Source: Coleofasciculus sp. LEGE 07092 | GTDB taxonomy: Bacteria; Cyanobacteriota; Cyanobacteriia; Cyanobacteriales; Coleofasciculaceae | Length of the DNA: 48,524 bases | Assembly: GCF_015207375.1 (NCBI RefSeq) | Contig: NZ_JADEWY010000040.1 | Location: 1-48,524 of the forward strand | Direction of reading: 5' to 3' | Part shown: positions 1-48,524 of the stretch, piece after piece | How positions within the stretch are numbered: the first letter of the stretch is position 1 | How the letters are laid out: each line of letters begins with the position of its first letter | Translations under genes and position numbers: made by a program | Notes under the pieces: model-generated | Databases searched by the model: none | Told to the model about the DNA's origin: nothing | What the model saw: only the letters and a program-made list of their open reading frames with translations

Positions 1-516
1 TGTCAGTTAGGCAGTGTTAGCCTGTGAACAGAGTGCTGCCGACAGTTCTGGATGAAGCAGGAAGAAAGCATCAAAGTGTACAACTATTTATAGTGTTGAG
101 TAGCTTTGAGTAGGTCTTTTGTAACGGTATTCCATAGACTGTCAACCTGATAGACGTGTGGCAAAAAGCTCCTGCCTGTTGAAAACCAACCACAGCTCGG
201 TTTCTACCACTGAAGGATTACATCGAGTGCATCCTAATTCCGATCATAGCTGGGCTGAAAAGCTTAAAGGGGAGCTGGGGAGCTGGGGGGCAGAGAAAAA
301 GCTTATCCTCTACACCCCACACCCCATTTCCCACACCACTGATCCTAAAAAAAGAAGCCCTCCCAGATAACTCGGAGGGCTTTAACGTTCTTCACTGCAA
401 GGAATCTTATACTATTAGCTAGAATAACGAGGGGTTGTGACGGTGATTCATCAAAGCGATGACAATAGTGCGATCGCACTCCTAAACTAGCAACTTGGGT
501 TACTTAACATTACCAA
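1..516. other. Left-edge intergenic region
   Basis: No convincing gene is seen here. A short open frame at 158-370 is mostly low-complexity and runs through a G-rich repeat (about 270-296) into the hairpin at 356-381, so I do not call it. The hairpin suggests that a transcript from a gene beyond the left edge, or a short untranslated RNA, ends here. The stretch 385-516 presumably carries the promoter for the gene starting at 517; I see no clear -35/-10 pair. Confidence 0.5.
356..381 (+). terminator. Rho-independent terminator hairpin
   Basis: The arms AGCCCTCC (356-363) and GGAGGGCT (374-381) are perfectly complementary, with a 10-base loop. A run of A lies just upstream (346-353) and TTT closes the downstream side, so the hairpin could stop transcription in either direction. 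No gene in the window clearly ends just upstream, so the terminated transcript is unknown. Confidence 0.7.
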
Positions 517-1644
517 ATGGATAGTCACTCAACAGAGGAAACTTGGCAGTGCTGGATGGTTAATACCCTAACCGGGGAAGAAAAACTCATCGCCCACGGG
601 TATGAGTCAGAGCCGGAATGCCAGCTAGAAAGCAGTTACATCTTTGCCCAATGGCAGATTAATCCGTATCCCATCAGCGAGGGATGGACTGTAATCTACC
701 GCCAAGATAGTACATGGCTGATGGCTCGATACTGGCGCGATTACTATCAGGAGATGGCTCAATACTGGCACCAGCGATATGAAAAATTGTGCCAGGAGTA
801 CAACCCAGCTTACCAGCCCAGTGAGCAACCTAGGCGACAGCCCCCCAGACTCAAAACAGTAAAGCGTAGAAGGCGGGTATTGAGTCGGTACAACCGCAGC
901 CTGAAAAGAGTTCAGAATGTAGGATGGCTTTGTGCAGGTACATTGCTTTTTGCGAGTACGATTGAAGTCCCTATTCGATTAAAACCTCTCAGAGTTTCGC
1001 AGTACGCTAAACAACAGGCAACTGATATTCCCCTAGGTGTTCGGGAGTTATTTGACAGCAAACAAGCACCGGGCGCGATCGCTATTGGGGTAGCTGAGGG
1101 TAATCTGACTCCCACGGGAAAACCAACCTCTATCTATTCAGGACACACCGATCCGGGCAACTTTGCCACTAACCGAGGGTTTTGCAGTTGGAACCAAGCG
1201 CAGGATATATCGATAGAAGAGGCAGATCGGCGTTGTCTCCAGGCGTTACAGTGGCATTCGGTTGCCACCGAAAATCGGATGCTTGACTTGGGACTCAACC
1301 CAGAGAATCACAAAAAAGCGATCGTTATGGGTACTGATTTGTGGAATCAATCAAACTCAGCAGGCCCCAACTTTCCCTTCACCTATAAAGCGGCTAAAGA
1401 CCAAGGGCTGCAGGGACGGGATGCTTATATTTGGGCTAGGGTGGAAGCATTCCGCAACGAACAACAAGAACTCGACGCCAGTGGGTTGTTTGGTATTTGC
1501 AAGCGAGAGCCTTATTATCGACAACAACTGACAGGACTGCCAGAGGATTCAGAATCTTGGCGCTGGAATTGCATCAAACTTGACCAAATGCGACGAGTTC
1601 GAGAAATAGAACAAGTGTTGACCTTTAAGAGTACTTCCTCTTAA
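517..1644 (+). CDS. Membrane-anchored conserved cyanobacterial hypothetical protein
   Basis: The predicted protein has 375 residues. The N-terminal ~100 residues are rich in Trp and Tyr. A proline- and arginine-rich basic stretch follows (about 103-131), then one hydrophobic segment (about 136-150) that could be a membrane anchor. The C-terminal ~200 residues contain AIGVAEG, a GHTDPGN motif and two cysteines near its end. Other cyanobacterial proteins carry a similar AIGxAEG...GHxDPGN domain, which I suspect is a lysozyme-like cell-wall domain; that is inference only. The stop overlaps the convergent hisB stop by four bases. Function is unknown. Confidence 0.75.
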
Positions 1645-2309
1645 AGGACTCCTTTTGAACTAGGAATCATCCCAGAGCGGCGCGGATCGAGTTCCACCGC
1701 CATCCGAACTGCCCGCGCAAATGCCTTAAAGGTTGCTTCAATAATATGATGAGAATTAATCCCATCCAATTGGCGGATATGCAGCGTCATCTGACTGTGG
1801 TTGACTAATGCCACAAAGAATTCCCGTACTAGTTGCGTGTCGTAAGTACCAACCCGCTGGGTAGGAATCTCTAAACCGTAGCTTAAGTGAGGACGCCCGG
1901 AAAAGTCGAGGGCAACTTGAATCAACGCCTCATCAAGAGGGGCAAGAAAATGACCAAAGCGGACAATTCCTTTGCGATCACCCAGAGCTTTTCCTAATGC
2001 TTGTCCTAGAGTGATGCCTACATCTTCATTCGTATGGTGGTCATCAATTTCTAGATCTCCTGTTGCCCGTACCTCCAAATCCATTAGCCCATGGGAAGAT
2101 AGCTGGTGCAACATATGGTCTAAAAAGGGGATACCCGTAGCGGTTGTGCAATTACCCGTGCCGTCTAAATTCAGGGTTACTTGTACATCGGTTTCCCCTG
2201 TAGTACGCCTAACGGTTGCCATCCGTGCCGAAAACGGCTGCGGGTGAGCTGGGGTATTGATAACCGGGCGATCCGCAGAAATCCCTTTAGGGTTCTCGCT
2301 GGTTTGCAT
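1641..2309 (-). CDS. hisB: Imidazoleglycerol-phosphate dehydratase
   Basis: HisB dehydrates imidazole-glycerol phosphate to imidazole-acetol phosphate, a cytosolic step of histidine synthesis that needs Mn. The diagnostic metal-binding blocks are present: [13 protein letters not shown] (from about residue 62), [11 protein letters not shown] (from about 89) and, near the C-terminus, [14 protein letters not shown]. The frame extends upstream to a TTG at 2333, but I take the ATG at 2309 (222 residues); a further ATG at 2222 would remove an unconserved N-terminal tail. It is monofunctional, without the phosphatase domain seen in E. coli. It stands alone, converging on the preceding gene, with no other his gene nearby. 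Confidence 0.95.
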
Positions 2310-2441
2310 AGCCGCTACTGACAAAAAACACAATTTATCATTATCTCACAGCGTTAGTGAAAAATAAGGATTTAGGCAGAGGAAATTTCCAACTGAAGCG
2401 TGCTACAGTGTCCCTGTTGGCAGTAATGCCGATTTAATGAG

Positions 2442-2447
2442 AAGGAG
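2442..2447 (+). promoter_or_regulatory. Strong ribosome binding site of dpsA
   Basis: AAGGAG lies nine bases before the ATG at 2457. It fixes that start and suits a highly expressed stress protein. Confidence 0.75.
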
Positions 2448-2456
2448 AACACGACC

Positions 2457-3011
2457 ATGCCAGAAACTCAGGGTTTACTACAAGCTTTTGGCGAAGTCCG
2501 CGACAATCCCATCTTACTGGAGCATAACGTTACTGCACCCGTTTGCGAGGGATTCAATATTGCGTTGGCAAGTTTTCAAGCCCTCTACTTACAATACCAA
2601 AAACATCACTTTGTTGTAGAAGGAGCTGAATTCTATTCCCTGCACGAATTTTTTCAGGGAAGTTACGGAGAAGTACAAGGACACGTCCACGATATCGGAG
2701 AGCGCTTAAATGGACTAGGAGGCGTCCCGGTTGCTAGCTTCAGCACCTTGGCACAATTATGTTGCTTCGAGCCGGAAGCCGATGGTGTTTTTTCGGCACG
2801 CCAAATGATTGAACATGACTTAGTTGCTGAACAAGCTCTCATTCAGCTAATTCGCCGTCAAGCAGTACAAGCAGAAAGCTTAGGCGATCGCGCAACTCGC
2901 TACTTATACGAACAAATTCTCTTAAAGACGGAAGAACGGGCTTATCACCTGAACCACTTCCTCGCACCTGACAGCTTAACGCTGGGATTTGTGCAGAGAG
3001 CTAGCAACTAA
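2457..3011 (+). CDS. dpsA: Dps-family ferritin, DpsA type
   Basis: This 184-residue Dps mini-ferritin should form a dodecamer that oxidises and stores iron, protecting DNA in the cytosol. By hand alignment the ferroxidase positions fall on the same numbers as in E. coli Dps: His51, His63 and Glu82 are kept. Asp67 is replaced by Gln, and Asp78 by His ([10 protein letters not shown]). An Asp-to-His change of this kind is known from the Thermosynechococcus DpsA with a three-histidine centre. The C-terminal tail is longer than in E. coli Dps. The gene is single, with a strong ribosome binding site and a 147-bp upstream region. The start is unambiguous. Confidence 0.93.
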
Positions 3012-3031
3012 ATTAGCTTCGATGAAGGGGA

Positions 3032-3052
3032 AGTAGGGAGTAGGGAGTAGGG
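3032..3052. repeat. Heptanucleotide tandem repeat, AGTAGGG x3
   Basis: Three perfect AGTAGGG units follow the dpsA stop. They belong to the same degenerate GGGA-rich heptamer class seen at 7971-8026 and, in parts, at 45618-45650 and 47540-47560. Such short tandem heptamers are typical of filamentous cyanobacteria. Confidence 0.85.
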
Positions 3053-3150
3053 AGTTAAGGGAAATAAAGGGATTTGCGAGATGTTACTCTTCTCCCCATC
3101 TCCCCACTCCCTTTCACCAAGTTACGGCTTAGAAGGCAACTTGGTATTAA

Positions 3151-3702
3151 CTACTGTGATCGACTCTCAAATTCATCGATTTCTGTATTCGGTGGTAGTG
3201 TCGTCGAGGTTGAAACCTTCTCAAACACGGTAGGATTGTTAAAGGTTGTGGGTCGCGGTTGTCCTGGACTTGTTCCTGCAACTTGTACGCGAATTTGACC
3301 TTCAGAGGTGACATCGAAAATCGTCATTACAGTAGCACCCTGCATCAGGTCTATGTTCAAACTCATCGGCTTAGTGTTGTTATCAACCTGGTAGCGCATT
3401 TCTAACGCTCTCTGCGGTTCATTTGGAGGGGGTGTGGCAGTCATGTAGAGTTTACCATCTGGGGTAAAAATCCAGGTGATATCCTGACCCGGCGTTAGTT
3501 CCCCTTGCCATTCACCAACCAAATCTTCAGCAGCAATATTTTTGGTTGATGCGGTTTGAATCTCGGCGAGGGCGGGTGAGAGAAACAAATGGGAACGAAC
3601 TGTGACTCCTAGAGTACCCAGTAACCCCAGACACAGACCCGATGCCAATAAGCGATGGCGTGAAGCCAGAAAGGGACGGGCGGTGAAAAAAGAATAACCC
3701 AT
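3151..3702 (-). CDS. Secreted conserved hypothetical protein
   Basis: The 183-residue product begins with a basic stretch and a hydrophobic core (about residues 19-33). A probable signal peptidase site follows ALA near residue 46, so export to the periplasm is likely. The mature part contains LVGEWQGE and repeated beta-strand-like segments (YMTATPPP, MRYQVDNN, VMTIFDVTSEGQIRVQVAG), which suggests a small beta-barrel or lipocalin-like fold. I do not recognise a named family. It lies tail to tail with dpsA and just downstream of the fetB-like gene on the same strand. Confidence 0.7.
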   Translation of the reverse strand: MGYSFFTARPFLASRHRLLASGLCLGLLGTLGVTVRSHLFLSPALAEIQTASTKNIAAEDLVGEWQGELTPGQDITWIFTPDGKLYMTATPPPNEPQRALEMRYQVDNNTKPMSLNIDLMQGATVMTIFDVTSEGQIRVQVAGTSPGQPRPTTFNNPTVFEKVSTSTTLPPNTEIDEFESRSQ

Positions 3703-3742
3703 AAAATAGAAGTTCGGAAACTAGCGAGATCCTAGCATTACG

Positions 3743-4522
3743 TTACGGAAGCTGTAACTGAGCTTGAGCATTAAAAAATTGCTGCGTTAGTCCCTGCGTC
3801 ACCAACAAGGTCGTTGTTAGGTTCGTAAATGCCAGCATAAACATAATCAATATTTGATAAGATGCTGCATTCAAAGGGTCAATCCCACTCAACAGTTGAC
3901 CTGTGATAATTCCCGGTAAAGTCACAACCCCTACCACCATCATTTGGTTCAGCGTAGGAATCAGTCCAGCACGGATGGCATCGTTGCGATATCCTGCTAC
4001 TGCCTGTTGCGGCGTGGCACCCAAACTCAGGTAGGTTTCGATTTCTAGGCGGCTACTAGTAATTGTACTCACCAAACGTTCTCCAGCGATCGCTGCCCCA
4101 TTCATCGCATTACCCAAGACAATCCCCCCCAAGGGAATCAGGTACTGTGGCTCATACCAGGTTTCGGGCTGAATAATCAGAACAGTCGTATAAAGCAACG
4201 TCAGGGAGCTACAAAATAAAATTGAACTGAACACCACAGGCAAAAGCCGGGGAATTTTTTTGCCAATCCGATTGCGAGCAGTAATGGCAGCAATCGTTAG
4301 CATAACCAGCAAAACCCCCAAAACCGCCAGGGGATTTTTCAAGGCAAACACCACCCCCAGCAAAAACCCAACCACTATTAACTGCGCGACTGTTCGCCCG
4401 GTTGCGATCGCTAGAGGAATTTCTAATCCCAACCCCTGCCAACTGGATAAACCAATAGCGATCGCCATCATCCCCAATCCCCAAACTAAATCGATGGGGT
4501 CAAGTTGAATCAATGCATCCAT
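3743..4522 (-). CDS. fetB: FetB-type (UPF0014) ABC transporter permease
   Basis: The product (259 residues from the ATG at 4522) has about seven hydrophobic segments and the UPF0014/YbbM hallmarks: RTVAQLIVVGFLLG, PLGGIVLGNAMNG and LSLGATPQQAV...AGLIPTLNQM..VTLPGIITGQLLSG. E. coli FetB works with the ATPase FetA in iron export and peroxide resistance. No ATPase gene is adjacent here, so the partner is elsewhere or the role differs. The frame continues upstream to 4597, but the ATG at 4522 gives the usual family start. It is divergent from the aminotransferase gene. Confidence 0.88.
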   Translation of the reverse strand: MDALIQLDPIDLVWGLGMMAIAIGLSSWQGLGLEIPLAIATGRTVAQLIVVGFLLGVVFALKNPLAVLGVLLVMLTIAAITARNRIGKKIPRLLPVVFSSILFCSSLTLLYTTVLIIQPETWYEPQYLIPLGGIVLGNAMNGAAIAGERLVSTITSSRLEIETYLSLGATPQQAVAGYRNDAIRAGLIPTLNQMMVVGVVTLPGIITGQLLSGIDPLNAASYQILIMFMLAFTNLTTTLLVTQGLTQQFFNAQAQLQLP

Positions 4523-4636
4523 GTGAAACAATTTGAGAATTCTACCATTCTGAAGTAAATAAGCATTACCAGCAATCCCGATTCCCTTTTGACGCAAAAT
4601 TTGATTTATTTAAGTAAAAATTCTAGGTGTAAGCGA

Positions 4637-5764
4637 GTGAATCAGATTCCCCCTATTGACCTGAAACGGCAGTACAAGACGATTGACCAGCAAGTGAGTG
4701 CTGCTGTACAGGATGTTTTGACCTCCGGGCGTTACATTGGCGGTCCCCTGGTTGAAAGCTTTGAGCAACAATTTGCAGCTTATATCGGTGTCTCTGATTG
4801 TGTAGCGTGTAACTCCGGCACTGACTCCCTTTATCTGGCACTGCGAGCCTTGGGAATCGGCTGTGGGGATGAAGTCATTACAACGCCCTTCACCTTCATT
4901 GCTACGGCTGAGGTAATTACGGCTGTTGGTGCCACACCCGTTTTTGTGGATATTCACCCTCAAAGCTTCAATTTAGATGTCAATCAGATTGCTGCTGCTA
5001 TCACAAACAAAACCAAAGCAATCCTGCCAGTTCATTTGTTCGGTCAGCCAGTGGATATGACTGCCCTCATGGACATTGCCCAGTCTAGGGGTTTAGCGGT
5101 AATTGAAGACTGCGCTCAGGCAACAGGCGCTGAATGGAACCACCGAAAAATCGGTAGCATCGGACATATCGGCTGTTTCAGTTTCTTTCCCACTAAAAAT
5201 TTAGGCGCTTGTGGCGATGGTGGGGCGGTAACGACCAACGACAACCGCCTTGCCGCTACCATTCGGATATTGAAAGAACATGGCATGACTACTCGCTACC
5301 ATCACGAAGCTACGGGTATCAACAGCCGTTTGGACACCCTACAAGCTGCCATCCTTCAAATTAAGCTGCGTTACCTGGATCAATGGAACGATGCTCGTCG
5401 TCAGGTTGCTGCTGCTTATCAGAAGTTGTTAAAGCCAATACCAGGCATCGAACTCCCCCAAGAACTCCCTGGAGGGCGTGCTGTCTGGAATCAATACACC
5501 ATTCGCTTGATCAAAGAAGGTAGCAGTAGCCACTACCGGGATGAAGTCCGTCACAAGCTCCAGCAGTTGGGAATCAGTTCTATGATTTATTACCCTCTGC
5601 CTTTACACTTGCAGCCAGTTTACAAGAACTTAAGCTACCCACTGGGTGAGCTACCAAATGTAGAGCAAGTCTGTCACCAAGTCTTGTCTTTGCCAATGTT
5701 CCCAGAACTGTCCTTTGAGGAGCAGCAACAAGTCGTCTACGGATTGAAGGATTGCATGAGTTAG
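4637..5764 (+). CDS. DegT/DnrJ/EryC1/StrS-family PLP aminotransferase
   Basis: This is a sugar-aminotransferase-type protein that uses pyridoxal phosphate. The nucleotide-sugar substrate cannot be read from sequence. Family landmarks are IPPIDLKRQY at the N-terminus, CNSGTDSL, VHLFGQPVDM, ViEDCAQATGA and the PLP-lysine motif SFFPTKNLGA, with GMTTRYHH and INSRLDTLQAAIL later. The frame opens at a TTG (4589), but GTG at 4637 fits the family start and has AGGTG eight bases upstream. That gives 375 residues. Proteins of this kind serve polysaccharide or glycan synthesis. It is a single gene with an inverted-repeat element downstream. Confidence 0.9.
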   Translation: MNQIPPIDLKRQYKTIDQQVSAAVQDVLTSGRYIGGPLVESFEQQFAAYIGVSDCVACNSGTDSLYLALRALGIGCGDEVITTPFTFIATAEVITAVGATPVFVDIHPQSFNLDVNQIAAAITNKTKAILPVHLFGQPVDMTALMDIAQSRGLAVIEDCAQATGAEWNHRKIGSIGHIGCFSFFPTKNLGACGDGGAVTTNDNRLAATIRILKEHGMTTRYHHEATGINSRLDTLQAAILQIKLRYLDQWNDARRQVAAAYQKLLKPIPGIELPQELPGGRAVWNQYTIRLIKEGSSSHYRDEVRHKLQQLGISSMIYYPLPLHLQPVYKNLSYPLGELPNVEQVCHQVLSLPMFPELSFEEQQQVVYGLKDCMS

Positions 5765-5827
5765 TAGAGGTAATCCCATCGGGTAAGTGATTGTCACCTA
5801 TCAAATGCGGTAATTAGAAATGGGTTG

Positions 5828-5891
5828 GTAGGGGCGGGTTTAACCTGTGATATTGGCTTTCCCACCTAGATATCGGTAAACCCGCCCTTAC
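5828..5891. repeat. Inverted-repeat hairpin element, GGGCGGGTTTA family, copy 1
   Basis: The arms GTAGGGGCGGGTTTA (5828-5842) and TAAACCCGCCCTTAC (5877-5891) flank a 34-base centre. A second copy with the same arms and a shared GATATC.CGGT centre lies at 15491-15552. Here it sits between two convergent genes, so it could also end transcription from both sides. Confidence 0.8.
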
Positions 5892-5901
5892 GAAAAGTGA
5901 C

Positions 5902-6645
5902 TTAAACCCTAACCCGTCGAGGGCTAACCGTTGCCAACGCTTCCACTAAACTACGGACAGCGGCAACCATCGCTACTTCGTTGTCTAACTGATTGACGGC
6001 AGACCCGACGCCAACACCCGCAGCACCCGCCGCAATTGCCATCGGTACTGTCACGCTGGACAAACCAGAGGCACACAGCACAGGCACTGACACGGCACGG
6101 GAAATCTCGGAGGCGGCTGCTAGGGTTGGAGCCGCTTTTTCAATCAAACCCAAAGTCCCGGCAGAGCGGGGAGTGCTGCTAGTACCGCCTTCAGTTTGGA
6201 TGATGTCGGCACCCGCTTGGACCAATTCTTCTGCCAACTGCACTTGTCGGTCGAGAGTTAGGATGTGAGGAACGGTGACAGATAAGGTAATATCCGGCAG
6301 GAGCGATCGCGTTTCTTGGGTCAGTGCCAAAACTTCTTCTGCTTCAAACCGTCGTCCTTGAGCGTAAAAGCTATCAAAGTTTCCGATTTCAATCAAATCG
6401 GCACCTGCTTGGACGGCACTGACAAACGCTTGGGGTTCCACAGCAGACACACAAATTGGCAAGTTTGTCAAGCCTCGGACAAGACGAACCAAATCAGGTT
6501 CGGCAGCGATATCTACAAAGGTTGCACCGCCTCGATCAGCCGCCTTAACGGTCGCGGCTACCTTGCTGGCGTCCAGGTTATTCAAGCCGCTAATTACTTT
6601 AAGAACTCGGCTTTGATCAAATGCTTGTTTTAGTCTAGGATGCAT
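5902..6645 (-). CDS. ycf23: Ycf23 / DUF561 family protein
   Basis: The 247-residue protein matches the cyanobacterial and red-algal-plastid Ycf23 (DUF561) family. It has a TIM-barrel look, with repeated beta-alpha units and glycine-rich loops: AADRGGATFVDIAAEP, VQAGADLIEIGNFDSFY, VQAGADIIQTEGGTSS, and CASGLSSVTVPMAIAAGAAGVGVGSAV at the phosphate-binding end. The barrel resembles thiazole- or PdxS-like phosphate-binding enzymes, but no reaction is established that I know of. It is convergent with the aminotransferase gene and divergent from the kinase at 6854. The ATG at 6645 is the only sensible start. Confidence 0.88.
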   Translation of the reverse strand: MHPRLKQAFDQSRVLKVISGLNNLDASKVAATVKAADRGGATFVDIAAEPDLVRLVRGLTNLPICVSAVEPQAFVSAVQAGADLIEIGNFDSFYAQGRRFEAEEVLALTQETRSLLPDITLSVTVPHILTLDRQVQLAEELVQAGADIIQTEGGTSSTPRSAGTLGLIEKAAPTLAAASEISRAVSVPVLCASGLSSVTVPMAIAAGAAGVGVGSAVNQLDNEVAMVAAVRSLVEALATVSPRRVRV

Positions 6646-6738
6646 AGTTATTATTGCAGTTCACCTTTAAATTATTATCGATACTGTTGCTTCTTTTTTC
6701 ACCATCGGGGATTGCTGATACATTCTTTTGTTAACATA

Positions 6739-6778
6739 AAATTTACATTGTGCCACTTAGTGAGGCGAATGTAAATTT
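6739..6778. promoter_or_regulatory. Perfect 11-bp inverted repeat upstream of a protein kinase gene
   Basis: AAATTTACATT (6739-6749) and AATGTAAATTT (6768-6778) are exact inverse complements, with 18 bases between them. The centre-to-centre distance is about three helical turns. The site lies 76-115 bases before the kinase start and about 94-133 bases from the divergent ycf23 start. It could be an operator for either gene or an RNA hairpin. No poly-T follows, so it is not an ordinary terminator. Confidence 0.5.
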
Positions 6779-6853
6779 GGTCAAAGGCACGATCTTTGCC
6801 TAAACTAAAATCATGCTGGAGAGCGTGTGTAATTTCTTCGTCCTCAAACCGTC

Positions 6854-7966
6854 ATGAATTTTGCACTAGGAAACCTGTCTTCCTTCCACTCGGAAGTTTT
6901 GCAGCAAACTCAGTTAGGTCAGCTATGTAGTCAAAATGAATTGTTTCAGGATCGCTACGAAATAATGCGAATGCTGGGTCGAGGCGGTTTTGGGGTGACA
7001 TTTTTGGCAAAAGACGTGAGTTTGCCAGGTCAGCCCTTGTGCGTGATCAAGCAGCTATGCCCTAAAGTTAGCGATCCGAATGCCTTAGCGAACGCCCGTA
7101 ACCGTTTTGAGCGGGAGGCAAAAATTCTGGGCAAACTGGGCAGCCACTCTCAGATTCCCATGCTGTTGAATTATTTCTCGATCAACGAGGAATTTTACCT
7201 AGTGCAAGAATATGTACGCGGTGCTACCTTGGCAAGGCTAGTCAGGCGCTGCGGTTGCTTGTCGGAAACAGGGGTCAGGCAGTTTCTGTGCGAAATACTA
7301 CCCCTGTTAGAATACATCCATCGGCATCAGGTTATTCATCGGGACATTAAGCCTCAAAACATTATTCGCTGTCAAGACGATGGCAGGCTGGTTCTCATCG
7401 ACTTTGGGGCGGTGAAAGAGCAACTGGCTCAAGCAAGCGATAGCAGCATGAAAATGCCTTCTACCCATTTCATCGGTACGGTAGGATTCGCCCCACCAGA
7501 GCAGTTTTCTCTGCGACCGGTGTTTGGCAGCGATATCTATGCCTTGGGTATCACTTGCTTTTTCTTACTGACAGGGAAAGCACCTCTAGATTTTGATAGC
7601 GATCGCCAAACGGGTGATATTTACTGGGAAAATCTCGTTCATTTGAGCAAACCATTTGCTCAAGTTTTGCGGAAGATGACGGAAGTTTCCCTATCGAAGC
7701 GCTATCAATCAGCCAGTCCGATTCTACAAGACCTCGGTTACACCTCACCTCGAGATAATTTAGGACAGTATCTGGTTGCTCGGCAGCAACAATCTCACAG
7801 TATTACGGTCAATGAGAGTGAGAGCAGTCGGAGTGGCTATCGTTCTCCCACCGCCAAAGCCGCGATCGCAATTCGAGGATGGAGACAGCGGATTGAACAA
7901 AAACAGCAGCGCCGTTACACCCCACCTAGTCAACGTCTTATCAGTTCATCGAACAATTCGGTTTAA
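6854..7966 (+). CDS. Serine/threonine protein kinase (Hanks type)
   Basis: A complete eukaryote-like kinase domain fills residues ~35-300: glycine loop GRGGFG (42-47), ATP-lysine in VIK (Lys66), catalytic loop HRDIKPQN (162-169), DFG (183-185) and an activation segment ending in APPEQ. The kinase should therefore be active. It is soluble, with no transmembrane segment. The ~70 C-terminal residues are polar and basic with no recognised domain, so there is no WD40, TPR or PASTA sensor region. Substrates are unknown. An inverted repeat (6739-6778) sits upstream and a heptamer array starts five bases after the stop. Confidence 0.93.
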   Translation: MNFALGNLSSFHSEVLQQTQLGQLCSQNELFQDRYEIMRMLGRGGFGVTFLAKDVSLPGQPLCVIKQLCPKVSDPNALANARNRFEREAKILGKLGSHSQIPMLLNYFSINEEFYLVQEYVRGATLARLVRRCGCLSETGVRQFLCEILPLLEYIHRHQVIHRDIKPQNIIRCQDDGRLVLIDFGAVKEQLAQASDSSMKMPSTHFIGTVGFAPPEQFSLRPVFGSDIYALGITCFFLLTGKAPLDFDSDRQTGDIYWENLVHLSKPFAQVLRKMTEVSLSKRYQSASPILQDLGYTSPRDNLGQYLVARQQQSHSITVNESESSRSGYRSPTAKAAIAIRGWRQRIEQKQQRRYTPPSQRLISSSNNSV

Positions 7967-7970
7967 AAAT

Positions 7971-8026
7971 GGGGAATAGGGAATAGGGAATAGGGAATGG
8001 GGAATGGGGAATGGGGAATGGGGAAT
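7971..8026. repeat. GGGAAT heptanucleotide array, 8 units, covering a start codon
   Basis: Eight seven-base units run head to tail: one GGGGAAT, three AGGGAAT, then four GGGGAAT. The last five junctions create ATG codons at 7997, 8004, 8011, 8018 and 8025. Because 7 is not a multiple of 3, only 7997 and 8018 are in frame with the downstream thioesterase. The G/A-rich units also resemble a Shine-Dalgarno sequence. Confidence 0.95.
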
Positions 8027-8455
8027 GAGGATAATTATTCTTTTATCTACGAGCGCACCGTTCGTTTTCAAGATACTGATGCCGCTGGCGTCGTCTATTT
8101 TGCCAACGTCTTGTCAATGTGCCACGAAGCCTACGAAGCGTCTCTAGCGGCATCGGGCATTGACCTGAAGTTATTTTTCAACAATCGGGCAGTTGCTATT
8201 CCTATCGTTCATACCAGCGTAGACTTTTTTTACCCACTATTTTGCGGCGATCGGGTGCTGATTCTCTTAACGCCCCAGCATCTTAGTGAAAGTAAGTTTG
8301 AGATTGTTTATAAACTGACTGCTGCTTCCCAGTCACATCAACAGCTAGCTAAGGCAGTAACTCGACACGTTTGCATTGAGCCAATGACTAGAACCAAAAC
8401 TCAGTTACCTGAGTCTGTCATGAAATGGCTGGGATGTTGGCGTGGCGATCGCTAG
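7997..8455 (+). CDS. 1,4-dihydroxy-2-naphthoyl-CoA hydrolase (4HBT hot-dog thioesterase)
   Basis: Cyanobacterial DHNA-CoA thioesterase (Slr0204 type) releases DHNA for phylloquinone, the photosystem I quinone. The hot-dog family signature [16 protein letters not shown] is at residues 24-39, with the likely catalytic Asp at 28, followed by [14 protein letters not shown]. The start is uncertain. ATG 7997 gives 152 residues and ATG 8018 gives 145; both lie in the heptamer array, and [10 protein letters not shown] is repeat-encoded. The conserved part begins only at about residue 16. The assignment among 4HBT thioesterases rests on family resemblance, not on neighbouring men genes, which are absent here. 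Confidence 0.85.
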
Positions 8456-8542
8456 TGCATAGAGGACATTGAGACAATCTTTATTGATTAGTTTTTCAAG
8501 CAAAACTAAAGACTATCTAAAATTCGATTTTGTCTCGGGATT

Positions 8543-8555
8543 GTGTAGTCTACAC
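8543..8555. promoter_or_regulatory. Short palindrome upstream of the phytochrome kinase
   Basis: GTGTAG-T-CTACAC is a perfect 13-base odd palindrome, 55-68 bases before the kinase start at 8611. The size and position fit an operator, but no regulator is known for it. Confidence 0.3.
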
Positions 8556-8610
8556 TACTAGTTAAGATTTTAATAAAAATAAATATTTTATTCTAGCAGA
8601 AAACTTCGAA

Positions 8611-10671
8611 ATGAGCCTGCCACCCACCAATAAAAACGCAATGGACATCCTGGCTTACGGAGGAGTGCTACATCGCATTACCACTCGCATCCGTCAGTCA
8701 CTAGAGTTACAGGAAATTTTATCAGCAACGGTTGCAGAAATTCGTTCGCTGTTGAAAACTGATCGGGTCAAAATTTACCGCTTTCACCCAGATGGCAACG
8801 GACAAGTTATTGCAGAATCCCTTGCCAAAAACCGCCTACCGTCTCTACTCGGATTCAACTTTCCCGCTGAAGACATTCCCCTTGAGACGCGACAGATGTA
8901 TATTAAAGCCCATCAACGCTCGATTGTTGACGTGGCGGCACAGCAAATCACCCTCAGTCGTATCGAGCATCCCTTCACAACCGGGGATCTGACTTTGGAA
9001 GATATTCACCAACAGCCCATTAGCGATATTCTCCAGCGTCCGGTAGACCCCTGCCACGTAAACTATCTAACGGGTATGGGGGTAATGTCATCTTTAGTGG
9101 TGCCGATTATTTACCAGCAGCAGCTTTGGGGTTTGCTAGTATCCCATCACGCCGAATCAGGAGGCTTTCAGGAAGAAGACTTGCAGCTTATCCAACTCGT
9201 AGCCGATCAATTATCGATCGCGATCGCTCAATCTGAACTGCTCAGTCAAACCCGCTCGCAAGTGCGGCAAGAAACTCTCATCAATCAGATTACCCCCCTG
9301 CTGCACTCGCCGCGCCCTATGCCGGAAATCTTGCAACTTGTTTTAGAACGAATCGTCAGAGCAGTTCAAGGTTCAGGTGGCAGACTTTACCTAGTGGCAA
9401 CTCCCCAACGGTTGTCGAGTCTTCATACCTGTGGGATTCAGCCCATATCGTCAGAGTCAGGGAAACCGGACTGGTTGGAAGAGTATTCCTTATGGCGGGA
9501 ACTGATGCAAACTCCAGCTTCACCGTCCCAATCAGAGGATATCTTCAGCTTACGAGCGATCGCAGACCTTTATCAAGACCCGCAACTAGCGCCTCTGACG
9601 GACGCTTTCCAAACCACTCCCATTCGGGGAATGCTAGTCATGCCCCTTGAGTACAGGCAGGAATCCTTAGGGTATCTAACCATTTTCCGGAACGCTATTG
9701 ATACTGAAACCCTCTGGGCTGGTTATTGGAATCGGGATCAGCGCCTGGAACGCCCCCGCGCCTCCTTCGAGGTTTGGCGAGAGCAAAAAAAGAATCAAGC
9801 CCCGGAATGGACGAGCGAAGAACTCGATTTGATTCAGTCGCTGGGAATTCACCTCGCTATGGCGATCGTACAAAATCAACTCTACCAATTAGAACTCTAC
9901 AATCACGAACTTTCCATCGCCCGTGTTGTCGCAGAGGAAGCCAGCCGCCTGAAATCTCACTTTTTAGCATCAACTAGCCACGAACTGCGAACTCCCCTTG
10001 CTTCAACTCTCAACTGCCTGCAAATTCTTGGAAAAGGCTTCTATAAAAGCGAGAACGATTTAAAAAAATACCTACAACTCGCCGAGCAATCTACAAAAAA
10101 TCTCGTTAGCATCATCAATGATGTTTTAGACATTGCTAAAATTGAGTCAGGTCGCATGACAGTCGAGTTAGAACCAGTTAGTCTCAAGCCCCTCCTCGAA
10201 GAACAACAAACTCTTTTTAGCGTTGAAATCGAGCAAAAAGGAATTTCCTTGATTAGTGAGTGTGAAGTTGATCGGGTTTGTGCCGATAAAGGAAAACTCA
10301 GACAGGTTCTAACGAACTTACTCTCTAATGCCTTGAAATTTACTGAAAGTGGTGAAGTGCGCATTCGGGCAAACAAACCTGCGGAGCGATCCGCCGTTGA
10401 AATTGTGGTGACAGACACGGGTATCGGTATTGAAATGATGAAGTCAGAACAGTTGCTAGAACCATTTGTGCAGGCAGACGGTTCGATCAAGCGGCGTTAC
10501 GGTGGCACCGGACTCGGTTTGGCAATCTGTAAGCGATTGGTAGAACTGATGGGGGGGCAAATTCGGTTATACAGCGCTGGAAAAAATCAGGGTACAACCG
10601 TAACCGTTACGTTGCCTTACCCCATCAACCAAGCTGAAGGCGAAGTTTGTTGCTATATTTCTGAGAGTTAA
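8611..10671 (+). CDS. PAS-less (knotless) phytochrome histidine kinase
   Basis: This 686-residue soluble kinase looks like a bilin photoreceptor without a PAS domain. The GAF domain (~20-210) has the phytochrome FPAEDIP motif (84-90) and a canonical chromophore pair Cys148-His149 followed by VNYLTGMGV. The next domain (~220-425) contains PRASF (382-386), the PRxSF tongue motif of PHY domains. HisKA has phospho-His457 (STSHELRTPL), and the ATPase has the N box (NLLSNALKF, ~570), DTGIGIE and GGTGLGLAI. The order GAF-PHY-kinase matches group II phytochromes. The response regulator gene follows 73 bases downstream and is the likely partner. Red/far-red sensing is inferred. Confidence 0.9.
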   Translation: MSLPPTNKNAMDILAYGGVLHRITTRIRQSLELQEILSATVAEIRSLLKTDRVKIYRFHPDGNGQVIAESLAKNRLPSLLGFNFPAEDIPLETRQMYIKAHQRSIVDVAAQQITLSRIEHPFTTGDLTLEDIHQQPISDILQRPVDPCHVNYLTGMGVMSSLVVPIIYQQQLWGLLVSHHAESGGFQEEDLQLIQLVADQLSIAIAQSELLSQTRSQVRQETLINQITPLLHSPRPMPEILQLVLERIVRAVQGSGGRLYLVATPQRLSSLHTCGIQPISSESGKPDWLEEYSLWRELMQTPASPSQSEDIFSLRAIADLYQDPQLAPLTDAFQTTPIRGMLVMPLEYRQESLGYLTIFRNAIDTETLWAGYWNRDQRLERPRASFEVWREQKKNQAPEWTSEELDLIQSLGIHLAMAIVQNQLYQLELYNHELSIARVVAEEASRLKSHFLASTSHELRTPLASTLNCLQILGKGFYKSENDLKKYLQLAEQSTKNLVSIINDVLDIAKIESGRMTVELEPVSLKPLLEEQQTLFSVEIEQKGISLISECEVDRVCADKGKLRQVLTNLLSNALKFTESGEVRIRANKPAERSAVEIVVTDTGIGIEMMKSEQLLEPFVQADGSIKRRYGGTGLGLAICKRLVELMGGQIRLYSAGKNQGTTVTVTLPYPINQAEGEVCCYISES

Positions 10672-10730
10672 TACGACTGGAAGTAATGCCATTTTTTGAC
10701 TATTTAAATTATAATTTAAATCCCTTTACG

Positions 10731-10740
10731 AAGGGAGGTG
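10731..10740 (+). promoter_or_regulatory. Strong ribosome binding site deciding a TTG start
   Basis: AAGGGAGGTG ends four bases before TTG at 10745. It is nearly full complementarity to the 16S tail and makes the TTG the credible start of the response regulator. Confidence 0.75.
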
Positions 10741-10744
10741 TAAC

Positions 10745-11137
10745 TTGAAAATTCTTCTTGTGGAAGACGATTATTTACTTGCAGAGACTACGGCTACACT
10801 GATTCAATGTCTCGGCGAACATCAAGTTTATATTACCGATGAACCAACAGAAATTTTCCAGCACTGTCAATCGGGAAATATAGATGTGGTGATGATGGAC
10901 GTTAACTTGCCAGGAGCGCAATGGGACGGTCAATTGGTTAGTGGTGCCGACTTGTCGAGACTGCTGAAAACTCAACCCCAAACGGCTAATATTCCCATTG
11001 TTTTAGTAACAGCCTACGCCCTGGTTAATGAAAAGCAATCTCTGCTAGAAACATCAAAAGCTGATGATTTTTATTCTAAACCGATTTTAGACTTTGAGTC
11101 TCTTTTAAAAGGGTTAGATCAACTGGTCAAAAAATAG
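10745..11137 (+). CDS. Single-domain response regulator, phytochrome partner
   Basis: The protein (130 residues) is a lone receiver domain. It has the acidic pair in LLVEDD, the phospho-acceptor Asp in VMMDVNLPG (about residue 52), Thr/Ala in VTAYA and the Lys of YSKP. There is no output domain, so it works like Rcp1/CheY by protein contact. Translation starts at TTG behind a strong ribosome binding site. It lies just downstream of the phytochrome kinase on the same strand, which supports a dedicated phosphotransfer pair. Confidence 0.88.
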   Translation: MKILLVEDDYLLAETTATLIQCLGEHQVYITDEPTEIFQHCQSGNIDVVMMDVNLPGAQWDGQLVSGADLSRLLKTQPQTANIPIVLVTAYALVNEKQSLLETSKADDFYSKPILDFESLLKGLDQLVKK

Positions 11138-11158
11138 CCCCCTAGGGGAGATGGGGAG

Positions 11159-12865
11159 CTAGGGAGATGGGGAACGTCGGGAGAGGAGTGCTTTCGTAGA
11201 TGACTCACCCGCTTGCCGCAGTTGTCGCGTTAGTTGTAAATTTAGGAGTGCCACGGCTAGGGATTGACCAATTAGTGCCACTAATACGGAAGTTCCAGCC
11301 GCGTATTCGACACTAGCCCAAGGAAACGCTGAAAATAACCAAACAGCAGGCTCTCTCGAAGGTGAAATTGACAAAAAGCCGAAAGCAATGGGTGGCAAAA
11401 TAATCAAACCACTGATAGTAACAGCCGCCCAAATTGCCCGTTTTGGCGTTTTCATCAACAGCATGAGCTGAGTAATTGTCGCGTAGAGAGCAATGAGACT
11501 GAAACTTAGCAGCAGTCCTACCAGTGCCAGAATTGTGTATTCCCTAGGAGACGACAGCATGATCCACAATAGCAAGAAGATGGAAGCGATCGCTAAATTC
11601 AAAACCACTGCCACAGGTGCTGGGCTGGTTCTGCCCCAAATCAAATCGGGTATTACCTTTCTTAGACGAGACGAGCGGTTTTGGTGGCGGTAACGCGCCC
11701 AATCTTGTATGGCTTGGCGATGGGGACTTAACGCGGCAATCAAACCTAAAAACAGCAGTAGGTTGAACACCAGCATCGCTGCAAAATTTTCAAACAAACC
11801 TTTTGGATCACTTCTCCAGTCTGTCACTGTCGGATTGACGGCAAAGCCCAGTAGCACCCCTTCAAAACAAGCTGTTAGCCTGTAACTTTGTGATTTGCTC
11901 AGTAGAGTCGCGTTGGGATTGTGGAAGCAACGGTTTAGTCCTTGCCAAATCCAGTATGTCCATAAACCATAGTTGACGATTGTAAACCCAGCAATCGTTC
12001 CTATTCTGGCACCAATCGGTAGATAAAACCAGAGCAACTCAACGAAGCTAGCACCATGGGAATAAGAGGAATTGGCAGGATCTAAAGAATGGGAGTCAAT
12101 CAGGTACGGCAATAAACTTCCCGGATTAAACAGCATCAACCAATCGCTGGGAGAATTAAAATTGCCACTGTATTTGAGTTGATCTGTTGTCGCAAACAGG
12201 AAAATTAACACCGCACCACTACCCAACCAAGCTTGGAAACCAGCCAACCAGTTACCGACTAAGCCAAACAGCAGGGCTGCACTGTAGAAAAACAGGCAGC
12301 TTGCACCGAGAACGCCGTAAAAGCCCAAAATTTGACTCAGGGGGATATTACCCGAAAGATCCGACAACAAGTGTAAGGGCAGGGCGAGGGCGGCAACAAG
12401 ATAGAGCAAAATGGGTACTCCTAAGAGTTTGCCACCCAAGATGCTGGGAGTTGATCCGGGAGTCAGACGCAGAAAATTTAATGTGCCGCGATGTTCTTCT
12501 TTAGAGAAGTCTGCGATGAGCATATAAGTGCCGACTACCAACAGGGCAAAAATGCCAATGAGACTCAGCCAAACGAACACGTCTTGCCACCAAAGTTGCC
12601 AGTTAATTTCAAACCCCCCCAACTTATCAGCAATGCAACCGGGACGGGAATACTCTTGGCTGAAACCTGTGCAGTAACGGTTGTGAAGAGGATGCGGATT
12701 TTCAGTCACTGGCAGGCGACTGGCAAACGCCATCAGCAAGAATAGCTGCCCTAGGAAGGAAATTGCGACTGAAACCAGAATATTGCGAGGTTTAAGACGC
12801 CCTTTCAGTTCCCGAAATAACTGGGGATTCCACTCACCTAATTGGTTGATTAAATTCAGTGTCAT
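11159..12865 (-). CDS. ABC-2-type multi-pass membrane protein (putative permease)
   Basis: The product has 568 residues from ATG 12865. The alternative GTG at 12874 touches the AGGGAGA ribosome binding site, which is well spaced for the ATG. About 12 hydrophobic segments are visible. The N-terminal region (NPQLFRELKGRLKPRNIL...) and FSKEEHRGTLNFLRLTPGSTPSILGGKLLGVP resemble ABC-2 permeases of the type that carry a conserved E/R-rich loop before the second helix. No ATPase gene is adjacent, so transport function and cargo are unknown. It faces the phytochrome regulator gene tail to tail and is divergent from leuB. Confidence 0.75.
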   Translation of the reverse strand: MTLNLINQLGEWNPQLFRELKGRLKPRNILVSVAISFLGQLFLLMAFASRLPVTENPHPLHNRYCTGFSQEYSRPGCIADKLGGFEINWQLWWQDVFVWLSLIGIFALLVVGTYMLIADFSKEEHRGTLNFLRLTPGSTPSILGGKLLGVPILLYLVAALALPLHLLSDLSGNIPLSQILGFYGVLGASCLFFYSAALLFGLVGNWLAGFQAWLGSGAVLIFLFATTDQLKYSGNFNSPSDWLMLFNPGSLLPYLIDSHSLDPANSSYSHGASFVELLWFYLPIGARIGTIAGFTIVNYGLWTYWIWQGLNRCFHNPNATLLSKSQSYRLTACFEGVLLGFAVNPTVTDWRSDPKGLFENFAAMLVFNLLLFLGLIAALSPHRQAIQDWARYRHQNRSSRLRKVIPDLIWGRTSPAPVAVVLNLAIASIFLLLWIMLSSPREYTILALVGLLLSFSLIALYATITQLMLLMKTPKRAIWAAVTISGLIILPPIAFGFLSISPSREPAVWLFSAFPWASVEYAAGTSVLVALIGQSLAVALLNLQLTRQLRQAGESSTKALLSRRSPSP

Positions 12866-13071
12866 ATTATTCACTCTCCCTATAGAGAAGCTTTTAGCGC
12901 TTGAAGGTACGGTTAGCCTATCCTTTCTCTGGCAGTTTGTCAGACAATTTCAAAAATTGAAACAGCCGTTAATTTTCTCAGGGTCAATTACCCGCTATGA
13001 TAAGAGACTGCCTGCTAGGTTCAGCAATTCAGGCATCCACCTCTGAAATTGTCCACGGAATTCCAATCAAG

Positions 13072-14163
13072 ATGACACAACAGCACTACCGCATTACTCT
13101 TTTGCCAGGGGATGGCATCGGACCGGAAATTATGGCAGTTGCGGTAGATGTTTTAAAGGTGATTGGGGAGCAGCAAGCACTCAGTTTTGAATTCACCGAA
13201 GCTTTAATGGGGGGTGCGGCTATTGATGCAACCGGCGAACCTCTACCCCCTGATACCTTAGAGGTGTGTCGCAAGAGCGATGCCGTATTGCTCGCAGCAA
13301 TCGGCGGTTATAAGTGGGATAACCTGCCGCGCCACCAACGTCCGGAGACGGGATTGCTGGGATTGCGAGCAGGATTGGGTTTATTTGCCAATTTGCGCCC
13401 GGCGACGATAGTTCCTCAACTGATTGATGCCTCAAGTCTGAAACGGGAAATCGTTGAGGGGGTGGATATTATGGTGGTGCGAGAGCTGACAGGGGGTGTT
13501 TATTTCGGTCAACCGAAGGGCATCTTTACTTCGGAAACGGGTGAGAAGCGGGGTGTCAATACCATGGCTTATACAGAAGCCGAAATTGACCGAATTGGTA
13601 GGGTAGGGTTTGAAACGGCTCGCAAGCGTCGGGGAAAACTCTGCTCAGTAGATAAGGCAAACGTGCTGGAAGTGTCGCAGTTGTGGCGCGATCGCATAAC
13701 CGCGCTAGCATCTGAGTATCCGGATGTAGAGCTGTCTCATCTGTATGTAGATAATGCTGCCATGCAGTTAGTGAGAGCGCCCAAGCAGTTTGACACCATT
13801 GTGACGGGCAATCTTTTTGGAGACATTCTTTCAGATGCTGCGGCTATGCTAACCGGGAGCATCGGGATGTTACCGTCTGCCAGTTTGGGAGAAAGTAACC
13901 CAGGCGTTTTTGAACCCGTTCACGGTTCGGCTCCCGATATTGCCGGTCAAAATAAAGCAAATCCCTTGGCTCAGGTATTAAGTGCCGCAATGATGCTACG
14001 CTATGGCTTGAATCAACCCACTGCGGCTGAGTGTATTGAGCAAGCTGTTTTTAAAGTTTTGGATAAAGGCGATCGCACAGGAGATATCATGTCAGCAGGA
14101 ATGAATCAAGTCGGTTGCCGCGAGATGGGAGATGCTCTTATTGAGGCATTGAGGCTTCCGTAA
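13072..14163 (+). CDS. leuB: 3-isopropylmalate dehydrogenase
   Basis: LeuB oxidatively decarboxylates 3-isopropylmalate with NAD in leucine synthesis. The protein (363 residues from ATG 13072) shows the family blocks [51 protein letters not shown], the substrate/Mg region [14 protein letters not shown] and [16 protein letters not shown], and the NAD-binding [13 protein letters not shown] near the C-terminus. The open frame reaches upstream to 12997, but those 25 residues are outside the family. It is a stand-alone gene with no other leu gene near it. Confidence 0.96.
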
Positions 14164-14259
14164 GAGTTAGAGGGGTACACGAGCGTTCTCAGCTTTCGTA
14201 ACCTCTGCCGTAATGATGTTGGTTAATTAAAGTCGAGCTTAAACAATAGGGTTAGGCGG

Positions 14260-14523
14260 GTGGTATATACATCACAGCAATGGCAAGAAGAGTATTTAGA
14301 TCGGACAGAGCTGCCGATGCTGTTAGATCCCAGTCTCCTGAGAGCGGCTCGACAGATATATCGCACGTACTACGAAGTCCATCCCAATCTCACCGAGCGT
14401 CCTTCTGGGGTAGCGATCGACCGATTTACCTATCGAGGGAAGTTAATTTTTCGGAGCAAACCTATTCTTTTGCCCCAGGAATGTTTTGTCCCCTTCAGTC
14501 AACTAGAAGCAGAAATTTATTAA
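14260..14523 (+). CDS. Small conserved-looking hypothetical protein
   Basis: An 87-residue frame starts at GTG. It reads like a real compact protein, with an amphipathic N-terminal half (EEYLDRTELPMLLDPSLLRAARQIYRTYYEV) and a beta-like C-terminal part (AIDRFTYRGKLIFRSKPILLP). The overlapping frame at 14280-14537 is low-complexity and Ser/Arg-rich and is rejected. I do not recognise the family. It lies between leuB and pilD, and the intergenic repeats before pilD start just after its stop. Confidence 0.55.
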   Translation: MVYTSQQWQEEYLDRTELPMLLDPSLLRAARQIYRTYYEVHPNLTERPSGVAIDRFTYRGKLIFRSKPILLPQECFVPFSQLEAEIY

Positions 14524-14539
14524 TCATTAGTCATTAGTC

Positions 14540-14624
14540 AGTGGCAAATGAGAATCGATAACTTATCCGTTACATCCGTTACTCACATCCGTTGCCACTC
14601 TCTGACAAAGGACAAAGGACAAAT
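14540..14624. repeat. Hairpin arms plus GACAAAG tandem heptamers before pilD
   Basis: AGTGGCAA (14540-14547) pairs with TTGCCACT (14592-14599). It is preceded by two ATTAGTC-type heptamers (about 14525-14538) and followed by three heptamers, GACAAAG, GACAAAG and GACAAAT (14604-14624). The middle heptamer supplies the AAAGGA that serves as pilD's ribosome binding site. This is the second place in the window where a heptamer repeat forms a translation start region. Confidence 0.75.
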
Positions 14625-14627
14625 AAC

Positions 14628-15476
14628 ATGGAAGCCTTATTTGTCAGCCTAACTTCATTGATAGTATTTGCTCTGGGGGCATCCATTGGTAGCTTCCTGA
14701 ACGTGGTAATTTATCGATTACCCGCTAATTTGTCGATTCTTTTTCCCCCATCTCGCTGCCCCCATTGCTTGCACAAACTCGGCAAACGGGAGAATATTCC
14801 TATCTTCGGCTGGTTGTGGCTAAGAGGGCGCTGTCGCCACTGTCACAGCCAGATTTCGGTGCGCTATCCCTTGGTGGAGGCGGTAACGGGTATTTTATTT
14901 TTGCTGGTGTTCTGGCAGTATGGTTTTGGCATAGAAACGCTAGGGTACTGGACGTTTTTGAGCTGGTTATTGGCTCTATCGTTAATTGATCTAGATACCA
15001 TGACTCTGCCGAATTCGCTCACTCAGTCGGGATTGATAGCGGGTTTGGTGTTTCAGAGCGTTGCAGGTTTTTTACTGGTATCTCAACTGTCTGGGGTAGC
15101 GAGTCAATTAATGGCGGGTGTTGTGGGTGCTGTAGTGGGTATTTGGTTATTTGACAGTATTGCTGTAGTCGGTTCAGCAGTCTTTCGGCAGGCAGCGATG
15201 GGTGCAGGAGATGCCAAGCTCGCAGCGATGATGGGTGCTTGGTTGGGATGGAAGTATCTGTTGTTAGCTGGGTTTTTGGGTTGTGCGGTGGGAGCATTTG
15301 CCGGGGGAGGTGCAATAGCTCTCGGTTGGCTGAATCGACGACAGCCAATGCCCTTTGGTCCCTTTTTGGCGATAGGAGCGGGATTGACAGTATTTTGGGG
15401 TGATGCCATTCTGTCGGCTTACCTGCGGCTATTTTTTCCCGATGTGGCTTGGCTTTTTAATCTTTTGGTGTCGTGA
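14628..15476 (+). CDS. pilD: Prepilin peptidase / N-methyltransferase
   Basis: PilD cleaves type IV prepilins at the inner face of the membrane and methylates the new N-terminus. The 282-residue protein has the N-terminal GASIGSFLNVVIYR, a zinc-ribbon-like pair of CxxC motifs (Cys44/47 and Cys69/72) linked to the methyltransferase part, and two aspartates of the peptidase: Asp121 in LIDLDTMTLPN and Asp195 in GAGDAKL. About eight membrane segments are visible. ATG 14628 has AAAGGA at a good distance and matches the family start; the longer TTG frame from 14592 is repeat sequence. Type IV pili would also serve the taxis system encoded at 23237-30790. Confidence 0.94.
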   Translation: MEALFVSLTSLIVFALGASIGSFLNVVIYRLPANLSILFPPSRCPHCLHKLGKRENIPIFGWLWLRGRCRHCHSQISVRYPLVEAVTGILFLLVFWQYGFGIETLGYWTFLSWLLALSLIDLDTMTLPNSLTQSGLIAGLVFQSVAGFLLVSQLSGVASQLMAGVVGAVVGIWLFDSIAVVGSAVFRQAAMGAGDAKLAAMMGAWLGWKYLLLAGFLGCAVGAFAGGGAIALGWLNRRQPMPFGPFLAIGAGLTVFWGDAILSAYLRLFFPDVAWLFNLLVS

Positions 15477-15490
15477 CTTCCGGCTTCTTT

Positions 15491-15552
15491 GTGGGCGGGT
15501 TTATCAAATGGATTGGCAAGAAAGCAGATATCTCGGTGAAACCCGCCCCTAC
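15491..15552. repeat. Inverted-repeat hairpin element, GGGCGGGTTTA family, copy 2
   Basis: GTGGGCGGGTTTA (15491-15503) and GAAACCCGCCCCTAC (15538-15552) form the arms. The centre shares GATATCTCGGT with the copy at 5828-5891. It sits between pilD and the methyltransferase gene. Confidence 0.75.
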
Positions 15553-15615
15553 ACTGTTGACCCTTGAACCTTAAAATCTTATAGAGATGGTTAATTGCTA
15601 AGAGAAATTTTTTTT

Positions 15616-16533
15616 ATGACCACTACTGTAAATACAACTCCCAGATTAGCGTCCCGAATGGTTAATGGCTTGCTCTCGATTAAACCTCTGGCAAATCTAG
15701 CCAAGCACCAAGCCCGTACTATGATGATTAAACGGGCAGAAAAGATTGGAGTACCTTGGACGAAACGGGTAGAGGAGTTGCGTTCCCTAGATTGGGATGC
15801 TCGACTTGCTGAAGTACAAGACTTGCAGTTGACGTATCCAGACTATTATTTGCGATCGTTCCACGCTTACGAAAATGGGAATCTGAACTGGGAGGCTGCT
15901 TGGGAGGTAGAATCTGCTGCTTATGCCGTTCATGCCAAGATTTGGTCGGATGGGGATGTGCAGGGAGATCCCCGACTACGCCAGAGTTATCATAACCTTG
16001 TTAAAGAACACGTTTCTATTGATCCGCAAGATATTTTAGACTTGGGTTGCAGTGTGGGGATGAGTACGTTTGCCCTGCAAGAGGTTTATCCCCAGGCAAA
16101 AATTACAGGTGTAGATTTATCGCCTTACTTTCTTGCTGTAGCGCACTATAATTCCCAAAAACGCAACATCGATATTAACTGGAAACACGCGGCGGCTGAG
16201 GCGACAGGTTTACCCGATGCTTCCTTCGATCTAGTATCTGCCTTCTTAATGTTCCACGAACTCCCCCAAAAGGCAGCGAAGGAAATCTTCCGCGAGGCAC
16301 GGCGCTTGTTACGCCCTGGTGGTTATCTGACACTCATGGATATGAATCCTCGCTCTGAGATTTATAAAAAGATGCCGCCCTATATCTTGACATTACTGAA
16401 GAGTACCGAGCCTTACTTAGATGAATATTTTGCCCTGGATATCGAGCAAGCCATAGTAGAAGCGGGTTTCGAGTCACCGACGATTACACCAAATACTCCC
16501 CGACACCGCACGATTGTGGCACGAGTTAATTAG
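15616..16533 (+). CDS. Class I SAM-dependent methyltransferase
   Basis: The 305-residue protein (from ATG 15616) has a Rossmann-type methyltransferase domain in its second half. Motif I is ILDLGCSVGMST, motif II is ITGVDLSP, then LPDASFDLVSAFLMFHELP and a motif-IV/post region LLRPGGYLTLMDMNP. About 130 residues precede motif I and are not a domain I know. The pattern is that of small-molecule or quinone methyltransferases (UbiE-like), but the substrate is unknown. No obvious partner is adjacent; the histidine kinase gene follows on the other strand. Confidence 0.85.
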   Translation: MTTTVNTTPRLASRMVNGLLSIKPLANLAKHQARTMMIKRAEKIGVPWTKRVEELRSLDWDARLAEVQDLQLTYPDYYLRSFHAYENGNLNWEAAWEVESAAYAVHAKIWSDGDVQGDPRLRQSYHNLVKEHVSIDPQDILDLGCSVGMSTFALQEVYPQAKITGVDLSPYFLAVAHYNSQKRNIDINWKHAAAEATGLPDASFDLVSAFLMFHELPQKAAKEIFREARRLLRPGGYLTLMDMNPRSEIYKKMPPYILTLLKSTEPYLDEYFALDIEQAIVEAGFESPTITPNTPRHRTIVARVN

Positions 16534-16600
16534 TTTTGAGAGTCGGGGAAAGGGGAAAACTGCTAGAGTAACGTTACTTTCCCGATTCCCGATTCCCGAT

Positions 16601-19453
16601 TTACAGGCAGTTTACTGGAATTTCAATCACAAATTGTGTTCCTTGCCCTGGAGAAGAAACACAATAAATTTGACCTTTGTGTTTTTCTACTACAATTTGA
16701 TAGCTTATCGATAATCCTAATCCCGTGCCTTTCCCTACAGGCTTGGTAGTAAAAAACGGTTCAAACATTTTAGTCCGTACTTTTTCGCACATCCCAGAGC
16801 CATTGTCGGCAATCCGAATGGTAACAGTAGAAGTAGGGGAAGAAGACGCGGAGAGTTCTACACTTTTCCTATTCCCAATAGAAGTGTGGATGGCAATCAC
16901 CTGGGGTGAAGGTTGATTGTCTAGAGCATCGATCGCATTATTGAGAAGATTCACAAATACCTGATTCAATTGACTGGCATAACAGGTAATTTTTGGAAGT
17001 GGGCTGTAGTCTTTAATGACTTCAATTTCTGGGCGATCGCCTTCTGCTCTGAGTCGGTGCTGCAAAATAAGAAGGCTGTTATCAATGCCCTCATGGATAT
17101 CGACAGGTTTTAGATTTTGTTCATCCAGTCGGGAGAAGTTTTTTAGGGATAAAACAATCTGCTGAATGCGTTCAGCTCCTACCTGCATTGAATTAATCAG
17201 TTTTTGCCAATCTAGTAGCAGAAAATCTAACTCGATATCAGACGCTATCTCCTGAATTTCGGCTGTGGGATGAGGGTAAGTCTCTTGATAGAGTTTAACC
17301 AGGTTTACTAAGTCTTGGAAGTAGCGACGGGCAGGAATCAGATTGCCGGAGATAAAGCTGACAGGATTATTGATTTCATGTGCCACACCCGCAACCATTC
17401 GCCCTAAACTCGACATTTTTTCGGTTTGAATTAGTTGGGATTGGGTGTGTTTTAATTGGTTTAGAGCTAGTTCTAGAGCTGTTGCTTTTTCTCGTTCTCG
17501 CGTTTCACTTTGTCGTAGTGCTTCCTCGGTTTGTTTGCGCTCATTCAGTTCGCTTTCTAATCGGTGATACAGTTCGGATTGCTGGATAGCGATCGCAACT
17601 TGGGTTGCGAGTTGCTCAAGTAGATTAACCTCCCACTCCTGCCAATGCCGTATCTGGTGACATTGATGGATAACTAGCAGTCCCCAGAGGGTATCTTGCT
17701 GGAGAATGGGGACTACTAATCGGGACTTTACCTCCAACTCTTGCAGATATTCCCGCAGGCAGGATGCAGTTTCATCAACATCAATGTCAGAGATAACTCT
17801 CGCTTTACCTTGACAGTAGTTTTGATAGGTATCCGGCGGGAATTCTTCATTTTCAAATTTCAGTCCGATGGTTGTAGTCCTCTCGGTAGCGACAGACTCA
17901 TGGGTGACTACACCCGTTTTATCAGGATAGAGACGGAAAATCAGAGCCCGGTCGGCTTGGAGAAGTTGTCGCACTTCACTGACAGTAGAGTTGAGAATAT
18001 CATCAAGATGCAAAGATTTGCGAATGTGTTGGGCAACTCCTGCGAGTAACCGTTCCCGTTCCATTTGCTGTAGCAGTGCAGTTTCTACTCGTTTGCGATC
18101 AGTGATATCCAGTACCGTTCCAAATAGTTGAATCACCTGCCCTTGCTCATTAAAAATAGGTTCTCCCTTACAATTGAGATGCCGGACATGACCATCGGGT
18201 CGCACAATCCGAAAGTCAAATTCGTAGGGTGTTCCATCTGTTAGCGCACGACCTATATTTTGTTGAAACAGCGCTTGGTCATCGGCATAAATCAGCTCGA
18301 TTAATTCAGCAAAGGTTGGTTCGGGTTGTGTTGGGTCAAGACCAAAAATGCGGAATTTTTCTTGTGAATAGGTAATCTTTCTAGTGAGTACATCAAATTC
18401 CCAGCTTCCGACGTGGGCAACTCGTTGGGCTTCTGCCAGAGAAACTTCACTCTTTTTGAGGGAGGCGATTAACTGACTTCGTTCTTTTTCCGCTTGTTTT
18501 TTGTCGCTAATATCCTGTACAACCACCCACGTCATTTCCGGATATCCAGACTCGTTTTTCTGGCAGTAGGCTGTTATCTCTACTGGAAATACCGTACCAT
18601 CCTTCCTGATATATTCCTTTTCGTAGGTATCTGAATATTCCCTTTCAATGACTTGTTTATTAATAATTTCGGCTTCCCAAGAGTGCCACCTTTCAGGTGT
18701 TATTTCCCAGATTCTCTTTTGCTTGAGTTTTTCTAGGGAATACCCCAACATCTTTTGGTAACTGGCATTGCAATCAATAATTCTGCCTTCAATATCCACC
18801 ATTACAATGCCATCAACACTGCCCTCAAACAGGTGGCGATAACGCTTCTCACTCTCCTTGAGCTTCTCTTGAGCAGTCTGGCGATCTTCAACTTCCTGAA
18901 CTAACCGTGCATTTTGCACTAAAAGTTGCTTAGAGAGCCGTTGAATGCGCAATTGATTCTCAATGCGAGCCAAAACTTCTTCTGCCTGAAATGGCTTGGT
19001 GATGTAGTCCACCCCGCCAACTTCAAAGGCTTTTACTTTATCGAATACTTCATTCAATGCACTGACAAAGATAACGGGAATGTCCTTGGTTCGGGGAGAT
19101 GCTTTCAACCGAGAGCAGACTTCATAGCCATGCATATCGGGCATCATGATGTCTAGCAAAATCAAGTCAGGTAGGGTTGACTTGACAGCCATTAATGCTA
19201 GTTTGCCGCTCGGTACAGATCGCACTTTGTACCCCTGCTCAGATAACATCTTAATTAAAAAGTTCAAATTTGCAGAGGTACTGTCAACAACTAAAATATT
19301 TCCTGGTGATGGAGTATTATACTTGTTATGCACAGGAGTGTTCTGGTGTAGCAGGTTGCTCGAAACCGCTGGGAAGATTTCCTCCCTTGCTTCCCCCGCC
19401 TCAAAAGCTACCCCTACCGTCTTGGGAGTAGATGATATTTCTGAGTGCGACAT
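16601..19453 (-). CDS. Histidine kinase, REC-PAS-PAS-GAF-HisKA-HATPase
   Basis: This is a 950-residue soluble kinase. An N-terminal receiver (~52-170) carries the phospho-Asp in [15 protein letters not shown] and the Lys in ITKPF. A coiled linker, two PAS domains (~205-320 and ~335-455, each with a PAC-like end) and a GAF domain (~475-625) follow. The catalytic part has the H box [14 protein letters not shown], an N box ([10 protein letters not shown]), ADNGSGM and [10 protein letters not shown]. The GAF has a Cys at the phytochrome position but no following His, so bilin binding is not claimed. ATG 19453 has AAGGAA upstream. A receiver-domain remnant lies just upstream on the same strand and may mark a lost partner. 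Confidence 0.92.
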
Positions 19454-19500
19454 AGTAGAATTCCTTTTTAAACGGCTCTCGATTGAGTAGTCGATTTATC

Positions 19501-19620
19501 CTAAAGATATCGCACTCCCAGATGTTTGTTCATCACTTCAAGAATATCTATTTCTGGGAAGGGCTTGCGGATAAAATTATCACAACCTGGCGACAGAGCA
19601 ACAGCTTGCTCTTTAAACGC
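19501..19620 (-). pseudogene. C-terminal remnant of a receiver domain
   Basis: On the minus strand these 39 codons plus a stop read AFKEQAVALSPGC, DNFIRKPF and MNKHLGVRYL in one frame. That is the typical end of the receiver domain of hybrid histidine kinases (xxGCDDFxRKPF...KHLGVxY). The upstream continuation stops resembling a receiver within a few codons and runs into the end of the FHA gene at 19626. Nothing upstream supplies the phospho-Asp half. It therefore looks like the tail of a deleted hybrid kinase gene that once preceded the kinase at 19453. Confidence 0.75.
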
Positions 19621-19625
19621 GAGTG

Positions 19626-20990
19626 TTACAATACACTTTCCAACGCCCGTTTCAATGCTGCCGCACTCTTAAAATAAATCTGGGGACAATCCATCAGTGC
19701 CAAATCAATCACCTCCGCCAGTCGCCTGGGAATGGAGGCATCTCGTTGGCGAATCGGCACAGGTTTAGTTTGCAATACTACTAAAAACGGGTCTTGACCA
19801 ACAAAATCACGGGGTAATTGACCCGTTAGCATAAAGTACAGGCAAGCTGCCACTGCCCAAACATCGATTTCTGGTTTAGTATCCTTAAAATCAATCACCT
19901 GCTGTCGCGGCATGAAAGCAGGGGTGCGTGCTTGAGTACCACTCATGGATAATCCCCTCAAACCCGCCAAATCGAAGGCTTTGACTATCCCATACTTAGC
20001 AACTTTGCCGATGCGACCTAAACCTACATCAGTCAGGAAGATGTTCGTCGGGTTGAGGTCGCCATGTACCAACCCGTGTACTATGCACCGACTGTCATCT
20101 GCCCGTTTAACCGTGGGAATGTTGACCCTATGGGCATACTCTAAACCATCCAGAACTTGTAAGGTAATGGACATCGCTTCATTAACTGACAATCGCCCAT
20201 CTCGTTGCCGCATTAAATCTGCAACACTACCTCCATTGCAATAGTCCATGGTGAAGAAGAAGTTGCCCTGACTGTAGCCGAATGCTTTAAGCTGAATAAT
20301 ATTGGGATGCAGTAAGAGTTTAGTCTTCTTCATCTCCCGCAAGAACCGAGAGATAGCTCCGGTGTTAGCAGAAACTTGCGATCGCATCACTTTCAGTGCC
20401 ACCAACTCTTTAGATTGGTCGTGGTGTGCTAAATAAACGTTTCCCAATTCCCCCTTACCCAACCATTTCAGAAGGGTGTAACCTTTAATATCGGGGAAAT
20501 ACGAGTCTGGTATTTGAGCGACAACTACTGTGGAACTGCATTGCAACTCACCTGTACTCGTTACAGAGAGTTGCTGTTTTGTTGGCATTACCTGCAAAAC
20601 TCCTGGGGTAACTTTAAGCGGCTTCGCCCCTTCAATACTGATGCGGAACACCGTATTGCGCAGCTTAATCTCATCCCCTTCCTTCAAGTCATATTCTGGA
20701 AACTCCATCAGCGCTCCTTCTGCTGGCGTTTGCTGCCGTTGGCGCTTGCCGATGATTTTGCCATTAACGTAGGTGCCGTGGAGACTGCCAAAGTCGCGGA
20801 TGCGAATTGCTGGTGGGTTGATATCGAGCAGGCAGTGATAGCGAGAGATGGTTTGGTTGTACTTATCGTTCGGAAATCGGGGGTTGCAATCTTTGGCACG
20901 ACCAATAATGCAAGTAGTGCGATCGCTAAATTCAAATCTCTGACCTTTGAGATTTCCGGTGATGGCTATCAGGATCACTTTAGCAGACAT
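19626..20990 (-). CDS. FHA domain protein with a degenerate Ser/Thr kinase domain
   Basis: The 454-residue protein has an FHA phosphothreonine-binding domain (~25-115; GR at 30-31, SRYH 49-52, NG 76-77) and a kinase-like domain (~168-454). The glycine loop GKGELG and Lys200 are present. The catalytic loop reads HGDLNPTN (309-316) instead of HRDLKPxN, and the Mg-binding DFG position reads KYG (332-334). Related cyanobacterial FHA kinases have GDYG there. Loss of the DFG Asp and the catalytic-loop Lys suggests a weak or dead kinase that acts as a phosphoprotein-binding scaffold. ATG 20990 is preferred over a TTG 13 codons upstream. Confidence 0.85.
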   Translation of the reverse strand: MSAKVILIAITGNLKGQRFEFSDRTTCIIGRAKDCNPRFPNDKYNQTISRYHCLLDINPPAIRIRDFGSLHGTYVNGKIIGKRQRQQTPAEGALMEFPEYDLKEGDEIKLRNTVFRISIEGAKPLKVTPGVLQVMPTKQQLSVTSTGELQCSSTVVVAQIPDSYFPDIKGYTLLKWLGKGELGNVYLAHHDQSKELVALKVMRSQVSANTGAISRFLREMKKTKLLLHPNIIQLKAFGYSQGNFFFTMDYCNGGSVADLMRQRDGRLSVNEAMSITLQVLDGLEYAHRVNIPTVKRADDSRCIVHGLVHGDLNPTNIFLTDVGLGRIGKVAKYGIVKAFDLAGLRGLSMSGTQARTPAFMPRQQVIDFKDTKPEIDVWAVAACLYFMLTGQLPRDFVGQDPFLVVLQTKPVPIRQRDASIPRRLAEVIDLALMDCPQIYFKSAAALKRALESVL

Positions 20991-21202
20991 CTGGGATTTA
21001 GTGAGGATTGAAGGGTCGTTGCAGAACAAATGGGTGAGGTAGATATTTTTCGCTTGCTAATTTATTTTTCCTTATTTGTCGTTACGAAGGAAATAGCTTT
21101 TTATTATAGTTTGTTGAATTTATTTTTCGTTATGTATCGTTAGTGCTGTTATCTTTCTCTTTTTTCTCAGCTTTTTATCCCTGCTTAGGTCGCTAAAACC
21201 AT

Positions 21203-21230
21203 GTAGAGACGTGCCATGGCACGTCTCTAC
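21203..21230. repeat. Perfect 28-bp palindrome, GTAGAGACGT family, copy 1
   Basis: GTAGAGACGTGCCA is followed at once by its exact inverse complement. A relative with different central bases lies at 31181-31209. The position between the hflX stop and the FHA gene start fits a mobile hairpin that may also end transcription. The conserved outer GTAGAGACGT with a varied centre is typical of dispersed cyanobacterial palindromes. Confidence 0.85.
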
Positions 21231-21241
21231 GTCAGGGATCT

Positions 21242-22957
21242 CTAATAAGAAGCAACGGCGTATTGAACCAACTGCGCCAATTTCTGACGCAAGGTTTCCA
21301 ATCCCAAACGCTCGCTAGCAGAAACGAACACCCCTTGAGGAAATTCCTCTTTCGCCAGTGCTAGGGTTTCGCTGTCTACCTGGTCAATCTTATTAAACGC
21401 TAATAAAATTGGTCCCGGTGTCACAGGCATATCTCCCAAAATCGACATGACCGAACGAATGTGACTTTGCCATGCTGGATGGGATAAATCCACCAAATGC
21501 AATAAGGCATCCGCTTCTGTCACTTCCTCCAACGTGGCGCGAAACGAATCAACCAGGGGTGGCGGCAGTTCGTGAATGAATCCCACCGTATCCGTCAGCA
21601 AAATAGAGACAGATTCCTCCGTCTTAGCGTCCGTAATTGGCAACCGTCGGGTTGTCGGGTCGAGGGTGGCAAATAGCTGATCCGCCGTATAAACCTCAGC
21701 ATTCGTTAGAGTATTCAACAGCGTAGATTTCCCCGCATTGGTATAACCCACAACTGCCACCGTTGGCACGTCCTGCTTCTGCCGTCGCTGCCGCATCCGC
21801 GACCGATGTGCCTGCAATTGGTTCACTTCCTGTTGCAATCGAGCAATGCGGCGCTGAATGGTACGGCGTTCGGTTTCCAGCTTGGTTTCCCCAGGTCCGC
21901 GAGTCCCGATACCACCCCCTAATCGTGACATTGTCCGACCGCGCCCTGTCAGGCGGGGTAGCATATATTCCAACTGCGCCAGTTCCACCTGCAATTTCCC
22001 GGCACGGGATTGGGCGCGTTGGGCGAAAATATCTAGAATCACCTCTGTTCTATCTACTACCCGCACTCCAGTTTGAGCTTCTAGATTGCGGATTTGCGCT
22101 GGTGAAAGATCCCGGTCAAACACGACCAGATTAGCCCCCAGCGTCTGCACTGTCAGGGCAATTTCCTCGACTTTACCCGCACCCACCACCGTTTGAGGAT
22201 GGGTTCTTGATCGCTTTTGCCGTAGAGTTTGTAATACTTCCCCACCTGCCGTTTCCACTAAGCGGGCAATTTCTGCCAAACCGTCTTCAAACCGTTCTGG
22301 GGTAACATCTGCTGTCATTAACCCTACAACCAATACGCGATCGTGGTCAGTATCGACTTGTTGGGCTACAAATTCCCGGCGGAACTCAGTTTCGAGCCCC
22401 TCAACCAAATCCAGAAAATCTTGTTTGGTCAGAACGTCCAAGCTTACCGGAGGTGAGATGTTCCAGTTTGGCTGACCGTCAAGGGTTTGTTCGGATGGAT
22501 TAGTAACGGGAATCAGGTGAGCCAAATAGGTTTCTTTGATATATCCTGTCGCACCACCACCCCGCCGTTCAAATCCTGATTCGCTAATTGTCACTACCAC
22601 CAAGGCATCCAATCGCTGGATTGCCATCGCTGTTAAGTCAGCTTTTCTAGGTGTTTCCGATTTGAGTTGGGTGGAAAGACAGCGAATTCCGCTCAATCGT
22701 TCAGCACCGTAGCGCGGCAATTCCAAAGGCGGAATCTTGGTTTGAGTAGGCGTGCCAACTCCTACGCGAATGACTTGTCCCCGCCGGTTGATGTAGGTAC
22801 ACAGAGGCTGTTTCAGTTCCGCGCTAATCGCTGCCAACCGCTGGGCAAATTCCGGCGTGGTTAAGCGATCGCCTGGTAAGCGTTGGTTGTACAGCCGTTG
22901 TAGCTGTTTGAGTTGGCTGGACTTTAAACCTTTAAGATTTCCGTAGATAGTCTCGAT
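21242..22957 (-). CDS. hflX: GTPase HflX
   Basis: HflX is a ribosome-associated GTPase that splits stalled ribosomes. The sequence has the N-terminal HflX domain, the Gly-rich linker RLGGGIGTRGPGETKLE, and a G domain with GYTNAGKST, DTVGFIHELP and NKID. The first ordinary start codon is TTG 22837, but in-frame coding with clear family sequence (ETIYGNLKGLKSSQLKQLQRLY) continues upstream. It reaches an ATC at 22957-22955, exactly where homologs have their initiator, and a TAG lies two codons further up. I extend the gene to that ATC (571 residues). No Shine-Dalgarno is visible there. It is either a non-canonical start or a start-codon mutation. Confidence 0.88.
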   Translation of the reverse strand: METIYGNLKGLKSSQLKQLQRLYNQRLPGDRLTTPEFAQRLAAISAELKQPLCTYINRRGQVIRVGVGTPTQTKIPPLELPRYGAERLSGIRCLSTQLKSETPRKADLTAMAIQRLDALVVVTISESGFERRGGGATGYIKETYLAHLIPVTNPSEQTLDGQPNWNISPPVSLDVLTKQDFLDLVEGLETEFRREFVAQQVDTDHDRVLVVGLMTADVTPERFEDGLAEIARLVETAGGEVLQTLRQKRSRTHPQTVVGAGKVEEIALTVQTLGANLVVFDRDLSPAQIRNLEAQTGVRVVDRTEVILDIFAQRAQSRAGKLQVELAQLEYMLPRLTGRGRTMSRLGGGIGTRGPGETKLETERRTIQRRIARLQQEVNQLQAHRSRMRQRRQKQDVPTVAVVGYTNAGKSTLLNTLTNAEVYTADQLFATLDPTTRRLPITDAKTEESVSILLTDTVGFIHELPPPLVDSFRATLEEVTEADALLHLVDLSHPAWQSHIRSVMSILGDMPVTPGPILLAFNKIDQVDSETLALAKEEFPQGVFVSASERLGLETLRQKLAQLVQYAVASY

Positions 22958-23039
22958 AGGCTAACAACCAGTTAACTGGTTCCCGACTCTGCTGATATCC
23001 ATTGTAGTAGAGATGTTACAGGTAAGGTCTTTACTCGGT

Positions 23040-23132
23040 CAGGATTTACGCATAGACGCTACATCTGGTAGGGACAGGATATATTGTGTCCCTACCATTA
23101 GCGGTTTACAGGCTTTCTTTGCGTAAGTCCTG
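23040..23132. repeat. MITE-like element with CAGGA(T/C)TTACGCA ends
   Basis: CAGGATTTACGCA (23040-23052) and TGCGTAAGTCCTG (23120-23132) are inverted copies with one mismatch. Inside, TGGTAGGGACA (23066-23076) and TGTCCCTACCA (23087-23097) are perfect inverse complements. The 93-bp nested structure has no coding capacity, so it looks like a non-autonomous mobile element. Confidence 0.75.
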
Positions 23133-23175
23133 TCGGTATTAAAAGCGATCGCTAGGGCGAGACTGAAAATCTTTA

Positions 23176-23229
23176 AAGTCCCCCTTCTTGATGCTTCCTG
23201 ACTCGAAGGAAACTTTTAAGGGGGGGACT
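23176..23229 (-). terminator. Possible terminator hairpin after cheB
   Basis: AAGTCCCCCTT (23176-23186) pairs with AAGGGGGGGACT (23218-23229), starting eight bases past the cheB stop in the direction of transcription. The loop is long (31 bases) and only a mixed T-rich stretch follows, so termination is plausible but unsure. The arms resemble the hairpin inside the element at 40922-41028. Confidence 0.4.
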
Positions 23230-23236
23230 AAAGGGC

Positions 23237-24304
23237 TTATTCCGATAAAGTCTTCAGTAAGAACGGGGCAATTTTGTCAATGGAAAGTGTCTGTTGCACA
23301 GCACCCAGAGCCCTCGCTTCTTTGACCATACCAAATGCCCCTCCTTTCTCCTCTTGACCGACGGTGATGCCTCCGGCTTGAGCAATTGCCTGCAAGCCTT
23401 CTGCACCGTCACTACCAATTCCAGTAAGTAACACCCCAGCCGTTGCCCTGCCATGAAATCGGGCGATTGATTTGAACATGGCTGAGATAGAGGGACAATG
23501 CTTATCTGTTTCTGGACAGTTGGTATAAATGAACTTGCCGTGAGTGTTTAATTCTAGATTGCTTTTCTCTGGGGCAAAATAAACGATTCCTGGTAAGGGA
23601 GACTCGCCAACTTCGGCAATTTTGACCTGCAACGGACACTCAGAAGATAGCCAATTTATCAAGCCTGACAAAACACCTGTACTGAGGTGTACCGTGCAAA
23701 TAATCGGCAATGGAAAATTCGGAGGCAGTTGGCAAACAATCTTCTCAATGGCTTGCAGTCCGCCTGTGGAAGCTCCAATTGCGATCGCCTTGACGCGAGA
23801 GCTGACATTCATCATTTGCATTTGATTGCCTGAGAATGCCCCGGATGTCATCGGTTTGGCAGAACTACTCAGCGACTGTCCGGGTCGTTTGGCAGTCACT
23901 TTCATATTAGAAAGGACTTTGATTTTGGTAATCAGCGCTGCTTTAAGTTTCTCGTAATCCGTGGGGGAATCGGTGGTAGGTTTGGGGAAAACATCGGAGG
24001 CTCCCGCTTGCAGCAGACGAAAGACATTATCAACGTCTGCCTTGTTTACAAAATTGCTGATCACCAAAATCGGTCGGGGATCTTTCTCCATGACGCGCTT
24101 AGTCAATTCCAGACCATCCATATTTTCCATGAGTAGGTCTGTACAAATCACATCTGGGCGCATCCGATTAATTACCTCCAGACCTTCAACACCATCGCGT
24201 GCTGTGCCGACCACATCAACATCGGGTGAAGAATTGAGCAATCGTTGCAGGATTTCCAAAGCAACGGGAGAATCTTCAACCAGAACCACTCTGTTAGCTG
24301 TCAT
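23237..24304 (-). CDS. cheB: Chemotaxis protein-glutamate methylesterase
   Basis: CheB removes methyl groups from chemoreceptors and so resets adaptation. The receiver domain (1-~125) has phospho-Asp56 (CTDLLMENMDG) and Lys in FPKP. After a ~50-residue linker, the esterase domain has the catalytic triad Ser179 (GASTGG), His206 (TVHLS) and Asp299 (GIGSDGAEG). The ATG directly abuts the cheA stop, so translation is probably coupled. It is the last gene of the leftward taxis operon. No cheR methyltransferase is visible in this locus, so its partner must be elsewhere if methylation is used. Confidence 0.93.
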   Translation of the reverse strand: MTANRVVLVEDSPVALEILQRLLNSSPDVDVVGTARDGVEGLEVINRMRPDVICTDLLMENMDGLELTKRVMEKDPRPILVISNFVNKADVDNVFRLLQAGASDVFPKPTTDSPTDYEKLKAALITKIKVLSNMKVTAKRPGQSLSSSAKPMTSGAFSGNQMQMMNVSSRVKAIAIGASTGGLQAIEKIVCQLPPNFPLPIICTVHLSTGVLSGLINWLSSECPLQVKIAEVGESPLPGIVYFAPEKSNLELNTHGKFIYTNCPETDKHCPSISAMFKSIARFHGRATAGVLLTGIGSDGAEGLQAIAQAGGITVGQEEKGGAFGMVKEARALGAVQQTLSIDKIAPFLLKTLSE

Positions 24305-26584
24305 TTAAATCAAACTCCTTAATGTATCTAACAAAACACCTTGCTCAAAATCACCCTTGGTAATGTAGGCATTTGCCCCCGCTTGGTGCCCCTGGTCTTT
24401 GTCCTTCTGGGAAGCAAGAGTTGTTACCAGAATTACGGGCAAATCTTTGTACTCCTGGAATTGGCGAATTTTGACGGTGAGTTCTAACCCATCCAGGTTC
24501 GGCATTTGCACATCCGAAACCACCGCCACAAAGCTATCCACCCTGAGTTTTTTGAAGCCATCTTCACCGTCCACAGCCGCTGTAACCTCGTACCCGGCAC
24601 TTTCCAGAATCCGCTTCATCTGGGTACGAATTGGAATGGAGTCTTCAACCAGGAGAATTTTTTGTTTAACTTGGGCTTGTTCGGTTAATTCCTTAACCGT
24701 GACAGAGGCAATAGCCTTCCTCGCCGACTTAAATAAATCGGGAGGATTGAGCACCATGCACACTTCGCCAGTTCCCAAGATGGTTGCCCCCGAAATATTG
24801 CGAACCCGTTTGAGCAAAAGACTTTGAGGCTTCAATACAATGTCCTGTTGCTCCAAGATCGTATCGACCAGCACTGCCAAACGTTCCGAGCCAATCCGCA
24901 GAATAATGCAGGGGATGGTTTTTGAGGCGGCACACAGTGCTTTGGTTGATGCAGGCGGTTTGACGGGCAAGCCTAATAAATCAGCTAACCAAGTCACAGT
25001 AACAGACTCACCCTGAAACGGAAGTGTCTGGCTGCCTCCAGAGGCAAACACTTCTTGGGGAGACACTAGCTGCATCGCTTCCACGAATCCCACAGGGATA
25101 GCATAGGAATGCTCACTGACTTGTATAATCAAGGCATCCGTGGTGGAAAGAGAACTACTGAGGGTGATCCGGAACAAACATCCTTTGCTCGGTGTAAATT
25201 CCACCTGAATGTTGCCCTTGAGTCGTTCAACGTTGGCTCGCACTACGTCCAACCCAACGCCCCGACCGGAAATCTCAGTAACAGCCGTGCGGGTGGAGAA
25301 TCCAGGGGCAAAGATTAAGGCTTGAATTTCAGCCGTTGACATTTCGGCAAGTTCTTGTTTAGTACGAATGCCCCGCCGTCCCGCCGCCCCTTTAATCGCT
25401 TCGACATCCAATCCACGTCCATCATCCATGACTTCAATGCTGACAGTGCTGCCAACCTGATAACCCCTCAGACGAATTGTGGCGGTGGGAGACTTGCCCA
25501 AACTCTGACGCTCAGTAGGCGTTTCGATGCCATGATCGATCGCATTTCGCAGCAGGTGCAGCAGGGGGTCTTTCATTTCTTCCAGAATCCGCTTGTCTAC
25601 ACTAGTGTCAGACCCTTCCAAAATAAGATTGACTTCTTTGCCTTGCTGTTTGGCGATATCCCGCACGGTACGGGGAAACAGGTTAAAAATCGTAGAAAAT
25701 GGTAGCAGTCGCAGGGAGTGAATTCCCGACTCCAGTTCATTGGCTACGGTTTCCAGTTTGGTGTTATCTTCATAACTTGTGCTTCGGAGCCGATTCAGCA
25801 AAGCTTCCAATTGCTCCAAGCGGGTTTCCACTAGGTTGTAGAAATTTTGCAAGGGTTGCAGTTCAGGAGTTTGCAAGCGCCGTTCTACCTCGTCATAGGT
25901 CAGACGGCTGGCAAACGCTTCTCGATTCCACTCTTCGCACAGGGCGATGATTCGGTCAATTTCAGCAACTCGATCTTCAATGTGACCTTTAGTAACAACC
26001 AGTTCGCTCGCTTGCGTCAATAACTTATCTAGCTTTTGGGATTCAACGCGAATCGTGTCAATCTGGTAATTATTGACCTGTGTAAGAGCATCTGCGGCTG
26101 GCGGTGCATCATTGCCAGCTAAAGGCTGCTCTACAGTTGCTTGGGCAGAGACTGCACCATTAGATTGAGCAATTGTTTCTTGAACCTCTGGCAGTGCCTC
26201 CCCTGAATCAGCCCCCATCAGTTGAGCTAAGACATGGAAAACACTGATTCCTGCCGATTGCCCAGTAACGGCTTCGTGGGCAATTTTGCGAAGAGCATCC
26301 AGCCCCTGATAGAGGCAGTTCATAACTGGGGGGGTTAGAACTCGCTCACCCCGCTTAACCGCCCCGAGAATGTCTTCTAATTGGTGGGTCAGGGTTTCGG
26401 CATCTTTAACCCCCAACATCCGGGAATCGCCTTTGAGAGAGTGCGTTTCTCTGAGTAAGTGCTCCAGTTGGGCTTGATCTTGAGGGTTCTTTTCTAGATG
26501 GAGCAATCCGGATTCTATTTTCTGGATATGGTCGGCACTGGCTTCTTTGTAAAGACTGCGTAGTTCTTCATCTTCTATGATCAT
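24305..26584 (-). CDS. cheA: Hybrid chemotaxis histidine kinase CheA-REC
   Basis: The 759-residue kinase has an Hpt domain with phospho-His48 (RETHSLKGDSRMLG). A ~70-residue variable linker, the dimerisation helices and the ATPase follow, the last with an N box (LLRNAIDHGIE), MDDGRGLD and SGRGVGLDVV. A CheW-like coupling domain (~495-620) comes next, then a C-terminal receiver (~640-759) with the Asp in VVSDVQMPNLDG and Lys in ITKGD. The fused receiver replaces or supplements a separate CheY, as in cyanobacterial pilus-taxis systems (PixL/Hik type). The cheB start follows without a gap. Confidence 0.93.
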   Translation of the reverse strand: MIIEDEELRSLYKEASADHIQKIESGLLHLEKNPQDQAQLEHLLRETHSLKGDSRMLGVKDAETLTHQLEDILGAVKRGERVLTPPVMNCLYQGLDALRKIAHEAVTGQSAGISVFHVLAQLMGADSGEALPEVQETIAQSNGAVSAQATVEQPLAGNDAPPAADALTQVNNYQIDTIRVESQKLDKLLTQASELVVTKGHIEDRVAEIDRIIALCEEWNREAFASRLTYDEVERRLQTPELQPLQNFYNLVETRLEQLEALLNRLRSTSYEDNTKLETVANELESGIHSLRLLPFSTIFNLFPRTVRDIAKQQGKEVNLILEGSDTSVDKRILEEMKDPLLHLLRNAIDHGIETPTERQSLGKSPTATIRLRGYQVGSTVSIEVMDDGRGLDVEAIKGAAGRRGIRTKQELAEMSTAEIQALIFAPGFSTRTAVTEISGRGVGLDVVRANVERLKGNIQVEFTPSKGCLFRITLSSSLSTTDALIIQVSEHSYAIPVGFVEAMQLVSPQEVFASGGSQTLPFQGESVTVTWLADLLGLPVKPPASTKALCAASKTIPCIILRIGSERLAVLVDTILEQQDIVLKPQSLLLKRVRNISGATILGTGEVCMVLNPPDLFKSARKAIASVTVKELTEQAQVKQKILLVEDSIPIRTQMKRILESAGYEVTAAVDGEDGFKKLRVDSFVAVVSDVQMPNLDGLELTVKIRQFQEYKDLPVILVTTLASQKDKDQGHQAGANAYITKGDFEQGVLLDTLRSLI

Positions 26585-26739
26585 GGCTTTCAGACTGTTT
26601 TCGACGGCTTGCTCCTATGGGGTGGGGAACAGGAGTTTGATTTCATTTGGATTTGAACTTGCTAGATTTCAAATTCTGAAACTAGGGATTGGACAGGTTG
26701 CTCAAATCCAAAATCGATTGACTCCTGCTTTGTGCTTCT

Positions 26740-28257
26740 TTAAACCACAGCCTCAAGATTCTCAGCAGCTTTGTTGAGTTCTTTGGTCGCGTCTTTCACT
26801 TGGATAATACCGGCGGCTGTTTCTTTTGCTCCTAAGTTGATGGCATTCATAGCAGCTACAACCTGCTGCACGGTAACAGCCTGGTGTTTAGAAGTCTGGG
26901 CAATCTGTTGGGTACTGAGGAACACCTGATTAATGGAGTTCGCAATATTTGCGAACACATCACCCGTTTCTTCAGTCAGTTCAATACCCATCGTTGCTTT
27001 CTTGGTGCCTTCATCAGTCACCATAACCGTTGAGTTAATCGCCGCTTGGACTTCGTTAACCAGGGAGTTAATTTGATCGGCTGACTTCTTACTTTGGTCG
27101 GCAAGTTTGCGAATTTCACCCGCAACCACCGCAAAGCCTTTGCCATGTTCGCCGGCTCGTGCGGCTTCTACCCCTGCGTTTAGAGCTAGCATGTTAGTCT
27201 GGTTTGCCAAATCCGCCACTAGTTCAGACACTGTAGAGATTTGACCCGTTTGTTCGGAAAGGCGGATAATTTGGTTGGCGATCGTGGTTACTTGGTCTCT
27301 CAAACCCGAAATACCTTCGATCGTGCGACCGACTGTTAGAGTTCCTCCCTCGGCGAGGAGTAAGGCTTGTTTGGCACCGCCAGCAGCAATGTCTGCTTGT
27401 TCAGCCGATTGCAGCGTAAAAACTCCCAGTTCCTCAATGGTACTAGTCGTTTCATGCACTGAGGACGTTTGATCCAAGACGCTGCGTTCCTGATTATCTA
27501 CAGTCTCAGCAATCCCTGCTGAAGAAGACGTTACTGACTTGGCGGCGTCAGTAATGGGTCCAATGATCAGACGGGCAATGTAGTTCGCAACGTAATAGGA
27601 GACGAACACCCCAGAGCCTATACCAACAATCAATCCACCCCAAGAAATAATGGATGACACCTGCTGAACTTGAGCGGATGCTTTTTGTCTTTGTTGTACA
27701 ATCTTGTCTTGTTCCTGACTCATTTCCAGAAGCTTGACCCTGATGTCATCCATAATCTCCTTACCCTTGTTGGAAAGTACCAGGTTAAGCACTTCTTTGT
27801 CTTTCCCAGCTTTTTTGAGATTAATGGTTTCTTCCAATTCAGCGAATTTCTGCTGAATCAAGGGTTCTATCTTGTCAACCCTCGTGCGCTGGTTGGGGTC
27901 GATGATTAATGTTTTCAAGCCCGTCAGATGCTCTTGTAAAAATTTTCGCCCACTCTCATAGGGTTCCAGATAGGTATCCACACCCGTGATAATATATCCA
28001 CGCTGTCCAGTCTCTGCATCGACTATATCCTTTTCTACCAGTCCCAGTAGTTCCTTTACTTTAAATCCTTGTTCTGCCGTTGCCTGAGCTTGTTTCAAGT
28101 TAGCCTTAGAAACTTCAGTAATCGTTGTAGCAATACCAGCTACTGCAATCACGATACCAAAACCTATTGGTACGATTTGACTGACTGATAGGCGGCGTTG
28201 CTTTTTCTGATGCCTCGGCATCTCTTGCTGTTGTACGATTGGCAGTACCTGTGTCAT
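26740..28257 (-). CDS. Methyl-accepting chemotaxis protein with CHASE3-like sensor
   Basis: The 505-residue receptor has a basic N-terminus, a membrane segment (~27-47), an external helical domain with [16 protein letters not shown] (a CHASE3 hallmark, ~75-90), and a second membrane segment (~200-225). A long signalling domain follows whose tip reads [32 protein letters not shown], as in all MCPs. The ligand is unknown; no bilin-binding GAF is present, unlike PixJ. It lies between the double-CheW gene and cheA, so it should nucleate this operon's signalling array. Candidate methylation-type Gln/Glu pairs flank the tip, consistent with CheB in the operon. Confidence 0.93.
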
Positions 28258-28365
28258 TTTTTTTCTCCAAAGTGACTCAAAGATTTTGAAATTCTCTCCC
28301 CGTTCCCTCGTTTACAGGGCTTCGGGCGTTCATTGTTGTACTTTTCAGGTTTTCTTTTGAATGCA

Positions 28366-29499
28366 TCAAGCTTCTTCATTCACAGCCAACCTTCCTTGGG
28401 TAAAAATCTTGGGTATGTCCAAAACTTTCAGAATTTTTTCCTGAAAGAAAGCAGTTCCTCGAACATACTGCTCACTAATATCAGAAACATTTCCGGATAA
28501 AGGTGTCATGTCAGCCGAGTTTAGATACACCATTTCCAACACTTGCTCGACAGGTAACCCGGCAACAATGTCATCAAGCTGAACCACCACTGCCTCAGAA
28601 CCAATCTTGACTGGGTGAGTAGGGAGATTCAAAACATTCCGAATATCAACTAAAGTAACAATTTCTCCTCGCAAATTCATGTTGCCGATTATATGGTTCG
28701 GGCAGCAAGGGATGGGGGTCAAATTGCTAATTTCAGTGAAGCCTCGCACTAGTTCTAAGTCTACTCCAAAGTATTCACTACCAAAACCAATCACCGCCAG
28801 GGGCATTAGCTCGGTTGTAAGTTTTAAACTTTCATCGGACTGCCTAAGATTATCAGCTCGCTGCCGAAATATTGCCCTGGCTTCGGGTATGGTATTAGGG
28901 CAGTACAAGTCGTAAAAGTCGGAGATAATTTTGGAGGTTTGGAGTTCGTCGTCCTGGTGGGATACTTCCTGTTTTAGCTGCTGATCCGCATTACTGCTTG
29001 GAGATGCTCCCATTAAATCTACCTGAGCTTGTGCGTCCCAAATTAAAGGAAGTACCGACTCTATTTGGGGAATTAACTCCTTAGGTTCAAGCAGAATAAT
29101 GTTGCCTATCTCTAGTGTAGCAACTCCACTAATTAATGCGCTATCAATCTTATCGATAGCTTCATCAAAGGAGTTACTATTAATGAGTTCAGCGTTCAAT
29201 TCTATCACTTCGTTGACCTGCTGGACGATCATGCCAAATTGTAAGTCTTCCCATTGCAGAATAATCACATAATCACTAAGCTGAAAACTTTTTACTGAAT
29301 GCTCTTGAAGTAAATCAAGATGCATCATTGGTACAATTTGTCCTCGTAAATTAACAAGTCCGATCATATCGCCGGAGGCTTCAGCGATCGGGGTGATTTC
29401 GGGAATCTGGAAAATTTCCTGAACCAGTGCTGTATCAATTCCGTATTGCAGATCATGCAAGCGAAATTTTAGGTATTGCTTAGTTTCGATGACAGTCAT
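28366..29499 (-). CDS. cheW: Tandem CheW-domain coupling protein
   Basis: The 377-residue protein contains two CheW-like domains. The first (~6-150) has YLKFRLHDLQYGIDTALVQEIF and IGLVNLRGQIVPMMHL; the second (~225-365) has GSEYFGVDLELVRGF and IGNMNLRGEIVTLVDIRNVL. They are joined by a ~70-residue linker. CheW domains bridge receptor and CheA, and a double CheW could link two receptors or array neighbours. No other domain is visible. It is the second gene of the leftward operon, 142 bases after the PatA-like regulator and 108 bases before the MCP gene. Confidence 0.9.
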   Translation of the reverse strand: MTVIETKQYLKFRLHDLQYGIDTALVQEIFQIPEITPIAEASGDMIGLVNLRGQIVPMMHLDLLQEHSVKSFQLSDYVIILQWEDLQFGMIVQQVNEVIELNAELINSNSFDEAIDKIDSALISGVATLEIGNIILLEPKELIPQIESVLPLIWDAQAQVDLMGASPSSNADQQLKQEVSHQDDELQTSKIISDFYDLYCPNTIPEARAIFRQRADNLRQSDESLKLTTELMPLAVIGFGSEYFGVDLELVRGFTEISNLTPIPCCPNHIIGNMNLRGEIVTLVDIRNVLNLPTHPVKIGSEAVVVQLDDIVAGLPVEQVLEMVYLNSADMTPLSGNVSDISEQYVRGTAFFQEKILKVLDIPKIFTQGRLAVNEEA

Positions 29500-29641
29500 T
29501 TTGAATCCTGTGGGAATAAGAGTGAAAACTATCGTAGAAGTAGCTGGTCAATAGGGTGCTCAATTGTTTAATTAAAAATTAAAGGACTGGACTGAATTAA
29601 AATGTAGATGTACTGATTTTTTATTCAAGCATAAAAGAAGA

Positions 29642-30790
29642 TTAGAGCTTATTTTTCTCCGTACACTTATCCACGATTTCGAGTAATTTACTGGGTTCAA
29701 CTGGCTTGGTTAAATAGTGAGTTGCACCAGCAAATTGACCTCGAAGTTTGTCAGAGAAGTTATCTCGTGCCGTGAGCATAATAATGGGTAAATTATTAAA
29801 TTTTGAAATACTACGTACCGTGCGGCAGAATTCTAAGCCATCAATTTCTGGCATTGTGACATCCAACAATAGCAGCGAAATTGGATTGGTATTGATCACC
29901 TTTAGGGCATCTACAGCATTACTGGTCAACAACACCTGATAGTGATCGCCTAAAGCTCGCTTGATTGTGGTTTGTACGATCAGAGAGTCATCGACACTCA
30001 GAACAATTGGAGATTGCTGTTGGGTTCCAGGAACTCCTTGGGTTGCAGGAGCATTTCCCCCAAAGCTGACCCAGCCCGATACTGCCCATGCCATATAAGA
30101 CCGCGCCAGTTCCAGAGGGTCTTCGCCTAATTGCTCGGCAATATCAATGAGCGATCGCACCCCGTCCACCCACTTCTGTAGATGCTGCTGCGCCTTAGTG
30201 TCTGTAACAGCTTGCGAACTTCGCGGTGAAAGGTCGGGAACAGCATCCATTGAGGGAATAACAGGAGCAAGTGTCGCCCATTCCTGTTGGCGCGTCGTCA
30301 CATCTCCCATGACTCTAGACCAGTCCAGACCATGACTGTCTTCACCAAAACTAAGGTCAAACTCCACGGTGGAATCTAACCGTAACTGTCCGGGATGATG
30401 CAATGTTTGCTCTAGCACTCGTACAACTTGAGCGTGGACAACTGTTTCAATCTCCTCCCACTTGAATACTCGTATCCGAACAATTTTTTCCAAAAGCTCT
30501 CGAAAGGATGATGGATTTTTTAACTTTTGCGCTACATATTTGATGGCAGTATCAGCCAATCTATGCTTGCACTGAATTCCGATGGCTTCGGCAAATTCTT
30601 TATTATTGTCTGGAATTCTTAAGCCACCATAAACAATTTCACCGTTATTCAATAGGAGAAGGCGAAACCTTTGCGTTTGCTCAGAATTTATAGTTGTATT
30701 TATATAAGCAGTACAACTGGCATTCCCACCTTGTAAATCCAAAAGCAAATTCTGTAATTGCCCAGCTTGATACTGTATTGTTTCTAGCAT
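29642..30790 (-). CDS. PatA-family response regulator (PATAN-like plus REC)
   Basis: The N-terminal ~240 residues resemble the PatA N-terminal (PATAN / DUF4388-like) region, with RFRLLLLNNGEIVYGG and LEQTLHHPGQLRLDS. A low-complexity linker follows, then a receiver domain (~262-382) with VDDS, the phospho-Asp in LLLLDVTMPEIDGLEF and Lys in LTKPVEPSK. In cyanobacteria such proteins (PatA, PixG, TaxP-like) head taxis operons and probably act on the type IV pilus motor. This is the first gene of the leftward taxis operon. Its start has GTAATAC repeats ~180-260 bases upstream. Confidence 0.88.
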   Translation of the reverse strand: MLETIQYQAGQLQNLLLDLQGGNASCTAYINTTINSEQTQRFRLLLLNNGEIVYGGLRIPDNNKEFAEAIGIQCKHRLADTAIKYVAQKLKNPSSFRELLEKIVRIRVFKWEEIETVVHAQVVRVLEQTLHHPGQLRLDSTVEFDLSFGEDSHGLDWSRVMGDVTTRQQEWATLAPVIPSMDAVPDLSPRSSQAVTDTKAQQHLQKWVDGVRSLIDIAEQLGEDPLELARSYMAWAVSGWVSFGGNAPATQGVPGTQQQSPIVLSVDDSLIVQTTIKRALGDHYQVLLTSNAVDALKVINTNPISLLLLDVTMPEIDGLEFCRTVRSISKFNNLPIIMLTARDNFSDKLRGQFAGATHYLTKPVEPSKLLEIVDKCTEKNKL

Positions 30791-30972
30791 TTTTAGTAGT
30801 GTATGAATAATTCTGCTATAGATCCACCTTTTTTTATTTTTTATTTGCCGTGACTTGAAGTATTAGTTACTACACTTATTCAAGCGTATTTTAAGATGTT
30901 AAGATCGTCAATTAATGCAACAAATCTTTATTCCTTGTTTATTGTTTGTGGGTATATAAATACTATTTTTTA

Positions 30973-31050
30973 GTAATACATTTTCGACATCTGTAATACC
31001 ATTTTTCCCATTAATTGATTAATGTAATACATCTATTTTGTTAGTAATAC
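30973..31050. promoter_or_regulatory. Four helically phased GTAATAC repeats
   Basis: GTAATAC occurs at 30973, 30993, 31024 and 31044, all in the same orientation, at start-to-start spacings of 20, 31 and 20 bases. These are close to two, three and two turns of B-DNA, so the four sites face one side of the helix. They lie 183-260 bases upstream of the taxis operon's first gene. The regulator is unknown; the spacing does not fit an NtcA box. Confidence 0.5.
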
Positions 31051-31145
31051 TAATTACTTTAACGAGAAAATATAGAGAGTAGACTTGAATATATTTCTCT
31101 CTCTCTGCCCAAAAAACCTTGAAATTCCCAAAGGAGATGGGGAGA

Positions 31146-31249
31146 TATAGCAGTGGACACATATCTTAGGACAAACTCTGGTAGAGACGTTCCGGCGGAA
31201 CGTCTCTACTAAATTCATATATGTCCTAACCGTCTTGGCATTTGCTATA
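31146..31249. repeat. Nested inverted-repeat (MITE-like) element with GTAGAGACGT hairpin
   Basis: Three nested inverted repeats share one centre. TATAGCA (31146-31152) pairs with TGCTATA (31243-31249), and TTAGGACA (31166-31173) with TGTCCTAA (31222-31229). A perfect 29-base hairpin lies in the middle (31181-31209, 14-base arms starting GTAGAGACGT). The core hairpin is related to the palindrome at 21203-21230. The 104-bp element has no coding capacity. Confidence 0.75.
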
Positions 31250-31594
31250 AAGGAATACAGACAAATGGCACTGAAATAAGTCAGTTCATAGTTGGCACAA
31301 AGCGTGCCTCAAGCGCTTTAGTGCTGACTACGAACACTTAACCAGAATCTCCTGTAGCGTCGTTGGGTTAACCCTCACCCTTGAACGAGGCAATAGCTAT
31401 CTGCCCAATTGGTTGGAATTGGGTAAAAACGGCTTTAGCTAGACGCTAGCCGTTGTTTAAGACTTTTTGTTTAACTGGCAATTGTGACTCTTCTCCAGAA
31501 GGACGCTTCTCGCAAACAGCATCAACAAAGGCTCTATAGCGGTTCTCATGAAGCGTGAACTACAGCCCTTGTCTCCCTATATCCAACCCCAGTT

Positions 31595-32521
31595 CTAAGG
31601 CAACTCTACCGAAGTTGGTTTGGCAATGTGGGGCAAACCCCAACCCAACTTTTCTCGCAACAGTCGGAAAAATTCTGGGGGTTGCAGGCGGATAAATCGA
31701 GCTGAATAATGCGATCGCTCAATCTTCACGCAATCCTCTGGCAACACGTAGCACCCGGCATTCCCATCTACCACCATTACCAACTGATTAGGATTTGCCG
31801 GATAAATCGTTACCTGTTCGCTATCGGCAAATACCAGCGCCCTAGACGCTAGTGAATGAGGACAAATCGGCATTAACTGCAACACTGGCACCCCAGGCGT
31901 TACCACCGTTCCCCCAGCACTGAGAGAATAAGCTGTCGAACCCGTTGGCGTTGAGACAATCACCCCATCAGCGGCAATATCTACGGGTGAGTGATGCCCG
32001 ATTTGCACTTCAAAATGACACATACAAGTTAAAGGTTCCCGGTGCAGCACCATTTCATTCAAACACAGGGCTTCCCACCACAGGCGTTCATCTCGAAGCA
32101 CCTGCACCCGCAGCATCGTTCGCTCTTCAATTTCATACTCTCCATCCATTATCTGTGCCAAAGCCTGGGGAAGCTGATTGACATAGGTTTCGGTTAGGAA
32201 TCCCATGTGACCTGTATTCACCGCCAGTAAGGGGATGCCATAAGGAGCTAATTGCCGGAAAGCGGCGAGAACCGTTCCATCTCCTCCCAAAACCAGCGCA
32301 AACGCCATCTGCTCGTCAAAACCGGGCGGAGCCAGTTTTTCCATGGGTGTATGACAAACGGGAGAATCTGGGCGGGAATAGCCCAAAATTCCCCCCACAC
32401 CCGTTGCTATATAAACCTCCCAACCTGAGGATGTCAGCTTGTCTTGTAACTCCGTAGCTATTCGACAAGCTACGGGTTTGAGGTCGTTGTAGATTATCCC
32501 TGCTTTGCGCACACTCACCAA
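31595..32521 (-). CDS. nadK: NAD kinase
   Basis: NAD kinase phosphorylates NAD to NADP in the cytosol and sets the NADP pool for photosynthetic electron transport. The protein (about 308 residues) has KAGIIYND at the N-terminus, the catalytic GGDGT (79-83), [10 protein letters not shown], the NE pair in LNEMVLHR and [20 protein letters not shown]. Cyanobacteria usually carry two NAD kinases; this one is longer at the N-terminal half, like the second type. The start is uncertain: TTG 32521, GTG 32518 and GTG 32512 are all in frame, and KAGIIYND begins five to six residues later. Confidence 0.92.
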
Positions 32522-32585
32522 TCTGGGTCGTAATTATATTAGTTGTAGCAGTTACCCCGATATTCTATCTACAGACTCAGCCTTT

Positions 32586-33563
32586 TTAAGATTTTGATTT
32601 GAACGGAGTCTTTTTCTTCTTCTTGGCTTTTTGTTTCTCGTAATCGATTTCTTTGAGTTTTTTCATGATCCGGCTGAAATACTCTTGCAGGTAAGCTTCT
32701 AAGGTTGTGCTTTCCTTCGGATCTAAACCAAAAACCTCGTAGATTTCCGCCATTGGCGCATCCATAGGTTTACCCGTTGCCAGCACTTCAGTAAATGCCA
32801 GTCGGTCGGAAATATTCCAACCCCACTGAAAAAATCGCACAATCTGGCGCATTGCCCGCAAAAAATTAAGTGGTAATCGAGCAATTCTAGCTTCTTTTCC
32901 AGACAAGCGTTCGCACAGGCTGATAATTTCCTCAGCACTCCAAGCACGAGTGCCTACCACGGGATAGGTTTTGTTAGTGGTTTCGGGAACTGTAAGGGCG
33001 CGAACGGCAAATTTAGCGATATCTTGAGTATCCATATAAGCCGTGGGACCCGTTTCGCCACTAATCCACACCGCCTGACCTTCTAAAATCGGTACAGCAT
33101 ACTGCATGATTAACCCTTGCATAAAGCCTGCTGGCTGCAAGATGGTGTAGTTTAATCCCGATTTGGCTAAGAACAGTTCCGTACACCGCTTGATTTCCAT
33201 CAGGGGGACGTTCGGAAACTTTTCAGCGTTGAGAATGGAGAAGAAAACAAACCGTTCCACACCTGCTGCAACCGCCGCTTGAATGAGGGCAACTTTCCCA
33301 TCCCAGTCTACCTGTTTGATAGTCAGAGAGCCTGTCGGTCTAGAGGTTGCCGCGTCAATGACAGCCGTAATACCTTCTAAGGCAGATGGTAAGGTTTCCG
33401 GTTGGCAGAGGTCGCCTTGGACTATTTCGGCTCCCCATTCTTTCAAAAACGTGGCTTTTTTGGGGCTGCGGACGAAACAGCGCACCTGATGACCCTCGTC
33501 CAAAGCCCGACGAACCACCTGTCTTCCTAAGGTGCCAGTGGCACCCACAACCAACAAGTTCAT
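32586..33563 (-). CDS. ycf39: Ycf39, photosystem II assembly factor (atypical SDR)
   Basis: Ycf39 (HCF244 in plants) works with high-light-inducible proteins in early photosystem II reaction-centre assembly. The 325-residue protein is an NmrA-like atypical short-chain dehydrogenase: NAD(P) motif VVGATGTLGRQVV (from about residue 5), QGDLCQPETLPSALEG, VIDAATSRPTGSLTIKQVDWDGK and TILQPAGFMQG. The family's plastid homolog has the same blocks. A short lysine-rich tail ends the protein. It lies in the same direction as petM (33789-33902), another thylakoid gene, and nadK. Confidence 0.93.
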   Translation of the reverse strand: MNLLVVGATGTLGRQVVRRALDEGHQVRCFVRSPKKATFLKEWGAEIVQGDLCQPETLPSALEGITAVIDAATSRPTGSLTIKQVDWDGKVALIQAAVAAGVERFVFFSILNAEKFPNVPLMEIKRCTELFLAKSGLNYTILQPAGFMQGLIMQYAVPILEGQAVWISGETGPTAYMDTQDIAKFAVRALTVPETTNKTYPVVGTRAWSAEEIISLCERLSGKEARIARLPLNFLRAMRQIVRFFQWGWNISDRLAFTEVLATGKPMDAPMAEIYEVFGLDPKESTTLEAYLQEYFSRIMKKLKEIDYEKQKAKKKKKTPFKSKS

Positions 33564-33615
33564 TAAGAAATTTTAGCTGTTAGCTTAACGTTTCTATAAG
33601 AGTCTATCAGAAATC

Positions 33616-33790
33616 AGGACGAGTGCTGAGTGCTCAGGAGTAAGCTATGGATAAGAGAACTCCAAAAAATAAATTATCCCGTAGGACGGTAGGACAGCCA
33701 TCTTGCCTGTCGATGGCAGCCCCTGGCAGGCATACGCCTACCCTAGGAAAATACTTGGAGAGTCCTTAGTACTCAGCACTTAATCGTCCT
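33616..33790. repeat. Long-range inverted repeat touching the petM stop codon
   Basis: The left arm (33616-33639, beginning AGGACGAGTGCTGAGT) and the right arm (33763-33790, ending ACTCAGCACTTAATCGTCCT) match as inverse complements apart from a four-base insertion and three mismatches. ACTCCAA and TTGGAG near the inner ends add a nested pair, and a GGACAGCC...GGCAGG hairpin fills the centre. The 175-bp unit ends two bases inside the petM stop codon, so it probably forms petM's 3' UTR and may be a mobile hairpin element. Confidence 0.65.
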
Positions 33791-33902
33791 ACAGGGACTC
33801 TTCTTCGCCTCCTTGGATTTTGAGTAGTAAAAAGCCCAAGCCCAAGCCCACGAGAACTAAGGTAAAGGACAGTACGGCTGCATTAAAAATCTCAGCGCTC
33901 AT
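33789..33902 (-). CDS. petM: Cytochrome b6f complex subunit VII (PetM)
   Basis: This 37-residue gene encodes a single-span thylakoid protein that stabilises the cytochrome b6f dimer. It reads [20 protein letters not shown], then [17 protein letters not shown], which is the PetM pattern: a short acidic N-terminus, one hydrophobic helix (~8-27), then LLLKIQG and an acidic tail. AGGAGATG lies about nine bases before the ATG at 33902. It is too short for usual ORF cut-offs. It lies upstream of ycf39 on the same strand. Confidence 0.93.
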
Positions 33903-33978
33903 GGTTTCTCATCTCCTAGTGCGATCGCTAAATAATTTGTAACTTTAACCATTATCGCCATTTGGGGGACATCGAAAA

Positions 33979-35067
33979 ATGAAGACTCGGAAAACTTTGT
34001 TTACAGAACCATTCAGCCGGCGGCAAGGGCGTCCCCGCTTGGCTGTTACCCTGGGCGATCCGGCGGGAATAGGACCGGAGGTGGTACTCAAGGCGTTGGC
34101 AGATCCAGAAATCACTCAAGATGCTGATATAACGGTAATTGGCAGTCAGTGGCTCTTAGACGCTACTTACAGCCACCTGCGCCAAACCGTTGATGCTGAG
34201 GTTCTTGCCAAACCTGATCGCTTATCGGTTCTCGATGTTGAGTTAGAGGCATCGGAGCGGGGGCAAATTACCCCTGGTGCTGGCAGTGCGGTAAGTGGTG
34301 GGGCGAGTTTTGCTTACCTAGAACGTGCGATCGCTCAGACTCTAGCTGGTGAGTTTGATGGTATCGTTACAGCCCCCATTGCCAAGTCCTTGTGGAAAGC
34401 TGCTGGATATGATTATCCCGGTCAAACGGAAGTGCTGGCAAAGTATGCGGGGGTGGAGCGATTTGGGATGTTATTCGTCGCGCGATCGCCTCATACGGAT
34501 TGGTTGTTGCGCACTCTCTTAGCAACCACACATATTCCTCTACGTCAAGTCCCCGATACCCTGACTCCTGAATTGATGACAGCCAAACTGGACTTGTTAG
34601 TAGAATGCTTGCGGCTGGATTTTGGAATCGAAACGCCTCGAATTGCCATTTCTGGGTTAAATCCCCATAGTGGCGAACAAGGGCAACTAGGAGTTGAAGA
34701 ACAAAATTGGTTAATTCCCTGGCTGGAGCAGGAACGTCAGCACCGTTCTGGGTTGCAACTGGATGGAGTTGTGCCACCGGATACTCTTTGGGTGAAACCG
34801 GGTCAAGCTTGGTACGGTATTGATTCATCCCAGGCTCATGATGGTTATTTGGCTCTGTACCACGACCAAGGTTTAATTCCTGTCAAACTTATGGCGTTTG
34901 ACCGAGCGGTTAATACGACGATTGGTTTGCCGTTTGTGCGTACTTCCCCCGACCATGGTACAGCGTTTGATATTGCAGGTCAGGGGGTGGCAAATGCTAC
35001 GAGTATGAAAGCCGCGATTCAGCTAGGGGCTGAACTGGTGAATCAAAGGTTAAGCTGTCAGTCATGA
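33979..35067 (+). CDS. pdxA: 4-hydroxythreonine-4-phosphate dehydrogenase
   Basis: PdxA oxidises 4-phosphohydroxy-threonine in the DXP-dependent route to pyridoxal phosphate. The 362-residue protein has [18 protein letters not shown] at ~24-41, [22 protein letters not shown], the zinc-site histidines (TTHIPL and [10 protein letters not shown]) and [30 protein letters not shown] closes the active site. The N-terminal ~20 basic residues are an extension beyond the family's core. It is divergent from petM and has no other pdx gene nearby. Confidence 0.95.
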
Positions 35068-35193
35068 GACGTTTTGCAAATATAGCGATCGCCAAGTGAT
35101 AGAAACTCATGGCTTCAGACTTTGCTATAGCGAGAGTGACAAAAGAGCAATAGATACAATAAAATTAGCTTTCTTTCCTGTTATATAAAAATT

Positions 35194-35814
35194 ATGCTCC
35201 TTACTCAACGTCGCGCTAACCGAGTTGTATTGCACAATATTAGTTGGCAACAATTTGAAAATTTATTAGTTGATTTGGGCGAAAGTCGTGCTGCTAGAGT
35301 TGCCTATGATGATGGAACGTTAGAAATCATGACTCCTTTACCCGAACATGAGTATTACAAAGAAACTATAAGCATTGTCATTCAAGATATTGCAGAAGTT
35401 TTAGACCGAGACTACGAAAGTTTAGGATCAACAACTTGGAAGCGGGAAATCAAGAAAGCTGGGGTAGAACCGGATAACTGTTTTTATTTTCAAAATGAGC
35501 CAAAAATTAGGGGCAAGTTAGACTACGATCTTAATCAAGACCCTCCTCCAGACTTAGTATTAGAAATTGATGTAACGAGCAAGTCTCTAAGTCGCTTTTC
35601 GATTTACGCTCGTTTAGGGGTACCTGAAATCTGGTGTTATGACTCGGGTGAACTGAAAGTTTACCAGTTACAGAATGAGGGATATATAGAAGTAGACACT
35701 AGTTTGGTATTTCCTTCGCTTCCCGTTCAAGAACTCCCCGCACTCATCGAACAATACCGTCCTCAAGGGAGACGAGCTATCCGCCGAGCAGTGAGAGAGT
35801 GGGCGAGGAGATAG
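35194..35814 (+). CDS. Uma2-family (DUF820) putative endonuclease
   Basis: The 206-residue protein belongs to the Uma2/DUF820 family, a PD-(D/E)XK-like nuclease fold hugely expanded in cyanobacteria. It shows VAYDDGTLEIMTPLPEHE near the N-terminus, PDLVLEID (acidic pair) and IYARLGVPEIWCYDSG. The usual E-V-x-SPS block here reads EIDVTSKS. Biological role is unsettled; some members are linked to mobile elements or defence. It lies at the left border of the accessory island, convergent with the next gene. Confidence 0.85.
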   Translation: MLLTQRRANRVVLHNISWQQFENLLVDLGESRAARVAYDDGTLEIMTPLPEHEYYKETISIVIQDIAEVLDRDYESLGSTTWKREIKKAGVEPDNCFYFQNEPKIRGKLDYDLNQDPPPDLVLEIDVTSKSLSRFSIYARLGVPEIWCYDSGELKVYQLQNEGYIEVDTSLVFPSLPVQELPALIEQYRPQGRRAIRRAVREWARR

Positions 35815-35876
35815 GGGGACAAGGGGGACAGGAGAAGGGAGATTTTTCTTAATTTTTATGCTTTTAATAGTGAGAG

Positions 35877-36497
35877 TTAAGCTGCTACTTTTTCATCGAG
35901 TTGCAATTCACACTGTCGGAAAATATAGTTAACAGCGGCAAATAGTTTATCGAGTTCCTGAATGCTATAAAGGGTAATATTTCTGGTAAAGGTATCAGTT
36001 TCTAGCTTGCCTAATTGCCAGCGATCGCCATTAGAAACAATGCCAAAAACAATCATTTGCGGGTTTTTATTCAGTCGCTGGGCGGCTATCATTTCTGCTA
36101 AACACTGACCCCACCCTTCTTCAAATTTATCTTGTTTGGCTTCGACTAAAAGTAAATAGGGCTTATCAAAGACAACTTTTCCCAAAGGAGATCGTTTCGC
36201 CAAGATATATTCGGGAAACCCTGAAAGATTTTCATCATAGGTGAGTGATTCGTGACTCCACAACAGGAAATTGCTGCGATAGCACTTCCAGACTTCTTTC
36301 AAGACGGGATAAATTAAATTTTCGCAAATAGCAAATTCTGAGTTATCAACGACTCCTTCCCGCATGACGGTTTGTAAGTCTTCTCGGAAGTAGTCGGGGA
36401 TGTTAAATTCTATTTCACCGATGAAATTTGCTTCGGTGTATTTCGTCTGAAATTCTTTGACAACTACACCGATGCTCTTATAACTACTGAAAGCCAT
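35877..36497 (-). CDS. PD-(D/E)XK-like hypothetical protein
   Basis: The 206-residue protein has a restriction-nuclease-like pattern. An N-terminal helical part with ICENLIYPVLKEVW precedes LWSHESLTYDENLSGFPEYIL (candidate acidic residue), and YLLLVEAKQDKFEEGWGQCLAEMIAAQ gives an E-x-K core with a following Gln. VFGIVSNGDRWQLGKL completes a fold like the N-terminal domains of type I restriction subunits. No methylase or specificity gene is beside it. It lies 129 bases downstream of the RT gene on the same strand and may be part of that operon. Nuclease activity is inferred, not shown. Confidence 0.65.
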   Translation of the reverse strand: MAFSSYKSIGVVVKEFQTKYTEANFIGEIEFNIPDYFREDLQTVMREGVVDNSEFAICENLIYPVLKEVWKCYRSNFLLWSHESLTYDENLSGFPEYILAKRSPLGKVVFDKPYLLLVEAKQDKFEEGWGQCLAEMIAAQRLNKNPQMIVFGIVSNGDRWQLGKLETDTFTRNITLYSIQELDKLFAAVNYIFRQCELQLDEKVAA

Positions 36498-36626
36498 ATT
36501 AACCTCGCAATTAAGCGTTTAACACTTGTTCAACTGTTCGACAGTTAGGGTCGGTTCTGGGAAGGTTTGGGAGATAAAGTGATTGCTTCTCATTGGAATT
36601 TATTGGGGGAAGCTTTGTAAAGTTCT

Positions 36627-37832
36627 TCAAGGTGATCCTTCTTCACTATCTACTGGACTTTGACCACTGTAGTAATTTTCTCGAAGAATTTTAGGTTCTG
36701 GTAGATCAAATATCTCAGATGGGCTACCTTGTAGAGCAAGATTTCCTGCGTCAATAAGCATGGGATCATTTTGATTGACAGAAAATTCTTGCACAGCACT
36801 TGGCTCAAACTGTCCCAATATCAAAAGATAGTTCTTCTTCAATCTACTTGGTGGTGAAGGCTCAGAGCGAAGAGCTTTTTTAACAGCTTCAATATGACGA
36901 TTTTGTTTAAAGTCGTTGTACTTATGTCCCAAATATAACCAAGTTTCAGTTGCCATAAGTCTTTCAGTTATACTAACTGAGCTATCTGAGATGGTCGCAA
37001 ATCCAACAATTAGCTCCCACTCTTGAGCATCGACATTAGGAAGGAACCGCATCGCTCTAATTGTGATAGCTTTGAGATATTCAGCAGACTGATCAAGATT
37101 TTGATAGTGTTTTAATAAGGCTCTAATTTCGGTATGATAGCCTTGGCGCGCTAAATTCTCCAATACATTTATGGGATCGCGGATGATCCAAAAAGCTTTA
37201 CGCAAAATTTCCATTAGGGCTTGAAGTATATCCTCAAGTCCTAAAACAGAAAGTCTGTAGAGGGCAAAGCGGATATCTCTTTGCAGCTTGCGTACTTCAC
37301 TTGGCTTGCTACCGTTTGATTCTTGTAGCTCTCGCCAACTATTTTGGAATAGCTCAACTAGTTCTTTTCGTAAGTCATTTCTATTTTCGTTCCAGATGTT
37401 ATTTGAGCTAATAAAGGACACAGCCCATTGGTCAATTGCATCAGATCTATCGCTGTTTGGTGGTTGTGTAGATTTTAATTCTCCCTCTAGTCCCAAAACT
37501 TCTTTTTGTTTTGCCAAGTCTCTATCACGACTTTTTAAGCTGAATAGATACTTATATATTCTGCGACTGAGTTCCGTTTTATGTGTATAAATTTTTATTG
37601 CCATTAAGCAATTTTGATAACGTTCAATGTTATGCCACCAGAGTTTGTCATTATGGTAAGAACTTGCAAAAATAGCACGGTGTTCTGAGTTCAGAATCCA
37701 AAGTTGATTTACAACACTGTCAAAGCGATCGCTTAATCTCTCCAGATATTCATCCTCATCAGATTGCTCTAAAAATAAAGATACCTCATAAATTTTTTCT
37801 GTTTTTTTCTCATTGATGTTTAGACCTAGCTT
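36627..37832 (-). pseudogene. C-terminal part of the interrupted methyltransferase-RT protein
   Basis: This continues the RT frame after the TAA at 37835-37833, with 401 further sense codons and no frame change. The first residues, KLGLNINEKKTEKI, are the expected RT motif after the palm (LxKLGLxLNxxKT), so the stop lies inside one original protein. The rest is helical and charged, with HEAT-like stretches (~LARQGYHTEIRALLKHYQNL, SITERLMATETWLYLG), and I recognise no catalytic motif. Only one ATG (37604) occurs near the start of this part, without a ribosome binding site, so separate translation of the whole segment is unlikely. See the entry at 37833-39692. Confidence 0.8.
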
Positions 37833-39692
37833 TTATAATTCATTTCTTAAAATATTTTCTATCTCATCCATATCGTCAGAATTTGGAATGATTAGAATCA
37901 TGTCATCTACATAGCGATGAAGCTCAACTCCCCACTCGTTACCACTTCCAAATTTTGCATCTATTGAAGTTAAATATATATTTGCATAGAAGCCTGAGCC
38001 AATGCCTCCCTGTGTTATGCCCTGACCCAAATCATGTTCATCAATATCTTTAGAAAGTAATAGTCGAATTAGCCAGCGTATACGTTGACTAACTGTTAAT
38101 TCTTTAGAAAGACCTTCATAGAGCTGATCCTGAACAATTTTTGTATAGAATGATTCAATATCTACTTTCAATATTGTACCGTTAGGGTAGTTGCTAGCAC
38201 TATGCCGTGCCTTCTTCATGTAATAGCAATAGGCTTTAAACCAATACTCATAAAGATATTCTGTATCTCTATGTCCATATTTTCTAGAAATTCTATATGC
38301 ATAGCTACTACCTCTCAACTGAGAAGCCTTATCACCCAATCTCTGAATAATTGCCACTGACAAAATCTCTTCTTCAAGACGTGAAAGTCCTTTAGGGCGA
38401 GAAACCGTTAAGTTCTTAGGTACTTTATACGAAAGTCTTTCATCTGTTAAGGCAACATCTTTAGCATAAGCACACAGTTGTTCCCGTAATCCTTCAAGCC
38501 TTGCATCACGATTTAGCTCAAACAGACGCATTTCAGTCTCATCGAATAATGCCTCTCTTAAAAGGTTGTTGCGTGCTCTTGCCCAAGCCAAACTAAGATT
38601 ATCGAGACTAATAACGCTATTCCAATCCTGATCCTCTGCTAAATCAGCACTCCATACTGTCTGAAAATCAGCATAAAATTTTATGGGATCACCAGTTTTA
38701 TTCCTATTTTTATCTTTCCAATAACTGCTATTCGGATTTTTAAAAAATATTTCATGATTGCCATCATTTATTTGTTCAATTATATGGCGCTTTTCTATTA
38801 CATTTTTTAGAGTATTAGCCATTTCCCTGACTCGTTGCTCCAGAGTTATTTGACTATTAGTATTAATTTGAACATATTTTTCTATATTTTTAGTTGCAAT
38901 AGTCAAGATATGCATTGTATCAACTGGCACATCTTCAATTATCTGTTTATAAGCATGAGCCTCGGCATTACCAAATTCCTCAGGAACCTCCGTAAGAAAA
39001 TCACATATTTCAGGATCGATTTTCATCAGTTCATTATATTCTTCTTCTTGATTTCTAAAACCTTGACTAAATGGAGAAATGACATTTAATTGAATTGTCA
39101 AAATATTTGAAAGACAAGGAATATGAAAAGTATTAAGTTCTTTTTTGAGGTTTTGAACAATTCCAAGTGTGGCTTCTGGAAAACCACTCTTTACACATAC
39201 GAATTCTAACCCTATTTTATCTACGACAGAAGTTTTCAATTTCGTCATGAGTTGCTTGTAAAGAAGAATTGAGAATTTATTGGGATCTACACCAATAGCA
39301 AAAATATTAATGTCATTTGAAATTTTTCCCTTTTCTTTCAAGATAAGTGCTGCCTCTATTACAGCAGCAGTACCAGCTCCTGCACCACATCCAATATCTA
39401 AAATGCAAATTCTTTGCTTATGCCTAAGCCAGCTTATTAAGCTATCTTCCCTAACAACATTTTCTAAAATGTGTGCAGCTTTAAAGTAGTGTGCAGGGAA
39501 AAGATGGTAGTACTGAAAAGCTACACTCTTTAGATCTTCACCTTGCAGTATCTTTTGCCACTTTTTTCGAGGATCTATTGATTTATAGCCTTTGGCTATA
39601 TCAACACTATCAAGCCAATGGTGTACAGCAGTATAGGCATCTGCGACAAGAGGATGAAAACAGCGATATATGGGTGGCGTATCTTCATTCAC
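37833..39692 (-). CDS. Methyltransferase-like / reverse transcriptase fusion, ended by an in-frame TAA
   Basis: Translation from GTG 39692 (AAGGA eight bases upstream) gives 619 residues. Residues ~95-270 form a class I SAM-methyltransferase-like domain (DIGCGAGAGT 99-108; AIGVDPN 132-138). The RT follows: RPKGLSRLEEEILSVAIIQ (~432), SYAYRIS (463-469), catalytic Asp511 in VDIESFY, QGGIGSGFYANIYL (561-574) and YVDD (594-597). The frame ends 22 residues after YVDD at a TAA and continues in frame to 36627, giving about 1,020 codons in all. The GTG overlaps the helicase stop by eight bases. I know no named retron, group II intron or DRT type with this architecture. Confidence 0.85.
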   Translation of the reverse strand: MNEDTPPIYRCFHPLVADAYTAVHHWLDSVDIAKGYKSIDPRKKWQKILQGEDLKSVAFQYYHLFPAHYFKAAHILENVVREDSLISWLRHKQRICILDIGCGAGAGTAAVIEAALILKEKGKISNDINIFAIGVDPNKFSILLYKQLMTKLKTSVVDKIGLEFVCVKSGFPEATLGIVQNLKKELNTFHIPCLSNILTIQLNVISPFSQGFRNQEEEYNELMKIDPEICDFLTEVPEEFGNAEAHAYKQIIEDVPVDTMHILTIATKNIEKYVQINTNSQITLEQRVREMANTLKNVIEKRHIIEQINDGNHEIFFKNPNSSYWKDKNRNKTGDPIKFYADFQTVWSADLAEDQDWNSVISLDNLSLAWARARNNLLREALFDETEMRLFELNRDARLEGLREQLCAYAKDVALTDERLSYKVPKNLTVSRPKGLSRLEEEILSVAIIQRLGDKASQLRGSSYAYRISRKYGHRDTEYLYEYWFKAYCYYMKKARHSASNYPNGTILKVDIESFYTKIVQDQLYEGLSKELTVSQRIRWLIRLLLSKDIDEHDLGQGITQGGIGSGFYANIYLTSIDAKFGSGNEWGVELHRYVDDMILIIPNSDDMDEIENILRNEL

Positions 39693-39975
39693 TGATATAT
39701 TCCTTAGGTATTTCGTTAATAAATTTACCGGGAGATTTTGAGTAACCCCGGAAATCTCTTGAATAAGCTGAAATAAATAACCTTTGCTTTGCCCTCGTCA
39801 TTGCGACATAAAACAACCGCCTTTCCTCCTCTAGCTTATTGTCACGAACACTGAAAAAACTAGGAAACTCATCTTCCGTAGCACCCGCGATAAAAACTGC
39901 GTCAAATTCCAAACCCTTGGACTGATGAATAGTAATAATCGGAACCTGGTTGTCATCTAGAGAGACTTGATCCAA
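39685..39975 (-). pseudogene. UvrD-like helicase, C-terminal fragment
   Basis: This frame carries SF1 helicase motif V (ITIHQSKGLEFDAVFIAG) and motif VI (EEERRLFYVAMTRAKQRLFI), followed by a short C-terminal end. It is in a different frame from the N-terminal fragment at 39957-40661. Readable sequence continues a few codons upstream of the TTG at 39975 (QPKN), so the break lies at about 39985-39990. It has no plausible start of its own. The stop overlaps the RT gene's GTG by eight bases, which shows that the intact helicase was translationally coupled to the RT protein. Confidence 0.85.
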
Positions 39976-40661
39976 GTTTTTGGGCTGTACTCGGAAAGAT
40001 GAGTATCTTGAACCTCATCAACTTGGACAAAATCGAACTTTTTCGCCCAACGTTGGCTAATCTCCGGTTCTTGATGCAACATTGCCCGAACATAAAAAAG
40101 TAAATCCCCAAAGTCTAGAACATGGCGTTTTTGCAGAATGGCTTGATAGTGAGCAGCACGTCTAGCCCAATCTGTATCTAGTGTTGTATACAGTTCTGCG
40201 AGGGAATTACTAAGAGATAACTGAAAATTACTAGCTTTAGTTTTGCAGTTAGCCAGCTCAAAGAATAACTGCCCAGCCTCTTTATCAGTCGAAAAACTAA
40301 AGACTTCTTTGATTAGTTCAATGCAATCAGCATCATCATAAATCACAAAATCTGCTGGTAAACCAAGCTGACTAGCCTCTGTCCGCAGCATCGAGGCACA
40401 TAAACCGTGGAATGTTTTAATAGTGAGATAGGACAACTGCTCTCGACAGTACTGAGATAAGCGATCGCTCATCTCCTGAGAAGCTCGGTTCGTAAATGTT
40501 AGGCAAAGAATTCTTTGAGGAGAAATACCTCTCTTCATGGCACGAAGAACTCGCTCGGCTAAAACGCGAGTCTTACCCGTACCAACTGGAGCAAGGACTA
40601 AAATTGCACCTTGGGTATCCCTCGCGATCGCACTCTGTTGAGAGTTAAGTTCGTTTTCCAT
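39957..40661 (-). pseudogene. UvrD-like helicase, N-terminal fragment
   Basis: From ATG 40661 this frame has the Q motif (LNSQQSAI), Walker A (APVGTGKT, residues 24-31), motif Ia (ILCLTFTNRASQEM), TIKTFHGLCA and motif II (VQVDEVQD). It then turns into non-family sequence (SPKTWIKSL) and stops. Motifs III and IV, with the whole 2B/2A region between motif II and motif V, are missing, a loss of several hundred codons. The C-terminal motifs follow in another frame at once. An internal deletion plus frameshift explains this. The protein cannot be an active helicase. Confidence 0.88.
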
Positions 40662-40921
40662 GTTGAGCAAAACTCTAAAGTTATCCCGTAAGCGTTGATG
40701 AATGCGATCGCACTCTCAGCAAGCTTCAACATATTCACATTCCTTCTTCAAGTTAGCGCTCTTTCGTCAAACTGGGAGGCGATTCACTCCCTTATTTCCT
40801 ATTTCCCTTTCCTTCCCCAAGGGTTAGATGCGCCGCTCAAAACTCAATGGTATGTTGCCGATAAGAGTTCTGATGGAGAGACTGTTTGCTCAGAAGGTAT
40901 CGTGTCAACCATCCAGAAAAT

Positions 40922-41028
40922 TATAGTGTTTCCTAGTCTTGTGAGGTACGTCCTTGAGCTTCAAGTCCCCCTTTATAAGGGGGATTTAGGGGGTAATATT
41001 ACACCTCACATGACAGAGAACCGCTATA
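40922..41028. repeat. MITE-like element with TATAG...GTGAGGT terminal inverted repeats
   Basis: The left end (40922-40949: TATAGTGTTTCC...TTGTGAGGTA) and the right end (41000-41028, ending ACCTCACATGACAGAG...CTATA) are imperfect inverse complements. A core GTCCCCCTT-tat-AAGGGGGAT hairpin lies inside. A left-end-only relative occurs at 47418-47445. It is 107 bp with no coding capacity. Confidence 0.75.
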
Positions 41029-41080
41029 TATTCTGCAAAACCCAGATGAGGTGAAGCAGTTCTTGCAAGGTAATAAAAAT

Positions 41081-41117
41081 ATGCCCCCAGATGGCTATTC
41101 GCTGGATCTGGGGGCAT
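41081..41117 (-). terminator. Rho-independent terminator of the cysH unit
   Basis: ATGCCCCCAGAT (41081-41092) and ATCTGGGGGCAT (41106-41117) form a perfect 12-base stem with a 13-base loop. Read leftward, the stem is followed by ATTTTTATT (complement of 41072-41080), the expected T-run. It lies 63 bases beyond the stop at 41180. Confidence 0.88.
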
Positions 41118-41179
41118 GACTCCTACTGAATTTACTGAATCACCAGTTTCAGTACCGGGAATTACACCGAAGATATCGA

Positions 41180-41515
41180 CTAAATAAAGTCGAGTTCGGG
41201 ATTGAGAGCCATAAGCTCAGAGAGTTCTTCGCTTTCCGATACCGCCTGGTCAAACACCTCTTGGAGGAAACGAAAATAGGCTGTATATACGCGGCTCGAA
41301 CCATCATCGTTCTCGACAATAAAAAACGGTGCGGCATCTACTGCGTGCTTCAACGCCAAAGCCAACCCATCGCTAAATGGCTCACGCTCGTCAGCAGCAA
41401 CAACTCGGTCTATGTGCTCAATCAATCCCGATTTCTCAAGCTTGCCGAGTACGTTTGCAGACTTGCAGCACGGGTTGCCATCGGCTTTGATCTTCTTGAC
41501 CATTGTAATTTTCAT
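41180..41515 (-). CDS. Small thioredoxin-fold protein coupled to cysH
   Basis: The 111-residue protein starts at ATG 41515, which overlaps the cysH stop as ATGA. It has a thioredoxin/glutaredoxin-like layout: a first strand ([10 protein letters not shown]), then [18 protein letters not shown] with Cys16-Cys17 and Ser19 where a CxxC would sit, and [14 protein letters not shown] (59-70) as the cis-Pro strand. The CCxS pattern suggests a monothiol or unusual redox site. Coupling to an APS/PAPS reductase, which needs thiol electrons, suggests it is a dedicated reductant or accessory; that is inference. The longer frame upstream lies inside cysH and is not used. Confidence 0.75.
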
Positions 41516-42258
41516 CGGTGTGCAACGAGTGAGTGATTGTTTGCAACGTTGATGGAGTGGAAGCCGCACTCTTTATCCGCCGCTTCTTCCCACCACCAGC
41601 GACCTTCTCGTTCGTGCTGATTGGGCAGAACGGGTCTGGTACAGGGTTCACAGCCAATGCTAGTGAAGCCTTTTTCGTGCAGAGTATTGTAGGGAACACC
41701 GTTGGCGCGGATGTAATGCCACACCTGAGCAGAACTCCAGTTTGCGAGGGGGTTGAATTTGATCAGCCTGTGGTTTTGGGTCGAGAATGCCGAATCGATT
41801 TGGATAACGGGAATAGTGGCGCGAGTATTGGGACTTTGATCTTTGCGCTGACCAGTAATCCACGCATCAATGGTGGCAAGTTTGCGACGAAGAGGACGCA
41901 CTTTACGAATGCCACAGCACTCTTTATGACCATCTTTATAGAAACTAAAGAGTCCTTTTTCTTTAATGAGGGTTTCAACCTCTGAAGCGTCTGGAAAAAT
42001 GACTTCCAGTTTGATTCCATAGTGGTCTCTAACTTCGTCCATTAGTCGGTAGGTTTCAGGATGCAAGCGACCTGTGTCGATCGAGAAAACATTAAAATCT
42101 CTTTTAAGTTTAGATGCCATATCGATTAAAACGATATCCTCTGCACCACTAAAAGAAATCGTAATGTTGTCAAATTTGTCTAGAGCAAAATTGAGAATTT
42201 TTTGGGGGCTTTTGTCGGCATACTCTAATGCCAATTTTGCTACTTCAATTTCCATCAT
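41512..42258 (-). CDS. cysH: Adenylyl-sulfate (APS/PAPS) reductase
   Basis: CysH reduces activated sulfate to sulfite in assimilatory sulfur metabolism. The 248-residue protein has the PP-loop [13 protein letters not shown] (35-47), a Cys pair in [11 protein letters not shown] (Cys114/115), GCEPC (Cys203/206) and the C-terminal redox Cys231 in ECGFH. The two Cys pairs that bind a [4Fe-4S] cluster mark the APS-reductase type rather than the iron-sulfur-free E. coli PAPS type, though substrate preference needs testing. MM is at the start. It overlaps the thioredoxin-like gene by four bases, and a sulfotransferase gene lies upstream on the same strand. Confidence 0.93.
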
Positions 42259-42402
42259 AAACCTATTATTCCTGATTAATGATTGGTTGTGCTGTTTGAG
42301 TTAATCTTGCAGGGAATACCGAGTTGACTGACCCAATCAAAACGCTTCATAAAAAGACATCTCTCTTAAATTTATGTCAGTCAACTAACGGTAAACCTTT
42401 AA

Positions 42403-43506
42403 TCAAGCTATCTGCTTGTGATTGACATTATTTTTCCACCTACTCAAGACTTCAACGCGGTCTTGAGATAGTCGCGCTTTCAGCATATTGAGATAGGTAG
42501 ACCGGAACTTTCTTAACTGATAATCTTGGGGAGCCTCTGCCTCCAGCTCCATCCAGGCTTTTTGTTTGTTCAGCTCACTTTGTTCTTGGGCTTGTTCGAT
42601 TACCTCTGGCGTTATTTGCGCTTTGGCTGGCGTCATTTTTTCATAGCCGTAGTAGTCCATGTACTCTCCGGCAATTGTTTCGATAATTTCGATTTCCTCC
42701 ATGCTCATGCACTTTTTGAACTTATCGATATATGCTGGAATAGGAGGACAGGAGTTTGTTTGCCATAAAGCTGACATCACAGAAATGCTTTGTGCCTCTT
42801 TGGATGCTGAGACATCCAGCATGGAGTCTAAAAACTCTATGCCAAAGAACTGGCAAACTTTACGCAAAGTAGCTTCTTGGTTAACCAAGAAATCCTCGTA
42901 TCGGATAGTTAAAACCTGCTCAGGATACTTTTGGGCTAACGTCTTAGCGGCATTTTGAGCATTTACCCAATGCAGGGTATTGAGACGTGTATCAAAATCA
43001 TGAATGATGGCACGATTAATGCTGTTCACTTGAGCACGGGGATCACGAACCACATGCAAGAACAACATATCGTCAAATAAGGAAATTAGCTCCTCAGCAT
43101 AATAGACGTTATCGAGGGACTTATCCATTACGACTTTGGCATTATGCTTTTGTCCCGCCTGAAATAGCATTTCCCAGGCAATAGCATGGACACTACGGGG
43201 ACGGTTTTTAATCGCCTCGAAGACAGAAACTGGGTCTAATGCTACATTATCCCACTTGACCATCGTTGCATTTTGCAGTCCGATAAGGTCAATAACTAAC
43301 TGGAAGTAGGTGTAGTCATTGGAAAGGTCTCCATACAGTTCCACTAGGGGCATGAAGTCAACGATATGCAAGGGATATGGAGAGTAAAAATCTGGGCTAA
43401 AGTTTAACCGCAGGCGGAGGGCATGGCTGCCACAACGTCGGATTGGAATCATCAAAATGGGTCTTGGGCGCTGAGATACTTGGTTCGAGTTCTGATTAGT
43501 AAGCAT
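42403..43506 (-). CDS. Sulfotransferase family protein
   Basis: The product (367 residues from ATG 43506, with AGGAGA just upstream) resembles PAPS-dependent sulfotransferases. MIPIRRCGSHALRLRL near the N-terminus fits the 5'-phosphosulfate loop, and HVVRDPRAQVNSI is the 3'-phosphate binding motif. RYEDFLVNQEATLRKVCQFFGIEF is the typical region after it. The acceptor (sugar, lipid or protein) is unknown. Its placement upstream of cysH, on the same strand, links sulfate activation with two uses of the product. A GTG seven codons upstream would place the ribosome binding site inside the gene, so it is not used. Confidence 0.85.
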   Translation of the reverse strand: MLTNQNSNQVSQRPRPILMIPIRRCGSHALRLRLNFSPDFYSPYPLHIVDFMPLVELYGDLSNDYTYFQLVIDLIGLQNATMVKWDNVALDPVSVFEAIKNRPRSVHAIAWEMLFQAGQKHNAKVVMDKSLDNVYYAEELISLFDDMLFLHVVRDPRAQVNSINRAIIHDFDTRLNTLHWVNAQNAAKTLAQKYPEQVLTIRYEDFLVNQEATLRKVCQFFGIEFLDSMLDVSASKEAQSISVMSALWQTNSCPPIPAYIDKFKKCMSMEEIEIIETIAGEYMDYYGYEKMTPAKAQITPEVIEQAQEQSELNKQKAWMELEAEAPQDYQLRKFRSTYLNMLKARLSQDRVEVLSRWKNNVNHKQIA

Positions 43507-43523
43507 GAAAAATCTCCTAAGTG

Positions 43524-43634
43524 TCACAAGGACTGACGGCTGTATTCACCCAAAATAACGGTGACATGAGTGGATAAAAGACTGGCATCAGGAGAACGGC
43601 AGCCTCTTTGGTTTTTAGATTGCAAGTTCTTCAT
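43524..43634 (-). CDS. Possible 36-residue ORF upstream of the sulfotransferase
   Basis: ATG 43634 has AAAGGA about nine bases upstream, and the frame (MKNLQSKNQRGCRSPDASLL...) ends at a TGA 17 bases before the sulfotransferase start. It is polar with one Cys and no membrane segment. The ribosome binding site and tight spacing suggest a leader peptide or small protein, but there is no recognised family, so it may be chance. Confidence 0.3.
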   Translation of the reverse strand: MKNLQSKNQRGCRSPDASLLSTHVTVILGEYSRQSL

Positions 43635-43704
43635 GAATGAATGTCCTTTTACTATTGAATTGGTGCGAAATTTCCTTAAGCTGTAGTTAGCTGATAGGTG
43701 TTAA

Positions 43705-44901
43705 CTAATACAGTGCCAGACCAACAAGACCAGCAAGGGGTATAATCAAGGCAACTTCTACCCGGAAACGAATGATTGCGACAAGTGCCGCTGTAAAAAT
43801 AATGGCTGAAGCCCAATAGGGCGGTATTGTTTGACTAACTACAAATGCAGCGGCGATAAGCATACCAACAACAGCGGGTCTTACGCCTTCTAGTGCCGCT
43901 TTAATACCAGTAGAATTTTTCAGGCTATCTAGGAAATAAGTACCGACCAGCATCAGTAAAGCAGGGGGCAGAAACATTCCCACCGTTGCTGATAATGCAC
44001 CCAGAAATCCAGCCGCTTTGTAGCCGATAAAAGCCGAAGTAATTAGAATCGGACCCGGTGTAATTTGACTAATTGCCAGACCGTCAATAAATTCCTTATT
44101 CGTGACCCAACTATGACTATTGACCACTAAATCTTGAATGATTGGAATAAAGACATAGCCGCTACCGAACAAGGTGAGACTCAGAGTAGCAAAGGTGGTA
44201 AACAGTTTCAGGACTAGCGCGGGTTGAACAGTCAGCAGCCCCATTATCGGTAACATTGATACTGACAGAAATCTAGTGGAAGATTGACGCTCAGGCGGAG
44301 ACTGAACAGTTAGTTGTGGTTTTGGAGGTTTTCGGGGTATGATTCTCCGATCACGGAATAGCAACCATCCGACTAAACCCGATCCTAAAACAATGCCGAT
44401 GGTGCTGTAAAAACCGCCAATTCCTACTAAAACTGCACAAGCCGCAACGCTGATAATAAGTTGTGGCACTCCGGCAATAGCTTTACGCCCCATACTCCAG
44501 GCGGCAGAGACGACAATTGCAACCATCGCTGGGGTAAAGCCCATGAAAAGTCTGTCTATAACTGGAATTTGCCCCCACCGGAAGTAGGCAATACTCAGCC
44601 CTAAAACCAACATAAATGTTGGCAGTAAAGCTCCCAGCCCACAGACTAAGGCACCTTTAATACCCCGCAAACGGTAGCCTACGCCTACCACTACATTGAA
44701 TGCCATAGGTCCTGGTAGCACAGAAGCTAAGAATATGGCATCAAGTATTTCTTGTTCCTTGAGTAGATTATTTTTCTTGACGTAATTCTGAATCACTGCA
44801 ATGAGCGGCATAAAGCCTCCCCATGCAGTACTACCTATTTTCAAGAACATCCAGAACAGAGTTCTCAAAGAGGGTGTACAACACCTCTGATTTGATTTCA
44901 T
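43705..44901 (-). CDS. chrA: Chromate transporter ChrA
   Basis: ChrA exports chromate, a toxic sulfate analogue, across the cytoplasmic membrane. The 398-residue protein is a tandem two-domain ChrA. Each half has the family motifs: GSTAWGGFMPLIAVIQ, ASVLPGPMAFNVVVGVGYRLRG in the first, and LFGSGYVFIPIIQ, LAISQITPGPILITSAFIGYKAAG in the second. About 10-12 membrane segments are visible. It lies upstream of the sulfur genes on the same strand, which suits control by sulfate status. The small ORF at 43524 lies in the 198-bp gap. Confidence 0.93.
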   Translation of the reverse strand: MKSNQRCCTPSLRTLFWMFLKIGSTAWGGFMPLIAVIQNYVKKNNLLKEQEILDAIFLASVLPGPMAFNVVVGVGYRLRGIKGALVCGLGALLPTFMLVLGLSIAYFRWGQIPVIDRLFMGFTPAMVAIVVSAAWSMGRKAIAGVPQLIISVAACAVLVGIGGFYSTIGIVLGSGLVGWLLFRDRRIIPRKPPKPQLTVQSPPERQSSTRFLSVSMLPIMGLLTVQPALVLKLFTTFATLSLTLFGSGYVFIPIIQDLVVNSHSWVTNKEFIDGLAISQITPGPILITSAFIGYKAAGFLGALSATVGMFLPPALLMLVGTYFLDSLKNSTGIKAALEGVRPAVVGMLIAAAFVVSQTIPPYWASAIIFTAALVAIIRFRVEVALIIPLAGLVGLALY

Positions 44902-45692
44902 GGGGTAGATGCCCTGGCTTCTCAGGTTAACAAATGGAATAGATTATTTGCAATCTTCTATCCACCCTTATAGGGATAGTTCCATCTTGATTTTTAGCTA
45001 TAGTTGCAGATGTTTAGCTACAAATCTGCTCTCAGGGAACTTTTGGAAGATATCTATTTCCTTTCGTAACGGTGAAGCCGTGGGATGTTTTGCACCAAGA
45101 AGGAGTCGTTCGTGAGAATTTAGGGCAACTCTGAAGTAAGCTCATGTCTAGATGCCTTTGCTGATTTGACTTAGGTAACTACTTAGCTAGTTGAAACAAG
45201 TTTTTGATACCTTGTTTGTCTGAAAACTCTTTCAACTGCCACTCATTAGTCTCCTTCAACGAAAAATCAAGTAGTAACGTTTTACAGTCATCTAAAGAAA
45301 GAATAACTTAAAAAATCTTAGAGTGTAAACCCTCAAATTATAAAGATAGTTTTAAATTGTAAAGTTTTCATGAAGATGTAGTTATTGGTACATTTACATC
45401 TTGCTATTTATTTGGAAGGATGCTAGAGAAGACAACCCATTCTATCAGTAAATCACAGGCTATATGGCTGGTGTTGTAGGGTGATTTAGGTTAAAAATAG
45501 TTTTTTTAAACGCGGACTGATTCAATAAAATTAGTATACAAATTTGTAACAGGTTTGTACACGAGCTGATCGCTCTTTTAAGAAAAATAAGTTTAGTCGC
45601 CTAGCTGTCAGTGTATGAGGGAGTAGGGAGTGGGGAAAGGGTAGTAGGAATTACCTTTTTCCCATTTTAAAAGCCTGAATTTTTTAACTTGC
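44902..45692. other. 791-bp AT-rich intergenic region
   Basis: No complete gene is seen. A short minus-strand reading at 45179-45307 looks like a protein tail and is listed separately. A 12-base palindrome TACAAATTTGTA lies near 45536-45547 with a partial GTTTGTACA copy following; it could be an operator, but its target is unclear. A GGGAGTA-type repeat lies near 45618-45650. The chrA promoter should lie in 44902-45100. Confidence 0.45.
45179..45307 (-). pseudogene. Possible C-terminal gene remnant
   Basis: Read leftward, 42 codons before a TAG give VILSLDDCKTLLLDFSLKET and then NEWQLKEFSDKQGIKNLFQLAK. The mix of residues looks like real protein rather than noise, but there is no start codon before the upstream in-frame TAA and I do not recognise the family. 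It may be the tail of a deleted gene. Confidence 0.3.
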
Positions 45693-45950
45693 TTACCCAA
45701 TGGCTTCATCGGGCTGTTGCTGCACAAACTCCTGCAATTTGTCACGAGTCTCCCGTGCATCTTGGTTATTGGGGTTAATGCCCAGGGCTTCATCAAAAGA
45801 TGCGATCGCTTCGGCATAGTTTCCTTGATCCAACAGCGAACTTCCCTGGTTCAACTCTCGCAGAACTGGGAGCTTATGCACAAATTTCTCGCTTAACTCA
45901 GATCTTGCACCAGTCTCACTAACCGCCAGTGGTTTAAACCACTGTCTCAT
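45693..45950 (-). CDS. Small TPR-repeat protein with a repeat-derived N-terminus
   Basis: The 85-residue frame holds one clear tetratricopeptide unit: GSSLLDQGNYAEAIASFDEALGINPNNQDA (~36-65), with a helix after it. TPRs mediate protein contacts. Residues 1-19 (MRQWFKPLAVSETGARSEL) are encoded inside the inverted-repeat element at 45893-46091 and so are not original. The gene is either a TPR protein given a new start by the insertion or the surviving end of a larger one. No partner is evident nearby. Confidence 0.6.
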   Translation of the reverse strand: MRQWFKPLAVSETGARSELSEKFVHKLPVLRELNQGSSLLDQGNYAEAIASFDEALGINPNNQDARETRDKLQEFVQQQPDEAIG

Positions 45951-46091
45951 AGCTAAAGTCCTCGCTATGAGGACTAAATACTGACTCTACAAGACTTTCA
46001 GTCCATTTCAATGGACTTGAGCTATTAGCCCTGAGTTAAAACTCCGGGCTGATTTTCGGGTTTACTGACAATGGTGCAAGATGTGAGTTAA
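45893..46091. repeat. 199-bp MITE-like element with 30-bp terminal inverted repeats
   Basis: The left end (45893-45922) and the right end (46062-46091) match as inverse complements at 26 of 30 positions; both contain ATCTTGCACCA. Inside are several perfect hairpins: AGTGGTTTAAACCACT, GTCCTCGCTATGAGGAC, AGTCCATTTCAATGGACT and a GCCC...GGGC stem near 46027-46048. There is no coding capacity of its own. Hairpin-rich units of this kind are common in filamentous cyanobacteria. The left end lies inside the TPR gene. Confidence 0.85.
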
Positions 46092-46115
46092 CTCATGATG
46101 CCAGGGATCTCGTCT

Positions 46116-46994
46116 TTAACTTTTTCCTTCTGTTAACGCCTCCAACTCTTCCCGCAGCGATAAAGGCGCATACCCCAATCCAAACGCCATCGAACTATCC
46201 AAGGAAACATCCGAAGGTCTAGGTGCAGCCATGGGTACATCCGCTTGTCGGCAACCTTTCAGCCCAATTTCCGGTAATTGCAATACCTCCACTAAAAGAC
46301 GACCAAAATCATAACGCGATACCCGCTCTTTTCCACCCAAATGAATGCGTCCCTGTACCTTTTCTAATGCCAATAACAACCCTTTAGCGGCTGTATTCCC
46401 ACTAACAGGAGTGCGGAACTCATCGGTAAACAACCTTAATTCCTTTCCCTCTCTCAGGATTTTGATGAAGGGTTGGATAAAACTACTCGCTGTGGGTGTT
46501 GCCCTGCCAAACATTAAGGGCATTCTGCAAACTGCAGTCTGGGAATAACGCGCCAACATTCCTTCCTCCGCCCTGACTTTTTGATCCCCGTAATAACTAA
46601 CAGGACAAACCGCATCCGTTTCTCCATAGGGAGGGTTTAAGCCATCGAAAACTAAGTCAGTTGATGTAAAAGCACAAGGGATATTGTAATCAGCACAAAG
46701 TCCGGCAATAGTACAGGATGCTGTTACATTAATCAGGTCGGTTTCATCAGGATGAGTTTGACAGTAATTAGGATTTGACTGAGCTGCTGTATGGATAACG
46801 GCTGCTAGCTGAAGTTCGTTAAAGATGCCCTTCACGTCCTGAAAATTCGTCAGATCGACCTTCAGCAGGGTAACATCTGGAATCTCTACAACATGGGAGC
46901 AGTAAGTTCCGAAAACCTCCCATTCAGATTTAGCTAACTGGCAGACGTGCCATCCCAAGAAACCGCTAGCACCTGTCACTAATAGTTTTCTCAT
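46116..46994 (-). CDS. RmlD-like NAD(P)-dependent sugar reductase
   Basis: The 292-residue protein is an extended short-chain dehydrogenase of the dTDP-4-dehydrorhamnose reductase type. The N-terminal nucleotide motif is LLVTGASGFLGWHV, followed by AAVIHTAAQSNPNYC, CAFTSTDLVFDG, the catalytic YxxxK (YYGDQK) and VCRMPLMFGRATP. It could also act as an SAM-subunit-like or other nucleotide-sugar reductase, and no other rml gene is adjacent, so the substrate is not settled. It is a single gene. Confidence 0.88.
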   Translation of the reverse strand: MRKLLVTGASGFLGWHVCQLAKSEWEVFGTYCSHVVEIPDVTLLKVDLTNFQDVKGIFNELQLAAVIHTAAQSNPNYCQTHPDETDLINVTASCTIAGLCADYNIPCAFTSTDLVFDGLNPPYGETDAVCPVSYYGDQKVRAEEGMLARYSQTAVCRMPLMFGRATPTASSFIQPFIKILREGKELRLFTDEFRTPVSGNTAAKGLLLALEKVQGRIHLGGKERVSRYDFGRLLVEVLQLPEIGLKGCRQADVPMAAPRPSDVSLDSSMAFGLGYAPLSLREELEALTEGKS

Positions 46995-47025
46995 TCAACG
47001 TTCAATGCTTTAGATTGGGTAGTTT

Positions 47026-47397
47026 CTATTCACAGGTCAACACCTCATTCACTGGAGCAAATCCTTCTGGATCATCATAGCCAACTAGTTCTGAATAGTA
47101 GTTCTTATTTTGTAGAAGAATAACTCGTGCTGTATCGAGACTTGTATTGTAAAGTGTTAGTTCTCGTTTTGTTGCCAACGTTATATTTTCAGCTACGTTT
47201 GAGGGAAACTGCTCGTAAGTAAATATTGTATTATTCTCTTCTTCGGTAATTGTGATATAAGACCTCATTCCTAGGGGATTAGGTTTACCAGAATCTGGAT
47301 CGTACTGGCAAGTTCTACTGCTCTTAGACGCCGCACAGCTTAACGGAAAAATGAGTAATAATAAGCTTACCAAAAGGTGTGATGAGTGTATTTTCAT
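47026..47397 (-). CDS. Small exported hypothetical protein (possible lipoprotein)
   Basis: The 123-residue frame begins MKIHSSHLLVSLLLLIFPLSC. That is a signal peptide whose end resembles a lipobox, but Pro rather than Leu stands at -3, so lipidation is uncertain. The mature part is polar (YITITEEENNTIFTYEQFP, LTLYNTSLDTARVIL) with two more cysteines, and I recognise no family. The gene is single, with a partial inverted-repeat element just upstream. Confidence 0.65.
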   Translation of the reverse strand: MKIHSSHLLVSLLLLIFPLSCAASKSSRTCQYDPDSGKPNPLGMRSYITITEEENNTIFTYEQFPSNVAENITLATKRELTLYNTSLDTARVILLQNKNYYSELVGYDDPEGFAPVNEVLTCE

Positions 47398-47417
47398 GGT
47401 TACTTTAACCAGTTAGT

Positions 47418-47445
47418 TATAGCGTTTCTTAGTCTTGTGAGGTAC
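47418..47445. repeat. Solo end of the TATAG...GTGAGGT element
   Basis: TATAGCGTTTCTTAGTC...GTGAGGTA matches the left terminal inverted repeat at 40922-40949 with few changes. No matching right end is seen within the next ~150 bases, so it is a truncated copy or relic. Confidence 0.65.
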
Positions 47446-47548
47446 ACCCTGATGAAAGTAGGGAGTAGGCTTTTGCCGTGAGCGTCAGCGTTCGACACTT
47501 CGAGAAGCCTCAGTGAACACTGAGCGTCTCCGCTCTGATCCCTATTCC

Positions 47549-47794
47549 CTATTCCCTTAACTCTTTCATTTCTTCTATAGACTGCCAACCCGCTTGCCAT
47601 AAAGAACGATCTTTGAGCTGTGTGGCATTCAACCAAAACCGAACATTAGGGTCACAGGAAGCCACCATTTCTGCAAAAATCCACTTCCCTTGGTTTTGGC
47701 GATTAACCACTTGAAAATGCCGCCACCCCCAGGTTTTTTGTTTAGCAGTCCACTTAGAACCAACGAGGTAGGGAAATTTCTGCTTTTTCGGCAT
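47549..47794 (-). CDS. TIGR02450-type Trp-rich small protein
   Basis: The 81-residue protein has the conserved pattern GSKWTA...WGWRHFQVV near the N-terminus, then VRFWLNATQLKDRSLWQAGW, with seven Trp residues. This matches the widespread Trp-rich small-protein family of unknown function. It is in the same direction as the rhomboid gene, with only a three-base gap, so the two are likely co-transcribed. Confidence 0.8.
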   Translation of the reverse strand: MPKKQKFPYLVGSKWTAKQKTWGWRHFQVVNRQNQGKWIFAEMVASCDPNVRFWLNATQLKDRSLWQAGWQSIEEMKELRE

Positions 47795-47797
47795 TCT

Positions 47798-48412
47798 TTA
47801 CAATCCTTGTCGCTTGCGCTTTGCCAGGAACCGTGCGGCAAGTACACCACCGATAAAGCCAAATAAATGACCTTGCCAGGATACTCCGGGTGTTGTTGGC
47901 AGCACTCCCCAAATTGCACCGCCGTAGAGAAAACCAACGATAAGGGAAAGTAAAATAGAGGAGAAGTTGCGTTCAAAGTAGCCGCGTAGTAGCAGAAAAC
48001 CTAGGTAGCCGAAAATTAGAATACTAGCACCAATGTGAATAGAGCCAGTTGCGCCAAACACCCAAACACCCAAACCCCCGACTAGCATTGTAATCGCGGT
48101 AACGATAAAAAAATCGCTGGTTTCTTGCAACATAACAAACCAGCCTAACGTTAGAAATGGGATAGTATTGGCAATCAGGTGAGGCAAATTGCCGTGAAGA
48201 AAAGGGGCAAACAGGATACCCCGCAGCCCAATAATAATATGGGGTCGAATACCGTAGACATCGAGAGCTCCTCTAAAAACAATTAAATCCACTAGTTCTA
48301 AAACCCACATGATGGCGACTAAGCCGCCTAAAACCGTAGCTTGGGTTTTTATTTCACGGGCGAGTGCTTTGTTTTCTTGACGGGCGATTGCCTTGGTTTC
48401 CCGGTTGCTCAT
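47798..48412 (-). CDS. Rhomboid-family intramembrane serine protease
   Basis: Rhomboids cut transmembrane proteins within the membrane. The 204-residue protein has about six membrane helices after a charged N-terminal ~25 residues. The catalytic set is present: His78 and Asn82 in HLIANT (an oxyanion-side HxxxN), Ser130 in GASILIFGYLG, and His182 in WQGHLFGFIGG. The substrate is unknown. It is the first gene of a two-gene unit with the Trp-rich protein. Confidence 0.9.
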   Translation of the reverse strand: MSNRETKAIARQENKALAREIKTQATVLGGLVAIMWVLELVDLIVFRGALDVYGIRPHIIIGLRGILFAPFLHGNLPHLIANTIPFLTLGWFVMLQETSDFFIVTAITMLVGGLGVWVFGATGSIHIGASILIFGYLGFLLLRGYFERNFSSILLSLIVGFLYGGAIWGVLPTTPGVSWQGHLFGFIGGVLAARFLAKRKRQGL

Positions 48413-48480
48413 GGCTTTACCTCTGGGATAGCTCTTTCTGAGAGTGTGTTAATTAGTTACTTTCTAGCGTAGCAATTTCA

Positions 48481-48524
48481 GAGGAGCGGGGGAGCAGAGG
48501 AGCGGGGGAGCAGGGGAGCAGGGG
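48481..48524. repeat. G-rich tandem repeat at the right edge
   Basis: Units GAGCGGGG and GAGCAGGG alternate, about five to six copies, and run off the window. It is the same class of short purine-rich tandem repeat seen near 270-296. Confidence 0.85.

Follow-up and report, generated by a model that had tools for sequence, protein, structure and literature searches.

The window, a stretch of 48,524 nucleotides from the cyanobacterium Coleofasciculus sp. LEGE 07092, probably carries a recently decayed copy of a cyanobacterial operon built around a reverse transcriptase (RT) of class UG35, and the intact relatives of this operon form, at the same level of confidence, a candidate anti-phage module. 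In the window the RT gene contains an in-frame stop codon and the adjoining helicase gene has lost its middle part. The system is very probably non-functional in this strain. The interest lies in the UG35 family and not in the window copy.

The RT gene runs on the minus strand from a GTG to a TGA codon (Table 1). The sequence motifs that the initial annotation had read from it are present, namely a methyltransferase motif I with the stretch behind it (DIGCGAGAG, GVDPN), the RT palm motifs (VDIESFY, QGGIGSGFYANIYL, YVDD) and the continuation KLGLNINEKKT, and they are followed by a long C-terminal part. The gene had been described as one coding frame. The frame is indeed the same throughout, but it is interrupted by a TAA codon, at which the earlier wording 'residues 1-619' hints and which it never states. 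The first open reading frame ends there after 619 residues and the rest is a 3' remainder. With the TAA read as Q the protein has 1021 aa, and it is this read-through protein that was compared with the profiles. The TAA is the sole interruption in the 1021 codons, and none of the RT catalytic motifs is damaged. The catalytic aspartates of motif A and of the xxDD motif are conserved in all 20 aligned RT proteins.

Table 1. Remains of the UG35 operon in the window.
Feature	Position	Strand	Evidence
UG35-type RT gene, GTG start at 39692, TGA at 36627, one in-frame stop	36627..39692	-	RT_UG35 1331.5 bits; RVT_1 (Pfam) E 8.2e-17 for the read-through protein; one TAA
N-terminal class I methyltransferase-like domain, residues 1-329	38706..39692	-	D-x-G-x-G-x-G motif I; acidic residue after strand 2; models of the relative L006 match SAM methyltransferases
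RT palm, RVT_1 match, residues 500-635	37788..38195	-	RVT_1; conserved catalytic aspartates
In-frame TAA, codon 620, between YVDD and the KLGLNIN stretch	37833..37835	-	Sense codon in the other 19 of 20 aligned proteins
C-terminal helical domain, severed by the stop	36630..37787	-	Helices in a low-confidence model of the relative L006; HEAT_2 in L023
SF1 helicase, N-terminal remnant (P0004, 234 aa), Walker A to motif II	39957..40661	-	UvrD-helicase E 1.7e-50; RTasHel positions 3-210, 354.5 bits
Helicase, C-terminal remnant (P0005, 96 aa), motifs V and VI, other frame	39685..39996	-	UvrD_C E 6.7e-33; RTasHel positions 601-675 of 675, 95.2 bits
Overlap of helicase stop and RT start, 8 nt	39685..39692	-	Read from the frame boundaries

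The PADLOC model RT_UG35 matches the read-through protein from residue 7 to residue 1018 and over profile positions 2-935 of 938. This match is far above chance, and the runner-up class, RT_UG34, reaches 96.8 bits. We regard the window RT as almost certainly a member of UG35. PADLOC labels both the RT and the helicase gene 'DRT', in agreement with the initial annotation, which had placed the locus among the DRT systems; its statement that no named type could be matched did not hold, as RT_UG35 with the helicase model RTasHel fits. Two other kinds of RT were considered and rejected: the retron St85 RT model scores 47.7 bits with a cut-off of 235, the group II intron maturase RT model 66.9 bits with a cut-off of 300, and the window has no Rfam match. 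The genome holds one UG35 copy. The helical C-terminal part, which had also been proposed from the sequence, agrees with a low-confidence model of the intact L006 relative, in which the C-terminal third is mostly helical; in the distant relative L023 a HEAT_2 match (7.6e-5) stays under its curated cut-off.

The partner of the RT is best seen in the relatives. An intact helicase (P0006, 819 aa) contains the UvrD-helicase and UvrD_C domains and, at residues 465-619 inside UvrD_C, an RNase_T domain (2.5e-22; DEDDh in PADLOC). The RTasHel profile (675 positions) covers the whole helicase with the exonuclease as an insertion, and it scores 1099.5 bits on the intact L006 helicase. The full set of SF1 motifs and the DEDDh exonuclease are present in 17 of 17 intact relatives, including those that adjoin a UG14 RT and restriction-modification genes, and Walker A, motif II and the exonuclease residues D468, E470, D553, H606 and D611 are identical in all of them. 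Intact relatives carry the helicase upstream of the RT with both genes overlapping, as the initial annotation had proposed should be checked. The eight-base overlap that it reported lies within a range of 4 to 11 nt found in 10 of 10 loci that share the window's gene order and have both boundaries readable, the window being one of them.

A scan of bacterial and archaeal genomes with exact peptide patterns, which favour close relatives, returned nine UG35 loci, all of them cyanobacterial. At E values up to 1e-60 the UG35 model matched 7 of 386 genomes sampled at phylum level, 24 of 388 at order level and 4 of 20 at family level; these samples overlap, and several of the matches belong to records already among the nine named loci. 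In 14 control genomes the model had no match; since the sampling comprised the window's phylum, order and family and these controls, confinement of UG35 to cyanobacteria cannot be inferred from it. No match was found in the phage and plasmid collections or in viral_contigs. Three gene orders are seen. In group A, to which the window belongs, the helicase comes first and the RT second, with the overlap; in group B the RT comes first, has an extra N-terminal part (with a ribbon-helix-helix match in L020, the one group B member scanned) and is followed by the helicase; in group C the RT is found without this helicase and head-to-head with a DUF1848 gene. The outlier L023 (genome G187) has neither helicase nor DUF1848. 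A conserved RNA was not seen in 600 nt upstream and downstream of eight loci of group A order (L001 with 179 nt upstream only), where similarity past the coding ends was confined to close relatives and a sequence-variable RNA would escape the comparison. Rfam searches of nine loci gave an SRP RNA and a CRISPR repeat, both in L053. Around the window locus there is no defence cluster besides Uma2-like and PD-(D/E)XK-like neighbours, whose relatives are numerous throughout the genomes of the family.

Among the 24 RT-bearing genomes of the order, an intact helicase adjoins the RT in ten (G360, G396, G539, G262, G368, G064, G665, G469, G382 and G633), and in G392 it is divided between two contig ends. 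Helicase remnants lie next to the RT in the window genome (G000), G611 and G612; G596 has a broken helicase start on a short contig (3.2 kb), and G503 shows no helicase within about 1050 nt, which is all the upstream sequence there is. Seven genomes have DUF1848 beside the RT (G607, G649, G540, G457, G597, G638 and G494), and one (G187) has neither partner. DUF1848 occurs in 18 of 388 genomes, seven of these copies lying 67-273 nt from a UG35 RT, and an eighth (G651) adjoins an RT that is cut by a contig end. The link of DUF1848 to the RT is not new, because PADLOC has an RTasDUF1848 model. The helicase itself, at E values up to 1e-200, is found in 19 of the 388 genomes: the ten with the adjacent gene, G392 and eight in which it does not accompany a UG35 RT. 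In one of these eight, G615, it precedes a UG14 RT (688.8 bits), and in G127, G072 and G616, all of one genus, it follows genes for a HindVP-type restriction enzyme and a C5-cytosine methyltransferase (called by Pfam and PADLOC in G127 and by eye in the other two). The helicase of G155 begins at a contig end, that of G399 has Uma2 and HSDR_N genes nearby, and those of G621 and G328 stand alone.

In structure models of the L006 relative the N-terminal domain resembles SAM methyltransferases, which bears out the earlier proposal of a methyltransferase fold fused to the RT. D99, G101, G105 and D136 are invariant in 22 of 22 aligned N-terminal domains, and G103 is kept in 17, the five domains of group B having A or V instead. 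An NPPY-type motif after strand 4 is not conserved in these domains, and therefore a classical base N-methyltransferase activity is unlikely from the sequence. The full-length model of the L006 RT protein is poor (mean pLDDT 49.5), with residues 91-190 standing out by block means of 77-85 and by strands alternating with helices. Modelled alone, the N-terminal domain has a pLDDT of 65 and a pTM of 0.71. In VIA-align the domain resembles chains of METTL17/Rsm22, a mitoribosome small-subunit assembly factor, which are the top matches at modest model confidence with both the domain model (Z 12.3-14.5 vs at most 9.9 for others) and the full-length model (Z 11.9-13.4 vs 11.9 for others). The structures 8om2 and 9hny bear METTL17 in their titles, and the 8cs and 8d8 chains are presumably METTL17/Rsm22 as well. 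These chains come clearly first for the domain model in the VIA-align re-alignment only; Foldseek gave weak scores with both models and, for the domain model, no match at E 0.001, low TM-scores and a top region with many non-methyltransferases of NADP-binding fold (ferredoxin reductase, G6PDH).

By sequence the resemblance to METTL17/Rsm22 does not extend further. For the 22 members the Pfam family Rsm22 is absent among the 25 families listed (34 matched) at E values up to 10, and no Rsm22/METTL17 chain is among the 18 matches listed in the wider PDB sequence search, of which the best is AprA methyltransferase 1 (E 0.00061). Profile comparison with hhalign gives probabilities of 83.9 for ordinary methyltransferases (72 columns), 34.7 for Rsm22 (173 columns) and 0.6 for C5 methyltransferases. 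The sequence comparisons do not support membership in Rsm22. Because there is no Rsm22 sequence match and the profile comparison favours ordinary methyltransferases, we limit our claim to a predicted class I SAM methyltransferase fold, to which METTL17/Rsm22 is nearest by structure only.

The relatives also record exchange and frequent loss. L007 and L018 are about 97% identical upstream and across the helicase, and within the RT gene two blocks drop to an identity of 48-70% per 100 nt, with a patch of 94-98% between them and a last stretch of mostly 88-97% after them. The methyltransferase part of L018 is nearest to the window (72%; 47% to L007), its linker to L007 (92%), its RT part to L005 (75%; 47% to L007) and its C-terminus to L009 (88%). 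Judged from the sequence comparison, the L018 RT allele is a mosaic. A clade of L007, L009 and L018 is rejected by the methyltransferase part (p 1.5e-5), not rejected by the RT part (p 0.19) and present in the C-terminus tree; these p values are optimistic because this clade was chosen once the mosaic was already known, and the exchange of the RT part is read from identity, 47% against about 97% in the flanks. In a similar way L068, L069 and L001 share the helicase DNA, at about 95%, and one flank, and their neighbours are a UG14 RT, no RT and a UG35 RT, respectively.

Stops or frame changes interrupt the RT gene in 7 of the 24 genomes (G000, G612, G665, G638, G494, G596 and G457), some of these breaks possibly being sequencing errors, and the RT of G597 is cut by contig ends. 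Among the nine named loci, the L004 RT is interrupted after residue 93, and of the L008 RT residues 692-1020 are all that is left. For the idea of an RT restrained by the exonuclease, genomes of the order were compared by the state of their helicase: where it is lost or broken, the RT is damaged in three of five (G000, G612 and G596; intact in G611 and G503), and where it is intact, in one of eleven (G665), a difference that is not significant over these 16 genomes (one-sided hypergeometric 0.063; the seven DUF1848 genomes and the outlier G187 are left out, G392 is counted as intact despite its contig split, G503 has only about 1050 nt upstream and the contig of G596 is 3.2 kb long). Of the seven RT genes in the DUF1848 group, three are broken beside an intact DUF1848 gene (G638, G494 and G457).

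We consider it likely, on balance, that UG35 is a phage-defence class, because its helicase also adjoins a UG14 RT and a restriction-modification pair, both PADLOC defence genes, because one RT allele is mosaic, and because the distribution is patchy (24 of 388) with seven RT genes broken. Our literature search returned no paper on UG35 as an RT class and no experiment. In intact relatives the first gene of the operon encodes a helicase of UvrD type (SF1) whose C-terminal half contains the inserted DEDDh 3'-5' exonuclease, and its second, translationally coupled gene encodes the methyltransferase-like domain, the RT and the helical tail. A way in which this intact operon might work can be sketched. 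The RT would make DNA, perhaps from a protein primer, as has been described for other UG/Abi RTs, and the N-terminal domain would serve as a sensor or an effector that binds SAM or a similar ligand. The helicase-exonuclease, acting on 3' DNA ends, would restrain the RT product until infection disturbs the balance; alternatively, it might degrade invader DNA. We put forward an RT restrained by the exonuclease as a tentative and rather doubtful scheme. In L002 (G503) and L005 (G611) the RT is intact without an intact helicase, which argues against a strict need for such restraint. For related enzymes, PMC13275509 describes class 3 UG/Abi RTs as making DNA that is protein-primed and template-free and as needing both RT and effector activity, and PMC12632851 describes ncRNA-templated repeats made by DRT10.

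A reading of UG35 as an RT of DNA repair or damage response is unlikely but draws on the partners, which are a UvrD/DEDDh helicase-exonuclease or DUF1848. In 7 of 7 loci of that clade without a helicase, DUF1848 and the RT lie head-to-head, and the C-terminus of DUF1848 has a CxxxCxxC stretch that is radical-SAM-like. Such radical-SAM stretches are linked to photoproduct lyases. Beside L023 a 2OG-Fe(II)-oxygenase-like gene is divergent (2OG-FeII_Oxy_2, 0.0022, under the curated cut-off), and a group II intron-like RT with a role in repair is known (PMC12337344). The patchy distribution, frequent loss and mosaic alleles are nevertheless more defence-like, and the same helicase is found with the restriction-modification pair and the UG14 RT. 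As a long shot within defence, the Rsm22/METTL17-like domain of UG35 (and of UG25) might link DNA synthesis with the ribosome or with rRNA, for example by sensing phage takeover of translation; the swappable helicase-exonuclease would then restrain or execute, and the domain and the RT part would be exchanged as separate blocks in an arms race.

In the window itself, the coupled UvrD-like helicase of the initial annotation reflects a real SF1 link in the relatives, but here it consists of two fragments in different frames. In comparison with the intact L006 helicase, residues 4-227 and 717-817 are left and 489 are missing, with the junction of the internal deletion near 39987-39996. It would be quite improbable that this locus still functions, with the TAA read through or an assembly error and the helicase fragments a natural short form. 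The single interruption in 1021 RT codons and the intact catalytic motifs speak for such a reading, and the lesions are seen in one assembly only, so that the TAA could be an assembly error. Yet motifs III and IV and the exonuclease are missing from the helicase, which is also shifted in frame, and 17 of 17 intact relatives keep all of these parts; two independent lesions in adjoining genes suit decay more than two errors, and other copies are broken elsewhere in their sequence. With both helicase and RT broken, the proposed joint action of helicase, methyltransferase and RT was not borne out for this genome, and we retain the reading of a recently decayed operon. That the locus represents an undescribed RT system, as had been suggested and as the lack of a paper treating UG35 as an RT class in the literature searched might favour, has virtually no chance of being right, because of the PADLOC match to RT_UG35: the homologs fall inside a described RT class with the same architecture, and there are named PADLOC models for the RT (RT_UG35), the helicase (RTasHel) and the other partner (RTasDUF1848).

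While the UG35 RT, RTasHel and the DUF1848 partner were already catalogued by PADLOC, the DEDDh exonuclease in the intact helicases, the predicted SAM methyltransferase fold, the occurrence of the helicase beside a UG14 RT and HindVP-type genes and the mosaic RT allele are added by the present comparison. The window copy shows how easily such operons decay. The comparison makes UG35 testable, since it names intact cyanobacterial operons and the catalytic residues of the methyltransferase-like, RT, helicase and exonuclease parts. It also offers natural partner swaps around nearly the same helicase-exonuclease (UG35 RT, UG14 RT, restriction-modification, none). If this enzyme works with both RTs and restriction enzymes, it would be a shared effector or regulator and not an RT-specific helper.

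Among known systems, the PADLOC pair RT_UG35 (PDLC03774) and RTasHel (PDLC03802) comes closest, with the same RT over its full length, the same helicase family and the same operon in intact relatives; the window copy differs by the stop in the RT and by the internally deleted and frame-shifted helicase. RT_UG25 (PDLC03763) is similar in that its N-terminal part matches the methyltransferase-like domain of UG35 (5e-13) and that the L023 RT matches its profile over residues 27-997. However, L023 scores 190.8 bits with RT_UG25 and 1013.7 bits with UG35, and the 25 highest-ranking matches for the window protein do not include RT_UG25. DRT1 and other class 3 UG/Abi RTs likewise carry an additional enzyme-like domain on one chain with the RT, together with a helical repeat region, but PMC13275509 defines the class by a nitrilase or phosphohydrolase domain, while the extra domain of UG35 is methyltransferase-like and N-terminal. 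Gabija GajB shares the UvrD-type SF1 fold, and its model scores 139.6 bits on the N-terminal helicase fragment of the window. We reject an identity with Gabija because RTasHel scores higher on the window fragments (354.5 bits on this one). The intact helicases of the UG35 relatives differ from GajB further in that they carry the exonuclease insertion and adjoin an RT, and no GajA-like partner is present among the genes read by eye.

Beside the decayed UG35-class RT operon lies a dispersed repeat: some 107 nt on the upstream side of the helicase remnant recur many times, as 75-91% copies, elsewhere in the same genome and in relatives. Downstream, the PD-(D/E)XK-like and Uma2-like genes are probably ordinary neighbours, since the DNA of both has numerous relatives in the family's genomes. 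A long ORF lies antisense to a coding sequence that we labelled pdxA-like by eye, and is most likely a mechanical shadow ORF.

Coordinates of features in the window and in loci (L) from other genomes
Feature	Locus	Position	Strand	Placement
Dispersed repeat	window	40922-41028		upstream of helicase remnant
PD-(D/E)XK-like gene	window	35877-36497	(-)	downstream of operon
Uma2-like gene	window	35194-35814	(+)	downstream of operon
pdxA-like coding sequence	window	33979-35067
Long antisense ORF (entry)	window	34367-34828; 35194-35814	(-); (+)
Restriction-modification genes + helicase-exonuclease	L070	5802-10435
Same	L071	5617-10205
Same	L073	4859-9423
Helicase + UG14 RT	L068	5413-9539
Helicase without RT	L069	3505-5979
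Ribbon-helix-helix match	L020	8307-8690		RT N-terminal extension
Outlier RT neighbours	L023	6960-8328
RT gene compared with L018 (mosaic allele)	L007	7623-10685

At L070, L071 and L073 the helicase-exonuclease lies downstream, on the same strand, of genes for a HindVP-type restriction enzyme and a C5-cytosine methyltransferase; of the three loci, the family scans covered L070. The L068 helicase has a UG14 RT downstream; the near-identical L069 helicase, from another genome of the same genus, has no RT, and the locus comparison reveals flanks common to both.

Within group B, where the RT gene precedes the helicase, the N-terminal RT extension of L020 matches a ribbon-helix-helix domain (FitA-like antitoxin); this match comes from a scan of L020 only, and the remaining group B proteins are of similar length. 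Two genes with weak matches, each under the curated cut-off, adjoin the outlier RT of L023: one resembles DEDD exonucleases (RNase_H_2, 0.00075), and the other, divergent one resembles 2OG-Fe(II) oxygenases (0.0022). Finally, the RT genes of L007 and L018 differ by a mosaic allele in a locus otherwise about 97% identical: comparison of the two shows that linker and C-terminus were kept, while the methyltransferase and RT blocks were replaced.
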